A stretch of 55,158 bases of DNA from Aquabacterium sp. (GTDB lineage: Bacteria > Pseudomonadota > Gammaproteobacteria > Burkholderiales > Burkholderiaceae_C), in contig NZ_JAIZVX010000007.1 of the NCBI RefSeq assembly GCF_021768455.1, forward strand, positions 1 through 55,158. Reading direction: 5' to 3'. The notes under the pieces were generated by a model. It was not told where the DNA came from. It made no database searches and saw only the letters and a list, made by a program, of their open reading frames with translations. Position 1 is the stretch's first letter, and the number at the start of each line of letters is the position of its first letter. The translations under genes were made by a program, and so were the position numbers. Positions 1 to 55,158 of the stretch are shown in pieces.

Positions 1-2265
1 GATCAGGGCCGGGGTGATGGGCGCCTCGCCCATGCCCAGTTCGGTCAAGAAGCCACCATGCGCCCATTCGGCATAACGCCAGCCCGTGTCGGTGTGCACG
101 ACCCCATCGGGCACGGCCACTTCCTGCACCGGCTGGCGCCCCAGGGCCGTGGCCATGAACTGGATCCACACCGGCAGGGCCAGCGAACTGCCCGAGGCGT
201 GGCTGCCCAGGCTGCGTGGGGTGTCGTAACCCAGCCAGACCACCGCCACCAGGCGGGGCTGAAAGCCGGCAAACCAGGCGTCGTAGACGTCGTTGGTGGT
301 GCCCGTCTTGCCGTACAGGTCGGGTCGTTTCAGTTGGGCCTGGGCGCGGGCCGCCGTGCCGCTGCGGGCCACCTCCTGCAGCAGGGTGGCCGTCATGAAG
401 GCATTGCGGGCGGGTACCACGCGCTGGTCCTCACCCACCGTGGGCGTGGGCGCTTCGAACACCGTCTTGCCCTCGCCATCGCTGATGCGCTTGATCACCA
501 CCGGGTTCACCTTCAGGCCGCCGTTGGCGATCACCGCATACGCCCCGGCCAGCTGCATGGGCGTGGTCGAGCCGGCTCCCAGGGCCAGGGTCAGGTTGTC
601 GGGCTGTTTGCCCGCATCGAAACCGAAGTGGCTGGTCCACTCGCGGGCCTTTTGCGGACCCAGCAGCTGCACCAGTCGGATGCTGACCATGTTCTTCGAC
701 TTGGCCAGGGCCGTGTGCAGGGCCATGGGGCCGTCGAAGGTGCCGTCTGCGTTTTGCGGGTTCCAGTCGCCCACGTCGGTCAGCGGGGCATCGTTGACCA
801 GGGTTTCGGGCATCACGCCGTTTTCCATGGCTGCGGCGTAGAGGAAGGGCTTGAAGCTCGAGCCCGGCTGGCGCCAGCCCTGGGTCACATGGTTGAACTG
901 GTTCTGGCGGAAGTCGAAGCCGCCCACCAGGGCCCGCACCTCGCCATTGGCCGGGTCCATGGCGACCAGGGCACCTTCGGCCTCGGGCCACTGGGTGATG
1001 GCCCAGTCCTGCCCCTGCTGGATCACGCGGACGATGGCGCCCCGCCCGATCTTCAGCTTGTCGCTGGCCTTGGGGGCCAGCCCGCTCTGAGCCTGGCGCA
1101 GGCCCTTGCCACGCACCTCGATCACTTCACCCGAGGCCAGCACCACGGTCACCGCCTTGGGGCTGGCGCGGGTCACGATGGCGGCGTGCAGCACCTCGTC
1201 GTCGTTCACGTCCGAGAGCTGCTGGGCCACGAGCGGGTCTTCGTCTTCCAGGCCACTGTCCAGGTCGGCGACCTCTTCCGGGCCGCGCCAGGGTTGACCC
1301 AGCTCGCGGTCGATCAGGGTGCGACGCAGGGCTTTCCAGGCGGCCTGCTGCTCGGTGGCGCGCAGGGTGGTCACCACCTTGTAGCCGGCGGTATAGGCCT
1401 TGTCGCCATACTGGGCGAACACCTGCTGCCGTGCCATTTCGGCCACGTATTCGGCGTGCACGTCCACGTCACCCGGGTTGCGCACATTGAGCTTTTCGGC
1501 CTTGGCGGCTTCGTACTGGGCGTCGTCCAGCACGCCAGCCGAGTGCATGCGCGACAGCGCCACCAGCTGCCGGGCGCGTGCGCGCTCCGGGTTCTTGATC
1601 GGGTTCACATGGGCCGGGTTCTGCGGCAGGCCGGCCAGCATGGCGCATTCGGCGGCACTCAGGGCTTTCAGTGGCTTGCCGAAGTAGGTCTGGGCGGCTT
1701 CGGCAAAACCATAGGAGCGGGCACCCAGGTAGATCTGGTTCATGTAGAGCGCCAGGATCTGGTCCTTGCCCAGTTCGCGCTCGATCTTGAGCGACAGCAT
1801 CGCCTCCTTGAGCTTGCGGCTGAGCGTCTTCTCGCGGGTCAGCAGGAAGGTGCGCGCCACCTGCTGGGTGATGGTCGAGGCGCCCTGGGTGCGCCCGCCG
1901 GTCAGGTTGGCGACCACGGCCCGCAGCACGCCGATCACGTCCACGCCCGGGTGCTCGTAGAAGCGGGTGTCTTCCACGGCCAGCAGGCTGTCTCGCATCA
2001 GCTTGGGGATTTCATCGAAGGGGAGGTACTGGCGCTTCTCGCTGCCAAAGCCGCCGATCTCCACGCCGTCGGCCGTGTAGACCCGCAGCGGCTGTTTGGG
2101 CTGGTAGTGGGCCAGGCCGCTGGTGTCGGGCAACTGCGGGTAGAGCACCGCGATGGAGACCAGCAGGGCCAGCAGCAAGGCGGCGCCGCCACCCAGGGTC
2201 ACCCAGGCCAGCAGCCGCCAGGGGCGGGCAAAAAGAGAGGACGAGGGCCGGGTTGGATCTGTCAT
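1..2265 (-). CDS. mrcA: Penicillin-binding protein 1A, bifunctional transglycosylase/transpeptidase (3' end cut by window edge)
   Basis: Class A PBP that polymerises lipid II and cross-links peptidoglycan in the periplasm, anchored in the inner membrane. The frame is open from the ATG at 2265 to base 1 (755 residues), so only the extreme C-terminus is missing. An N-terminal membrane segment spans about residues 16-41. The GT51 domain shows EDTRFYEHPG (catalytic Glu98) and GGRTQGASTITQQ. The transpeptidase domain shows SSFK (Ser469-Lys472), SKN (523-525) and KTGT (653-656), so all catalytic motifs are intact. Family length is about 770-800, so few residues are lost. It is divergent from the lipase gene. 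PBP1A rather than PBP1B is inferred from the motif context and the short N-terminal tail. Confidence 0.93.
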   Translation of the reverse strand, partial: MTDPTRPSSSLFARPWRLLAWVTLGGGAALLLALLVSIAVLYPQLPDTSGLAHYQPKQPLRVYTADGVEIGGFGSEKRQYLPFDEIPKLMRDSLLAVEDTRFYEHPGVDVIGVLRAVVANLTGGRTQGASTITQQVARTFLLTREKTLSRKLKEAMLSLKIERELGKDQILALYMNQIYLGARSYGFAEAAQTYFGKPLKALSAAECAMLAGLPQNPAHVNPIKNPERARARQLVALSRMHSAGVLDDAQYEAAKAEKLNVRNPGDVDVHAEYVAEMARQQVFAQYGDKAYTAGYKVVTTLRATEQQAAWKALRRTLIDRELGQPWRGPEEVADLDSGLEDEDPLVAQQLSDVNDDEVLHAAIVTRASPKAVTVVLASGEVIEVRGKGLRQAQSGLAPKASDKLKIGRGAIVRVIQQGQDWAITQWPEAEGALVAMDPANGEVRALVGGFDFRQNQFNHVTQGWRQPGSSFKPFLYAAAMENGVMPETLVNDAPLTDVGDWNPQNADGTFDGPMALHTALAKSKNMVSIRLVQLLGPQKAREWTSHFGFDAGKQPDNLTLALGAGSTTPMQLAGAYAVIANGGLKVNPVVIKRISDGEGKTVFEAPTPTVGEDQRVVPARNAFMTATLLQEVARSGTAARAQAQLKRPDLYGKTGTTNDVYDAWFAGFQPRLVAVVWLGYDTPRSLGSHASGSSLALPVWIQFMATALGRQPVQEVAVPDGVVHTDTGWRYAEWAHGGFLTELGMGEAPITPALI

Positions 2266-2626
2266 GCGCATCAAGGTGAGGGCCCGCAGGCGCAGGGTGC
2301 GGCGGGCTGCCGATTATCGGTGCTGGACCCGGTGCCTCCGCTGACCTGCTGCACGCGCTTGTGACACTTTGCGTGCCGCGGTGGGGTCCCCTTTGGTGCC
2401 ACGGCAGCCCGCGCCAAAGTGGGTTAACCCGTTCTGGTAGAGCGGGTGAACCCAGACCGTTCCCCCTGGAAAAGCGCCCACGTGAATGAGGGGTTCGGGT
2501 GCCCGCAGGCCGGATTCTGGCAAAAACCCTGTTCGTGCTCGCGGACGGCATGGCGCTCAATGAATGCACAGCGTTCAACCGTTTTGGCCCCTGCCAGACG
2601 GCCCTTTTGTCCACCCAGGAGCACCC
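2266..2626. other. Intergenic region between mrcA and the lipase gene
   Basis: This 361-base stretch separates two divergent genes and must hold both promoters. I see no convincing coding frame in it. Its one clear structure is the dyad at 2421-2453, listed separately. The ribosome-binding sequence AGGAG at 2617-2621, five bases before ATG 2627, belongs to the lipase gene. Confidence 0.6.
2421..2453. repeat. Inverted repeat (15-base arms, 3-base loop)
   Basis: Left arm 2421-2435 (gggttaacccgttct) and right arm 2439-2453 (agagcgggtgaaccc) are complementary at 13 of 15 positions. The left arm starts with the perfect 10-base palindrome gggttaaccc. It could be an operator or a folded leader element of either divergent gene. 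No poly-T tract follows on either strand, so it is unlikely to be an intrinsic terminator. Confidence 0.5.
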
Positions 2627-4423
2627 ATGATCCGCACCGTTCTGCGTCACCCCGTTTTGATGGCCCCGCTGGCCGCTCTGGCCCTGGCGGCCTCCAGCGC
2701 CTGCGCAGCACCCGTGGTCGGCCCCTCCGACGCCTCCTTCTACACCCTGCCGGCCACCCTGCCCGCCGGCAACCACGGTGACCTGCTCTCCTACCGCCAG
2801 GCCACGGTCAAGCTGGGCACTGGCGCGCCGGCGACCAAAGCCTGGAACGTGCTGTACCAGTCCACCGATTCCGAAGGCGAAACCAATGTGGTTTCCGGCA
2901 CGGTGATCGTGCCCTCCACGGCCTGGTCTGGCAGCGGCGCCCGCCCGGTGGTGCTGTACGCGGTCGGTACCCATGGCCTGGCCCAGGGCTGCGCGCCCTC
3001 GCGCCAATTCGAAAAGGGCACCGATTACGAAAACGCCAACATCGTGGCCGCGCTCAAGCAGGGCTATTCCGTGCTCGTGACCGACTACCAGGGCTACATC
3101 ACGGGTGACGCCTCCACCTACCTGGCGGGTGAGTCGCAGGGCCATGCCGTGCTCGACATCTTCAAGGCCGCGACGGCCATCCCTGGCGCGGGCGTCACCG
3201 CGGGTGCCAAGACCGCCATCTGGGGCTACTCGCAGGGCGGCCAGAGCGCCGCCTGGGCCGCCGAGTTGATCAGCAGCTATGCGCCCGAACTGAACGTGGT
3301 CGGTGTGGCCGCAGGCGGTGTGCCCGCCGACTTCATCGCCACGGCCCCCATGCTCAACGGCAACATCGGCTTTGCCTTCTTTGCCTCGGCCATCGCCGGT
3401 CTGGCCCAACAGTACCCCACCTCGGTCCCCATCAACCTGATCGCCAACGACGCGGGCAAGGCCGCGCTCGATCGCCTCAAGACCCAGTGCGTGTTCGAGG
3501 CCCTGTTCGAGAACCAGAACAAGTCGATCTCGCCCTACACGACCGACAACGTGCCGCTCGAGACCCTGCTGAACCTGCGCACGGTCAACGCCACGCTCAA
3601 GGCCCAGAACCTGGGCGGCAACAAGGTCCCGGCGCCGCTGTACCAGTACCATGGCTCGGCCGACGAGTTCATTCCCCTGGCCCAGGATTACGCCCTGAAG
3701 AAGGCTTATTGCAGCAAATTCACCGACGTCACCTTCGACCTCTACCCCAGCGAGCACATCGTCACCCAGTTCCAGGCGGCGCCCTATGTGATGTCGTGGC
3801 TGGGCGATCGCTTTGCCGGCAAACCCACGCAAGGCACCTGCTCGACCACCAAGGGTGACCCGGTCGCCAACCCCAATCCGGGTGGCGGCAACTTCGTGGT
3901 CTCGCTCAAGAGCTGGCCCCTGACCGCCACCGTGGGCCTGAAGACCCTGGGTCAGACCATCGCCCTGCCGGCCACCTCCAGCTTCACGGCCGACAGCGAC
4001 ATCACGGCCGGCAAGCTGACGGGCAGCCTCTCGGTGCCTGACTTCACCTCGACCATCAAGCTGCTGGGCATCAACACCGATGTCAAGCTGAAGATCACCC
4101 CGGTGGGCCAGACCACGGGCACGTCCACGGTCGACAACCAGGGCATCCTGCGCGTGAAGGGCAACGCCAAGGCCGACATCACCGTCACCTCGGTGTGGGG
4201 CATCCCCTTCGGCAACTGCAAGACCGTGACCCCGGTGGACTTCCCCCTCGACTTCACCGGTCCGGTGTCGTCGCTGGGCAATGGCGGCCTGACCTTCACG
4301 GGCACCACCACCTTCCCGCAACTGAAGGGCTGCATCATCTCGGCCATCCTGTCGTCGATCATGTCCGGTCCTGGGCAGACCTTCAGCTTCTCGGTGGCAC
4401 CGCCCGCCCCGCAGAAGTGGTGA
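2627..4423 (+). CDS. Secreted lipase/esterase (secretory-lipase, alpha/beta hydrolase) with extra beta-rich C-terminal domain
   Basis: Predicted exported ester hydrolase of 598 residues. The start at ATG 2627 is chosen because AGGAG precedes it and a typical Sec signal peptide follows (MIRTVLRH, hydrophobic core, cleavage near SACAA-PVV at about residue 28); an in-frame ATG 63 bases upstream would bury the signal. The hydrolase part resembles the secretory lipase family (Pfam LIP). The predicted triad is Ser202 in GYSQGG, Asp346 in HGSADE and His377 in PSEH. After a glycine/proline linker (PNPGGG, about residue 420) comes a domain of about 180 residues rich in Thr, Ser and Gly with two Cys. 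I recall similar domains mainly in secreted actinobacterial proteins, which hints at transfer or fusion. Substrate is unknown. Confidence 0.8.
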   Translation: MIRTVLRHPVLMAPLAALALAASSACAAPVVGPSDASFYTLPATLPAGNHGDLLSYRQATVKLGTGAPATKAWNVLYQSTDSEGETNVVSGTVIVPSTAWSGSGARPVVLYAVGTHGLAQGCAPSRQFEKGTDYENANIVAALKQGYSVLVTDYQGYITGDASTYLAGESQGHAVLDIFKAATAIPGAGVTAGAKTAIWGYSQGGQSAAWAAELISSYAPELNVVGVAAGGVPADFIATAPMLNGNIGFAFFASAIAGLAQQYPTSVPINLIANDAGKAALDRLKTQCVFEALFENQNKSISPYTTDNVPLETLLNLRTVNATLKAQNLGGNKVPAPLYQYHGSADEFIPLAQDYALKKAYCSKFTDVTFDLYPSEHIVTQFQAAPYVMSWLGDRFAGKPTQGTCSTTKGDPVANPNPGGGNFVVSLKSWPLTATVGLKTLGQTIALPATSSFTADSDITAGKLTGSLSVPDFTSTIKLLGINTDVKLKITPVGQTTGTSTVDNQGILRVKGNAKADITVTSVWGIPFGNCKTVTPVDFPLDFTGPVSSLGNGGLTFTGTTTFPQLKGCIISAILSSIMSGPGQTFSFSVAPPAPQKW

Positions 4424-4542
4424 GTCTCCGTGGTCGGGGCTGACCCGGCCGCCCGTGCCACCTCGGTGGTGCGGTGTGTTGTGGGATCCGCTCGGGGCGG
4501 GCACGGTGGCCTCCCCGGGCATTGGCATGTCAGGAGGACGCC

Positions 4543-5211
4543 ATGGCAATCGTTCAGGTGAACAAACGCGGCCGCGGAGGCAAATGGGCCGGGATCATGC
4601 TGGCAGCGGTGCCCCTGGCCATTGCGTTGGCCTGGTGGGCCCGCTCCGAAAGCGTGACACCCCTTGCGCCGCTACAGGAACGGGCTGCCTTGCCGCAGCC
4701 TGAAGCCGTGCCGCCGTCTGCCCCCGCGACCGTGCAGGCACCGCCCGATCCCGCACTGGTGGCCATGCAGCAGGCCGCGGCCCAGGCGCTGGCCTCGCAG
4801 TCGGCCCCGGCGCCGGTGAAAGGCCTGGTGAGGGAGCGACCGGACTACGTCTCGGTGATGGAGTGGACCCTGCTGCAGGCCGTTGCCAGGCAGCACCTGC
4901 ACCCCGAGGCCGAACTCACCCGTCTGGTCAATTCGCTGCGTTTCAACAAGCAGCTGGAGCGCTGGCAGGACACGGCCCTGTCCCTGCCGCCGGCCGAGCG
5001 ACAGGCCCTGGCCCGCAGCCTGGTCGATGACCTGCCCGCTCGGGTCCAGCATGGCGACATGGACCTGCCCGGTGCCCGCCAGGTGCTCGATGACACCCTG
5101 GCTGCCCTGGAGCCCGATGCCGAGGCGCGACCCAGGCGCCTCGAGGCTGAACTGCAGCGCCTGAAAGCCGCCGAAGCCCAGCACGCTGTGGCCGAGGTCA
5201 AGCGCCCCTGA
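4543..5211 (+). CDS. Membrane-anchored periplasmic protein of unknown function
   Basis: A 222-residue protein. ATG 4543 is chosen because AGGAGG lies at 4532-4537, whereas the frame is open upstream without such a site. The N-terminus is basic (NKRGRGGKWAG) and followed by one membrane segment, about residues 17-34 (IMLAAVPLAIALAWW). Next comes a Pro/Ala-rich linker and then a helical, charged domain (from about residue 100: RPDYVSVMEWTLLQAV, LVNSLRFNKQLERWQ, ending in a Glu/Arg/Ala-rich helix). The layout, one anchor plus a helical periplasmic part downstream of a secreted lipase, recalls lipase- or phospholipase-accessory proteins (LIF or PlcR types), but I cannot place it in either family. 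A terminator follows 16 bases later. Confidence 0.6.
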   Translation: MAIVQVNKRGRGGKWAGIMLAAVPLAIALAWWARSESVTPLAPLQERAALPQPEAVPPSAPATVQAPPDPALVAMQQAAAQALASQSAPAPVKGLVRERPDYVSVMEWTLLQAVARQHLHPEAELTRLVNSLRFNKQLERWQDTALSLPPAERQALARSLVDDLPARVQHGDMDLPGARQVLDDTLAALEPDAEARPRRLEAELQRLKAAEAQHAVAEVKRP

Positions 5212-5227
5212 ATCCTGCTCCCATGAA

Positions 5228-5262
5228 AAAAGCCCGCTGGACATCGCGTCCCGCGGGCTTTT
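5228..5262. terminator. Bidirectional intrinsic terminator
   Basis: Arms aaaagcccgc (5228-5237) and gcgggctttt (5253-5262) form a perfect 10-base stem with A and T runs on both sides. It therefore serves both the plus-strand gene ending at 5211 and acnB, which ends at 5310 on the minus strand. Confidence 0.85.
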
Positions 5263-5309
5263 GAACCTGGCCGGGCGCCTGCGCAGCGCCCAGTCTGGGG
5301 TGGGGCCGA

Positions 5310-7901
5310 TCAGGCCTGCACGCCCTTGGCCGTCTCGACGTACTCGTCGATCTGGTTGAAGTTCATGTACTTGTAGATCTTGTCGGCGTCCTTGGACACC
5401 ACGCCGATCTCGGCCAGGTACTCTGCCGGCGTTGGCAGCTTGCCCAGCTTCGAGGCCACTGCCGTCAGCTCGGCCGAGCCCAGGAACACATTGGTGTTCT
5501 TGCCCAGACGGTTCGGGAAGTTACGCGTCGAGGTGGAGATGCAGGTCGAGCCTTCCTTGATCTGCGCCTGGTTGCCCATGCACAGCGAGCAGCCCGGCAT
5601 TTCGGTGCGTGCACCGGCCGTGCCGAAGGTGTTGTAGAAGCCTTCCTTGGTCAGCTCGGCGGCGTCCATCTTGGTGGGCGGGGCCACCCACAGGCGCACC
5701 GGGATGTCCTTCTTGCCTTCCAGCAGCTTGCCGGCGGCGCGGAAGTGACCGATGTTGGTCATGCACGAACCGATGAAGGCCTCGTCGATCTTGGTGCCGG
5801 CGACTTCGGACAGGAACTTGGCGTCGTCCGGGTCGTTCGGGCAGCAGACGATCGGCTCCTTGATGTCGGCCAGGTCGATCTCGATGACGGCAGCGTACTC
5901 GGCGTCGGCGTCGGCTTCCAGCAGGGTCTGGTTGGCCAGCCAGGCTTCTTGAGCGTCGATGCGGCGCTGCAGGGTGCGGGCGTCGGCGTAACCGTCGGCG
6001 ATCATGTTCTTCATCAGAACGATGTTCGACTTCAGGTACTCGGCAACCGGTTCCTTGTTCAGCTTGATGGTGCAACCCGCAGCCGAGCGTTCAGCGGAAG
6101 CGTCGGACAGCTCGAACGCTTGCTCGACCTTCAGGTCAGGCAGGCCTTCGATTTCCAGGATGCGACCCGAGAAGATGTTCTTCTTGCCGGCCTTGGCCAC
6201 GGTCAGCAGACCGGCCTTGATGGCGTACAGGGGGATGGCATGCACCAGGTCACGCAGGGTGACGCCAGGCTGCATCTGACCCTTGAAGCGCACCAGCACC
6301 GACTCAGGCATGTCCAGCGGCATCACGCCGGTGGCGGCACCGAAGGCGACCAGGCCCGAACCAGCGGGGAAGGAGATGCCGATGGGGAAGCGGGTGTGCG
6401 AGTCGCCACCGGTGCCGACGGTGTCGGGCAGCAGCAGGCGGTTCAGCCACGAGTGGATCACGCCGTCGCCCGGACGCAGGGCCACGCCACCGCGGTTCGA
6501 GATGAAGGCGGGCAGCTCGCGGTGCATCTTCACGTCCACGGGCTTGGGGTAAGCGGCCGTGTGGCAGAACGATTGCATGACCAGGTCGGCCGAGAAGCCC
6601 AGGCAAGCCAGGTCCTTCAGCTCGTCGCGGGTCATCGGGCCGGTGGTGTCTTGCGAACCGACGGTTGTCATCTTGGGTTCGCAGTAGGTGCCAGGACGCA
6701 CGCCCTTGCCTTCAGGCAGACCGACCGCGCGGCCGACCATCTTCTGGGCCAGGGTGAAGCCCTTGCCGCTGTCGGCAGGGGCTTGCGGCAGGCGGAAGGC
6801 GGTAGAGGCAGGCAGACCCAGGAACTCGCGGGCCTTGCCGGTCAGCGAGCGGCCGATGATCAGGTTGATGCGGCCACCAGCCTGGACTTCGTCCAGCAGC
6901 ACCTGCGACTTCAGTTCGAACTTGGCGGCGACGGCGCCGTTCTTTTCGATCTTGCCTTCGTAGGGGTAGACGTCGATCACGTCACCCATTTCGAACGCGG
7001 TCACGTCCACTTCGATGGGCAGGGAGCCCGAGTCTTCCTGCGTGTTGAAGAAGATGGGGGCGATCTTGCCGCCCAGGGTCACGCCGCCGAAGCGCTTGTT
7101 GGGCACGAAGGGGATGTCTTCGCCGGTGGCCCAGATCACGCTGTTGGTGGCCGACTTGCGCGAAGAACCGGTGCCGACCACGTCGCCAACGTAGGCAACC
7201 AGGTTGCCCTTTTTCTTCAGGTCTTCGATGAACTGCATCGGGCCGCGCTTGCCGTCTTCTTCGGGCTTGAAGGCCGCGTCAGGACGGGTGTTCTTGAGCA
7301 TCGCCAGATAGTGCATCGGGATGTCAGGGCGGCTCCAGGCGTCCGGAGCGGGCGACAGGTCGTCGGTGTTGGTTTCGCCAGGCACCTTGAACACGGTCAC
7401 GGTGATCTTTTCGGCGACCTTCGGGCGGGTGGTGAACCACTCGGCATCGGCCCACGACTGCATCACGGCCTTGGCGTTGGCGTTGCCGGCCTTGACCAGC
7501 TCGGCGACGTCGTGGAACGCGTCGAACATGAGCAAGGTCTTCTTCAGGGCTTCGGCGGCCACGGTGCCCACTTCGGCATCGGACAGCAGGTCGATCAGGG
7601 GCTTGACGTTGTAGCCGCCGACCATGGTGCCGAGCAGCTCGGTGGCCTTGGCCTTGGAGATCAGGGCCACGGTCACGTCGCCATGGGCCACGGCCGACAG
7701 GAAGGAGGCCTTCACCTTGGCAGCGTCGTCCACGCCGGGGGGCACGCGGTGGGTCAGCAGGTCAAGCAGGAAAGCGTCTTCACCAGCCGGCGGGTTCTTG
7801 ATCAGCTCGATCAGTTCAGCGACTTGGCTGGCAGACAGGGCCAGGGGGGGGATACCCAGCGCGGCGCGCTCGGCAACGTGTTGGCGGTAGGCTTGCAACA
7901 T
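5310..7901 (-). CDS. acnB: Bifunctional aconitate hydratase 2 / 2-methylisocitrate dehydratase
   Basis: Cytosolic 4Fe-4S enzyme of the TCA cycle that isomerises citrate to isocitrate; AcnB also hydrates 2-methyl-cis-aconitate. It has 863 residues (E. coli AcnB 865). The start is ATG 7901, preceded by AAGGTG; a GTG at 7910 is in frame, but the family begins at MLxxYRxHVAERA as here. The HEAT-like N-terminal domain unique to AcnB is present (residues 1 to about 160). The cluster cysteines are in [10 protein letters not shown] and PGCSLCMGN near the C-terminus. It lies downstream of, and in the same direction as, the prp operon, but is separated by a 271-base gap with its own operator-like dyad at 7975-7994, so it is probably transcribed separately. 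Confidence 0.97.
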
Positions 7902-7974
7902 GGTGTTCACCTTGATGGGGCGGGGACAGAAAGGAATTCACCGCGGCGGGGCGGAAATCTGGGCCTCGGAGCCC

Positions 7975-7994
7975 CAAGTCTTATAGAAGACTTG
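7975..7994. promoter_or_regulatory. Operator-like dyad upstream of acnB, matching the mdh/gntR site
   Basis: Two 10-base half-sites (caagtcttat / agaagacttg) are complementary at 9 of 10 positions, 74 bases upstream of the acnB start. The core gtcttatagaagac differs by one base from the core gtcttatataagac at 21511-21524 between mdh and gntR. I infer binding by the GntR-family regulator encoded at 21654. Confidence 0.65.
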
Positions 7995-8172
7995 AGTCAG
8001 CCCTGTATTCTCGCCCATGACCGCCGGGAATGCCACATTGACAGCGGAAAAACTGCGATTTCAACAGCGGTACGGTGTCGATCTGCATCAGAAACCGACG
8101 CTCGACCGCGTGGTGGGCTTGCAGGACTCGGGCCAGGATGGGAAAACAGCCGGGGAAACCGGCTGCTCGGGG

Positions 8173-8724
8173 TCATTTCGGGGTGTCGGCCGGCGTGTCG
8201 TTGGCCAGGTTGAAGACCGATGCCCGGGGGTGAAGCTTCAGCTCTTCTTCGGCGGCGCGCTGGGTGTCGTGCACGCAGCCATCGACCATGCGGCGACCGG
8301 CTTTCGGGTCCATCAGCATGGACTTGGTCAGAATCTGGATCATCAGTGCTGCGCCCTTGATGTCTTCCAGGCGGATGGCGCCGGTGCTGGAGAGCACGGG
8401 CTTCATGGTCCAGGCCTGCTTGCCCAGGCTGAGGTTGAAGTAGCCGTTGCGCTTGGCATCGCGGTCCACCGAGACGGTCTTGCCGAACTCGCACTGGTAG
8501 TGCCCCACCAGCACGCGTTCGGCCGCCTGCAGTTGCTCGGCTGTGGCTTCAGGCAATGCGGTGATCTTCTCGGCGAGGGTCTTTTTGCCGCCCTTGGTGG
8601 TGCTGGCATGGGCCAGTTGCGGGCCAAAGGTGGCAGCGGCCATGCCGAGGACGACGCCTGCCGTCATGGCAAGGGTACGGATGCGTTGCATGCGCTGCAT
8701 GGCGCGGCTGGCAGGAGACTTCAT
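8173..8724 (-). CDS. Exported conserved hypothetical protein
   Basis: A 183-residue protein between prpF and acnB. ATG 8724 is chosen because a signal peptide follows (MKSPASRAMQRMQRIRTLA, hydrophobic core, AHA-STT near residue 40); the open frame extends further upstream but that part is not protein-like, and no strong ribosome-binding site marks any of the possible starts. The mature part contains VGHYQCEFGKTVSV, then an Ala/Met-rich stretch and a second Cys in DGCVHD, suggesting one periplasmic disulfide. The YxCxxGxxxxV pattern is reminiscent of MliC-type lysozyme inhibitors, but the length and remainder differ, so this is only a resemblance. Its place inside a propionate/TCA locus may be incidental. 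Confidence 0.65.
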   Translation of the reverse strand: MKSPASRAMQRMQRIRTLAMTAGVVLGMAAATFGPQLAHASTTKGGKKTLAEKITALPEATAEQLQAAERVLVGHYQCEFGKTVSVDRDAKRNGYFNLSLGKQAWTMKPVLSSTGAIRLEDIKGAALMIQILTKSMLMDPKAGRRMVDGCVHDTQRAAEEELKLHPRASVFNLANDTPADTPK

Positions 8725-8876
8725 GGCTGTGGGACTGAACAGACGTTGAGGGGGTGGCGCAGGCGAGGTGAAACGCGGCGCAGAGGCCGGATCTTGCCAC
8801 CTTTCCTGCCCGACCTGGCGGGCGGGAAGGGGCCAGCTCGCAAGCATTTGTACCGAGCGCGTGATCCGTTGGCGAC

Positions 8877-10064
8877 TCAGAACGCGTCGCCGGGCACGCG
8901 CACCCAGCCTTCCATGAGGATGCGCGAGCTGCGGCTCATGATGGCCTTGGTGACCGTCCACTGGCCGTTGACCAGTTTGGCCTGTGCGCCCACGCGCAGC
9001 GTGCCCGATGGGTGACCGAAGCGCACGGCTTCGCGTTCACCGCCACCGGCGGCCAGGTTGACCAGCGTGCCGGGGATGGCGGCCGCCGTGCCGATGGCCA
9101 CTGCGCAGGTGCCCATCATGGCGTGGTGCAGCTTGCCCATCGAGAGCGCGCGCACCAGCAGGTCCACATCGCCCGGCTCGATGGCCTTGCCGCTGGAGGC
9201 CTTGTAGGCCGTGGGCGGCGCCACGAAGGCGATCTTGGGCGTGTGCTGGCGGGTGAGCGCTTCTTCGGGCGCCTTGATCAGGCCCATGCGCAGCGCGCCG
9301 GCCACACGGATGGCCTCGAAGCGCTTCAAGGCTTCCGGGTCGGTGTTGATCTGCTCGCGCAGTTCGGTGCCGGTGTAGCCGATCTCGGCGGCGTTGACGA
9401 ACACGGTGGGGATGCCGGCCGTGATCATCGTGGCCTTGAAGGTGCCCACGCCGGGCACGTCCAGGTCGTCGACCAGGTTGCCGGTGGGGAACATCGAGCC
9501 ACCCTCGTCGCCATCGTCCGACGGGTCCATGAACTCCAACACGATCTCGGCGGCGGGGAAGGTCACGCCGTCGAGCTCGAAATCACCCGTCTCCTGCACC
9601 TGGCCGTTGGTGACGGGCACGTGCGCGATGATGGTTTTCTGGATGTTGGCCTGCCAGATGCGGACGACGGCCGTGCCGTTCTCAGGGATGCGCGACGGGT
9701 CCACCAGGCCCGCATGGATCGCGAACGAACCCGCTGCCGTCGACAGGTTGCCGCAGTTGCCCGACCAGTCCACAAAAGGCTTGTCGATGGACACCTGGCC
9801 ATACAGGTAGTCCACATCGTGATCGGGCACGCTGGACTTGGACAGGATCACGCACTTGCTGGTGGACGAGGTGGCGCCCCCCATGCCGTCGATGTGGGCG
9901 GCATACGCGTCCGGGCTGCCGATGACGCGCATGAACAGCTTGTCGCGCGCTTCACCGGGCACCTGGCACGAGGCCGGCAGGTCAGCCAGGCGGAAGAACA
10001 CGCCCTTGCTGGTGCCGCCACGGATGTAGGTGGCGGGGATCTTGACTTGAGGGGCGAAGGCCAT
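8877..10064 (-). CDS. prpF: 2-methylaconitate cis-trans isomerase PrpF
   Basis: Isomerises 2-methyl-trans-aconitate, the AcnD product, to the cis form in the 2-methylcitrate cycle for propionyl-CoA oxidation. It has 395 residues, as expected for the PrpF family of diaminopimelate-epimerase fold. Diagnostic are the N-terminal YIRGGTSKGVFF, the SSTSKC segment (Cys about residue 73), and GNCGNLSTAAG. AAAGGA lies six bases before ATG 10064. It follows acnD by 12 bases, so the two genes are co-transcribed and translationally close, matching their joint replacement of PrpD in organisms such as Shewanella and many Burkholderiales. Confidence 0.96.
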   Translation of the reverse strand: MAFAPQVKIPATYIRGGTSKGVFFRLADLPASCQVPGEARDKLFMRVIGSPDAYAAHIDGMGGATSSTSKCVILSKSSVPDHDVDYLYGQVSIDKPFVDWSGNCGNLSTAAGSFAIHAGLVDPSRIPENGTAVVRIWQANIQKTIIAHVPVTNGQVQETGDFELDGVTFPAAEIVLEFMDPSDDGDEGGSMFPTGNLVDDLDVPGVGTFKATMITAGIPTVFVNAAEIGYTGTELREQINTDPEALKRFEAIRVAGALRMGLIKAPEEALTRQHTPKIAFVAPPTAYKASSGKAIEPGDVDLLVRALSMGKLHHAMMGTCAVAIGTAAAIPGTLVNLAAGGGEREAVRFGHPSGTLRVGAQAKLVNGQWTVTKAIMSRSSRILMEGWVRVPGDAF

Positions 10065-10076
10065 GGTCGTGTCCTT

Positions 10077-12704
10077 TCAGGCGGCCTTGTTGGCCGCGAG
10101 GAAGTCTTGGGCGAACCGTTGGAGCACACCACCCGCCTGGTACACCGACACCTCTTCGGCCGTGTCCAGTCGGCAGGTCATCGGCACCTTGATCACTTCG
10201 CCGTTCTTGCGGGTGATGACCAGGTTGAGGTCGGCGCGGGGCTTCAGGTCGCCTTCCACGTCATAGGTCTCGGTGCCGTCCAGGGCCAAGGTCAGGCGGT
10301 TGGTGCCCGGCTTGAACTCCAGCGGCATCACGCCCATGCCGATCAGGTTGGTGCGGTGGATGCGCTCGAAGCCTTCGGCCGCAATCGCTTCCACACCCGC
10401 CAGGCGCACGCCCTTGGCGGCCCAGTCACGCGACGAGCCCTGGCCGTAGTCGGCGCCGGCCACGATGATCAGCGGCTGCTTGCGCTCGTAGTAGGTCTCC
10501 ATGGCTTCCCACATGCGCACCACCTTGCCCTCGGGCTCGATGCGGGCCAGCGAGCCGGCCTTCACCTTGCCTTCGGCGTCAACCACCATCTCGTTCTTCA
10601 ACGTGGGGTTGGCGAACGTCGCGCGCATGGCGGTGAGGTGGTCACCACGGTGGGTGGCGTAGGAGTTGAAGTCTTCTTCCGGCAGGCCCATCTTGTGCAG
10701 GTACTCACCGGCGGCCGAGTTCATCAAAATCGCGTTGGACGGCGACAGGTGATCGGTGGTGATGTTGTCCGGCAGGATGGCCAGCGGGCGCATGCCCTTC
10801 AAGGTGCGCGGGTTGGCGGCCAGCGCGCCCACACCTTCCGTGTCCCAGTAAGGCGGGCGGCGGATGTAGGTCGATTGCGGGCGCCAGTCGTACTGCGGGC
10901 TCACCTTCACGCCCTTGTCGGCCTGGATGGCAAACATGGGCTCGTACACGGCGCGGAACATCTCCGGCTTCACGCTGGCCTTGACGATGGCGTCAATCTC
11001 GTCGTCCGATGGCCAGATGTCCTTCAGGCGGATTTCCTTGCCGTCGACCACCGTCAGCACGTCGTTTTCGATGTCGAAGCGCACGGTGCCGGCGATGGCG
11101 TAGGCCACCACCAGCGGGGGCGAGGCCAGGAAGGCCTGCTTGGCATAGGGGTGGATGCGGCCGTCGAAGTTGCGGTTGCCCGACAACACGGCGGTGGCGT
11201 AGAGGTCGCGGTCGATGATCTCTTGCTGGATCTTCGGGTCGAGCGCGCCCGACATGCCGTTGCAGGTGGTGCAGGCAAAGGCCACGATGCCGAAGCCCAG
11301 CTTCTCCAGGTCGCCCAGCAGGCCGGCTTCCTTGAGGTACAGCTCCACAGCCTTCGAGCCAGGAGCGAGCGAGGACTTCACCCAGGGCTTGCGCGTCAGG
11401 CCCAGCTTGTTGGCGTTGCGTGCCAGCAGGGCGGCCGCAATCACGTTGCGCGGGTTGGAGGTGTTGGTGCAGCTGGTGATGGCGGCGATGATCACGGCGC
11501 CGTCGGGCATGGTGCCCTCTTGTGCCGATGGCATCTGCCACTTGCCCGAGATGCCCTTGGCGGCCAGGTCGCTGGTGGCGACGCGGGCGTGCGGGTTCGA
11601 CGGGCCGGCCATGTTGCGCACCACGGTGCTCAGATCGAAGGTCAGGTCACGTTCGTACACGGCGCCTGCCAGCGAATCCGACCACAGGCCGGCCACCTTG
11701 GCATACGTTTCCACCAGCTTGACCTGGGCGGCATCGCGGCCGGTCAGGGTCAGGTAGTCCAGCGTCTGGTCGTCGATGCTGAACATCGCGGCCGTGGCGC
11801 CATATTCAGGCGCCATGTTCGAGATGGTGGCGCGATCGCCAATGGTCAGCTTGGATGCGCCTTCGCCGTAGAACTCGAGGTAAGCGCCCACGACCTTGGA
11901 TTTGCGCAGGAACTCGGTCAGCGCCAGCACCACGTCGGTGGCGGTGATGCCCGGTTGGCGCTGGCCCGTCAGCTTCACGCCGACGATTTCAGGCAGGCGC
12001 ATCCACGAGGCGCGGCCCAGCATCACGTTCTCGGCTTCCAGGCCGCCCACGCCAATGGCGATCACGCCCAAGGCGTCCACGTGCGGCGTGTGCGAGTCCG
12101 TGCCCACGCAGGTGTCGGGGTAGGCCACGCCCTGGTCGGCATGGATCACGGGCGACATCTTCTCCAGGTTGATCTGGTGCATGATGCCGTTGCCCGCGGG
12201 GATCACGTCCACATTGGCGAAGGCGTTCTTGGTCCACTCGATGAAGTGGAAACGGTCTTCGTTGCGGCGCTCTTCAATGTCGCGGTTCTTCTTGAACGCG
12301 TCAGGGTCGAAGCCACCGCACTCCACGGCCAGCGAGTGGTCCACGATCAGCTGCACGGGCACCACGGGGTTCACCTTGGCCGGGTCGCCGCCTTCCTTGG
12401 CGATGGCATCGCGCAGGCCGGCCAGGTCCACCAGGGCGGTCTGGCCCAGGATGTCGTGGCAGGCCACGCGGGCCGGGAACCAGGGGAAGTCCAGGTCACG
12501 CTTGCGCTCGATCAGCTGCGTCAGGCAGTCGTTGACGATGGCCGGATCGGCCTTGCGCACGATGTTTTCGGCGTGCACGCGCGAGGTGTAGGGCAGGGTG
12601 GCCCAGGCACCGGGCTTGATGGCCTCCACGGCGGCTTGGGTGTCGAAATAATCCAGCTGGGTGCCGGGCAGCGGCTTGCGGAATTGGGTGTTGATGTTGC
12701 TCAT
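10077..12704 (-). CDS. acnD: Fe/S-dependent 2-methylisocitrate dehydratase AcnD
   Basis: Aconitase-family 4Fe-4S enzyme that dehydrates 2-methylcitrate to 2-methyl-trans-aconitate. It has 875 residues. Visible are ITSCTNTSNPRNVIA and FACTTCNGMSG, which carry the three cluster cysteines, and the swivelling domain with DYGQGSSRDWAAKG near the C-terminus. Its N-terminus (FRKPLPGTQLDYFDTQAAV) is typical of AcnD rather than AcnA. It sits between prpC and prpF, which fixes its role. No good ribosome-binding site is visible before ATG 12704, and the 69-base gap to prpC holds a strong hairpin (12745-12765), so expression may be lower than that of prpB and prpC. Confidence 0.96.
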   Translation of the reverse strand: MSNINTQFRKPLPGTQLDYFDTQAAVEAIKPGAWATLPYTSRVHAENIVRKADPAIVNDCLTQLIERKRDLDFPWFPARVACHDILGQTALVDLAGLRDAIAKEGGDPAKVNPVVPVQLIVDHSLAVECGGFDPDAFKKNRDIEERRNEDRFHFIEWTKNAFANVDVIPAGNGIMHQINLEKMSPVIHADQGVAYPDTCVGTDSHTPHVDALGVIAIGVGGLEAENVMLGRASWMRLPEIVGVKLTGQRQPGITATDVVLALTEFLRKSKVVGAYLEFYGEGASKLTIGDRATISNMAPEYGATAAMFSIDDQTLDYLTLTGRDAAQVKLVETYAKVAGLWSDSLAGAVYERDLTFDLSTVVRNMAGPSNPHARVATSDLAAKGISGKWQMPSAQEGTMPDGAVIIAAITSCTNTSNPRNVIAAALLARNANKLGLTRKPWVKSSLAPGSKAVELYLKEAGLLGDLEKLGFGIVAFACTTCNGMSGALDPKIQQEIIDRDLYATAVLSGNRNFDGRIHPYAKQAFLASPPLVVAYAIAGTVRFDIENDVLTVVDGKEIRLKDIWPSDDEIDAIVKASVKPEMFRAVYEPMFAIQADKGVKVSPQYDWRPQSTYIRRPPYWDTEGVGALAANPRTLKGMRPLAILPDNITTDHLSPSNAILMNSAAGEYLHKMGLPEEDFNSYATHRGDHLTAMRATFANPTLKNEMVVDAEGKVKAGSLARIEPEGKVVRMWEAMETYYERKQPLIIVAGADYGQGSSRDWAAKGVRLAGVEAIAAEGFERIHRTNLIGMGVMPLEFKPGTNRLTLALDGTETYDVEGDLKPRADLNLVITRKNGEVIKVPMTCRLDTAEEVSVYQAGGVLQRFAQDFLAANKAA

Positions 12705-12744
12705 GGCCGGGGCGTTCAGGAGAGTGAAGGTCGCTTCAAGGTGA

Positions 12745-12765
12745 AAGGGCGCCCGAGGCGCCCTT
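12745..12765 (-). repeat. Intra-operon hairpin between prpC and acnD
   Basis: Perfect 9-base arms aagggcgcc (12745-12753) and ggcgccctt (12757-12765) with a 3-base loop. Read on the minus strand it follows the prpC stop and is trailed by only two or three U residues. It may therefore stabilise the upstream prpBC mRNA or act as a weak attenuator rather than a full terminator. Confidence 0.7.
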
Positions 12766-12773
12766 CGTGCTGT

Positions 12774-13937
12774 TTACTTGCGGTCCTTGATGGGCACGAA
12801 CTTCTGGTCTTCAGGGCCGGTGTAGTTGGCGCTCGGGCGGATGATCTTGCCGTCGATGCGCTGTTCGATCACGTGGGCCGACCAGCCGCTGGTGCGGGCG
12901 ATCACGAACAGCGGCGTGAACATGGCGGTGGGCACGCCCATCATGTGGTAGCTCACGGCAGAGAACCAGTCGAGGTTGGGGAACATCTTCTTGATTTCCC
13001 ACATCACCGATTCCAGGCGCTCGGCGATGTCGTACATCTTCATGTTCGACTGTTCCTTGCTCAGGTCTTCGGCCACCTTCTTGATGACCACGTTGCGCGG
13101 GTCGCTCACGGTGTAGACGGGGTGACCGAAGCCGATCACGACTTCCTTGCGCTCCACGCGGGCTCGGATGTCGGCTTCCGCCTCATTCGGGTTGTCGTAG
13201 CGCTTCTGGATCTCGAAGGCGACTTCGTTGGCGCCGCCGTGCTTCGGGCCACGCAGGGCGCCGATGCCGCCGGTGATGGCAGAGAACATGTCCGAGCCCG
13301 TGCCGGCCACCACGCGCGAGGTGAAGGTCGAGGCGTTGAACTCGTGCTCGGCGTACAGGATCAGCGAAGTGTGCATGGCGCGCACCCAGCTGTCACGCGG
13401 CTTCTCGCCGTGCAGCAGGTGCAGGAAGTGGCCGCCGATGGAGTCGTCATCGGTTTCCACGTCGATGCGCTTGCCGTTGTGGCTGTAGTGGTACCAGTAC
13501 AGCAGCATCGAGCCCAGCGAGGCCATCAGCTTGTCGGCGATGTCGCGGGCGCCGGGGTGGTTGTGGTCGTCCTTCTCGGGCGACAGGCAGCCCAGCACGG
13601 ACACGCCGGTGCGCATCACGTCCATCGGGTGGCTGGAGGGGGGCAGCTGTTCCAGCGCGGTCTTCAGGCCGGCGGGCAGGCCGCGCAGCGACTTCAGCTT
13701 GGCCTTGTAGCCAGCCAGTTCGGCCACGGTGGGCAGCTTGCCGTGCACCAGCAGGTGGGCGATTTCTTCGAACTCGCAGGTGGTGGCGACGTCGAGGATG
13801 TCGTAGCCGCGGTAGGCCAGGTCATTGCCGGTGCGGCCCACGGTGCACAGGGCGGTGTTGCCGGCGGCGGTGCCAGACAGGGCGACCGACTTCTTGGGTT
13901 TGAAGCCAGGGGTGGTGGTTTCAGGCGTGGCGCTCAT
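12774..13937 (-). CDS. prpC: 2-methylcitrate synthase
   Basis: Condenses propionyl-CoA with oxaloacetate to 2-methylcitrate, the entry step of the cycle. The 387-residue length and the short N-terminus ([19 protein letters not shown]) are those of PrpC, distinct from the 436-residue citrate synthase at 26366. Citrate-synthase motifs are visible: GPKHGGANE (His), VIGFGHPVY (His) and the C-terminal HVIEQR. AGGAG precedes ATG 13937. It follows prpB by 33 bases and leads into acnD. Confidence 0.96.
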
Positions 13938-13970
13938 GGGGGTCTCCTGGATGTCAAAAATGGGCGGGGG

Positions 13971-14855
13971 TCACTTCTTGGCGGCGAACAGCGCGTCGAG
14001 CTTGCCCTCGAACGCGTGATAGCCGATGCGGTCGTAGAGTTCTTCGCGGGTCTGCATGGTGTCGACCACGTTGCGCTGGTGGCCGTCACGACGGATGGCG
14101 GTGTAGACGGCCTCGGCAGCCTTGTTCATGGCGCGGAAGGCGCTCAGCGGGTAGAGCACCATGCCCACGCCGGTGGGGCGGAGGTCGTCCACGCTGAACA
14201 GCGGGGTCTTGCCGAACTCGGTGATGTTGGCCAGCACCGGCACCTTCACCGCCTTGACGAATTTTTCGTAGGTGGGCAGGTCGTAGGCGGCTTCGGCAAA
14301 GATGCCGTCGGCGCCGGCTTCCACGCAGGCGATGGCGCGCTCGATGGCGGCATCCACGCCGTGCACCTGGATGGCATCGGTGCGGGCGATCAGGAAAAAG
14401 TCGGCGTCCGTCTTGGCGTCGGCGGCGGCCTTGACGCGGTCCACCATCTCTTCGGTGGTGACGATTTCCTTGCCAGGGCGGTGGCCGCAGCGCTTGGCGC
14501 CCACCTGGTCTTCGATGTGGCAGGCCGCAGCGCCGGCCTTGATCAGGCTTTTGACCGTGCGCTCGATGTTGAAGGCGCTGGGGCCGAAGCCGGTGTCGAT
14601 GTCGACGAGCAGGGGCACGTCGCACACGTCGGTGATGCGGCGCACGTCGATGAGCACGTCGTCCAGCGTGTTGATGCCCAGATCAGGCAGGCCCAGGGAG
14701 CCCGCGGCCACGCCACCACCCGAGAGGTAGATGGCCTGGTAACCCGCGCGCTTGGCCAGCAAGGCGTGGTTGGCGTTGATGGCGCCGATGATCTGAAGGG
14801 GGGCTTCGGCGGCGAGGGCGGCTCGGAAGCGGGCGCCCGGTGTCAAGTTGGCCAT
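13971..14855 (-). CDS. prpB: 2-methylisocitrate lyase
   Basis: Splits 2-methylisocitrate into pyruvate and succinate, the last step of the 2-methylcitrate cycle. It has 294 residues of the isocitrate-lyase/PEP-mutase family. The catalytic loop KRCGHRPGK (Cys about residue 123), the metal-binding DIDTGFG segment and IEDQ are all present. AGGAG lies seven bases upstream of ATG 14855. It is the first gene of prpB-prpC-acnD-prpF and sits about 38 bases downstream of the expected start of a sigma-54 transcript. Confidence 0.97.
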
Positions 14856-14904
14856 GCACGTTCTCCTGTGGGATGCGGTCGTTGGGTGACTGCAGGGATG
14901 GTTC

Positions 14905-14919
14905 GCAACGCGTGTGCCA
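14905..14919 (-). promoter_or_regulatory. Sigma-54 (-24/-12) promoter of the prp operon
   Basis: On the minus strand the sequence reads TGGCAC-acgcg-TTGC, an exact match to the sigma-54 consensus with the canonical five-base spacer. The predicted transcript starts near 14893, upstream of prpB. The divergent gene prpR encodes a sigma-54-dependent activator, so element and activator agree. Confidence 0.9.
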
Positions 14920-15015
14920 GCGTTCGGGCGGCTTCACTGTGGCCCCGATGGCGCCGCCAAGTCTTTGATTTGTCTCAATTTTGGGAAGGCGAGGGCAGGG
15001 GCAGGTTCCGGCGTT

Positions 15016-15075
15016 GTTTCATTGGTGTTCCAAAAATGAAACGTGTTTTCGGCTCTTGTGGAACAATGGTGAAAC
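15016..15075. promoter_or_regulatory. Putative PrpR binding sites (GTTTCA/TGAAAC repeats)
   Basis: Inverted repeat gtttcatt (15016-15023) and aatgaaac (15035-15042), plus a further half-site tgaaac at 15070-15075, spaced 33 bases (about three helical turns) from the preceding tgaaac. They lie about 100 bases upstream of the -24 element of the prp promoter and just before prpR, the expected place for an enhancer-binding protein that also controls its own gene. Confidence 0.65.
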
Positions 15076-15100
15076 AGCACATCACGCCCGGAACCCTCTC

Positions 15101-17095
<1,995 letters not shown>

Positions 17096-17102
17096 TCCCT
17101 TT

Positions 17103-17525
17103 TCAGCAGGCGTAGGACGTCAGCAGACGCGCATCGGGGCCGGGGGTGCAGTGGCCGCGGCGGGCGCGCAAGGTCCATGGCGTGCCGTTGCGAAAGCGAA
17201 GGCTCAGGCTGAACGGTGCGTCCTGCGTCCAGGGCAGGGGCAGGCGAGACAGGCGTTCGTCGCCCACCCGCAGCACCCCTTCTGCGAGCGCGCCGATGCC
17301 GTCGCGCACTTCACCATCGAGTTGCGCGCCCTCCAGCACCAAGGCCAGCGGCTGCATGTAGGCCTCCTCGGCCGCCTGGCCGGGTGCGGTCTCCTGCAGC
17401 ACGCAGGCCACGGCAAAGTGCAAGGTCAGCGTCTGGCCACCTGAGGCACCTTGCTCGCCCTTCGGGGCGCTCAGGCTCAGGTTCCGCAATTCGCTGCCTT
17501 CAAACAGGAAAGTCGTCTGTGTCAT
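17103..17525 (-). CDS. Hypothetical protein
   Basis: A 140-residue protein I do not recognise. It starts at ATG 17525 and ends seven bases from the convergent prpR stop. The protein is rich in Leu, Gly and short alternating hydrophobic stretches, suggesting a beta fold; there is no signal peptide or membrane segment. It has a C-terminal pair of Cys (GHCTPG and the last residue Cys140). The gene is divergent from the GMC oxidoreductase gene, sharing a short promoter region of about 85 bases. The protein-like codon pattern and clean boundaries make it probably real. Confidence 0.6.
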   Translation of the reverse strand: MTQTTFLFEGSELRNLSLSAPKGEQGASGGQTLTLHFAVACVLQETAPGQAAEEAYMQPLALVLEGAQLDGEVRDGIGALAEGVLRVGDERLSRLPLPWTQDAPFSLSLRFRNGTPWTLRARRGHCTPGPDARLLTSYAC

Positions 17526-17609
17526 GCACCTAGCGTAAACGCTGGGAGGGGCAGGGTGGTGCCGCGGCATACGATGGCCCCACCCGCGTGGGCATGGACA
17601 CATGGCGCC

Positions 17610-19262
17610 ATGTCTGCGCGGTCGACCATGGGGCCCCACTTGAGCGACACCACCTTCGACCACATCGTCATCGGCGCCGGCACCGCCGGTTGCCTGCTCG
17701 CCAACCGCCTGTCCGCCGACCCCAGGGTGCGCGTGCTGCTCATCGAAGCGGGTGGCGCCGACGATTACCACTGGATCCACATCCCGGTGGGCTACCTCCA
17801 CTGCATCGGCAACCCCCGCACGGACTGGCTCTATCAGACCGAACCCGAGCCCGGGCTGGGTGGGCGCAGCCTGCGTTACCCGCGGGGCAAGGTGCTGGGC
17901 GGTTGCTCCAGCATCAACGGCATGATCTACATGCGCGGCCAAGCCCGCGATTACGACCACTGGGCCGCGCTCACCGGTGACCCGTCCTGGGCCTGGAACG
18001 AGGTCCTGCCCCTCTTCAAGCGCCACGAAGACCACCACCTGGGCGCCAGTGCCCACCATGGCGCCGGTGGCGAGTGGCGTGTCGAGCGCCAGCGCCTGCG
18101 CTGGGACCTGCTGGATGCCTTTGCCCTGGCCGCCCAACAGGCCGGCATCCCTGCCAATGCCGACTTCAACCGCGGCGACAACGAGGGTGTCGGCTACTTC
18201 GAGGTCAACCAGCGCAAAGGCATGCGGTGGAATGCGGCGCAGGCCTTTCTGCGCCCCGCCTGCTTTGCCCGCCCCAATTTCGAGATGTGGACCCGCGCCC
18301 AGGTCGACCGCCTGATCACAGGGCGGGGCGAGGACGGCGCTTTGCGTTGCACCGGCGTGCGCGTCTGGACCGGCACCGAAATGGTTGAGGCCCATGCCAC
18401 CCGCGAGGTTCAACTCTGTGCCGGCAGCATCGGTTCGCCCGCCATCCTGCAGCGCTCCGGCATCGGTCCGGCCGAGGTGCTGGCGCGGGCCGGGGTGCCC
18501 CTGGTGCACGCACTGCCTGGCGTCGGCGCCAACCTGCAGGACCATCTCCAGATTCGCAGCGTCTTCACCGTGCAGGGCGTCGACACCCTCAACACCCGAA
18601 TGGCCAGCCTTTGGGGCCAGGCCCGCATCGCGTTGGAATACGCCTTGCGCCGCAGCGGTCCCATGAGCATGGCCCCCAGTCAACTGGGCGTCTTCACCCG
18701 CAGCCATCCGTCCCTGGCGCACCCCGACCTGGAATTCCACGTCCAGCCCCTGAGCCTGGACGCCTTTGGTGAGCCCCTGCACCGATTTCCGGCCTTCACC
18801 GCCAGCGTCTGCCCACTCAACCCCAGCAGCCGTGGTTCGGTGGAGATCCGTTCGGCCGATCTGGCAGCGGCACCTGCGATCGCTCCGGGCTACCTCAGCA
18901 CCCCGGAAGACCGCGAGGTGGCCATCCGGGCACTTCGCGTGGCCCGCCACATCGTGTCCCAGCCTGCGTTGGCGCCCTACCAGCCCCAGGCCTGGCGCCC
19001 AGGGCCAGACTGCCAGAGCGACGAGGCCCTGGCCGAGGCCGCATCCCGGTGCGCGACCACCATCTTCCATCCTGTGGGCACCACCCGCATGGGACATGCC
19101 GATGACCCCGAGGCCGTGGTCGACAGCCAGTTGCGGGTGCGAGGCATCGCGGGCTTGCGCGTGGTCGACGCGGGCGTCATGCCCACCATCGTCAGCGGCA
19201 ACACCAATGCCCCGACCCTGATGATCGCCGAGCGGGCCGCCGCGCTGATTCGCAGGGCCTGA
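17610..19262 (+). CDS. GMC-family FAD-dependent oxidoreductase (choline/alcohol dehydrogenase-like)
   Basis: Flavoprotein of about 550 residues that would oxidise an alcohol group. ATG 17610 is chosen by family length; ATG 17628 is equally possible because neither has a clear ribosome-binding site. The Rossmann motif VIGAGTAGCLLANRL follows directly, then the GMC signature RYPRGKVLGGCSSING, the second signature GSIGSPAILQRSGIG, and the C-terminal FHPVGTTRMG and GNTNAPT, which carry the active-site His and Asn. It resembles AlkJ/BetA-type dehydrogenases. The substrate cannot be read from context, since its neighbours are a hypothetical gene and a convergent CoA-ester lyase gene 12 bases away. 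Confidence 0.88.
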   Translation: MSARSTMGPHLSDTTFDHIVIGAGTAGCLLANRLSADPRVRVLLIEAGGADDYHWIHIPVGYLHCIGNPRTDWLYQTEPEPGLGGRSLRYPRGKVLGGCSSINGMIYMRGQARDYDHWAALTGDPSWAWNEVLPLFKRHEDHHLGASAHHGAGGEWRVERQRLRWDLLDAFALAAQQAGIPANADFNRGDNEGVGYFEVNQRKGMRWNAAQAFLRPACFARPNFEMWTRAQVDRLITGRGEDGALRCTGVRVWTGTEMVEAHATREVQLCAGSIGSPAILQRSGIGPAEVLARAGVPLVHALPGVGANLQDHLQIRSVFTVQGVDTLNTRMASLWGQARIALEYALRRSGPMSMAPSQLGVFTRSHPSLAHPDLEFHVQPLSLDAFGEPLHRFPAFTASVCPLNPSSRGSVEIRSADLAAAPAIAPGYLSTPEDREVAIRALRVARHIVSQPALAPYQPQAWRPGPDCQSDEALAEAASRCATTIFHPVGTTRMGHADDPEAVVDSQLRVRGIAGLRVVDAGVMPTIVSGNTNAPTLMIAERAAALIRRA

Positions 19263-19274
19263 ATCCGGCGGACG

Positions 19275-20303
19275 TCAGTGCCCGGGGGGCGTCTCGAAAA
19301 ACGCCGAACGGATTTCCACCGGCAAAGGCTGCCCGGTCAGCCATGCGCGCTCCAGCACATGCCAGTAGTGGCGGTAACTGGCCCGGTCGTGCAGCACATG
19401 GCGGTGTGAGGTCGGCGCCCAATGAGCCGCTTGCGCCGCGCTCAGGATCTCGATCGCATCGTCCACCTCGGCCGATACCGGTGCGAACGCCTCCACGATC
19501 ACAGGGATCTGATCCGGGTGGATGCTCCACATGCGCGTGTAGGCGAGTTCTCTGCAGGCGCGTTCCGCCGCCTTGCCCAGCGCCCGCGTGTCCTTGAACT
19601 CCGTGACCACGCAATGCGACGGCGTGATGCCCGCCGCATGGCAGGCCGCCGAGATTTCCAGTTTGGCCCGCAGCACCAGCGGGTGGCTGAACTGCCCCTG
19701 CACACCCATGGCCGAGGCCGGCACCGCCCCCCGGTGATCCGACACGAAATCCATCAGCCCGAAGGACAGCGATTCCACGCCGGGCAGGGCTGCGATGTCG
19801 TGCACCTGCTGCACGGCCCGGTGCGTCTCGATCAGGCCGTGCACCGGCACGACCCGCGTCACCCCGTGCTTGACCCGCGCCGCCTTGATCGCCTCGATGG
19901 CACGCTGGGCGTCGGCCGCATCGGCCAGCTTGGGCACCATGATGTAGGCCAGCCGCTCGCCGGCCAGCCGGATCACCGTGTCCACATCGTCTTCAAAGCG
20001 GCGGTGTCGAAAGTCGTGGACCCGTACGCCCACACGCCCCGTGGCGTTTTCGGGGCCGGCCACCAGGGCGGCCACCAGCAGGGCCTGTTCGTGCTCTCCG
20101 CCCACGGGCGCGCCGTCTTCCAGGTCCAGTGTCACGTCGAACACGGCGTGACCGGCCTGGGCGGCCATCTCCGCCTGCAAGGCCAGGCTTTTGCGCATGC
20201 GCGCTTCGACGCCTGCGTAGTGGTCGCACACCGGCAACAGCGGGGCGGGCTTTTCTGAGCCGAACAGGGCGTGGCGGGGGTGGATGGCGGTCAGCGTCGA
20301 CAC
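19275..20303 (-). CDS. HpcH/HpaI-family CoA-ester lyase (CitE/malyl-CoA lyase-like)
   Basis: A 342-residue member of the citrate lyase beta-chain/malyl-CoA lyase family. GTG 20303 is taken as start because AAGGA precedes it by seven bases; a TTG at 20321 is also in frame. Family features are DVTLDLEDGAPVG (acidic metal and substrate site), the Arg in RVHDFRH, MVPKL, PVHGLIET (metal-binding Glu), SFGLMDFVSDH and SIHPDQIPV. No citDF partners are nearby, so a stand-alone lyase acting on malyl-, methylmalyl- or citramalyl-CoA is likelier than citrate lyase. It lies downstream of mdh behind a terminator-like hairpin; I recall the same pairing in Cupriavidus. Confidence 0.85.
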   Translation of the reverse strand: MSTLTAIHPRHALFGSEKPAPLLPVCDHYAGVEARMRKSLALQAEMAAQAGHAVFDVTLDLEDGAPVGGEHEQALLVAALVAGPENATGRVGVRVHDFRHRRFEDDVDTVIRLAGERLAYIMVPKLADAADAQRAIEAIKAARVKHGVTRVVPVHGLIETHRAVQQVHDIAALPGVESLSFGLMDFVSDHRGAVPASAMGVQGQFSHPLVLRAKLEISAACHAAGITPSHCVVTEFKDTRALGKAAERACRELAYTRMWSIHPDQIPVIVEAFAPVSAEVDDAIEILSAAQAAHWAPTSHRHVLHDRASYRHYWHVLERAWLTGQPLPVEIRSAFFETPPGH

Positions 20304-20341
20304 GGTGTTTTCCTTCTTCAAACCCTGCCAGTCTGAACGAA

Positions 20342-20375
20342 AAAAAGCCGGCCTGCTCGCGCAAACCGGCTTTTT
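20342..20375. terminator. Intrinsic terminator downstream of mdh
   Basis: Arms aaaaagccgg (20342-20351) and ccggcttttt (20366-20375) enclose a 14-base loop. On the minus strand it ends the mdh transcript, and any read-through would express the CoA-ester lyase gene that starts 39 bases later. Confidence 0.8.
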
Positions 20376-20419
20376 GACACAGCGATCGAGTCAGTGCCCC
20401 GATCGGGTGTGCAGACGCA

Positions 20420-21409
20420 TCACAGCAGGTGCTTGACGCCGTCTTGTTCGCCCTGCAGCTCGGCCAGGGTCTTGTTGATGCACTCTTGCGAGAAGGCATC
20501 GATTTCCAGGCCGGTGACGATCTTGTACTCGCCGTCAGGGGTGGTGGTCACGGGGAAGCCGAACACGATGCCGGCGGGGATGCCGTACTCGCCATTCGAA
20601 GGCACGCCCATGGTCACCCATTCGCCGTTGGAGCCCAGGGCCCAGTCGCGCATGTGGTCGATGGCAGCGTTGGCAGCCGAAGCGGCCGACGACAGGCCGC
20701 GTGCGGCGATGATGGCAGCGCCACGCTTGCCCACGGTCGGCAGGAAGGTTTCAGCGTTCCAGACCTGGTCGTTGATGGCTTCCTTGACGGACTTGCCATC
20801 GACCGTGGCGAAACGGTAGTCGGCGTACATCGTGGGCGAGTGGTTGCCCCAGACGGTCAGCTTCTTGATGTCGCCAACCTTGAAGCCAGCCTTGGCGGCC
20901 AGTTGCGAGGCGGCACGGTTGTGGTCCAGGCGCAGCATGGCGGTGAAGTTCTTGGCCGGCAGGTCCGGAGCCGACTTCATGGCGATGTAGGCGTTGGTGT
21001 TGGCGGGGTTGCCGACGACCAGCACCTTCACATTGCGCGAAGCCACGGCGTTCAGGGCCTTGCCCTGGGCCGTGAAGATCTGGGCGTTGGCGGCCAGCAG
21101 GTCGGCGCGCTCCATGCCGGGGCCGCGGGGGCGTGCACCCACCAGCAGGGCGTAGTCGGTGTCCTTGAAGGCGGTCAGGGGGTCGGAGTGGGCTTCGATG
21201 CCGGCCAGCAGCGGGAAAGCGCAGTCTTCCAGCTCCATGATCACGCCCTTGAGCGCGTTCTGAGCCTTTTCGTCGGGGATTTCCAGCAGTTGCAGGATGA
21301 CGGGCTGGTCCTTGCCCAGCATTTCGCCAGAGGCGATGCGGAACAGGAGGGCGTAACCGATTTGACCAGCGGCGCCGGTGACGGCGACGCGAACGGGTGC
21401 TTTGCTCAT
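20420..21409 (-). CDS. mdh: Malate dehydrogenase
   Basis: NAD-dependent enzyme that oxidises malate to oxaloacetate in the TCA cycle. It has 329 residues from ATG 21409, which has GGAG six bases upstream; an in-frame TTG at 21415 lies too close to that site. The Rossmann motif [16 protein letters not shown] is N-terminal. The family's substrate arginines are visible in [12 protein letters not shown] and the catalytic His in [13 protein letters not shown]. The length and the GxxGxxG type match the betaproteobacterial and mitochondrial-cytosolic group. It has its own promoter (21473-21501) and is divergent from gntR. Confidence 0.97.
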
Positions 21410-21472
21410 ATGCAACTCCGAAAGGAAGGGTGGCGGATTAGTGGAAAACCCACAAGTGTAGCTTCGCGCGGC

Positions 21473-21501
21473 AGTTTATGGCCAGTGTCCCTTTCCGTCA
21501 A
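21473..21501 (-). promoter_or_regulatory. Sigma-70 promoter of mdh
   Basis: On the minus strand TTGACG (21501-21496) and TAAACT (21478-21473) are separated by 17 bases. The dyad operator lies seven bases upstream of the -35 box. That position suits activation of mdh, or separate control of the divergent gntR promoter. Confidence 0.75.
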
Positions 21502-21508
21502 CGCTCTT

Positions 21509-21526
21509 ATGTCTTATATAAGACAT
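21509..21526. promoter_or_regulatory. Perfect 18-base palindrome, probable GntR operator
   Basis: ATGTCTTATATAAGACAT is a perfect dyad in the 244-base region between mdh and gntR. A TATATA inside it (21515-21520) could be the gntR -10 box, which would make the site autorepressing, although the matching -35 sequence is weak. A near copy precedes acnB at 7975-7994. Confidence 0.75.
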
Positions 21527-21653
21527 CTTTCGTCAGTTCGTTGGACAAAAGCGCTCCATTTGTGGTGCAATACCGCCCGGTCAGCCCCATCCGGACTGCC
21601 CGCCAGGCCAGCCCGATCTGACCCTGATCGACAACAACACGAGCCGACCCTCC

Positions 21654-22457
21654 GTGGTGACCCCTTTCCCTCTCTCTGCTGCACAAGACGCCGACGCCGC
21701 TGGTGGTGGCGCGAGCGCGGGCCAGTCGGTCCAGGGACCTTCGTTCAGCCCGCTGTACCAGCAGATCAAGGTCCTCATCCTGCGCAGCCTGCAGGCCGGT
21801 GAGTGGCGCCCGGGCGAGGCCATTCCGTCCGAGATCGACCTCGCGGCCCGCTTCAAGGTCAGTCAGGGCACCGTGCGCAAGGCGGTTGACGAGCTTGCCG
21901 CCGAGAACCTGCTCATGCGCCGTCAGGGCAAAGGCACGTTCGTGGCCACCCATGCCGAGGAGCAGGTTCAGTACCGCTTCCTGCGCCTCATGCCCGACCA
22001 GCCCGAGACCGGCGCCAGCAGCTCGCGCCGTGAGTTCCTCGACTGCCGTCGCCTGCGCGCCCCGGCCGATGTGGCCCGCGCCCTGCACCTCAAGGCAGGC
22101 GACATGGTGGTCGAAATTCGCCGGGTGCTGCACTTCTCCGGTCGTCCCGTGGTCTATGACGACATCTGGCTGCCCGGTCGCCTCTTCAAAGGTCTCACCG
22201 CCGACCGCCTCAGCGAATACCGCGGCCCGATGTACGGCCTGTTCGAATCCGAATTCGGTGTGCGCATGATCCGCGCCGAAGAGCAGTTGCGCGCTGTCGC
22301 GGCCACGGCCGACACCGCGCAGGCCTTGCAGGTGCCGGTGGGCTCGCCGCTGTTGAGCGTCGAGCGCCTTTCGCTCACCTATGGCGACCAGCCTGTCGAG
22401 CTGCGCCGGGGTCTGTACCGCACCGATCACCACTATTACCGAAACGAACTGAGTTGA
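21654..22457 (+). CDS. GntR-family transcriptional regulator, HutC type (UTRA domain)
   Basis: A 267-residue DNA-binding regulator, probably of the surrounding TCA genes. It starts at GTG 21654, with a second GTG directly after; no strong ribosome-binding site separates them. The winged helix lies at about residues 30-100 (YQQIKVLILRSLQAGEW, SEIDLAARFKVSQGTVRKA, RRQGKGTFVA). The UTRA effector domain follows, with typical segments VVEIRRVLHFSGRPVVYDDIWLP and the C-terminal LRRGLYRTDHHYYRNELS. It is divergent from mdh and 148 bases upstream of sdhC. The ligand is unknown; UTRA domains often bind small organic acids or sugars. Confidence 0.92.
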   Translation: MVTPFPLSAAQDADAAGGGASAGQSVQGPSFSPLYQQIKVLILRSLQAGEWRPGEAIPSEIDLAARFKVSQGTVRKAVDELAAENLLMRRQGKGTFVATHAEEQVQYRFLRLMPDQPETGASSSRREFLDCRRLRAPADVARALHLKAGDMVVEIRRVLHFSGRPVVYDDIWLPGRLFKGLTADRLSEYRGPMYGLFESEFGVRMIRAEEQLRAVAATADTAQALQVPVGSPLLSVERLSLTYGDQPVELRRGLYRTDHHYYRNELS

Positions 22458-22605
22458 CGCCCCGTTCATGACCTTGTTCACGCAAAGCCTGCGACCTGTC
22501 CTCGGATTGACCAATGGCTAAGCGGGTCCCTCGGCTTGGGGATTGCCCTAAAATCTCCCCTTCACTTGACAAAGTAACGACGCTCGGCAGGAGCCCCCCT
22601 ACACC

Positions 22606-23037
22606 ATGGCTGACAACGCGAAAAACCCACGCCCCGTCTACCGGAACATCCACGTCACCGACCTGGCGAGCTACCGCTTGCCCCCGGCCGGCATCGTTTC
22701 GATCCTCCACCGGATCAGCGGCGTCGTGATGTTCCTCCTGATGCCCTTCATCATCTGGATGTTCGACACCAGTGTCTCGACCGAGATCTCCTACGACACC
22801 TTCACCTCGGTGTTCGTGGCCGGCTGCGGCTTCCTGCCTGGCTGGTTCATGAAGCTCATCGCCCTGGCCTTGATCTGGGCCTACCTGCACCACTTCATCG
22901 CTGGCGTGCGCCACCTGATCATGGACGCCACCCACTCGGTGAGCAAGCAGCAAGGTCACAGCTCGGCCATCATCACCCTCGCTCTCAGCGTGGGTCTGAC
23001 GGTGATCCTGGGCGCCAAGCTCTTCGGTCTGTTCTGA
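22606..23037 (+). CDS. sdhC: Succinate dehydrogenase cytochrome b556 subunit
   Basis: Membrane anchor of complex II that binds heme b and quinone together with SdhD. It has 143 residues and three predicted membrane segments (about 33-53, 78-100, 118-140). The signature RPVYRNIHVTDLASYRLPPAGIVSILHRISG is split by the family Ser and Arg near the quinone site, and HHFIAGVRHLIMD carries the heme-ligand His. It is the first gene of sdhCDAB; TAAAAT at 22549-22554 is a possible -10 box of its promoter. Confidence 0.96.
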   Translation: MADNAKNPRPVYRNIHVTDLASYRLPPAGIVSILHRISGVVMFLLMPFIIWMFDTSVSTEISYDTFTSVFVAGCGFLPGWFMKLIALALIWAYLHHFIAGVRHLIMDATHSVSKQQGHSSAIITLALSVGLTVILGAKLFGLF

Positions 23038-23061
23038 TTTCGTCTCCGGGAACCCCAAACC

Positions 23062-23424
23062 ATGTCTCAAAACTACGGAACCAAGCGCATCGTGACCGGT
23101 GCGCACTATGGCCTGCGTGACTGGCTGGCACAGCGCATCACCGCCGTGCTGATGGCCCTGTTCACCATCGTGCTGCTGGCCCAGGTCATCTTCGGTGGCC
23201 CCATCGGTTACGACCGCTGGGCCGGCATCTTCTCCCAGCAATGGATGAAGACCCTGACCTTCGTGGTCATCGTGGCCCTGCTGTACCACGTCTGGGTTGG
23301 CGTGCGTGACATCTGGATGGACTACATCAAGCCGGTGGGCATCCGCCTTGCCCTGCAAGTGTTCAGCATCGTGTGGCTCGTGGGCTGCGCTGGCTGGGCC
23401 ATCCAAGTGCTGTGGAGACTGTAA
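23062..23424 (+). CDS. sdhD: Succinate dehydrogenase hydrophobic membrane anchor subunit
   Basis: Second membrane anchor of complex II, 120 residues with three predicted membrane segments (about 28-48, 63-85, 96-117). The start of the protein (KRIVTGAHYGLRDWLAQRITA) is typical of betaproteobacterial SdhD, and YHVWVGVRDIWMDY contains the second heme-side His and the conserved Asp-Tyr motif. It lies 24 bases after sdhC and three bases before sdhA, so the subunits are tightly coupled. Confidence 0.95.
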   Translation: MSQNYGTKRIVTGAHYGLRDWLAQRITAVLMALFTIVLLAQVIFGGPIGYDRWAGIFSQQWMKTLTFVVIVALLYHVWVGVRDIWMDYIKPVGIRLALQVFSIVWLVGCAGWAIQVLWRL

Positions 23425-23427
23425 AAA

Positions 23428-25200
23428 ATGAGCGCTACTTCCCTTCCTACCCGCAAATTTGACGTCGTGATCGTGGGGGCCGGCGGCTCCGGCATGCGCG
23501 CGTCGCTGCAACTGTCTCTGGCCGGCCTGAACGTGGCCGTGCTGTCCAAGGTCTTCCCCACGCGTTCGCACACGGTGGCCGCCCAGGGCGGCATCGGTGC
23601 CTCGCTGGGCAACATGTCCGAAGACAACTGGCACTACCACTTCTTCGACACCGTCAAGGGTTCCGACTGGCTGGGCGACCAGGACGCCATCGAGTTCATG
23701 TGCCGTGAAGCACCCAAGGTGGTGTACGAGCTGGAACACTTCGGCATGCCGTTTGACCGCAACGCCGACGGCACCATCTACCAGCGTCCCTTCGGCGGCC
23801 ACACCGCCAACTACGGCGAAAAGCCCGTGCAACGCGCCTGCGCCGCAGCCGACCGCACCGGCCACGCCCTGCTGCACACGCTGTACCAGCAAAACGTCAA
23901 GGCCCGCACCCAGTTCTTCGTGGAATGGATGGCCCTTGACATCATCCGTGACGCCGATGGCGACGCCGTGGGCGTGACCGCCCTGGAAATGGAAACCGGC
24001 GACGTGCACGTGCTGCACGCCAAGACCGTGCTGTTCGCCACCGGTGGCGCCGGCCGCATCTACCAGGCTTCCACCAACGCCTTCATCAACACCGGTGACG
24101 GCCTGGGCATGGCGGCACGCGCCGGCATCCCCCTGGAAGACATGGAGTTCTGGCAGTTCCACCCCACCGGCGTGGCCGGCGCGGGCGTGCTGCTGACCGA
24201 AGGCTGCCGTGGCGAAGGCGCGATCCTGCGCAACAGCAATGGCGAGCGCTTCATGGAACGTTACGCCCCCACCCTGAAGGACCTGGCTCCCCGTGACTTC
24301 GTGTCCCGCTCGATGGACCAGGAAATCAAGGAGGGTCGTGGCTGCGGTCCCAATAAGGACTACGTCCTGCTGGACATGACCCACCTGGGCGCCGAGACCA
24401 TCATGAAGCGCCTGCCTTCGGTGTTCGAGATCGGCCACAACTTCGCCAACGTCGACATCACCAAGGAGCCGATCCCCGTGGTGCCGACCATCCACTACCA
24501 GATGGGTGGCATCCCCACCAACGTCTACGGCCAGGTGGTCGTGCCCAAGAACGGCAAGCACAACGACATCATCAACGGCCTGTACGCCGTGGGTGAGTGC
24601 TCCTGCGTGTCGGTGCACGGCGCCAACCGCCTGGGCACCAACTCGCTGCTGGACCTGGTGGTCTTCGGCCGCGCTGCTGGCAACCACATCGTCGAGACCA
24701 ACCTCAAGACGAAGAACCACAAGCCGCTGCCCAAGGACGCCGCCGACTACACCCTGTCGCGCCTGGCCCGCCTGGATTCGGCCAAGAACGGCGAGTACTC
24801 GCAGGACGTGGCCAACGAGATTCGTGCCACCATGCAGAAGCACGCCGGCGTGTTCCGCACCCAGAAGTCCATGGACGAAGGCGTCAAGCGCATCGCCGAC
24901 GTGCGCGAGCGCGTCAAGGCCATCGGCCTGAAGGACAACTCCAAGGTCTTCAACACCGCCCGCATCGAAGCACTGGAAGTCGACAACCTGATCGAAGCCG
25001 CACAAGCCACCATGGTGGCCGCCGCAGCCCGTCCGGAATCGCGTGGCGCCCACGCCCACGACGACTTCCCCAACCGCGACGACGCCAACTGGATGAAGCA
25101 CTCGCTCTGGTACTCCGAAGGCAACCGCCTGGACTACAAGCCCGTGAACCTCACCCCGCTGACGGTGGAATCCGTGCCCCCGAAGGTCCGTACCTTCTGA
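23428..25200 (+). CDS. sdhA: Succinate dehydrogenase flavoprotein subunit
   Basis: Catalytic subunit that oxidises succinate to fumarate with covalently bound FAD, on the cytoplasmic face of the inner membrane. It has 590 residues. The Rossmann motif is VIVGAGGSGMRASLQL; RSHTVAAQGGIGASLGN carries the His to which FAD is linked. FHPTGV, the substrate-binding HGANRLGTNSLLDLVVFGR region, and the Arg/His residues of the active site (MGGIPTN, RSMDQEI) are all visible. No frame damage is seen. Confidence 0.98.
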   Translation: MSATSLPTRKFDVVIVGAGGSGMRASLQLSLAGLNVAVLSKVFPTRSHTVAAQGGIGASLGNMSEDNWHYHFFDTVKGSDWLGDQDAIEFMCREAPKVVYELEHFGMPFDRNADGTIYQRPFGGHTANYGEKPVQRACAAADRTGHALLHTLYQQNVKARTQFFVEWMALDIIRDADGDAVGVTALEMETGDVHVLHAKTVLFATGGAGRIYQASTNAFINTGDGLGMAARAGIPLEDMEFWQFHPTGVAGAGVLLTEGCRGEGAILRNSNGERFMERYAPTLKDLAPRDFVSRSMDQEIKEGRGCGPNKDYVLLDMTHLGAETIMKRLPSVFEIGHNFANVDITKEPIPVVPTIHYQMGGIPTNVYGQVVVPKNGKHNDIINGLYAVGECSCVSVHGANRLGTNSLLDLVVFGRAAGNHIVETNLKTKNHKPLPKDAADYTLSRLARLDSAKNGEYSQDVANEIRATMQKHAGVFRTQKSMDEGVKRIADVRERVKAIGLKDNSKVFNTARIEALEVDNLIEAAQATMVAAAARPESRGAHAHDDFPNRDDANWMKHSLWYSEGNRLDYKPVNLTPLTVESVPPKVRTF

Positions 25201-25229
25201 TCGACGGTCAAACGAATTAGGAACGCATC

Positions 25230-25931
25230 ATGAAGCGCACTTTCAACATCTACCGCTACGATCCGGACAAGGATGCCAAGCCCTACATGCAGACCATCGA
25301 GATCGAACTCGACGGTCACGAGCGCATGCTGCTGGATGCCCTGGTCAAGCTCAAGGCGGTTGACCCCACCCTGTCGTTCCGTCGCTCGTGCCGCGAAGGC
25401 GTTTGTGGCTCGGACGCCATGAACATCAACGGCAAGAACGGCCTGGCCTGCCTGACCAACATGCGCACGCTGCCTGGCGTGATCACCCTCAAGCCGCTGC
25501 CCGGTCTGCCCGTGGTTCGCGACCTGATCGTGGACATGACGCAGTTCTTCAAGCAGTACAACTCGATCAAGCCTTACCTCGTCAACGACACGCCGCCGCC
25601 CGAAAAGGAGCGCCTGCAGTCGCCTGAAGAGCGCGAAGAGCTGGATGGCCTGTACGAGTGCATCCTGTGCGCCAGCTGCTCGACCAGCTGCCCCAGCTTC
25701 TGGTGGAACCCCGACAAGTTCGTGGGCCCCGCTGGTCTGCTGCAGGCTTACCGCTTCATCGCGGACAGCCGCGACCAGGACACCGCAGGTCGCCTGGACA
25801 ACCTGGAAGACCCGTACCGTCTCTTCCGTTGCCACACGATCATGAACTGCGTCGATGTTTGCCCCAAGGGTTTGAACCCCACGAAGGCCATCGGCAAGAT
25901 CAAGGAACTGATGGTGCGTCGCGCCGTCTGA
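25230..25931 (+). CDS. sdhB: Succinate dehydrogenase iron-sulfur subunit
   Basis: Electron-transfer subunit of complex II with 233 residues. The 2Fe-2S ligands are in [16 protein letters not shown] and the later GLAC; the 4Fe-4S and 3Fe-4S ligands are in [16 protein letters not shown] and [17 protein letters not shown]. It follows sdhA by 29 bases; AGGAA lies upstream of ATG 25230. It completes the sdhCDAB unit, with sdhE and gltA downstream. Confidence 0.98.
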
Positions 25932-25990
25932 TCCCGTTCTGAAGAGCCTGGTTCCTGATTTCCTCCGTGCTGCACAGCCCTACTATTCCG

Positions 25991-26284
25991 ATGACCAACG
26001 CCCCTACGCCTGCCGCCGATCTGACGCCCGACCCGGACGTGTTGCGGCGCTTGCGCTGGCGTTGTCGCCGTGGGCTGCTGGAAAACGACATTTTCATTGA
26101 TCGTTTTTTCGAGCAGCACGAAGGAAGTCTCACCACGCCACTGGTACAGGGCTTGCTTCAGCTGATGGACCTGTCTGACAATGATCTGCTGGATCTCCTC
26201 CTGGCCCGCAAGGAGCCGGAAGGGGAGCTGCGCGATCCGGATGTCCTGCAGGTGCTGTCCATGATGCGGGTCCGGCAGGACTGA
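25991..26284 (+). CDS. sdhE: FAD assembly factor SdhE
   Basis: Small cytosolic factor that helps attach FAD covalently to SdhA. It has 97 residues from ATG 25991; an in-frame codon at 25967 would add eight residues and has no better ribosome-binding site. The hallmark RGLLEND (Arg27-Asp33) is present in the SdhE fold (LRWRCRRGLLEND, FDRF-like segment IDRFFEQH). Its place between sdhB and gltA matches many betaproteobacteria. Confidence 0.93.
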   Translation: MTNAPTPAADLTPDPDVLRRLRWRCRRGLLENDIFIDRFFEQHEGSLTTPLVQGLLQLMDLSDNDLLDLLLARKEPEGELRDPDVLQVLSMMRVRQD

Positions 26285-26365
26285 CCTGCCGCGCCAAGGC
26301 TGCCGACCTGGAAACCAAGCTCGTCACCCACACCCTTTCCACAATACCGACCCCTAGGAGTGCTC

Positions 26366-27676
26366 ATGACCCCGTCCGACGTGAAAGCCACCTTGTCGTT
26401 CTCTGACGGCAGCCCCAGCATGGATCTGCCCATCTACAAGGGCTCCATCGGCCCGGATGTGATCGACATCCGCAAGCTGTACGGCCAGACCGGCAAGTTC
26501 ACTTACGACCCAGGCTTCCTGTCGACGGCTTCGTGCAACTCCACGATCACCTACATCGACGGTGACAAGGGTGAGCTGCTGTACCGTGGTTACCCCATCG
26601 AGCAGCTGGCCACCAACTGCGACTTCCTGGAGACCTGCTACCTGCTGCTGAACGGCGAACTGCCGAATGCCACCGAGAAGTCTGACTTCGTGGCCAGCGT
26701 GACCAACCACACGATGGTCAACGAGCAGATGCAGTTCTTCCTGCGCGGCTTCCGTCGTGACGCACACCCCATGGCCGTGATGACCGGTCTGGTGGGTGCT
26801 CTGTCGGCCTTCTATCACGACAGCACCGACATCAACAACCCCGAGCACCGCAAGATTGCAGCGATCCGCCTGATCGCCAAGATGCCGACGCTCGTGGCCA
26901 TGGCCTACAAGTACACGATCGGTCAACCCTACGTGTACCCGAAGAACGACCTGTCGTACACCGAGAACTTCATGCGCATGATGTTCGCGACGCCGTGCGA
27001 AGAGTACAAGGTCAACGACGTGCTGGTGCGCGCCATGGACCGCATCTTCATCCTGCACGCTGACCACGAGCAGAACGCCTCGACCTCGACCGTCCGCCTG
27101 TGCGGTTCGTCGGGCACGAACCCGTTTGCCGCCATCGCCGCTGGCGTGGCCTGCCTCTGGGGCCCCGCTCACGGTGGTGCCAACGAGGCCGCCCTGAACA
27201 TGCTGGCAGACATCCAGAAGAACGGTGGCGTGGAGAAGATCGGCGAGTTCATCAGCCAGGTGAAGGACAAGAACTCCAACGTCAAGCTGATGGGCTTCGG
27301 TCACCGCGTCTACAAGAACTACGACCCGCGTGCCAAGCTGATGCGCGAAACCTGCCATGAAGTGCTGAACGAGCTGGGTCTGCAGAATGACCCGATGTTC
27401 AAGCTGGCCATGGCCCTGGAAAAGATCGCCCTGGAAGACGATTACTTCGTGTCGCGCAAGCTGTACCCGAACGTCGACTTCTACTCCGGCATCGTTCAGC
27501 GCGCGATCGGCATCCCGGTGCCGCTGTTCACCGCCATCTTCGCCCTGGCCCGCACGGTCGGCTGGATCGCTCAGTTGAACGAAATGATCGGCGACCCCGA
27601 ATACAAGATCGGCCGTCCCCGTCAGCTGTTCGTTGGCGCCGAAAAGCGCGACGTCAAGCCCATCGGCGCACGCTGA
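26366..27676 (+). CDS. gltA: Citrate synthase (type II)
   Basis: Condenses acetyl-CoA and oxaloacetate, the entry of the TCA cycle. It has 436 residues from ATG 26366, which has AGGAG at 26356-26360; a GTG at 26360 is in frame but overlaps that site. The N-terminal beta domain ([20 protein letters not shown]) marks the hexameric, NADH-sensitive type II enzyme. Catalytic residues lie in [11 protein letters not shown] (His), [14 protein letters not shown] (His) and NVDFYSG (Asp). It ends the sdh-gltA unit, followed by a strong terminator. Confidence 0.98.
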
Positions 27677-27738
27677 TCTGCTTGAGCCCCTGGCGGTTTT
27701 TCAACCGCCTCGGGCACCAGCCACGGAGCCCCGATGCG

Positions 27739-27766
27739 AACCCCGGTTCGCGCCGGGGTTTTTTTT
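27739..27766 (+). terminator. Intrinsic terminator of the sdh-gltA operon
   Basis: Arms aaccccgg (27739-27746) and ccggggtt (27753-27760) with a six-base loop, running into eight T residues (27759-27766). Confidence 0.92.
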
Positions 27767-27846
27767 CGCCCCTGTGGCTTAAAATCTCGGATTCCCCCAC
27801 CAACGGTCGAATGGCGCACGCCATCGGCCTTTTGCGCAGCAGCACC

Positions 27847-29256
27847 ATGGGACGCACCCTCTACGACAAGATCTGGGACGAGCACGTCGTCCACACCGAA
27901 GAAGACGGCACCGCCACCCTCTACATCGACCGCCACCTGGTGCACGAAGTCACCAGCCCGCAGGCCTTCGAGGGGCTGGAGCTGGCCGGTCGCAAGGTGT
28001 GGCGCCTGTCGGCCAACCTGGCCGTGAGCGATCACAACGTGCCGACGACCGACCGCTCCGAAGGCATCAAGGACCCGGTGTCCAAGCTGCAGGTCGACAC
28101 GCTGGATGCGAATTGCGACCGCGTCGGCATCACCCAGTTCAAGATGGGTGACAAGCGCCAGGGCATCGTGCACGTGATCGGCCCGGAGCAGGGCGCCACG
28201 CTGCCCGGCATGACCGTGGTCTGCGGTGACAGCCACACCTCCACGCATGGCGCGTTTGGCGCGCTGGCCCACGGCATCGGCACCTCGGAGGTCGAGCATG
28301 TGCTGGCCACCCAGACGCTGCTGGCCAAGAAGGCCAAGAACATGCTGATCAAGGTGGAGGGCACCGTGGCCAAGGGCGTGAGCGCCAAGGACATCGTGCT
28401 GGCCATCATCGGCAAGATCGGCACCGCTGGCGGCACGGGCTACACCATCGAGTTCGCTGGCTCGGCCATCCGCGCCCTGAGCATGGAAGGCCGCATGACG
28501 GTCTGCAACATGGCCATCGAGGGCGGTGCACGTGCCGGTCTGGTGGCCGTGGACGACACCACGATCAACTACGTCAAGGGGCGCCCTTTCACGCCGACGG
28601 GTGTCGAGTGGGACCAGGCCGTGGCCTACTGGAAGACACTGCATTCCGATGCGGATGCCGTCTTCGACACCGTGGTCGAACTGGACGCCGCCGAAATCAA
28701 GCCGCAGGTCACCTGGGGCACCTCGCCCGAGATGGTGCTGTCCATCGAAGACCGTGTGCCCGATCCCGACAAGATCAAGGACCCGATCCAGCGTTCTGCC
28801 ACCGAGCGTGCCCTGCAGTACATGGCCCTGGAGCCCAACAAGGCCCTGAGCGACATCCGTGTCGACAAGGTGTTCATCGGTTCCTGCACCAACAGCCGCA
28901 TCGAAGACATGCGCGAGGCCGCTGCCGTGGTCAAGCGCATCGGCGGCAAGGTGGCCTCGAACATCAAGCTGGCCCTGGTGGTGCCTGGCTCCGGCCTGGT
29001 CAAGGCCCAGGCCGAGCGTGAAGGTCTGGACCTGGTCTTCAAGGCTGCCGGTTTCGAGTGGCGTGAGCCCGGCTGCTCCATGTGCCTGGCGATGAATGCC
29101 GACCGTCTCGAACCCGGCGAGCGCTGCGCGTCGACCAGCAATCGCAACTTCGAAGGCCGTCAGGGCGCTGGTGGCCGCACCCACCTCGTGAGCCCCGCCA
29201 TGGCCGCTGCCGCCGCGATGCAGGGCCACTTCGTCGACATCCGCCGCATCGCCTGA
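27847..29256 (+). CDS. leuC: 3-isopropylmalate dehydratase, large subunit
   Basis: With LeuD it isomerises 2-isopropylmalate to 3-isopropylmalate in leucine synthesis. It has 469 residues from ATG 27847 ([15 protein letters not shown]), the conserved LeuC start; the frame is open upstream into the gltA terminator but that part is not LeuC. The 4Fe-4S ligands are in [11 protein letters not shown] and [27 protein letters not shown] is the family active-site segment. First gene of leuC-ecn-leuD-leuB-asd. Confidence 0.97.
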
Positions 29257-29293
29257 CCGTCGCAACCCGTTCTTGCTGTTTGAGAGACCTCCC

Positions 29294-29425
29294 ATGACCC
29301 GACTGCCTCTGATCGCCGCCTTGTCCCTGTGCCTCCTGGCCTTGTCTGGCTGCAACACCGTCCATGGTATCGGGCAGGATCTGGAAAAGGCCGGTGAGGC
29401 CATCTCCAACGCAGCGAAAAAGTAA
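29294..29425 (+). CDS. Entericidin A/B-family small lipoprotein
   Basis: A 43-residue lipoprotein precursor lying in the 174-base gap between leuC and leuD. It begins [13 protein letters not shown] and has a lipobox LSGC (Cys19) followed by [17 protein letters not shown] and ends in Lys-Lys. The mature part of 25 residues matches the entericidin pattern (CNTxxGxGxDxxxxGxxI). Entericidins are the antidote/toxin lipoproteins EcnA and EcnB of enteric bacteria, linked to stationary-phase lysis. Only one gene is here, without a paired partner. It has a weak ribosome-binding site (gagacc) before ATG 29294 and stops five bases before leuD, so it is co-transcribed with the leu genes. The role in this setting is unknown. 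Confidence 0.85.
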
Positions 29426-29430
29426 ACACC

Positions 29431-30078
29431 ATGCAAGCATTTCGCATTCACAAGGGCCTGGTGGCCCCGATGGACCGGGACAACGTCGACACCGACGCCA
29501 TCATCCCCAAACAGTTCCTGAAGTCGATCAAGCGCACGGGCTTTGGCCCCAACCTGTTCGATGAATGGCGCTACCTGGATGCGGGCGAGCCCGGCCAGGA
29601 CCCGGCCACGCGCAAGATCAACCCGGACTTCGTGCTGAACCAGCCTCGCTACAAGGGCGCTTCGGTGCTGCTGGCCCGCAAGAACTTCGGCTGTGGCTCC
29701 AGCCGCGAGCACGCTCCGTGGGCGCTCGATCAGTACGGCTTCCGCGCCATCATTGCGCCCAGCTTTGCCGACATCTTTTTCAACAACAGCTTCAAGAACG
29801 GCCTGCTGCCGATCCAGCTGAGCGAGTTGCAGGTTGACACCCTCTTCAACGAGGTGTTTGCTTTCCCTGGCTACGAGCTGACGATCGACCTGGAGCGTCA
29901 GGTGGTCATCAAGGCCGACGGCGTCGAGCTGCCCTTTGACGTCCAGCCTTTCCGCAAGCACTGCCTGCTCAACGGCTTCGACGACATCGGCCTGACCTTG
30001 CAGCACGCCGACAAGATCAAGGCCTATGAGGCCGAGCGCCTGGCCACCAAGCCCTGGCTCAACCACCGCATCGTTTGA
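29431..30078 (+). CDS. leuD: 3-isopropylmalate dehydratase, small subunit
   Basis: Swivelling-domain subunit paired with LeuC. It has 215 residues, the usual length of the proteobacterial type. Family motifs: [19 protein letters not shown] near the N-terminus, [15 protein letters not shown] in the middle and the [13 protein letters not shown] segment. It starts five bases after the entericidin-like gene and leads to leuB after 27 bases. Confidence 0.97.
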
Positions 30079-30105
30079 TTGCACAAGACTGAAGAGACAC
30101 CAGAC

Positions 30106-31191
30106 ATGGTCAAGAAGATTGCAGTGCTGCCGGGTGACGGCATCGGCCCGGAGATCGTTGCGGAGGCCGTCAAGGTCCTGAACGTGCTCGACCTGCCGCT
30201 CCAGCTGGAGGAAGCCAAGGTGGGTGGCGCCGCCTACGACGCCCACGGTCATCCACTGCCCGAGCACACCCTGAAGCTGGCCATGGCCTCCGATGCCGTG
30301 CTGTTCGGTGCCGTGGGCGACTGGAAGTACGACACGCTGGACCGCCCCCTGCGTCCTGAGCAGGCCATCCTGGGCCTGCGCAAGAACATGGGTCTGTTCG
30401 CCAACTTCCGCCCGGCCATCTGCTACCCGCAGCTGACCCACGCCTCCAGCCTCAAGCCTGAACTGGTGGCCGGCCTCGACATCCTGATCATTCGCGAGCT
30501 GACCGGCGACATCTACTTCGGTCAGCCCCGTGGTCGGCGTGAATCGCCGGATGGCGAGTTCAAGGGCGCACCGGAAGCCTTCGACACCATGCGCTACTCG
30601 CGTCCGGAGATCGAACGCATCGCTCACGTGGCCTTCCAGGCGGCCCGCAAGCGCGGCAAGCGCGTGACCAGCGTCGACAAGGCCAACGTCCTGGAGACCT
30701 TCCAGTTCTGGAAGGACGTGGTCACCGAGGTGCACGCCCAGTACCCCGACATCGAACTCGACCACATGTACGTGGACAACGCCGCGATGCAGCTGGTCAA
30801 GGCGCCCAAGAAGTTCGACGTGCTGTTCACCGGCAACATGTTCGGCGACATCCTGTCCGACGCGGCCGCCATGCTGACCGGCTCGATCGGCATGCTGCCC
30901 TCGGCCTCTCTGAACGCCAAGGGCCAGGGCCTGTACGAGCCCAGCCACGGCTCGGCCCCGGACATCGCCGGCAAGGGCGTGGCCAACCCTCTGGCCACCA
31001 TCCTGAGCGCCGCCATGATGCTGCGCTTCAGCCTGAACCAGGAAGAGGCCGCCAGCCGCATCGAAGCCGCCGTGCAGACGGTGCTGGAACAAGGCCTGCG
31101 CACGCCCGACATCTTCAGCGAAGGCACGAAGAAGGTCGGTACGACCGAGATGGGCGAGGCCGTGGTGGCCGCGCTCAAGGCCCAGGGCTGA
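30106..31191 (+). CDS. leuB: 3-isopropylmalate dehydrogenase
   Basis: NAD- and metal-dependent decarboxylating dehydrogenase giving 2-oxoisocaproate for leucine synthesis. It has 361 residues from ATG 30106 ([16 protein letters not shown]); the frame is open to 30079 but begins with an unlikely TTG at the leuD stop. Substrate-binding [22 protein letters not shown], the signature [21 protein letters not shown] and the NAD-site [11 protein letters not shown] are intact. Confidence 0.97.
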
Positions 31192-31233
31192 TCGCCCGGG
31201 CCATCGCAATTGAATCTGACAAGGACACGAAAA

Positions 31234-32367
31234 ATGGCAACGACTCTGGTTGGTTTGGTGGGTTGGCGCGGCATGGTCGGCTCGGTGCTGATGGACCGCA
31301 TGCAGGCCGAAGGTGACTTCGATCTGATCGAACCTCTGTTCTTCTCGACCTCGAACTCGGGCGGCAAGGCCCCCTCGATGGCGAAGAACGAAACCACGCT
31401 GCAGGATGCCTTCAACATCGACGCCCTCAAGCGTTGCGACATCATCCTGACCGCTCAGGGTGGCGACTACACCAGCGAGGTCTACCCCAAGCTGCGTGCC
31501 GCCGGCTGGAACGGCCACTGGATCGACGCTGCCTCGACCCTGCGCATGTCCGATGACGCCGTGATCGTGCTGGACCCGGTCAACATGCCGGTGATCAAGG
31601 ACGCGCTGGCCAAGGGTGGCAAGAACTGGATCGGCGGCAACTGCACCGTCAGCTGCATGCTGATCGGCGTGGGCGCGCTGTACAAGGCCGGCCTGGTCGA
31701 GTGGATGTCCACCCAGACCTACCAGGCTGCATCCGGTGGGGGCGCACAGCACATGCGCGAACTGCTGACCCAGTTTGGCACCCTGAATGCCGAAGTGCGT
31801 TCGTTGCTGGACGACCCCAAGAGCGCCATCCTCGAGATCGACCGTCAGATCATCACCAAGCAGCGCGCCCTGACCGCCTCCGAGACCGCCAATTTCGGCG
31901 TGCCGCTGGGTGGTTCGCTCATCCCCTGGATCGACAAGGACCTGGGCAATGGCCAGTCGAAGGAAGAGTGGAAGGGCATGGCCGAGACCAACAAGATCCT
32001 GGGACAGGGCGAAGGCTTCGGCACGGCCGCGGTGCCCGTCGATGGCTTCTGTGTGCGCATTGGTGCGATGCGTTGCCACAGCCAGGCTCTGACCTTCAAG
32101 CTCAAGAAGGACATTTCGACCGAAGAGATCGAGGCCATGATCGCCGCCGACAACCCTTGGGTGAAGGTCGTGCCGAACACGCGCGAGGCCACGATCCGTG
32201 ACCTGACGCCCGTGGCCACCACCGGCACGCTGACCATCCCCGTGGGGCGCATCCGCAAGCTGGCCATGGGGCCGGAATACGTGGGCGCCTTCACAGTGGG
32301 CGATCAGCTGCTGTGGGGTGCCGCCGAGCCTCTGCGCCGCATGCTGCGCATCCTGCTGGACGCCTGA
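31234..32367 (+). CDS. asd: Aspartate-semialdehyde dehydrogenase
   Basis: NADPH-dependent enzyme reducing aspartyl phosphate to the semialdehyde, the branch point to lysine, diaminopimelate, threonine and methionine. It has 377 residues from ATG 31234, with AAGGA at 31221-31225. It shows [16 protein letters not shown] (NADP loop), the active-site GGNCTVSC (Cys137) and the [10 protein letters not shown] segment typical of the Gram-negative branch. The leuB-asd-fimV-truA order is the one known from Pseudomonas. Confidence 0.97.
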
Positions 32368-32532
32368 GCCAGATAAGGCCAGACTTTGCCGCGCTGATCC
32401 GTCAAGCGCTGGCAACGTCTGGTCACAAAATCAGGATCAGGGCTTGTTGCCGTCGGACGACAATCAAGCCCATTTGAATGCGGGTCGGGTTCATGCGGCG
32501 CCATGCGACGCATGATCAGGCGGAACGTGAGC

Positions 32533-32561
32533 TTGTCACCGTATCTACCGGCTGCTATTGT
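32533..32561 (+). promoter_or_regulatory. Putative sigma-70 promoter of fimV
   Basis: TTGTCA (32533-32538) and TATTGT (32556-32561) have a 17-base spacer and lie 109 bases before the fimV start, within the 302-base stretch between asd and fimV (32368-32669). I see no gene and no clear terminator in that stretch. Confidence 0.5.
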
Positions 32562-32669
32562 GTTTTCTGCTGCGTACCGTCTGCAGGTGATGGCGCGTGT
32601 GCGAGCCACTGTCTGGCCAGCACGTGCCACCGGTCCTGACACCGACCTCATGACGACTTGGGAGACGCC

Positions 32670-35447
32670 TTGAAAGATCATTCGTTGTCCGCAGGGCGCT
32701 TTGCCCTGAATCGGGTTGCCGTTGCCACGGCCTGTGCCGTGTTGGGGGCCTTGCCTGCGGCGTCCTGGGCCCTGGGCCTGGGCAAGCTCAACGTGCAGTC
32801 CGCCTTGGGCGAGTCGCTGCGTGCAGAAATCGACATCACCAACCTCACACCGGAAGAGGGGGCATCCCTTCAGGTGAAGGTGGCCTCTCCCGAAACCTAC
32901 CGCGCAGCGGGGGTGGACTACAACCAGGTCCTGGGCGCCACCGGCATTTCCCTGCAGCGGCGCGCAGATGGTCGTCCCTACTTGCGCATCACCAGCGACC
33001 GCTCTGTGCAGGAGCCCTTTGTCGACGTGATCCTGGATCTGGCATGGTCCTCTGGTCGCCTGGTTCGCGAATACACCCTGCTGTTTGACCCTCCTGCCAG
33101 CCGTGCACCGGTGCAAACCGCCGCCCCGGTGATCGATGCCACGGCGTCGTCAGAGGCCAGCAAGCCCGTTGCCGAGCCCAAGGCTGTGACGAAGGCCCCG
33201 GCTTCTGCGCCGGTCGAGGCCAGCAAGCCGCGCAGCAAGCCGGTGGCCAAGGCCGCTGCGCCTGCGCCTGCGCCTGTTTCCAGCGCGGCCGAGGTGGCCC
33301 CTGTGCCCGCGCCTGCTCCGGCGCCCAAGGTTGCCCAATCCAGCGCGTCCAGCCCTGCAGCGGATGCGCAGGCGGTGCGCGTCAAGCGTGGCGATTCCCT
33401 TTCGGCCATTGCGTCCCGCGCGCAGCAGCCCGGCGTCTCGCTCGATCAGATGTTGGTGGGTCTCTACCGCCAGAACCCTGATGCCTTCGTCGGCAACAAC
33501 ATGAACCGACTGAAGTCGGGCGTGGTGTTGAACGTGCCGGATACCGACAAGCTGAAGTCCCTCACGCAGGACGAAGCGCGCAAGGTCATCCAGGCACAGA
33601 GCGCCGACTTTGCCGCTTACCGCCAGCAACTCGCCTCCACCGTGGCCCCGACCGCTCCCGAGGCGCCCCAGCGACAGGTGAAGGGCAAGGTCGAAGCCGA
33701 GGTCAAGGACCAGAAACAGGCTGCCGCGCCGACTCCCGACAAGCTCACCCTGAGCAAGGGCGGCATGGGGAGCGCGTCGGCCCCTGCCGCGGAAGACCGG
33801 CTGGCCAAGAGCCGTGCCAAGGAAGACAGCGCGACCCGTGTGGCCGAGCTGTCCAAAAACCTCGACGAACTGCGCAAGCTGAAGGACAAGACCGCAGCGG
33901 CGTCGGCGCCGGCACCCGCGCCGGTGGTGCCGAGCAAGCCTGCCGTGGCGGCGCCCGCACCGGCCCCGGTGGTTGCGTCGGCTCCTGCGCCAGCACCCGA
34001 GCCCACGCCTCCGGCGCCGGTGGTGTCCTCCGCACCGGAGGTGCCAGCTTCGCTGCCGGTCGATGTCGCCTCGGCCACGGCCACCAGCGGTGCCGACAGC
34101 GCGCCCGCGTCGGCCTCAGCGGCAGCCTCTGGCCTTCCCAGCCTGCCCATGGCAAGCCCTGAGGGCGAAGCACCTGCCGAATCCTCCGGCTTCCTTGAAT
34201 CCCTGAACCCGATGTTGCTGGCCGCAGGTGGCGCTGGCGTGGCCCTGTTGGCCGGTGTGGCCATGTTCCTGCGTTCGCGCCGTCGCTCCGATTCGGGGGA
34301 AACCTCCTTCCTGGAGAGCCGCCTGCAACCGGATTCGTTCTTTGGCGCCAGCGGCGGTCAGCGTGTCGACACGCGGGACGCCACCGGCGGCCCGTCTTCC
34401 ATGAGCTACTCGCTCAGCCAGCTCGATGCCATCGGTGACGTGGACCCCGTGGCCGAGGCAGACGTCTACCTGGCCTATGGCCGCGACCTGCAGGCCGAGG
34501 AAATCCTCAAGGAAGCGTTGCGCAGCACGCCGGATCGCCTGGCCGTGCGAACCAAGCTGCTCGAGGTCTACGCCAAGCGTCGAGACACCAAGGGCTACGA
34601 GCAACTGGCTGGCCAGCTGTACACGTTGACCAACGGTCAGGGTGAAGACTGGGCCAAGGCGCAGGAGATGGGCCTGGGCATCGACCCGGAGAACCCGCTC
34701 TACCAGCCTGGGGGGCAGCCCTCGGCCGCGCCGCTGAGTCTGGACACCTCGCCCGACATGCTGGGTGCCAGCACCATTCCGCATTCGGTGATGCCTGCGC
34801 CCAGCGTGCTGGACACGGTGGCCCCGTCTCTGTCGCCCGAGCCTCTGCCCGCAGCATCGCCTGACGACGTCGATTTCGTGGACCTCGACCTCGACATCTC
34901 CTCGCCCGCCCCGCTGGACGAGGTGAACGATTCGGTGTCGCCGCCGACCACCGAAGCGGGTGACCTGCCTCCGCTGACCTTGCCGCTGGACGACGGCCTG
35001 ACCACCCAGGTCAACACCGTGGTCGAGCCGGCGCCATCCGCAGCGCAAGCCTTGGACGAGTTTCCACCGATCTCGGCGCCCGCCGATGACAACGGTCTGG
35101 ACTTCGACCTCTCATCCGATGCCTTTGGCTCGCCCGCGGCGCCTGCCGCCGCGCCGGCCTTCGACATGAACAGCATCAGCCTGGATCTGGATGCCCCGGC
35201 TCCGGCACCCGTGGCCGAGCCTGTTGCCGAGATGCTGCCCGAGGTCGAGGAAGAAGACTGGCTGACCTCCGCGCACGATGAGGCGGTTGCCAACGATCCG
35301 ATGGCCCGCAAGTTCGAGCTGGCCGAGGAATTCCGCCAGATCGGTGACGTCGACGGTGCCCGAGAGCTCCTGCACGAGGTGCTCGACAACGCCACCGACG
35401 GCCCCTTGCGCGCCAAGGCCCAGGCCATGCTTGATGGTCTCAGTTGA
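32670..35447 (+). CDS. fimV: FimV-family peptidoglycan-binding polar protein
   Basis: Large inner-membrane protein that in Pseudomonas organises the cell pole, type IV pilus assembly and twitching motility. It has 925 residues. TTG 32670 is taken as start because GGGAG (32660-32664) stands five bases before it; a TTG at 32658 overlaps that site. Domains: signal peptide (about 1-35), FimV N-terminal domain beginning LGLGKLNVQSALGESLRAEIDI-type sequence split by conserved Gly and Ser, Ala/Pro/Lys linker, LysM (about 235-290, VKRGDSLSAIASRA), coiled coil, one membrane segment (about 521-540, LLAAGGAGVALLAGVAMFLR), acidic cytoplasmic region, and the C-terminal FimV domain (DPMARKFELAEEFRQIGD). 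Confidence 0.94.
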   Translation: MKDHSLSAGRFALNRVAVATACAVLGALPAASWALGLGKLNVQSALGESLRAEIDITNLTPEEGASLQVKVASPETYRAAGVDYNQVLGATGISLQRRADGRPYLRITSDRSVQEPFVDVILDLAWSSGRLVREYTLLFDPPASRAPVQTAAPVIDATASSEASKPVAEPKAVTKAPASAPVEASKPRSKPVAKAAAPAPAPVSSAAEVAPVPAPAPAPKVAQSSASSPAADAQAVRVKRGDSLSAIASRAQQPGVSLDQMLVGLYRQNPDAFVGNNMNRLKSGVVLNVPDTDKLKSLTQDEARKVIQAQSADFAAYRQQLASTVAPTAPEAPQRQVKGKVEAEVKDQKQAAAPTPDKLTLSKGGMGSASAPAAEDRLAKSRAKEDSATRVAELSKNLDELRKLKDKTAAASAPAPAPVVPSKPAVAAPAPAPVVASAPAPAPEPTPPAPVVSSAPEVPASLPVDVASATATSGADSAPASASAAASGLPSLPMASPEGEAPAESSGFLESLNPMLLAAGGAGVALLAGVAMFLRSRRRSDSGETSFLESRLQPDSFFGASGGQRVDTRDATGGPSSMSYSLSQLDAIGDVDPVAEADVYLAYGRDLQAEEILKEALRSTPDRLAVRTKLLEVYAKRRDTKGYEQLAGQLYTLTNGQGEDWAKAQEMGLGIDPENPLYQPGGQPSAAPLSLDTSPDMLGASTIPHSVMPAPSVLDTVAPSLSPEPLPAASPDDVDFVDLDLDISSPAPLDEVNDSVSPPTTEAGDLPPLTLPLDDGLTTQVNTVVEPAPSAAQALDEFPPISAPADDNGLDFDLSSDAFGSPAAPAAAPAFDMNSISLDLDAPAPAPVAEPVAEMLPEVEEEDWLTSAHDEAVANDPMARKFELAEEFRQIGDVDGARELLHEVLDNATDGPLRAKAQAMLDGLS

Positions 35448-35453
35448 TGCGAC

Positions 35454-36365
35454 ATGAGTGAGCAGGATCCAAGGGTGACGTCGGGGCCTCACAGCCCGGC
35501 GGCCCCCGAGGAGGCACCAAGGGCGATCCACCGGGTCGCCCTTGGCGTTTCTTACCGGGGCGGTGCGTACAAAGGGTGGCAGAGCCAGCCTTCTGGCGGG
35601 ACGGTGCAGGATGCGCTGGAGTCGGCCTTGTCAGCGTTTTGTGTGCAGAAGGTCAAGACCGTCTGCGCCGGGCGCACCGATGCAGGCGTGCACGGCATCA
35701 ACCAGGTGGTGCACCTCGACACGCCTTTGAGCCGCACGCCGTTTTCCTGGGTAAGGGGCACCAACGCTTTTCTGCCGCCCGACATCGCCGTGCAGTGGGC
35801 GGCCGAAGTCACACCTGCCTTCCATGCGCGCAACAGCGCCCGGGGGCGGCGTTACGCCTATGTCCTGCTGGAGTCGCCCATCAGGCCGGCACTGGAAGCG
35901 GGGCAGGTGGGTTGGATTTTCCGTCCGCTGAACCTCGACGCCATGCGAGAGGCGGCCGAGCACCTCATCGGCGAGCACGATTTCAGTTCGTTCCGATCCT
36001 CGATGTGCCAGTCGCCCACCCCGGTCAAAAACCTGCGTCAGATCCGCATCGAGGCCTGCCACCCCGCCACGCCTTTTGCGCCCCCGCAGCCGGCCGACGT
36101 GCCCCATCGCTACTGGCGCTTCGATTTCGAAGGTCAGGCTTTCCTGCACCACATGATCCGCAACATCATGGGATGCCTGCTGGCCGTGGGCACGGGGACG
36201 CAAGAACCCGCCTGGGTGAAGTGGGTGCTGGAGGCGCGTGACCGCAAGGTGGCTGCCCCCACTTTTTCACCAGATGGGCTGTACTTTCTGGGGCCGCAAT
36301 ACGACACCGATTGGGGGCTGCCCAGCCAGGTGCCGGGGCTGTCTTGGTTGCCGCACCCGATTTGA
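35454..36365 (+). CDS. truA: tRNA pseudouridine(38-40) synthase TruA
   Basis: Modifies U38-U40 in the anticodon stem-loop of many tRNAs. The protein has 303 residues, slightly long because of a 25-residue N-terminal tail before RVALGVSYRGGAYKGWQSQ; an internal start is possible. The catalytic Asp76 lies in AGRTDAGVHG. The segments DFSSFRSSMCQSPTP and HMIRNIMGCL are typical of TruA. It begins six bases after the fimV stop. Confidence 0.96.
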   Translation: MSEQDPRVTSGPHSPAAPEEAPRAIHRVALGVSYRGGAYKGWQSQPSGGTVQDALESALSAFCVQKVKTVCAGRTDAGVHGINQVVHLDTPLSRTPFSWVRGTNAFLPPDIAVQWAAEVTPAFHARNSARGRRYAYVLLESPIRPALEAGQVGWIFRPLNLDAMREAAEHLIGEHDFSSFRSSMCQSPTPVKNLRQIRIEACHPATPFAPPQPADVPHRYWRFDFEGQAFLHHMIRNIMGCLLAVGTGTQEPAWVKWVLEARDRKVAAPTFSPDGLYFLGPQYDTDWGLPSQVPGLSWLPHPI

Positions 36366-36475
36366 AGCACGTTGGTACCGCCGAGATCCCGTCCCGGATT
36401 AGGTCAATCCCGGTATTTTTGCGACAATCAGGTGTCCTCACCAAGAGGGTGCCTGCAGTTGGTGCCCACCCCGGG

Positions 36476-37138
36476 ATGCCCATTTCTTCAGACCACCGCA
36501 CGCGCATCAAGATCTGCGGCCTCACCCGCGAAGCCGATGTCGACGCCGCGGTCGAGGCCGGCGCCGATGCCATCGGGTTGGTGCTCTACGCCAAAAGCCC
36601 CCGTCATGTGAGCGTGGCCCGGGCCGCCGAACTGGCGCGCCGCTTGCCGCCATTCGTGACGCCGGTGGCGCTGCTGGTCAATGCCGATGACACCCTGGCG
36701 GCCGAAGTCCGGGAGGCGCTGCCTCAGGCCTTGCTCCAGTTCCATGGCGACGAAACCCCCGCCGAGTGCGAGCGCCTGGCCCTGGGCCGACCCTGGTTGC
36801 GGGCCGCCCGAATGGCCCCTGGTTTTGATTTGTTAGACTTCGCCCTGTCGTTCCCCGCTGCCCAGGCCCTGTTGGTCGATGCCCATGTCGAGGGTTACGG
36901 TGGGGGAGGACAGGTGTTTGACTGGTCCTTGCTGCCGCCGCAGTTGCCGCGGCCCATGGTCCTGTCGGGTGGATTGCACCCGGGGAATGTGGAAGAGGGG
37001 ATCCGGCGTGTGCGGCCATGGGCTGTGGACGTCAGTTCCGGCGTGGAAGCCAGCAAGGGCGTCAAGGACGCCGCGCTGATGCGCCAGTTTTGCCAGGCCG
37101 TGCGGACGGCCGATCGGCTTTGTGCCGAAGCCGCATGA
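36476..37138 (+). CDS. trpF: Phosphoribosylanthranilate isomerase
   Basis: Third committed step of tryptophan synthesis, an Amadori rearrangement in a TIM barrel. It has 220 residues from ATG 36476; the frame is open upstream into truA but the family starts at RIKICGLTRE. The catalytic Cys in KICGLTR and Asp in LLVDAHVEGYGGGG-type loop are present, and the phosphate-binding LSGGLHPGNV and DVSSGVE motifs close the barrel. The 110-base gap after truA probably holds a promoter for trpFBA. Confidence 0.97.
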   Translation: MPISSDHRTRIKICGLTREADVDAAVEAGADAIGLVLYAKSPRHVSVARAAELARRLPPFVTPVALLVNADDTLAAEVREALPQALLQFHGDETPAECERLALGRPWLRAARMAPGFDLLDFALSFPAAQALLVDAHVEGYGGGGQVFDWSLLPPQLPRPMVLSGGLHPGNVEEGIRRVRPWAVDVSSGVEASKGVKDAALMRQFCQAVRTADRLCAEAA

Positions 37139-37183
37139 GCGCGGTGCCTCGTTGCGCCGCACCCTGAGTTCATTGAGAGTCAC

Positions 37184-38431
37184 ATGCTGAATTACCAACA
37201 GCCCGACGCCCGCGGCCACTTTGGCCCCTACGGCGGGACCTTTGTTTCCGAGACGCTGATCTACGCCCTCGAAGAACTCAAGAACGTCTACGAGCACTAC
37301 CGCCACGACGAAACCTTCAAGGCTGAGTTCCGTCGGGAACTCGCCAACTTCGTGGGCCGCCCCAGCCCGATCTACCACGCCGACCGCCTCAGCCGCGAAC
37401 TGGGCGGCGCTCAGATCCACTTCAAGCGCGAAGACCTCAATCACACGGGCGCCCACAAGATCAACAACACCATCGGTCAGGCCCTGCTGGCCAAGCGCAT
37501 GGGCAAGCCCCGCGTGATCGCCGAGACCGGGGCTGGTCAGCACGGTGTGGCCACGGCCACCATCTGTGCCCGATACGGCATGGAGTGCGTGGTCTACATG
37601 GGGGCGGAAGACGTGAAGCGCCAGTCGCCCAACGTCTACCGCATGCACCTGCTGGGTGCCAAGGTCGTGCCAGTGGAGTCTGGCAGCAAGACCCTCAAAG
37701 ACGCGCTGAACGAAGCCATGCGCGACTGGGTGACCAATGTGGAAAACACCTTCTACATCATCGGAACCGTGGCGGGTCCGCACCCGTATCCTGCGATGGT
37801 GCGCGATTTCCAGGCCGTGATCGGTGAAGAATGTCTGCAGCAGATGCCCCTGGCCATTGGCCGGCAGCCTGATGCCGTGGTCGCCTGCGTGGGCGGCGGC
37901 TCCAACGCCATGGGCATTTTCTACCCGTACATCCCGCACGAAGGCACGCGCCTGATCGGTGTGGAGGCAGCGGGTGAAGGTTACGAGAGTGGCAAGCACT
38001 CGATGTCGCTGCAAAAGGGTGTGCCAGGCGTGCTGCATGGCAACCGCACCTACCTGCTGCAGGACGAAAACGGCCAGATCACCGAAACCCATTCGGTGTC
38101 GGCCGGCCTTGACTATCCTGGCGTGGGCCCCGAGCACGCGTACCTGAAGGACATCGGTCGGGCCGAGTACGTCGGCATCACCGACAAGGAGGCGCTGGAC
38201 GCCTTCCACCGCCTGTGCCGCACCGAGGGCATCATCCCTGCGCTGGAGTCCAGCCATGCGGCGGCCTACGCCATGAAGCTGGCCGCCACCATGCGCCCCG
38301 ATCAGCACATTCTGGTCAACCTGTCGGGCCGTGGCGACAAGGACATCGGCACCGTGGCCGATCTGACGGGCGCCGAGTTCTACTGCCGCCCGTCCTGCCG
38401 TGGTCAATCGGTGAAGGGGGGTGTCGCATGA
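37184..38431 (+). CDS. trpB: Tryptophan synthase beta chain
   Basis: PLP enzyme that joins indole and serine to form tryptophan. It has 415 residues, at the long end for TrpB. The PLP lysine is Lys92 in HTGAHKINN, the phosphate loop is GGGSNAMG, and GRGDKD lies near the C-terminus. It overlaps trpA by four bases (ATGA), so translation is coupled. Confidence 0.98.
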
Positions 38432-39246
38432 GCCGCCTGGAAGCCAAGTTTGCTGCCCTGAAGGCCGAGGGGCGCAAGGCCCTGATCCCTTACATCACCT
38501 GCGGTGACCCCTTCCCCGAACAGACGGTCGAGGTCATGTTGGCCCTGGCCGAGGGCGGTGCCGACGTGATCGAACTGGGTGTGCCGTTCTCTGATCCCAT
38601 GGCCGACGGCCCGGTGATCCAGAAGGCTGCCGAGCGCGCCCTGGTGCATGGCATTTCGCTCAACCACGTGCTGGCCGATGTGAAGGCCTTCCGTGAGCGC
38701 GACAACACCACGCCTGTGGTGCTGATGGGCTATGCCAACCCGATTGAAAACCACGATCTCCGCCACGGTGCGGGCAGCTTTGTGCGCGATGCCAAGGCCG
38801 CCGGTGTCGATGGCGTGCTCGTGGTGGACTACCCGCCCGAGGAGTGCGAGGACTTTGCCGCACGCCTCAAGGCCGAAGGCCTCGCGCCCATCTTCCTGCT
38901 GGCGCCGACCTCGTCGGAAGCCCGCATGGCCCAGGTGGGCCGCGTGGCCGCAGGCTATGTGTATTACGTGTCGCTCAAGGGCGTGACGGGTGCGGGACAC
39001 CTCGACACCGCCGCCGTGGCCGACATGGTTCCCCGCATCAAGGCGCACGTGAACGTGCCCGTTGGTGTGGGCTTTGGCATCCGTGACGCCGAAACCGCCA
39101 AGGCGGTGGGTGCGGTGTCGGACGCCGTGGTGATTGGCTCGCGCCTCGTGCAGTTGCTCGAAGTGCAAAGCCCGGCCACCGTGGCCGCTGCCGCTCGCGA
39201 TTTCATGACCGAGATCCGTGTGGCGCTTGACTCTTTGAAAGGCTGA
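38428..39246 (+). CDS. trpA: Tryptophan synthase alpha chain
   Basis: Cleaves indole-3-glycerol phosphate and passes indole through a tunnel to TrpB. It has 272 residues from ATG 38428, which overlaps the trpB stop; this start gives the family N-terminus [18 protein letters not shown]. The catalytic Glu lies in [17 protein letters not shown] and the catalytic Asp in [20 protein letters not shown] and GFGIRDAE are the phosphate-site loops. It precedes accD by two bases. Confidence 0.98.
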
Positions 39247-39248
39247 AC

Positions 39249-40124
39249 ATGAGCTGGCTTGAAAAACTGCTGCCCCCCAAGATCCAACCGACCGACCCGT
39301 CCGAGCGCCGGTCCGTCCCGGAAGGTCTGTGGGTCAAGTGCCCTTCGTGTGAAACGGTCCTCTACAAGAACGACCTGGAAGCCAACGTCAACGTCTGCCC
39401 TAAGTGCGGCCACCACCACCGCATCGGTGCGCGCGCCCGTCTGGACGCCTTCCTCGATGCCGAGGGACGCTACGAACTGGGCCAGGAAGTCCTGCCTGTC
39501 GACGCCCTGAAGTTCCGCGACAGCAAGAAGTACCCGGACCGCATCAAGCAGGCCATGGAGTCCACGGGCGAGACCGACGCCCTGATCGTCATGGGTGGCT
39601 CGGTGCTAAGCATCCCCGTGGTGGCGGCCTGCTTCGAGTTCGATTTCATGGGTGGCTCCATGGGGTCGGTGGTGGGTGAGCGCTTTGTGCGCGGCGTGGA
39701 AACCGCCGTCGAACAGAAGACCCCCTTCATCTCCTTCACCGCCACCGGTGGTGCCCGCATGCAGGAGGGCCTGCTGAGCCTGATGCAGATGGCCAAGACC
39801 AACGCGGCCCTCACACGCCTGGCCAAAGCCAAGCTGCCCTACATCAGCGTGCTGACCGATCCGACCATGGGTGGCGTCTCGGCCTCGTTCGCCTTCATGG
39901 GTGACGTGGTCATCGCCGAACCCAAGGCCCTGATTGGTTTCGCCGGCCCCCGCGTGATCGAGAACACCGTTCGCGAAGTGCTGCCCGAGGGCTTCCAGCG
40001 CGCAGAGTTCCTGCTGCAAAAGGGTGCCGTCGACATGATCACGGACCGCCGCGAACTGCGCGAAGCCATCGCCCGCCAGTGCGCCATCATGCTGCGCCAG
40101 CCGGCCGACGCCGTGGCCAGCTGA
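39249..40124 (+). CDS. accD: Acetyl-CoA carboxylase carboxyltransferase, beta subunit
   Basis: With AccA it transfers carboxyl from biotin to acetyl-CoA, giving malonyl-CoA for fatty acid synthesis. It has 291 residues. The N-terminal zinc ribbon has Cys31, Cys34, Cys50 and Cys53 (KCPSCET ... VCPKCGHH). The crotonase-type core has [13 protein letters not shown] and the oxyanion-hole glycines of [10 protein letters not shown]. It ends the trpFBA-accD run, 50 bases before a terminator. Confidence 0.97.
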
Positions 40125-40174
40125 GTCTCCTGTTGAGCCAGGGTCCGGGTTTCGGCCTGGGCCTTGTCGCCACC

Positions 40175-40206
40175 GGGCTGCGCGTTGAGTGCAGCCCTTT
40201 TGTTTT
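40175..40206 (+). terminator. Intrinsic terminator after accD
   Basis: Arms gggctgc (40175-40181) and gcagccc (40191-40197) with a nine-base loop, followed by a T-rich tract broken by one G (40198-40206). It ends the trp-accD transcript 27 bases before folC. Confidence 0.8.
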
Positions 40207-40232
40207 TCTGATCCTGCCCCACCTGAGCTGCC

Positions 40233-41651
40233 ATGAGCGCCCCTGACACCCCTCTGAACGTGGCCGACCTGCATACCCTCGACGACTGGCTGACGCACTG
40301 TGAGCGCCTGCATCCGGTGGGCATCGACATGGGCCTGACCCGTGTGGGCGAGGTCTGGTCTCGCAGTGGCGTCGTGCTGGGCACGCCGCTGGGCCAGGAA
40401 GACGCCGAGCGTGCCGACGGCAGCACGCCGCCTGTGGTCTTCACCGTGGCGGGTACCAATGGCAAGGGCTCGACCTGCGCCATGCTCGAAGGCATCCTCA
40501 TGGCGAATGGCTTTCGGGTGGGGGTCTATGGTTCGCCGCACCTGGTGCGCTTCGAGGAGCGCTGCCGCATCCAGGGCGACCTGGTCACGGCCGAGCAGCT
40601 GATTCCGCATTTCGCGGCCATCGAGGCGGCTCGTGGCGACATCCCGCTGACCTATTTCGAGTTCACCACCCTGGCCATCATGCGCCTGTTGGCCACCTCC
40701 GGGCTGGACGCGGTGGTGCTGGAAGTGGGACTGGGCGGTCGGTTGGATGCGGTCAACATCATCGACACCGACTGCGCCATCGTCACCAGCATCGACCTGG
40801 ACCACATGGACTGGCTGGGTCCGGACCGCGAGGCCATCGGCTTCGAGAAGGCCGGCATCATGAGGGCAGGGCGCCCGGCCATCGTGTCCGATCCGCAGGC
40901 GCCGCAACGCCTGATCGACCATGCGACCGACATCGGTGCCGACCTGTGGCTGTTTGGCCGCGACCACAACTATGCAGGCGACCGCCAGCAGTGGTCGTGG
41001 GGCGGTCGCAGCAAGCGCTTCAATGGCATGGCCTACCCCGCCTTGCGCGGTGCCAACCAGTTGCTCAACGCGTCAGGGGTGCTGGCCGCGCTCGAGGCCA
41101 TGCGCCCACGCCTGCCGGTCACGGCACAGGCGGTGCGCACGGGGCTGGCCACGGTCGAGCTGCCGGGGCGCTTTCAGATCATCCCGGGGCAGCCCACGTT
41201 GATCCTGGATGTGGCGCACAACCCGCATGCGGTGGCCACCCTGGCCGCCAACTTGGACCAGATGGGCTTCTTCCCTCGCACGCACGCCGTGTGGGGCGCC
41301 ATGGCCGACAAGGACGCCGCGGGCATGGTGGCCAAGCTGCGTCCCCTGATCGACGCCTGGTACCTCACCGATCTGCCGACCGACCGTGCCGCCACCGCGG
41401 CCCAGTTGGCCCAGACCATCACCGAGGTGGTGTCTGCCAACCCCTCGGCCACAGCGCCAAAGGCCACCGTCAGCACCCACGCCGATCCCATGAGTGCGCT
41501 CAAGGCGGCGCTGGCTGCGGCCGACCCGACGGATAGAATCGTGGTTTTCGGGTCGTTCTACACCGTTGGGGGCGTGCTGCATGAGGGCTTGCCCAAGCTG
41601 AATGCGCCGCACATGGCGTCAGCGGAGCAGACCACCCCGGACGCGCCCTGA
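40233..41651 (+). CDS. folC: Bifunctional dihydrofolate synthase / folylpolyglutamate synthase
   Basis: Adds the first glutamate to dihydropteroate and extends the folate polyglutamate tail. It has 472 residues of the Mur-ligase type. The ATP P-loop is VAGTNGKGSTCA, followed by YGSPHLVRFEERCRI, the EVGLGGRLDAVN signature and DLDHMDWLG. The C-terminal domain has ILDVAHNPHA. The N-terminal tail of about 20 residues before DDWLTHCERLHP is variable in the family. The folC-SPOR-cvpA-purF order is conserved in gamma- and betaproteobacteria. Confidence 0.96.
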   Translation: MSAPDTPLNVADLHTLDDWLTHCERLHPVGIDMGLTRVGEVWSRSGVVLGTPLGQEDAERADGSTPPVVFTVAGTNGKGSTCAMLEGILMANGFRVGVYGSPHLVRFEERCRIQGDLVTAEQLIPHFAAIEAARGDIPLTYFEFTTLAIMRLLATSGLDAVVLEVGLGGRLDAVNIIDTDCAIVTSIDLDHMDWLGPDREAIGFEKAGIMRAGRPAIVSDPQAPQRLIDHATDIGADLWLFGRDHNYAGDRQQWSWGGRSKRFNGMAYPALRGANQLLNASGVLAALEAMRPRLPVTAQAVRTGLATVELPGRFQIIPGQPTLILDVAHNPHAVATLAANLDQMGFFPRTHAVWGAMADKDAAGMVAKLRPLIDAWYLTDLPTDRAATAAQLAQTITEVVSANPSATAPKATVSTHADPMSALKAALAAADPTDRIVVFGSFYTVGGVLHEGLPKLNAPHMASAEQTTPDAP

Positions 41652-41700
41652 GCGGTATGGCCGTCTGCATCCCCTGAACAGACCCTGATCCACACCGAGC

Positions 41701-42660
41701 ATGCCGCTGCCTTCTTTCCTTCAGCGCCTCCGTCAAGGTGCCGCCGACACCAAGTCCGTGGCCGATGCCGTGCCCCTGTCCCAAGCCGACATCGAGGCCA
41801 CCCGCACCCGCGCACGCCGCCGCCTGGTCGGCATGGTGGTGCTGGTGGGCGCCGGTGTGGTGGGCTTCCCCTGGTTGTTCGAGACCCAGCCGCGTCCTCT
41901 GTCGGCCGATGTCCAGATCGTGCAGGCTGGTGAGGGCCGTACCACGCCCAACGGTCATCCGCGTCCGATGGCCTCGGGCAAGGTCGCCGTGGCCGGCATC
42001 GTGGCGCCCCAGGCTTCCGAAGCCGATGACGAGGCGCCCGCCACCGGGCTTGTGGCCCCGGAACCCAAGGCCGCGGAGCCCGTGAAGGACGCGCCGAAGG
42101 CCGCCGCCAAAGCCGAATCCCATGAGCCTCGCGAGCCCCGCGAAGAAATCCTCAGCGACAAGCCCCCGGTGAAGAAGGCCGCCGAGCCTGCGGAGGCGCG
42201 CGTGGCCGAACGCAAAACCGAGCCCCATGTCGAGAGGAAGCCCGAGCCGGCCAAGTCGCACGACAAACCATCGGACAAACCATCGGACAAGCCGTTGGAG
42301 AAGGTGGCTGAGAAGTCCGCAGACAAGGACAAGGCGGTGAAGCTGGCCGAGAAGGACAAGGCCGAGAAGGCCAAGGCCGCGGCCAGCAAGCCGGTCGAGA
42401 AGGTGGCAGAGAAAGCCGCAGACAAGGATGCCAGCCGCTACATCGTGCAGATTGGCGCATTTGGCGATGCCACCAAGGCGCAGGATGTGCGCCAGAAGGT
42501 CGAGCGCCTGGGCATCAAGACCTACACGCAGGCGGTCGACACGCCCGATGGCAAGCGCATCCGCGTGCGCGTGGGGCCTTATGCCGACAAGGCCGAGGCT
42601 GACAAGGCCATGGCGACCCTGCGCAAGGCTGGCCTGGGCGGCAACCTGCTCACGCTCTGA
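41701..42660 (+). CDS. dedD: SPOR-domain protein (DedD-like)
   Basis: Single-span inner-membrane protein with a periplasmic peptidoglycan-binding SPOR domain, expected at the division septum. It has 319 residues. The cytoplasmic N-terminus ends in RTRARRRLVG, the membrane segment is about residues 43-60 (MVVLVGAGVVGFPWLF), then a long Lys/Pro/Glu/Ala-rich linker (about 85-240) with short repeats such as KPSDKPSDKP, and the SPOR domain (about 243-319, RYIVQIGAFGDATKAQ, VRVGPYADKAEAD). Location between folC and cvpA matches dedD of E. coli. Confidence 0.9.
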   Translation: MPLPSFLQRLRQGAADTKSVADAVPLSQADIEATRTRARRRLVGMVVLVGAGVVGFPWLFETQPRPLSADVQIVQAGEGRTTPNGHPRPMASGKVAVAGIVAPQASEADDEAPATGLVAPEPKAAEPVKDAPKAAAKAESHEPREPREEILSDKPPVKKAAEPAEARVAERKTEPHVERKPEPAKSHDKPSDKPSDKPLEKVAEKSADKDKAVKLAEKDKAEKAKAAASKPVEKVAEKAADKDASRYIVQIGAFGDATKAQDVRQKVERLGIKTYTQAVDTPDGKRIRVRVGPYADKAEADKAMATLRKAGLGGNLLTL

Positions 42661-42682
42661 CGCGGCAGCCTGAGAGCACACC

Positions 42683-43210
42683 ATGGAGGGCGTCACCCCA
42701 GCCACAGCCAGCCCCTGGTCGATCGTCGACCTGTTGCTGCTGATCGGCCTTGGCCTGTCGGTCGTGATGGGGCTTTGGCGCGGCCTGGTCAGCGAAGTGA
42801 TGTCGCTGGGCGGATGGCTGGTGTCCTACACGGCGGCCAACGCACTGGGCCCGGCGGTGGGCTTGCACGTGCCTGTGGGCGAGGCCGGCGGCCGGCTCAA
42901 TGTGGTGGCCGGCATGGTCTGCGCTTTTGTCGCCGCCTGGTTGACCTGGGCGGCCCTGTCCTGGGCTGTGACCCAATTGATGCGCGAATCCCCCCTGAGT
43001 GGCCCCGATCGGCTGCTGGGCGGTGGGTTCGGCCTGATACGCGGCGTGCTCGTGGCCCTGGTGGTCGCCACGCTGGTGAACATGACGCCGTTGGCGCGCT
43101 GGGAGCCGTGGCAGGCTTCACGCGGCGTCGGCTGGCTTGCAGTGTTATTGGAGGGGCTCCGCCCCGCGTTGCCCGAGCAGGTGGTCAAATTCCTGCCCGA
43201 GCAGTCCTGA
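42683..43210 (+). CDS. cvpA: CvpA family membrane protein
   Basis: A 175-residue inner-membrane protein named for colicin V production in E. coli; its molecular role is not settled. Four hydrophobic segments are visible (about 14-32, 36-54, 72-98, 112-135), with the family motif GLSVVMGLWRGLVSEVMSLGGW near the start. As in E. coli it directly precedes purF, with a 35-base gap. Confidence 0.92.
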   Translation: MEGVTPATASPWSIVDLLLLIGLGLSVVMGLWRGLVSEVMSLGGWLVSYTAANALGPAVGLHVPVGEAGGRLNVVAGMVCAFVAAWLTWAALSWAVTQLMRESPLSGPDRLLGGGFGLIRGVLVALVVATLVNMTPLARWEPWQASRGVGWLAVLLEGLRPALPEQVVKFLPEQS

Positions 43211-43245
43211 ATTTTTTGCTTTTTGTTATCTGGAAGAGGTGAACC

Positions 43246-44772
43246 ATGTGCGGCATCGTTGGTGTGATTTCCAAGGCGCCCGTCAACCAGCTGATCTATG
43301 ACGCGCTGCTGCTGCTGCAGCACCGCGGTCAGGACGCTGCCGGCATCGTGACGGCCGGCCCCGATGCGCTGGGCCGCAAGTTCTTCATGCACAAGGCCCG
43401 CGGCATGGTGAAGGACGTGTTCCGCACCCGCGACATGCGCGCGCTGCCCGGCACCGTGGGCCTCGGCCAGGTCCGCTACCCCACCGCCGGCAACGCCTTC
43501 AACGAAGAAGAGGCACAGCCCTTCTACGTGAACGCGCCTTTTGGCCTGGTGCTGGTGCACAACGGCAACCTGACCAACGCCCACGACCTGCGCAAGGAGC
43601 TGTTCGACATCGACCGCCGTCACCTCAACACCGACAGCGACACCGAAGTCCTGATCAACGTGATGGCGCACGAACTGGAGCTTGCTGGCCGTGAGCTGCC
43701 CCTGACGCCCGAGGCCGTCTTCAAGGCCGTGGCCGCCGTGCACAAGCGCATCAAGGGCTCTTACGCCGTGGTGTGCCTGATCGCCGGCTACGGCATGGTC
43801 GCCTTCCGTGACCCTTACGGCATCCGCCCCCTGTGCTATGGCGAGGCCGATCTGCCCGAAGGTCGCGAAGTCATGGTGGCCAGCGAATCGGTGGCCCTGG
43901 AAGGCACCAGCCACCGCTTCGTGCGCGATGTGCAGCCGGGTGAAGCCCTGTTCGTCGACCTCGACGGCGTGGTCCACGCCAAGCAATGCGCCGAGAACCC
44001 GACCCTGCACCCCTGCGTGTTCGAGTTCGTCTACCTGGCCCGCCCGGACTCGGTCATCGACGGCGTCTCCGTCTACCAGGCTCGCCTCAACATGGGCGAG
44101 ACGCTGGCCCAGCGCGTGATCTCGACCATGCCCCCGTCCGACATCGACGTGGTCATCCCCATCCCCGAATCCAGCCGCCCCTCGGCCATGCAGCTGGCCC
44201 AGAAGCTGGGCAAGCCTTACCGCGAAGGCTTCGTCAAGAACCGCTACGTCGGCCGCACTTTCATCATGCCCGGCCAGAGCGCGCGCAAGAAGTCGGTTCG
44301 CCAGAAGCTCAATGCCATCGGCCTGGAGTTCAAGGGCCGCAACGTGCTGCTGGTCGATGACTCCATCGTGCGTGGCACCACGTCCAAGGAGATCGTGCAG
44401 ATGGCCCGCGAAGCCGGTGCCGCCAAGGTCTACCTCGCTTCGGCCGCGCCCCCGGTGCGCTTCCCCAACGTCTATGGCATCGACATGCCCACCAAGGCCG
44501 AGCTCGTGGCCCATGGCCGCACCCTCGAAGACATCCGCCAGATCATCGGCTGCGACGCCCTGATCTACCAGGACGTGGATGCGATGAAGCGCGTGATCGG
44601 TCAGCTCAACCCGGCCATCAAGGGCTTCGAGGCCTCCTGTTTCGACGGCGAGTACATCACCGGTGACGTCAGCGCCGCCGACTTCGCCGCCATCGAGTCC
44701 CAGCGCCTGACGCAAAAGGACGAAGAGGCCGCGAGCAACTCCCGTCTGGCCCTGCAAAACAAACAGGACTGA
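43246..44772 (+). CDS. purF: Amidophosphoribosyltransferase
   Basis: First step of purine synthesis, making phosphoribosylamine from PRPP and glutamine. It has 508 residues. Cys2 in [10 protein letters not shown] becomes the N-terminal nucleophile of the glutaminase domain, and HNGNLTNA is the glutamine-site loop. The PRPP-binding loop is [16 protein letters not shown], and YVGRTFI is the flexible-loop segment. The site gaagaggtg precedes ATG 43246. Confidence 0.98.
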
Positions 44773-44776
44773 GCCC

Positions 44777-46063
44777 ATGGCCGCCTCCGACGACAAGAAA
44801 CGCCTGCCCCGCAAGGACTTCCCGTCCGGCGTGCGCATCGAGACCCTGGCCGTGCGCGAGGGCCTGCCGGCCACGCAATGGGGCGAGAACTCCGAAGCCC
44901 TGTTCCTGACCAGCAGCTTCAACCACCCGGATGCGGCCACGGCCGCGGCCCGCTTCGCCAACGAAGAAGAGGCCTTCGTCTACTCGCGTTTCACCAACCC
45001 GACGACGATGATGTTCGAGCGCCGCCTGGCCGCGCTCGAAGGCACCGAGGCCTGCATTGCCACGGCCAGCGGCATGGCGGCCATCCTCTTGACCGTGATG
45101 GCCCTGCTCAAGGCGGGTGACCACGTGGTCTGTTCGCAAAGCGTGTTCGGCTCGACCATCACGCTGTTGCAGCGCGAGTTCGGCAAGTTCGGCATCGAGA
45201 CCACCTTTGTCTCGCAGACCGACCTGGCCGAGTGGCGCGCCGCCGTCAAGCCCAACACCCGGCTCCTGTTTGCCGAGACCCCCAGCAACCCGCTGACCGA
45301 GGTCTGCGACATTGCCGGGCTGGCCGACATCGCCCATGGGGCAGGAGCCCTGCTGGCGGTCGACAACTGCTTCTGCTCGCCTGCGCTGCAGCAGCCGGCC
45401 AAGCTGGGTGCCGACCTCATCATCCATTCGGGCACCAAGTACCTGGATGGCCAGGGCCGCGTGCTGGCCGGCGCCGTGTGTGGCCCCGACGCCATCATCA
45501 ACGGCCCCCTGATGACCACCCTGCGCGGCGCGGGCATGACGCTCTCGCCTTTCAACGCCTGGGTCGTGCTCAAGGGCCTGGAAACCTTGTCGATCCGCAT
45601 GCGGGCCCAGAGCGAGAACGCACTGCAGCTTGCCCAATGGCTGGAAGCCCAGCCCGCGGTCGACCAGGTCTTCTACCCAGGTCTGCCCAGCCACCCGCAG
45701 CACGAACTGGCCATGCGCCAGCAAAGCGGCTGTGGTGGCGCCGTGGTGTCCTTCACCGTCAAGCCCAGCAGTGCGCCCCTGACGGTGCCGCCGGTCAACG
45801 GCCTGGAAGAGCCCGCCCTACGCCTGCGTCAGGGGGCTTTCCACGTGATCGACCAGACCCGTCTGTGCTCCATCACGTCCAACCTGGGCGACACCAAGAC
45901 CCTCATCACCCACCCCTCCAGCACCTCGCATGGCCGCCTGGCCGAAGCGCAGCGCCTGGCCGCGGGCATCACCCAGGGCATGATCCGCGTTGCGGTCGGC
46001 CTCGAACACATTGACGACCTCAAGGCCGACCTGGCCCGCGGTCTGAGCACCCACACCGTATGA
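44777..46063 (+). CDS. metZ: O-succinylhomoserine sulfhydrylase
   Basis: PLP enzyme that makes homocysteine directly from O-succinylhomoserine and sulfide. It has 428 residues of the Cys/Met metabolism family. The PLP lysine is in [21 protein letters not shown] and ATASGMAAI are typical of MetZ. The C-terminus has [16 protein letters not shown]. It starts four bases after purF, as in Pseudomonas, and overlaps gltX by four bases (ATGA). Confidence 0.95.
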
Positions 46064-47451
46064 CCCAAGTCCGCACCCGCATCGCCCCGTCGCCCACCGG
46101 TTACCTGCACCTGGGCACCGCCCGCACGGCCCTGTATTCCTGGGCCTACGCCCGCCACCACGGCGGCCAGTTCGTGCTGCGCATCGAAGACACCGACGTC
46201 GCCCGCTCCACCCAGGATTCGGTCGAGCAGATCCTGCAGTCCATGCACTGGCTGGGGCTGGACTACGACGAAGGTCCGATCTACCAGATGCAACGTCTGG
46301 ACCGCTACCAGGCCGTGATCGACCAGATGCTGGCCGCCGGCACGGCTTACCTCTGCTACACCACCCCCGAAGAGCTCAACGCCTTGCGCGAAGCCCAGAA
46401 GGCCCGTGGCGAGAAGACCGGCTACGACGGCCGCTGGCGTCCGGCCCCGGGCAAGGTGCTGCCGCCTGTGCCGGAGGGCGTGAAGCCCGTGGTGCGCTTT
46501 GCGAACCCGCTGGATGGCGAAGTGACCTGGGACGACCTGGTCAAGGGTCCGATCACCGTGGGCAACAAGGAGATCGACGACCTGATCATCCAGCGTGCCG
46601 ACGGCGTGCCCACCTACAACTTCGCCGTGGTGGTCGACGACTGGGACATGGCCATCACCCATGTTTTCCGTGGCGACGAGCACATCAACAACACCCCCTG
46701 GCAGATCAACATCTACAAGGCCCTGGGTGCGACGCTGCCCGCCTTTGGCCACCTGCCCGTGATCCTGGGGGACGACGGCGCCAAGCTTTCGAAGCGCCGT
46801 GGCGCCGTGGCCGTGTCCAACTACGAAGAACTGGGCTACCTGCCAGAGGCCATGCTGAACTACCTCGCGCGCCTGGGCTGGAGCCATGGTGACGAAGAGC
46901 TCTTCAGCATCGAGCAGATGGTGTCGTGGTTCGATGGCACGCACCTGAACAAGAGCCCCGCTCAGTGGGATGCGGCCAAGCTGTCGTGGGTGAACGCCCA
47001 CTACGTGAAGACGGCGGACGACACCCGTCTGGCCGCCCTGGTGGCCCAGCACCTGCGCACCCGCGGACTGAGCGTGGCCGATGACGCCCTGGTGGCCCAT
47101 TGCGCGCTCTTCAAGGACCGCTGCAGCACCACGGTGGAGTTGGCCGACTGGCTGAGCATGTACGTGGCCGATGTGGCGCCGCCTGCCGAAGAGCTGACCC
47201 CATTGTTGACCGATGCCGTGAAGGCCGCAGTGGCCTCGCTGGCCAAGCGCCTGGAAACCGCGTCCTGGGACAAGGCCGGTGTGGCCGCGGCCCTGAAGGA
47301 GACCCTGGGTGAGCACGGTCTGAAGATGCCCTTGCTGGCCATCCCTGTGCGCCTGCTGGTGTGCGGTCGCGCCCAGACGCCTTCTGTGGACGCCGTGCTG
47401 GCGTTGTTTGAACGTGACGTTGTTTTGCAACGTTTGCTGAAAACAGCGTGA
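46060..47451 (+). CDS. gltX: Glutamate-tRNA ligase
   Basis: Class I aminoacyl-tRNA synthetase that charges tRNA-Glu. It has 463 residues. The HIGH-type motif is [14 protein letters not shown] and the KMSKS-type motif is KLSKRRG. The start overlaps the metZ stop. Two tRNA-Glu genes that could be its substrates follow at 47731 and 48201, though they have their own promoter. Confidence 0.97.
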
Positions 47452-47454
47452 GGC

Positions 47455-47484
47455 TTGCCAAAAACTTCGAAACCGTTCTATACT
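47455..47484 (+). promoter_or_regulatory. Strong sigma-70 promoter of the tRNA cluster
   Basis: TTGCCA (47455-47460) and TATACT (47479-47484) have an 18-base spacer. It lies right after gltX, about 85 bases before the first tRNA gene. Confidence 0.8.
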
Positions 47485-47575
47485 CTCATTCTCGCTTCAA
47501 CGACGCTTTGTTTGAAACAACAAGGCAGCCGGGCAAACCGAAACGATGACGATCCGCAAGGATAGAAATCACGAC

Positions 47576-47651
<76 letters not shown>

Positions 47652-47730
47652 CCAACATCTGGTTGGGTCGGTGATCCGGTTGCGGATTGTGTCGCAAGGC
47701 GTCGAAGAGATGAGAACTTAGAAGGATTCA

Positions 47731-47806
47731 GTCCCCTTCGTCTAGAGGCCTAGGACACCACCCTTTCACGGTGGCTACAGGGGTTCGAATCCCCTAGGGG
47801 ACGCCA
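47731..47806 (+). tRNA. tRNA-Glu (anticodon TTC), copy 1
   Basis: A 76-base tRNA with encoded CCA and anticodon TTC at 47765-47767. The acceptor stem GTCCCCT/AGGGGAC and discriminator G73 are like the E. coli tRNA-Glu. It differs from copy 2 only at positions 2, 71 and 73. Confidence 0.97.
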
Positions 47807-47857
47807 AGTTTTGACGGCACTTGGGTTGCGAAAGCAGCCACAGACGTCAGCCACTGC

Positions 47858-47934
47858 GGAGTGGTAGTTCAGTTGGTTAGAATACCGGCCTGTCACGCCG
47901 GGGGTCGCGGGTTCGAGTCCCGTCCACTCCGCCA
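47858..47934 (+). tRNA. tRNA-Asp (anticodon GTC), copy 1
   Basis: A 77-base tRNA with encoded CCA, anticodon GTC at 47892-47894, acceptor stem GGAGTGG/CCACTCC and discriminator G73. Identical to copy 2 at 48341. Confidence 0.97.
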
Positions 47935-48028
47935 AAGGTTTGAAGAAAGCCTTGCTGGTGACGCAGCAAGGTGACGATGGATACGAAGTCTCGGTGCCAG
48001 TCTGGCGCCCTGTCGTGAGGAATCACGT

Positions 48029-48104
<76 letters not shown>

Positions 48105-48200
48105 AAGATGCCCTGGGGTTTGGCCCCAGGAAATCGCAGGTGGCGTCAGGACCGGTAGCGAGACGCAGTAAAAATCGTATACAATTTGATGATTGACGGA

Positions 48201-48276
48201 GGCCCCTTCGTCTAGAGGCCTAGGACACCACCCTTTCACGGTGGCTACAGGGGTTCGAATCCCCTAGGGGTCACCA
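48201..48276 (+). tRNA. tRNA-Glu (anticodon TTC), copy 2 with altered acceptor end
   Basis: A 76-base tRNA with anticodon TTC at 48235-48237 and encoded CCA. The acceptor stem reads GGCCCCT/AGGGGTC, giving a G2-T71 wobble in place of T2-A71, and the discriminator is A73 rather than G73. I recall the same end in Burkholderia tRNA-Glu, so it is likely functional. A weak -10-like tatacaat precedes it at 48178. Confidence 0.95.
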
Positions 48277-48340
48277 AGCTTGACGGCGCTTGGTGGATCG
48301 AGAGCATGTGCTCAAGATCAACGAAGTCGTTTGCCACTGC

Positions 48341-48417
48341 GGAGTGGTAGTTCAGTTGGTTAGAATACCGGCCTGTCACGCCGGGGGTCGCGGGTTCGAG
48401 TCCCGTCCACTCCGCCA
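48341..48417 (+). tRNA. tRNA-Asp (anticodon GTC), copy 2
   Basis: Same 77 bases as copy 1; anticodon GTC at 48375-48377. A terminator hairpin begins nine bases after its end. Confidence 0.97.
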
Positions 48418-48425
48418 AAAAAAGC

Positions 48426-48457
48426 AAAGCCCTGATGCGAAAGCGTCAGGGCTTTTT
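48426..48457 (+). terminator. Intrinsic terminator of the tRNA cluster
   Basis: A 13-base stem (48426-48438 with 48443-48455, one G-T pair) capped by a GAAA tetraloop and ending in five T residues. Confidence 0.92.
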
Positions 48458-48536
48458 GCTTTGCGCGCCTCGCTTTCCTGTGTGTTTGCGGGCCGTGGGT
48501 GCGTGCACCCGGACGGCGGCCAGTGTCCGTCCGGTT

Positions 48537-48552
48537 TGTGGGCAACGCGACA
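48537..48552. promoter_or_regulatory. Possible NifA-type upstream activator site (TGT-N10-ACA)
   Basis: TGT (48537-48539), ten bases, ACA (48550-48552) fits the NifA binding pattern. It lies 110 bases before a -24/-12-like element at 48662, a usual distance for NifA enhancer sites. A six-base fixed pattern can occur by chance in a stretch this long (roughly 6% for 250 bases), so this is suggestive only. Confidence 0.35.
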
Positions 48553-48661
48553 AAGGGCCCGTGGCAGGCCGTGGTCGCTCCTGGGCTTGTGGCTTGGTCT
48601 CGCGGCCGTTTCCCCAGGGAAAACGGGCTTCCTGGCCCCTGAAAGACCGGGTGTGATGCTC

Positions 48662-48676
48662 AGGTACAACAGTTGC
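48662..48676 (+). promoter_or_regulatory. Weak sigma-54 (-24/-12) element upstream of the hemoglobin gene
   Basis: AGGTAC-aacag-TTGC keeps the GG and GC at the required spacing and matches the consensus TGGCAC-N5-TTGC at eight of ten fixed positions. The predicted transcript start (about 48688) falls only two bases before ATG 48690, which would leave almost no leader. The element is therefore doubtful unless translation begins further in. Confidence 0.3.
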
Positions 48677-48689
48677 GGTCAGGCTGAGC

Positions 48690-49202
48690 ATGAGCCAGCC
48701 CCACCCCCACGCGACCTTGCCCGCCGTCACGGCGGCCCCGAGCAACGACCACTTCATCCGCCTGGGTGGGCACGCCGTGGTGGTTCGCCTGGTCGACGCG
48801 TTTTACCGCGCGATGGACACCTTGCCCGAGGCCGCGGCCGTGCGGGCCATGCACGAGCCCGATCTGGGGCCGACCAAGGCCGTGCTGGTCGCCTACCTCA
48901 GCGAATGGATGGGAGGGCCGAAGGCCTACACCCCCCAGCGCGGCGCACCGATGTTGCGCCGTCGCCACCAGCCTTTCCCCATTGATGCCGCGGCGCGTGA
49001 CGCCTGGATGGCCTGCATGCGACAGGCCTTGGCCCAGGAGTGCCCCGACGAGGGCCTGCGCGCCGAGCTCGACGCGGCCTTCTACAAGGTCGCCGACTTC
49101 ATTCGCAACACCGATGCCGGTGGGGACATGCGACCGCATCCCGGTCGGCCGCGTGAGGTGGCGCCCGGCCAGGTGGCTGCGCCGCACCAGTCCCAGACCT
49201 GA
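48690..49202 (+). CDS. Group II truncated hemoglobin
   Basis: A 170-residue heme protein of the 2/2 globin fold, likely to bind oxygen or detoxify nitric oxide in the cytosol. After a variable tail of about 20 residues, the core shows LVDAFYRAMDTLPEA, the proximal His in RRRHQPFPI and the group II Trp in RDAWMACMRQAL, together with YLSEWMGGPKAYT, a strong group II signature. The C-terminal 25 residues (DMRPHPGRPRE...) form a basic, Pro-rich extension outside the globin fold. It is the first of nine plus-strand genes with gaps of mostly under 60 bases. ATG 48690 has only a weak ribosome-binding sequence (AGG). Confidence 0.9.
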   Translation: MSQPHPHATLPAVTAAPSNDHFIRLGGHAVVVRLVDAFYRAMDTLPEAAAVRAMHEPDLGPTKAVLVAYLSEWMGGPKAYTPQRGAPMLRRRHQPFPIDAAARDAWMACMRQALAQECPDEGLRAELDAAFYKVADFIRNTDAGGDMRPHPGRPREVAPGQVAAPHQSQT

Positions 49203-49247
49203 TCCCCCTTGTTCCGTGTTTCCGCTCACCAACCAAGAAAGCCAACC

Positions 49248-49844
49248 ATGACCACCGCCGCCATCCAAAACACCGCCCTGGCCACCCTGGAGGCACAGGG
49301 CCGCTTGCTCAACAGTGTGCTCAAGGGCCCGACCAAAAAGCCCGGCCGCGTGGGTTTCCGCGGTGACATCGCCTTGAAGCTGGCCGAGAAGCGTGCCGAC
49401 GAGGCCCGCCCGCCGGAGATCAGCACAGACCAGATCATTGCGGCCGCTCAGGAAGGTGAAGACCACATCGCCTTCATCGCCGGCTTTCTGCTGAGTTTCG
49501 AGTACCTGCAGATGGTGGTCGACGTGCTGGGCACTGCGCTCTCGCCCAAGGGCAAGTACTTTTTCTATTGCGACAACATCGACCTCTCTAAGCGCTACCA
49601 GGTGACCCTGGGCCCGGCCACGTTCTACATCCTCCCGATCGACGAAGCCACGGTCTACAACGAGACCCTGGAGTTGCTGTATCTGGAAAAGAACGACCTG
49701 AAGAAGCTCGATACCGCGGGCAAGGTGGACGCCATCGTCGACAAGGCCGCCAGCTTCACGCAGACCTTCCCGAGCATCACCTTCGAAGAGGGTTGCAAGC
49801 TGATGGGCCCGGTGCGCAACCTTTACGAAAACCGCCCCGTCTGA
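49248..49844 (+). CDS. Hypothetical protein in redox cluster
   Basis: A 198-residue protein I do not recognise. It starts at ATG 49248; the frame is open 39 bases upstream but without a better start. There is no signal peptide or certain membrane segment, although a hydrophobic stretch lies at about residues 77-97 (IAFIAGFLLSFEYLQMVVDVL). Elsewhere it is rich in charged residues (KPGRVGFRGDIALKLAEKRADE) and has one Cys in FYCDNIDLSKRY. Codon use matches its neighbours. It sits 45 bases after the hemoglobin gene and nine bases before the nitroreductase gene, so it belongs to the same transcript. A partner or small-molecule binding role is possible but unproven. Confidence 0.75.
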   Translation: MTTAAIQNTALATLEAQGRLLNSVLKGPTKKPGRVGFRGDIALKLAEKRADEARPPEISTDQIIAAAQEGEDHIAFIAGFLLSFEYLQMVVDVLGTALSPKGKYFFYCDNIDLSKRYQVTLGPATFYILPIDEATVYNETLELLYLEKNDLKKLDTAGKVDAIVDKAASFTQTFPSITFEEGCKLMGPVRNLYENRPV

Positions 49845-49853
49845 GGACGCGCG

Positions 49854-51614
49854 ATGGCCAGCGCAGACGCCCAGGTCAAGGCCTACCATGAGCGCAGCAA
49901 GCACCGCTTGCAGCGCTATGCGGCCGGGCCCGAGACCCTGGACTGGGACGCCCAACCCGCGCCATTTCGGCGTTGGGATGGCGCCCCGGTGCGAAGGCTG
50001 CCCCTGGTTGCCGATGGCCTTTCGGCCAGCTGGGCAGGGGTGTTGGGCGTGACGGGCCATGACGCGCCGGCCGTGTGGCCCCTCTCGCTGCAGGCGGTGT
50101 CTGCCCTGCTGGAGCTCAGCTTCGGGCTCACGGCCTGGAAGCAGCAGGGGCCGGACCGCTGGGCCGTTCGGGCGAACCCCTCGAGCGGCAACCTGCACCC
50201 CACCGAGGCCTATGTGATGGCGCTGGGTGTGGCCGGTCTGGCCGATGGACTGTACCACTATGCGCCCTACGAGCACGCGCTGGTGCTCCGGCAGCCTTGG
50301 GCGATGCCGCTGGACGATGCGACCGGGCCCGGCGTGTGGGTGGGCTTGAGCTCGATCCAGTGGCGCGAAGCCTGGAAGTACGGCGAGCGGGCCTTTCGCT
50401 ATTGCCAGCTGGACGCGGGTCATGCCCTGGGAGGCCTGCGTTATGCGGCGTCCACCCTGGGGTGGCAGGCACGGCTGCTGCCCGCGCTGGACCACGCGAC
50501 CCTGGCCACGATGCTGGGTGTGGACCGCGATGCCGACTTCGGCAAGGCCGAGCGTGAGGAGGCGGAAATGCTGATCCGGGTGGGGCCTGGGGAGTTGGCC
50601 GAATGGACGGCCGAATCCACGGTCGACGCGCAGGGCAGCCTGTGGGCATTGCAGGCGCGGATGGCCGCCGCCTCGGGCGAATGGCAGGGGCAGGCCAGCC
50701 GGCTGGATGCCCACCCGATGTACCGCTGGCCGGTGATTGACGAGGTGGCCCGCGCCACCCGGGCCGTGTCGGCAGGGGAGGGGGGAGGTGGTGAGCAGAC
50801 GCCGTGTGGGATGGTTCCGATCGATCCAGATCCAGATCCAGATCCAGATCCAGATCCGGTGCCGGGGCTGGGCACAGGCTGGCGTCAGATGCCACCGGAC
50901 GTGCTGCCGCCTCGCTGGGGCCTGCCGGCCGCCGACCTGATCCGCGAGCGCCGCAGTGCGCAGCATTTCGACAAGCGTGCGCAGATGCCGGCTGGTGCGT
51001 TTTTCCGCCTGCTGGACGCGATCCTGCCCACAGCCGGGCTGCCTTTTGACGCCTGGCCGGCTGCGCCTTGTGTGCACCCGGTGCTGTTTGTGCACCGTGT
51101 GGAGGGCCTGACCCCCGGGGCCTATGTGCTGCCTCGTTCGCTGGACGGTGAGGCGCTCTTGCGCCAGCACCTGCAGACCGGTCAGGATTGGCAAAGCGTG
51201 GACGAGGCGCCCCAAGGGCTGCCGCTCTACCGTCTGGTGGCGCACCCCACCTTGTCGGGCACGCTGCGCACGCTGAGTTGCCATCAGGCCATCGCCAGCG
51301 ATGCCTGCTTTGCCGTGAGCCTGCTGGCCGAATTCGATGGGCCCGTCAGCGAGTCGCCCGCGCGCTACCGCACGCTGTTTCAGGAGTCGGGGCTGCTGGG
51401 GCAGGTGCTCTACATGCAGGCCGAGGCCGAGGGCTTCCGTGGCACGGGCATCGGCTGCTATTTCGACGACGCGGTGCACGAGTTGCTGGGCCTGCATGGC
51501 GATGGCCTGCAGGCGTTGTACCACTTCACCGTGGGGGCGCCGATCGTGGACGCACGCATCGGCTCCGAGCCCCCGTATGCCGGCCGCCCTGAGGTGAGCC
51601 TGAGCGATGCCTGA
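49854..51614 (+). CDS. SagB/ThcOx-type tandem nitroreductase-family protein
   Basis: A 586-residue flavoprotein-like protein with two nitroreductase-type halves. The first (about 75-260) shows ANPSSGNLHPTEAYVM and LDAGHALGGLRYAA, typical of the SagB/ThcOx group. The second (about 355-575) starts RERRSAQHFD (364-373) and ends with LYMQAEAEGFRGTGIGCYFDD. SagB proteins oxidise azolines in peptide toxins using FMN, but no peptide-precursor or cyclodehydratase gene is nearby, so the substrate here must be different. The linker between halves holds a hexanucleotide repeat (50823-50858) coding six Asp-Pro pairs at residues 324-335. Start ATG 49854 follows the previous stop by nine bases. Confidence 0.85.
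   Translation: MASADAQVKAYHERSKHRLQRYAAGPETLDWDAQPAPFRRWDGAPVRRLPLVADGLSASWAGVLGVTGHDAPAVWPLSLQAVSALLELSFGLTAWKQQGPDRWAVRANPSSGNLHPTEAYVMALGVAGLADGLYHYAPYEHALVLRQPWAMPLDDATGPGVWVGLSSIQWREAWKYGERAFRYCQLDAGHALGGLRYAASTLGWQARLLPALDHATLATMLGVDRDADFGKAEREEAEMLIRVGPGELAEWTAESTVDAQGSLWALQARMAAASGEWQGQASRLDAHPMYRWPVIDEVARATRAVSAGEGGGGEQTPCGMVPIDPDPDPDPDPDPVPGLGTGWRQMPPDVLPPRWGLPAADLIRERRSAQHFDKRAQMPAGAFFRLLDAILPTAGLPFDAWPAAPCVHPVLFVHRVEGLTPGAYVLPRSLDGEALLRQHLQTGQDWQSVDEAPQGLPLYRLVAHPTLSGTLRTLSCHQAIASDACFAVSLLAEFDGPVSESPARYRTLFQESGLLGQVLYMQAEAEGFRGTGIGCYFDDAVHELLGLHGDGLQALYHFTVGAPIVDARIGSEPPYAGRPEVSLSDA
50823..50858 (+). repeat. Hexanucleotide microsatellite in the nitroreductase gene
   Basis: Five copies of gatcca plus gatccg, in frame, encoding (Asp-Pro)6 in the linker between the two nitroreductase halves. 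Changes in copy number would alter linker length without shifting the frame. Confidence 0.95.
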
Positions 51615-51629
51615 ACCCCGGAGCCAAGG

Positions 51630-52472
51630 ATGAACGCCTCCACCCGATTCCTGCGCCTGAAGGCCCGTGATGCTGCCAGCTGGCTGGCCGCTCACCCTGA
51701 AGCCTTGCTGCTCGATGCCCGAGACGCGGCCCACCATGCCCGGGGCCATCTGCCCGGCAGCCAGCGCCTTGATGGTCGCAACCACGAGCGCCTGCTGCTG
51801 CGCGAAGACAAGCAGCGCCCGGTGTTCATCTATTGCTACCACGGCAATGCCAGCCAGACCTATGCCGAGATGTTCAGCGACTTCGGGTTCAACACCGTGG
51901 TGGACCTGATCGGCGGCTGGGAAGCCTGGGCCCAGGCGGGACCGCAGGCCTTGATCGACGCAGACCCGGACCAGGACCACGATGCGTTGTCACCGCAGCG
52001 GTCTTTGGCCAAAACCGAGCCCTTGTCGCCAGCCTTGGTCGACTGGCTGGCCGCCCACGCCTATCCCGATGTGCACACCCCGGGCGCGCATGGCAACACG
52101 CCCTTGATGGAGGCGGCCTGGCGCGGTGACCTGGCCATGGCCCAGGCCCTGCTGGCTCAGGGGGTGAGCCTGGAGGCCACCAATGGCGACGGCAACAATG
52201 CCCTGTGGCTGGCCTGTGTGTCGAACAAGCCGGAGCTGGTGACCTTGCTGGCCCAGGCGGGTGTGCCCATCGACCACCTCAATGCGACCGGCGCCACCAG
52301 CCTGATGTACGCCTCTTCCAGCAGCAAGCCGGGCATCGTCCGGGTCTTGCTGGACCTGGGGGCCGACCCGTTCATCGAGACCCAGGATGGGTTTTCGGCC
52401 ATGGACATGGCGGCCAGCCTGGAATGCCTTCAACTCCTGCGTGCGGCCACCCGGACTGGCGCACCGGCCTGA
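51630..52472 (+). CDS. Rhodanese domain fused to ankyrin repeats
   Basis: A 280-residue cytosolic protein. The rhodanese domain (about 1-110) has LLLDARDAAHHARGHLPGSQ and the active-site loop CYHGNAS with Cys69, so it is probably an active sulfurtransferase. After an acidic linker come at least three ankyrin repeats (about 145-265: HGNTPLMEAAWRGDLAMAQALL; NALWLACVSNKPELVTLL; GATSLMYASSSSKPGIVRVLL), likely for protein binding. A rhodanese gene (rhodN) also sits next to nifO in Azotobacter, a parallel to this locus. It lies 15 bases after the nitroreductase gene and nine bases before the ArsC-like gene. Confidence 0.9.
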   Translation: MNASTRFLRLKARDAASWLAAHPEALLLDARDAAHHARGHLPGSQRLDGRNHERLLLREDKQRPVFIYCYHGNASQTYAEMFSDFGFNTVVDLIGGWEAWAQAGPQALIDADPDQDHDALSPQRSLAKTEPLSPALVDWLAAHAYPDVHTPGAHGNTPLMEAAWRGDLAMAQALLAQGVSLEATNGDGNNALWLACVSNKPELVTLLAQAGVPIDHLNATGATSLMYASSSSKPGIVRVLLDLGADPFIETQDGFSAMDMAASLECLQLLRAATRTGAPA

Positions 52473-52481
52473 GCCTTGACC

Positions 52482-52937
52482 ATGACCCACCTTGTGTTCT
52501 ACGAGAAGCCTGGCTGCGGGGGCAATGCCCGGCAACGCGCCATGCTGGAGGCCGCGGGCCACACCCTGGAGCGACGCAGCCTGCTGGACGCGGCCTGGTC
52601 GCGCGAGACCTTGATGCCCTGTCTGCAGGGGCTGCCTGTGGCGCAGTGGTTCAACCGGGCGGCGCCCCGCGTGAAGTCGGGCGAGGTGGTGCCCGAGACC
52701 CTGGACGCCGAGGCCGCGCTGGACCTGCTGCTGGCCGAGCCCTTGTTGATCCGACGGCCGCTGATGCAGCGCCCCGATGGCGCGTGGATGGTGGGCTTCG
52801 AGGTGGCCGCGGTCGAAGACTTTGTGGGCCTGGGCCCATCGACATCGACATCGACATCGGCTTCGATGGAGGGCTGTGCTGCTGCGCCCGAAGTGGCCGC
52901 CCGTAGAGCTTGTCCGAGCCCTCATACCGCCGCCTGA
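52482..52937 (+). CDS. ArsC-like nitrogenase-associated protein (NifO type)
   Basis: A 151-residue member of the ArsC/Spx-like thioredoxin-fold group. ATG 52482 is chosen over a TTG six bases earlier. The sequence FYEKPGCGGNARQ places Cys12 where ArsC has its catalytic Cys, and WFNRAAPRVKSGEV with LLIRRPLMQ is the pattern of the nitrogenase-associated family (TIGR01616) named NifO in Azotobacter. NifO has been linked to the balance of nitrogenase and nitrate assimilation. The last 35 residues are unusual: a Ser-Thr run encoded by gacatc repeats (52841-52858) and a Cys/Ala-rich tail, beyond the normal family end. Confidence 0.85.
   Translation: MTHLVFYEKPGCGGNARQRAMLEAAGHTLERRSLLDAAWSRETLMPCLQGLPVAQWFNRAAPRVKSGEVVPETLDAEAALDLLLAEPLLIRRPLMQRPDGAWMVGFEVAAVEDFVGLGPSTSTSTSASMEGCAAAPEVAARRACPSPHTAA
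52841..52858 (+). repeat. Hexanucleotide repeat in the ArsC-like gene
   Basis: Three perfect copies of gacatc flanked by partial copies, coding STSTSTS near the C-terminus. It is the second six-base repeat in this cluster, with a different unit. Confidence 0.85.
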
Positions 52938-52985
52938 CGTCGGCATCCGTTTCCCCCACCCTCGACCCTGGAACAGGAGCACCCC

Positions 52986-53423
52986 ATGGACCTCGTCTAC
53001 AAAGCCCAGATGCTGACGCAAGGCGGCCGCACCGGCACAGTGCAGAGCGAAGACGGCAGCGTGAAACTCAAGCTGGCCGTGCCCGCGGCCATGGGCGGCA
53101 AGGGCGATGGCCCGAATCCGGAGCAGCTTTTCGCCGGGGCGTTTGCCGCCTGTTTCGAGCACTCGGTGCGCCACATTGCGAAGAAGGGGCACGTGCCGCT
53201 GCGGGGCTGTTACGTCGAGGCCGACCTGTCGATGTTCGTGACCTTCGAAGACGCCTACCGCATGGCCTTGACCCTGACCGTGCACATGGCCGGCAGCCTG
53301 AGCCAGGACGACGCCGACAACCTGATCGAGCGCGCCAAGGGCATCTGCCCTTATGTGGACGCGACCAAGAACAACGTGAGCCTGACCCTGAGCGCGGTGC
53401 TCGACACCCCGGTGACGGCTTGA
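52986..53423 (+). CDS. OsmC/Ohr-family peroxidase
   Basis: Thiol-dependent peroxidase of 145 residues expected to reduce organic hydroperoxides in the cytosol. The catalytic pair is Cys56 in FAACFEHSVR and Cys121 in KGICPYVDATKNN. GDGPNPEQLFAGAF is the usual Ohr-type helix start. The spacing of the cysteines and the length fit Ohr more than OsmC. GGAGC lies upstream of ATG 52986 (caggagcacccc). No OhrR-type regulator gene is next to it, so control probably comes from the cluster promoter. Confidence 0.92.
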   Translation: MDLVYKAQMLTQGGRTGTVQSEDGSVKLKLAVPAAMGGKGDGPNPEQLFAGAFAACFEHSVRHIAKKGHVPLRGCYVEADLSMFVTFEDAYRMALTLTVHMAGSLSQDDADNLIERAKGICPYVDATKNNVSLTLSAVLDTPVTA

Positions 53424-53447
53424 ATCCAGAGAAAGCGACCTTGCACC

Positions 53448-53687
53448 ATGAGCACGCCCGAAGGCTTTTTTGTGGACTGGAATGGCCACATCCGCACGAC
53501 GACCGACCCTGGCGGGGGGTATCTGTGTGACGTGGACACGGTGGCCCGTTACGTGGGGGTGACCACCAAGACGGGTACCCTGGTGCACGAGGCCACTTTC
53601 TACAAAGACATGGCCGCCATCGAGAAGGCTGGGATCAAGGCCAAGCTGGTGCCGGGCAGTCACCCCTGGGGCAATCCGGATGACTGA
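53448..53687 (+). CDS. Small hypothetical protein
   Basis: A 79-residue soluble protein I do not recognise, beginning MSTPEGFFVDWNGHIRT and ending HPWGNPDD. It contains several Gly, Tyr and Thr residues (DPGGGYLCDVDTVARYVGVTT) and one Cys. It overlaps the next gene by eight bases (atgactga), so the two are translationally coupled and probably work together. It follows the OsmC-type gene by 24 bases. Confidence 0.75.
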   Translation: MSTPEGFFVDWNGHIRTTTDPGGGYLCDVDTVARYVGVTTKTGTLVHEATFYKDMAAIEKAGIKAKLVPGSHPWGNPDD

Positions 53688-53949
53688 GGCGGCGTTGCGT
53701 TACTTCCTGACTTACCGTGGCGTGAGCCTGCCTCTGTGCATGGCCGAGGAGTTGGACCCCGAGGCCTTGCGCAACCGCAACACCTACTTCCGTGCGGCCT
53801 ATGACACCGCCGGCCGCATGCAGTGGGTGGAGAAGCTGGTGTATGGCGAGGTGGAGATGCGCCACGACTACCGCTATGGCGAAGACGGCACCCTGCGCGA
53901 AGCCACGGTGACCGAGCAGGACGAAGCGCCCCGCGTGCTGAGCCTGTGA
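53680..53949 (+). CDS. Small hypothetical protein, possibly DUF6156 family
   Basis: An 89-residue protein starting MTEAALRYFLTYRGVSLPL. It has a middle segment NRNTYFRAAYDTAGRMQWVEKLVYGEVEMRHDYRYGEDGTL that looks like beta strands of the YD-repeat style, here quoted only in part as its key residues are the Tyr, Asp and Arg of HDYRY and AAYDTAG. I associate it from memory with DUF6156, whose function is unknown. It overlaps the upstream small gene by eight bases. A strong hairpin follows 15 bases after its stop. Confidence 0.7.
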   Translation: MTEAALRYFLTYRGVSLPLCMAEELDPEALRNRNTYFRAAYDTAGRMQWVEKLVYGEVEMRHDYRYGEDGTLREATVTEQDEAPRVLSL

Positions 53950-53960
53950 AGGTGAAAGGA

Positions 53961-53999
53961 CATCGGCGCAAAGGGCCGATGCCATCGGGGTTTTGCGCC
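53961..53999 (+). promoter_or_regulatory. Overlapping alternative hairpins between two small genes
   Basis: Structure A: ggcgcaaa (53965-53972) pairs with tttgcgcc (53992-53999), with an inner stem ccgat/atcgg (53976-53980, 53984-53988). Structure B: catcggc (53961-53967) pairs with gccgatg (53975-53981). The two use the same bases and exclude each other. No T tract follows, so this may be an mRNA processing or attenuation element rather than a simple terminator. Confidence 0.55.
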
Positions 54000-54099
54000 A
54001 GATCAAAGACTCAGCATGCTCCTTGGATTAGGGCTCTTGCGTATCTTGAAGGCCTGGGCTTTCGCGGTGAGAGCCCCTCATCCATAGAGGAGTGTGACC

Positions 54100-54312
54100 A
54101 TGGCCATTCAGACTTTCGACATCGCGGCCGACAACGCAGCCGGTGTGCCTGCAGGCAGCTACGTGTCGGCCGAGGTGGCCACCCGGCTGGAGCAGTCTTT
54201 GTCCAAGCTGGTGTGGACGGTGTTGTACGGCAAGAGCTTTGACGCATCCGGTCTTGCGGTGGGCGCAGAGAAGCTGCTTTCCGATTTGCGCAAGGGCAAG
54301 TTGGCCGCCTGA
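54100..54312 (+). CDS. Small hypothetical protein at end of redox cluster
   Basis: A 70-residue soluble, Ala-rich protein I do not recognise. ATG 54100 is chosen because GAGGAG (54087-54092) is seven bases upstream; a GTG at 54094 would be too close. It begins MAIQTFDIAADNAAG and ends SDLRKGKLAA, with a predicted helix in SAEVATRLEQSLSKLVWTVLYGKSF. It stands 150 bases after the previous gene and behind a hairpin, so it may have its own promoter. A terminator follows. Confidence 0.7.
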   Translation: MAIQTFDIAADNAAGVPAGSYVSAEVATRLEQSLSKLVWTVLYGKSFDASGLAVGAEKLLSDLRKGKLAA

Positions 54313-54330
54313 GCGCCAGACGTCCATGCC

Positions 54331-54357
54331 AAGGGCGCCCGTGCGGCGCCTTTGCTT
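54331..54357 (+). terminator. Intrinsic terminator ending the redox cluster
   Basis: Arms aagggcgcc (54331-54339) and ggcgccttt (54345-54353) with one G-T pair and a five-base loop, followed by gcttttg. Confidence 0.75.
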
Positions 54358-54374
54358 TTGGCCGGGGCGAACAC

Positions 54375-55158
54375 TCAAGCGTCGTCAGCTCCGTTCAGGG
54401 TCGGACCAGGGGCCTCGAAGCTGACCAGCAGGCGCATCAGGGCCGTGACTTCATGCTGCCCGTGGGCCAGCAGCTGGGCACGCAGCGTCTGGCGGCGGGC
54501 TTCGCTCTGTTTGGGGCTGATGCACAGCGCAAAGGCAGCTTGGGGCGAGAGCCCGTCTTCCGGGAGATCGGGCGCGAAGGCGCGGGTGACCGAGGCAAAG
54601 GACCAGGATCCCCGCATGGCCGGGTGGTAGACATGGGCGCGGGCCAGCTGGAAGAGGTCGACGATGCGGGTTTGCAGGGCATCGAGCTCCGGGGCAAGGT
54701 CGGCAAAGAGCGCGGCCAGCTCGCGCAGGCGGTTGCGCTCGAAGCCGGCGTTGTAGGCGATGACGGCGCCGCGGGGCCCCAGGGCGGACAGCAGGGTCTC
54801 GGCGAAGCGCCGGCGCGGGTCGCTCAGGCCATCGGCCAGGAAGGCATGGGTCTGCCAGCGGCCTGTGTCGGGGTCTTCGATCTCGGCGGTCCATTGGCAG
54901 GGCAGCACCTGGTAGGGCTGGGTGCCGACCCAGATGGGCGTGGCGTAGCCGATGGTGTCGATGCGCAGCAAGGCGCGGGGGCGGGGCAGGGCGCGCAGCT
55001 GCTGGCCCAGCTCGGCTTCGATCACGGGCGAGCCTTGCTGGACGGCGCGCCAGGCCCGGCGGCGGCGCGCGTCGGGCAGGCGGGCTTCGGGCACGGAGCG
55101 CAGGTCGGTGTGGCCTTCGGCGCGCAACTCGGCGGCCAGCTCGCGGCCCATGACCTCC
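54375..55158 (-). CDS. DUF2779-type protein (5' end cut by window edge)
   Basis: The frame runs from the stop at 54375 to the right edge (261 codons) and probably continues beyond it, since DUF2779 proteins are usually over 450 residues; the ATG at 55151 is only an internal candidate. The match to DUF2779, a predicted DnaQ-like nuclease domain, rests on IWVGTQPYQVLPCQW, AYNAGFERNRLRELA, RIVDLFQL and HPAMRGSWSFASV. At the place where the family has LDFETI this protein reads LRIDTI, so the first catalytic acidic pair appears altered. It is convergent with the redox cluster. Function is unknown. Confidence 0.7.
   Translation of the reverse strand, partial: EVMGRELAAELRAEGHTDLRSVPEARLPDARRRRAWRAVQQGSPVIEAELGQQLRALPRPRALLRIDTIGYATPIWVGTQPYQVLPCQWTAEIEDPDTGRWQTHAFLADGLSDPRRRFAETLLSALGPRGAVIAYNAGFERNRLRELAALFADLAPELDALQTRIVDLFQLARAHVYHPAMRGSWSFASVTRAFAPDLPEDGLSPQAAFALCISPKQSEARRQTLRAQLLAHGQHEVTALMRLLVSFEAPGPTLNGADDA

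Follow-up and report, generated by a model that had tools for sequence, protein, structure and literature searches.

The window analysed here, a 55,158-nucleotide stretch of an Aquabacterium sp. genome (contig NZ_JAIZVX010000007.1), carries nine open reading frames, all on the plus strand and spanning positions 48690-54312 (Table 1), as the original prediction had described. The small gaps or overlaps and the single unit that it had also claimed hold for the first eight genes, which are separated by 45, 9, 15, 9, 48, 24 and -8 bp and have frames that are all open; these form a tight unit at 48690-53949. The ninth gene follows at a distance of 150 bp and probably does not belong to the unit. 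Its product P9 was found, besides the window's own genome, in only one of the family genomes (G052; n = 200), i.e. in 1 of 12 nifH-positive versus 1 of 188 other genomes, and shows no nif link. As regards the two boundary terminators proposed earlier, the one behind the tRNA cluster is present, and the terminator scan returned none 3' of the ninth gene. Relatives of the convergent DUF2779 gene at the contig end adjoin the same type of cluster in L023, L018/L033 (one genome), L046 and L047. By eye, a stem with a run rich in T behind it can be made out 3' of the ninth gene, at about 54330-54360.

Table 1. Features at the locus, with positions in the window; the starts of P2 (49248), the NifO-type gene (52482) and the ninth gene (54100) were assigned by the first ATG.
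Feature	Position	Strand	Remark
Terminator of the (Ala-Glu-Asp)x2 tRNA array	48426..48455	+	
NifA upstream activator-type site, TGT-N10-ACA (TGTGGGCAACGCGACA)	48537..48552	+	one of three in the window
Sigma-54 type -24/-12 element, CAGGTACAACAGTTGCG	48661..48677	+	12 nt before the trHb ATG
Group II truncated haemoglobin (trHb), 170 aa	48690..49202	+	assigned by Bac_globin match and PDB relatives
P2, unnamed nif-associated protein, 198 aa	49248..49844	+	predicted alpha/beta fold; without family
SagB-type tandem nitroreductase, 586 aa	49854..51614	+	TIGR03605 above cut-off
GlpE-like rhodanese fused to ankyrin repeats, 280 aa	51630..52472	+	profile matches
NifO/DraB-type nitrogenase-associated ArsC-like protein, 151 aa	52482..52937	+	TIGR01616
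Ohr-type organic hydroperoxide reductase, 145 aa	52986..53423	+	TIGR03561
P7, small protein without family, 79 aa	53448..53687	+	conserved DPGGGYxC core
P8, DUF6156 protein, 89 aa	53680..53949	+	PF19653
P9, small protein without family, 70 aa	54100..54312	+	probably outside the core unit
DUF2779 gene, convergent with the cluster, at the contig end	54375..55151	-	

For the individual proteins, the first gene product is assigned to the group II truncated haemoglobins. Its best PDB relative is 2xyk, followed by 4uur and HbO 1ngk, all of which we take to be group II proteins, and its residues Y39, H93 and W106, presumably the helix-B Tyr, proximal His and helix-G Trp of this group, are invariant across eight aligned sequences (the window copy included), three of which are annotated as group II in their records. 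The NifO-type and Ohr proteins exceed the cut-offs of their families (TIGR01616, 143.6 bits versus 109; TIGR03561, 124.4 bits versus 88.85), and the rhodanese-ankyrin protein matches the GlpE model below its cut-off. Both Cys-containing stretches of Ohr align with 6mjn, and their two cysteines presumably occupy the Ohr positions. The tandem nitroreductase (TIGR03605, 106.1 bits versus a cut-off of 78.4) consists of two nitroreductase halves with a variable low-complexity linker between them. Its SagB-type match raised the idea of a peptide-modification cluster; models of cyclodehydratases and precursors matched none of the other eight cluster proteins, and a peptide role looks unlikely. A defence function and a phage origin were also considered and rejected, as a PADLOC scan of seven proteins returned ankyrin-repeat matches only, and PHROGs gave nothing for P2, P8 and P9 and E-values of 0.16 or weaker for P7.

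The 198-residue protein and the three small proteins had been left unrecognised. One of the small proteins belongs to DUF6156, and for P2 the earlier statement stands, with no family found in Pfam, NCBIfam or PHROGs. The structure prediction for P2 gives an alpha/beta fold (mean pLDDT 92.1) that has no clear counterpart in the PDB. Among the 200 family genomes, P2 was identified in 13, comprising all 12 nifH-positive genomes and the fragmentary G008 (65% complete), in which nifB is present; with G008 scored as nif-negative, the co-occurrence of P2 and nifH has a Fisher p of 2e-18.

The search for nif genes in the rest of the genome, which the original prediction had called for, located nifHDK, nifEN, nifB and nifA on another contig, C107, where nifH, nifK, nifE, nifN, nifB and nifA score above their cut-offs and nifD was located by its reading frame and similarity. 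A second P2 copy adjoins nifH on the same contig. The core families travel together, as had been anticipated. Not all families of the cluster are tied to nif. Across the 200 family genomes, TIGR01616 is matched above its cut-off in 9 of 12 nifH-positive versus 2 of 188 other genomes, and DUF6156 in 5 of 12 versus 2 of 188. A relative with the cluster and no nif genes would have spoken against a nif function, and the draft genome G052, where neither nifH nor nifB was found, initially appeared to be such a case. It is probably no true counterexample, since the contig with its cluster ends approximately 120 bp past a nifH-type promoter, and 77 bp there match the L031 nifH leader at 82% identity.

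For the neighbourhoods of P2, 125 loci were found and 80 were kept for analysis, of which 69 contain nifH, divergently oriented in 68 and at a median distance of 862 bp. Among the 11 loci without nifH, three begin less than 1 kb before P2, and the genomes of the remaining eight contain nifH (5), a piece of nifH at a contig end (1) or nifB (2). The typical operon of the relatives, divergent from nifH, reads trHb (group II)-P2-draT-draG-(nitroreductase)-(rhodanese/ankyrin)-NifO-Zn ribbon-(Ohr); in 44 of 70 loci, P2 is followed by draT and draG. An operon of this kind, divergent from nifHDK, occurs in many beta- and some gammaproteobacterial diazotrophs. The cluster is no one-off assemblage; it represents one form of a widespread operon, often with draT and draG.

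The operon is preceded by a NifA-type site and a sigma-54 type element, and this pair is the window's only one. The same scan returned three pairs on C107, which mark nifH, the second P2 and the start of the nifB reading frame (its 5' end), and one pair in 181 kb of control loci; 0.25 pairs are expected per 55 kb. These counts depend on weights derived from a consensus and on a threshold equal to the score of the window's sigma-54 element (10.5), set after the site had been seen. A GGTAY...TTGC element was identified upstream of trHb in many nif-linked relatives, and both elements precede 36 of 49 nif-linked trHb genes, with 13 of 49 failing one or both. No pair was detected at the detached block of G181 (L022) or at the second nifH-P2 locus of Paraburkholderia phymatum (L119), while one is present in a G052 stretch that has no known nif genes (L024). 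As the operon possesses its own NifA-site/sigma-54 type promoter, it should switch on together with nitrogenase.

Published expression data from P. phymatum are consistent with such control. In the available part of the study of nifA-mutant nodules, expression declines most for the two P2 genes (log2 of -11.54 for Bphy_7752 and -11.11 for Bphy_7807), falling further than nifH, and the ankyrin and Zn ribbon genes change by -7.11 and -7.72, respectively (PMC8305402). Because these two copies hardly differ in sequence, the reads counted for one may not be independent of those for the other. Bphy_7752 is a P2 relative with 56% identity by our homology check. In the table of the same source, the P2 relative is annotated merely as 'hypothetical protein' (PMC8305402).

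The gene content, the linkage in relatives, the promoter elements, the separate P2 ancestry and the empty site in congeners are established by sequence comparison, and the cluster is very likely a nif-accessory operon under NifA. An alternative is an operon against oxidative, nitrosative or thiol stress in general, which nitrogen fixation has co-opted but which is not dedicated to it. Ohr, truncated haemoglobins and rhodaneses are general stress families, and relatives of the nitroreductase are present also in nifH-less genomes (G197, G090). Nevertheless, P2 and the above-cut-off NifO-type proteins follow nif in the 200 genomes, the promoter is of the NifA type, and the P. phymatum P2 genes need NifA according to the accessible results (PMC8305402), which makes a general stress operon improbable.

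With respect to its history, the cluster appears, with good confidence, to derive from the draTG-type accessory operon that is divergent from nifH, as a variant that has been relocated, lacks draTG and is NifA-controlled, and it probably protects or tunes nitrogenase. In all seven congener loci that were long enough, among eight fetched, the site behind the tRNA array is empty. The left junction of the relocated segment is placed between 48459-48469 and the NifA site at 48537, because similarity to the congeners ends at 48459-48469. The window P2 and the nifH-adjacent P2 have two different ancestries, the former grouping with other genera, and it is reasonably probable that the operon was acquired horizontally from a nif region of the Ideonella/Sphaerotilus type. 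An integrative island with a duplicated tRNA target was set aside, as the tRNA-Asp 3' end does not recur between the cluster and the contig end, 846 bp past the ninth gene; an attachment site may lie beyond that point.

Such a history could also be mimicked by an assembly artefact, in which a nif operon of another organism was joined to the gltX-tRNA contig. The genome is a draft of 316 contigs (89.7% complete), the join sits behind repeated tRNA genes, and the grouping of the window P2 with other genera would fit as well. On the other hand, nifH and not tRNA-Asp lies on that side in 69 of the 80 relatives' loci, so that no shared repeat is seen to offer a mis-join; the DUF2779 neighbour is retained as in G052 and Sphaerotilus; and the segment resembles the contig in GC and tetranucleotide content, although this says little, as the relatives' loci score nearly as high. 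An artefact is therefore considered unlikely.

Equally little credence is given to a decaying relic, i.e. a foreign nif fragment without nifHDK and draTG that lies idle now that the resident nif locus has its own P2. It would account for the lack of draT and draG matches in the window and on C107, for the second P2 beside nifH and for the sigma-54 score, which is below that of most relatives with the element. However, the eight frames are open and tightly spaced, stretches with the presumed catalytic or haem-binding residues are retained, and the promoter and NifA site are in place. In addition, the nifH-linked relatives L031 and L032 likewise have no draTG, and its absence alone is thus not decay.

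For the function of a relocated accessory operon, the earlier proposal of an accessory system for nitrogenase is supported by the nif genes, the co-occurrence, the neighbourhood, the NifA/sigma-54 type promoter and the NifA dependence of P2 relatives; its second part, that protection from O2 or NO or tuning of nitrogenase is the operon's job, is on balance plausible. When NifA is active, the haemoglobin would lower free O2 or NO around nitrogenase, Ohr would remove organic peroxides and the rhodanese would hand over sulfane sulfur. The NifO/DraB-type protein may affect molybdenum routing or the DraG step, and the tandem flavoprotein may supply or consume reducing power in that chemistry. P2 would have nitrogenase itself as its target, most likely the Fe protein, whose gene is the usual neighbour of P2; action on this target is put forward as a doubtful possibility. 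Somewhat less doubtful, yet still tentative, is the broader suggestion that P2 represents an unnamed proteobacterial protein dedicated to nitrogenase, with a fold new to solved structures and with the Fe protein or its regulation as direct target, and that trHb-P2 is the central pair of a widespread module, driven by NifA and mobile without nifHDK or draTG. In every genome checked, nif genes are adjacent to P2, usually divergent as nifH, or located elsewhere, and as P2 has no name, family or recognised fold, a missing nitrogenase factor becomes directly testable. The nif accessory operon appears modular, in that it can do without draTG, move away from nifH and retain a nif-type promoter elsewhere. 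That genes for a haemoglobin, a peroxidase and sulfur transfer share one NifA-type operon bears on nitrogenase upkeep in aerobic diazotrophs, a practical issue for nif transfer into new hosts.

Among the titles and abstracts found in the open-access literature, none dealt with this operon, an earlier account in subscription journals being possible, and no open-access paper was found for DUF6156. Among known systems, the draTGB operon of Azospirillum and Rhodospirillum adjoins nifH, and the region of the nifB-fdxN-nifO-nifQ operon of Azotobacter vinelandii contains a rhodanese gene. In draTGB a NifO/DraB-type gene shares its operon with regulators of nitrogenase; the window operon has such a gene too, and in many of its relatives draT and draG follow P2. 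The window copy differs in lacking draT/draG and the position beside nifH, and adds trHb, P2, the tandem nitroreductase, the rhodanese-ankyrin protein, Ohr, P7 and DUF6156. In the available text, draB of Azospirillum is nifO-like, and the A. vinelandii operon, similarly to the window, places a NifO-type protein within a nif operon, with no mention there of P2, trHb, nitroreductase, Ohr or DUF6156 (PMC5249018). On pBPHY02 of P. phymatum, Bphy_7752-7750 comprise a P2 relative divergent from nifH, an ankyrin gene and a Zn ribbon, and these are strongly NifA-dependent in nodules in the part of the data available (PMC8305402); unlike in the window, no relative of trHb, the nitroreductase or NifO was detected alongside. 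A plasmid of Methylococcus sp. EFPC2 carries nifHDK divergent from trHb-P2-...-ArsC/NifO-nitroreductase-GlpE rhodanese-...-ankyrin, where, unlike in the window, rhodanese and ankyrin are encoded apart from each other, genes for a response regulator and a Rieske protein are additionally present, and no relative of Ohr, P7 or P8 was detected. A haemoglobin encoded in a nif cluster is likewise represented by glbN of Nostoc, which lies between nif genes; this gene is cyanobacterial, belongs to another haemoglobin group and has different neighbours.

The cluster is a relocated form, lacking draT and draG, of the already known draTG-type accessory operon that lies divergent from nifH, and its most interesting part is P2, a 198-residue protein. 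Nine plus-strand ORFs were confirmed at 48690-54312 (see table). The small gaps or overlaps originally described hold for the first eight, which are closely packed (intergenic gaps of -8 to 48 bp), but not for the ninth, P9, which is set off by 150 bp. Upstream are gltX and a tRNA array, a doubled Ala-Glu-Asp set that ends in a terminator. The window is an entire contig (C283, 55158 bases) of a draft genome that totals 4.3 Mb in 316 contigs and is 89.7% complete.

Features of the cluster and its borders
Feature	Position	Strand	Remark
NifA site	48537		TGTGGGCAACGCGACA
Sigma-54 element	48661		CAGGTACAACAGTTGCG
Group II truncated haemoglobin	first ORF, start 48690	+	
P2	second ORF	+	198 aa, without family
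SagB-type tandem nitroreductase	third ORF	+	
(GATCCA)5.8 tandem repeat	50823-50857		coding; DPDPDPDP linker joining nitroreductase halves
GlpE-like rhodanese-ankyrin fusion	fourth ORF	+	
NifO/TIGR01616 protein	fifth ORF	+	
(CATCGA)3.8 tandem repeat	52837-52859		coding; STSTSTS stretch close to NifO C-terminus
Ohr protein	sixth ORF	+	
P7	seventh ORF	+	79 aa, without family
P8	eighth ORF	+	DUF6156 protein
P9	ninth ORF, end 54312	+	70 aa, without family
DUF2779 gene	54375-55151		at contig end; converges on cluster from right

The link to nitrogenase, a guess in the original prediction, is now well supported by nif genes elsewhere in the genome, co-occurrence of P2, nifH-divergent loci, the promoter pair and NifA data from Paraburkholderia phymatum. 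Another contig, C107, carries nifH, nifK, nifE, nifN, nifB and nifA, each above its cut-off, and nifD, an ORF assigned on the basis of its place and its similarity to the loci of relatives. A second P2 (60% identity to the window P2) is divergent from this nifH, and no relative of haemoglobin, draT or draG was detected beside it. In a drawn sample of 200 genomes of the family, nifH scored above cut-off in 12, and P2 was found in 13, namely all 12 and G008, a 65%-complete draft that has nifB; the P2 contig of G008 opens next to a nif-type promoter pair. The congener G033 lacks both nifH and P2. Co-occurrence with nif was borne out for P2 and for TIGR01616 (above cut-off in 9/12 nifH-positive genomes versus 2/188 others, G008 and G052), but not for all nine families, P9 being present in 1/12 versus 1/188. 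DUF6156 was found in 5/12 versus 2/188 (again G008 and G052), P7 in 2/12 versus 0/188, and the nitroreductase in 7/12 versus 1/188 at E < 1e-80, a cut picked after the results were seen.

Neither nifH nor nifB was found in the G052 genome. Its cluster also appears to occupy a nifH-divergent site, because 77 bp at the contig end are 82% identical to the nifH leader of locus L031 and follow a sigma-54 element that points towards the missing side. The NifO gene of G052 lies apart from the remaining cluster (L024, 1675-2112 onward), next to genes whose translations, judged by eye, resemble molybdate transport and ModE-type proteins, in line with a role linked to molybdenum.

Named genomes yielded 125 P2 relatives, and the best 80 of these 125 came from Ideonella, Rubrivivax, Sphaerotilus, Methyloversatilis, Zoogloea, Hydrogenophaga, Azohydromonas, Methylotenera, Acidithiobacillus, methanotrophs and others. 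In these 80 loci nifH was present in 69 and divergent in 68, at a median distance of 862 bp. Three of the 11 loci without nifH (L059, L067, L068) start less than 1 kb before P2; of the remaining eight genomes, five contain nifH, one has a piece of nifH at a contig end and two contain nifB. In two loci whose fetched stretch holds no nif genes, L061 (nifB elsewhere) and L079 (nifH elsewhere), a distant haemoglobin relative (43-44%) lies downstream, not upstream, of P2. Ten plasmid records were from Paraburkholderia, Cupriavidus, Methylococcus and Bradyrhizobium; an iscA-nifU-nifS row, not nifH, is divergent from P2 in two Bradyrhizobium plasmids, and no nif gene was found within the 16.6 kb read of a Cupriavidus plasmid. 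Near 2862 of L011 (G168), on the far side of nifK, a short NifO-like fragment (profile positions 1-30, TGA within the match) is possibly a decayed NifO gene.

Of these 80 loci, 70 extend at least 2.5 kb downstream. In 44 of the 70, draT and draG occur together, and in 43 the start of draT is no more than 600 bp from P2; the examples scanned were confirmed by Pfam DRAT and TIGR02662 above cut-off. Sphaerotilus hippei, Hydrogenophaga and G133 share the arrangement trHb-P2-draT-draG-nitroreductase-(rhodanese/ankyrin)-NifO-Zn ribbon-(Ohr)-(P7)-(P8), trHb being the truncated haemoglobin. L031 and L032, which are closest to the window copy, lack draTG as well. G181, in which a draTG-nitroreductase-NifO-DUF6156 block lies 1.1 Mb away from nifH-trHb-P2, is an independent example of block detachment. 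The MAG E10_concoct.bin.30_sub has two nifH-trHb-P2 loci, L048 with draTG and L032 without.

As to the promoter, a NifA site and a sigma-54 element lie in the 234-bp interval that separates the tRNA terminator from the haemoglobin gene. When such pairs were scanned with the window site's own score as threshold, this was the only one in the window, and C107 had three (at nifH, the second P2 and the 5' end of the nifB ORF), against a chance expectation of 0.25 pairs per 55 kb of first-order random sequence. Control loci (181 kb) gave one, over a tRNA gene in L115, and L024, the G052 stretch with no nif gene detected, also gave one; none was found in L022 and L119, where a pair might be hoped for. 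Both elements occur in 36/49 nif-linked relatives with the haemoglobin gene, and 13/49 fall short. Since the sigma-54 element ends 12 nt ahead of the haemoglobin ATG, the predicted transcript would begin at the start codon or directly beside it and be leaderless, unless translation really starts further in.

Two nearly identical P2 genes, BPHY_RS38250 (Bphy_7752) and BPHY_RS38505 (Bphy_7807), are present in P. phymatum STM815; each shares 56% identity with the window P2 and is divergent from a nifH gene. In the available part of a comparison of nifA-mutant and wild-type bean nodules, whose table seems to cover the symbiotic plasmid, they changed by log2 -11.54 and -11.11, compared with -10.05 for nifD and -7.40 for nifH (PMC8305402). 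Among the numerical values that close the sorted table these drops are the largest, and NA rows (no mutant reads) come after them; downstream of Bphy_7752 the ankyrin gene was down 7.11 and the Zn-ribbon gene 7.72, and no mention of a P2 mutant was found in that part of the source (PMC8305402). At these two loci (L119 and L123), the second nifH copy is adjoined by a nifD fragment only.

As to origin, eight congener loci were compared, one of which (L116) was too short. The seven usable loci (L111-L115, L117, L118) keep gltX together with the tRNA array, which in L114 is a single set, and no relatives of the cluster proteins were detected within the stretch fetched. The left junction is confined to about 78 bp, between the point where similarity to congeners stops (48459-48469) and the first base of the NifA site (48537). 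A tree built from 94 P2 sequences joins the C107 copy to the P2 of congener G159 (99/63), inside a clade of three (100/95), and places the window copy in a clade of 18 rows (99/93) with members from Ideonella, Rubrivivax, Sphaerotilus, Rhizobacter and others. From these sequence comparisons, the simplest reading is transfer of a nif-divergent operon from a donor of the latter clade's type; an old duplication with subsequent losses may also explain the window copy. The GC and tetranucleotide content of the cluster fits the contig, but relatives' loci fit nearly as well.

Relatives of the DUF2779 gene, which is not known to be connected with nitrogen fixation, adjoin the cluster in G052 (L023) and S. 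hippei (L033) and lie near it in two Ideonella (L046, L047). The nitroreductase linker is low-complexity and variable in relatives also, and G177 (L015) has an STSTST run of its own.
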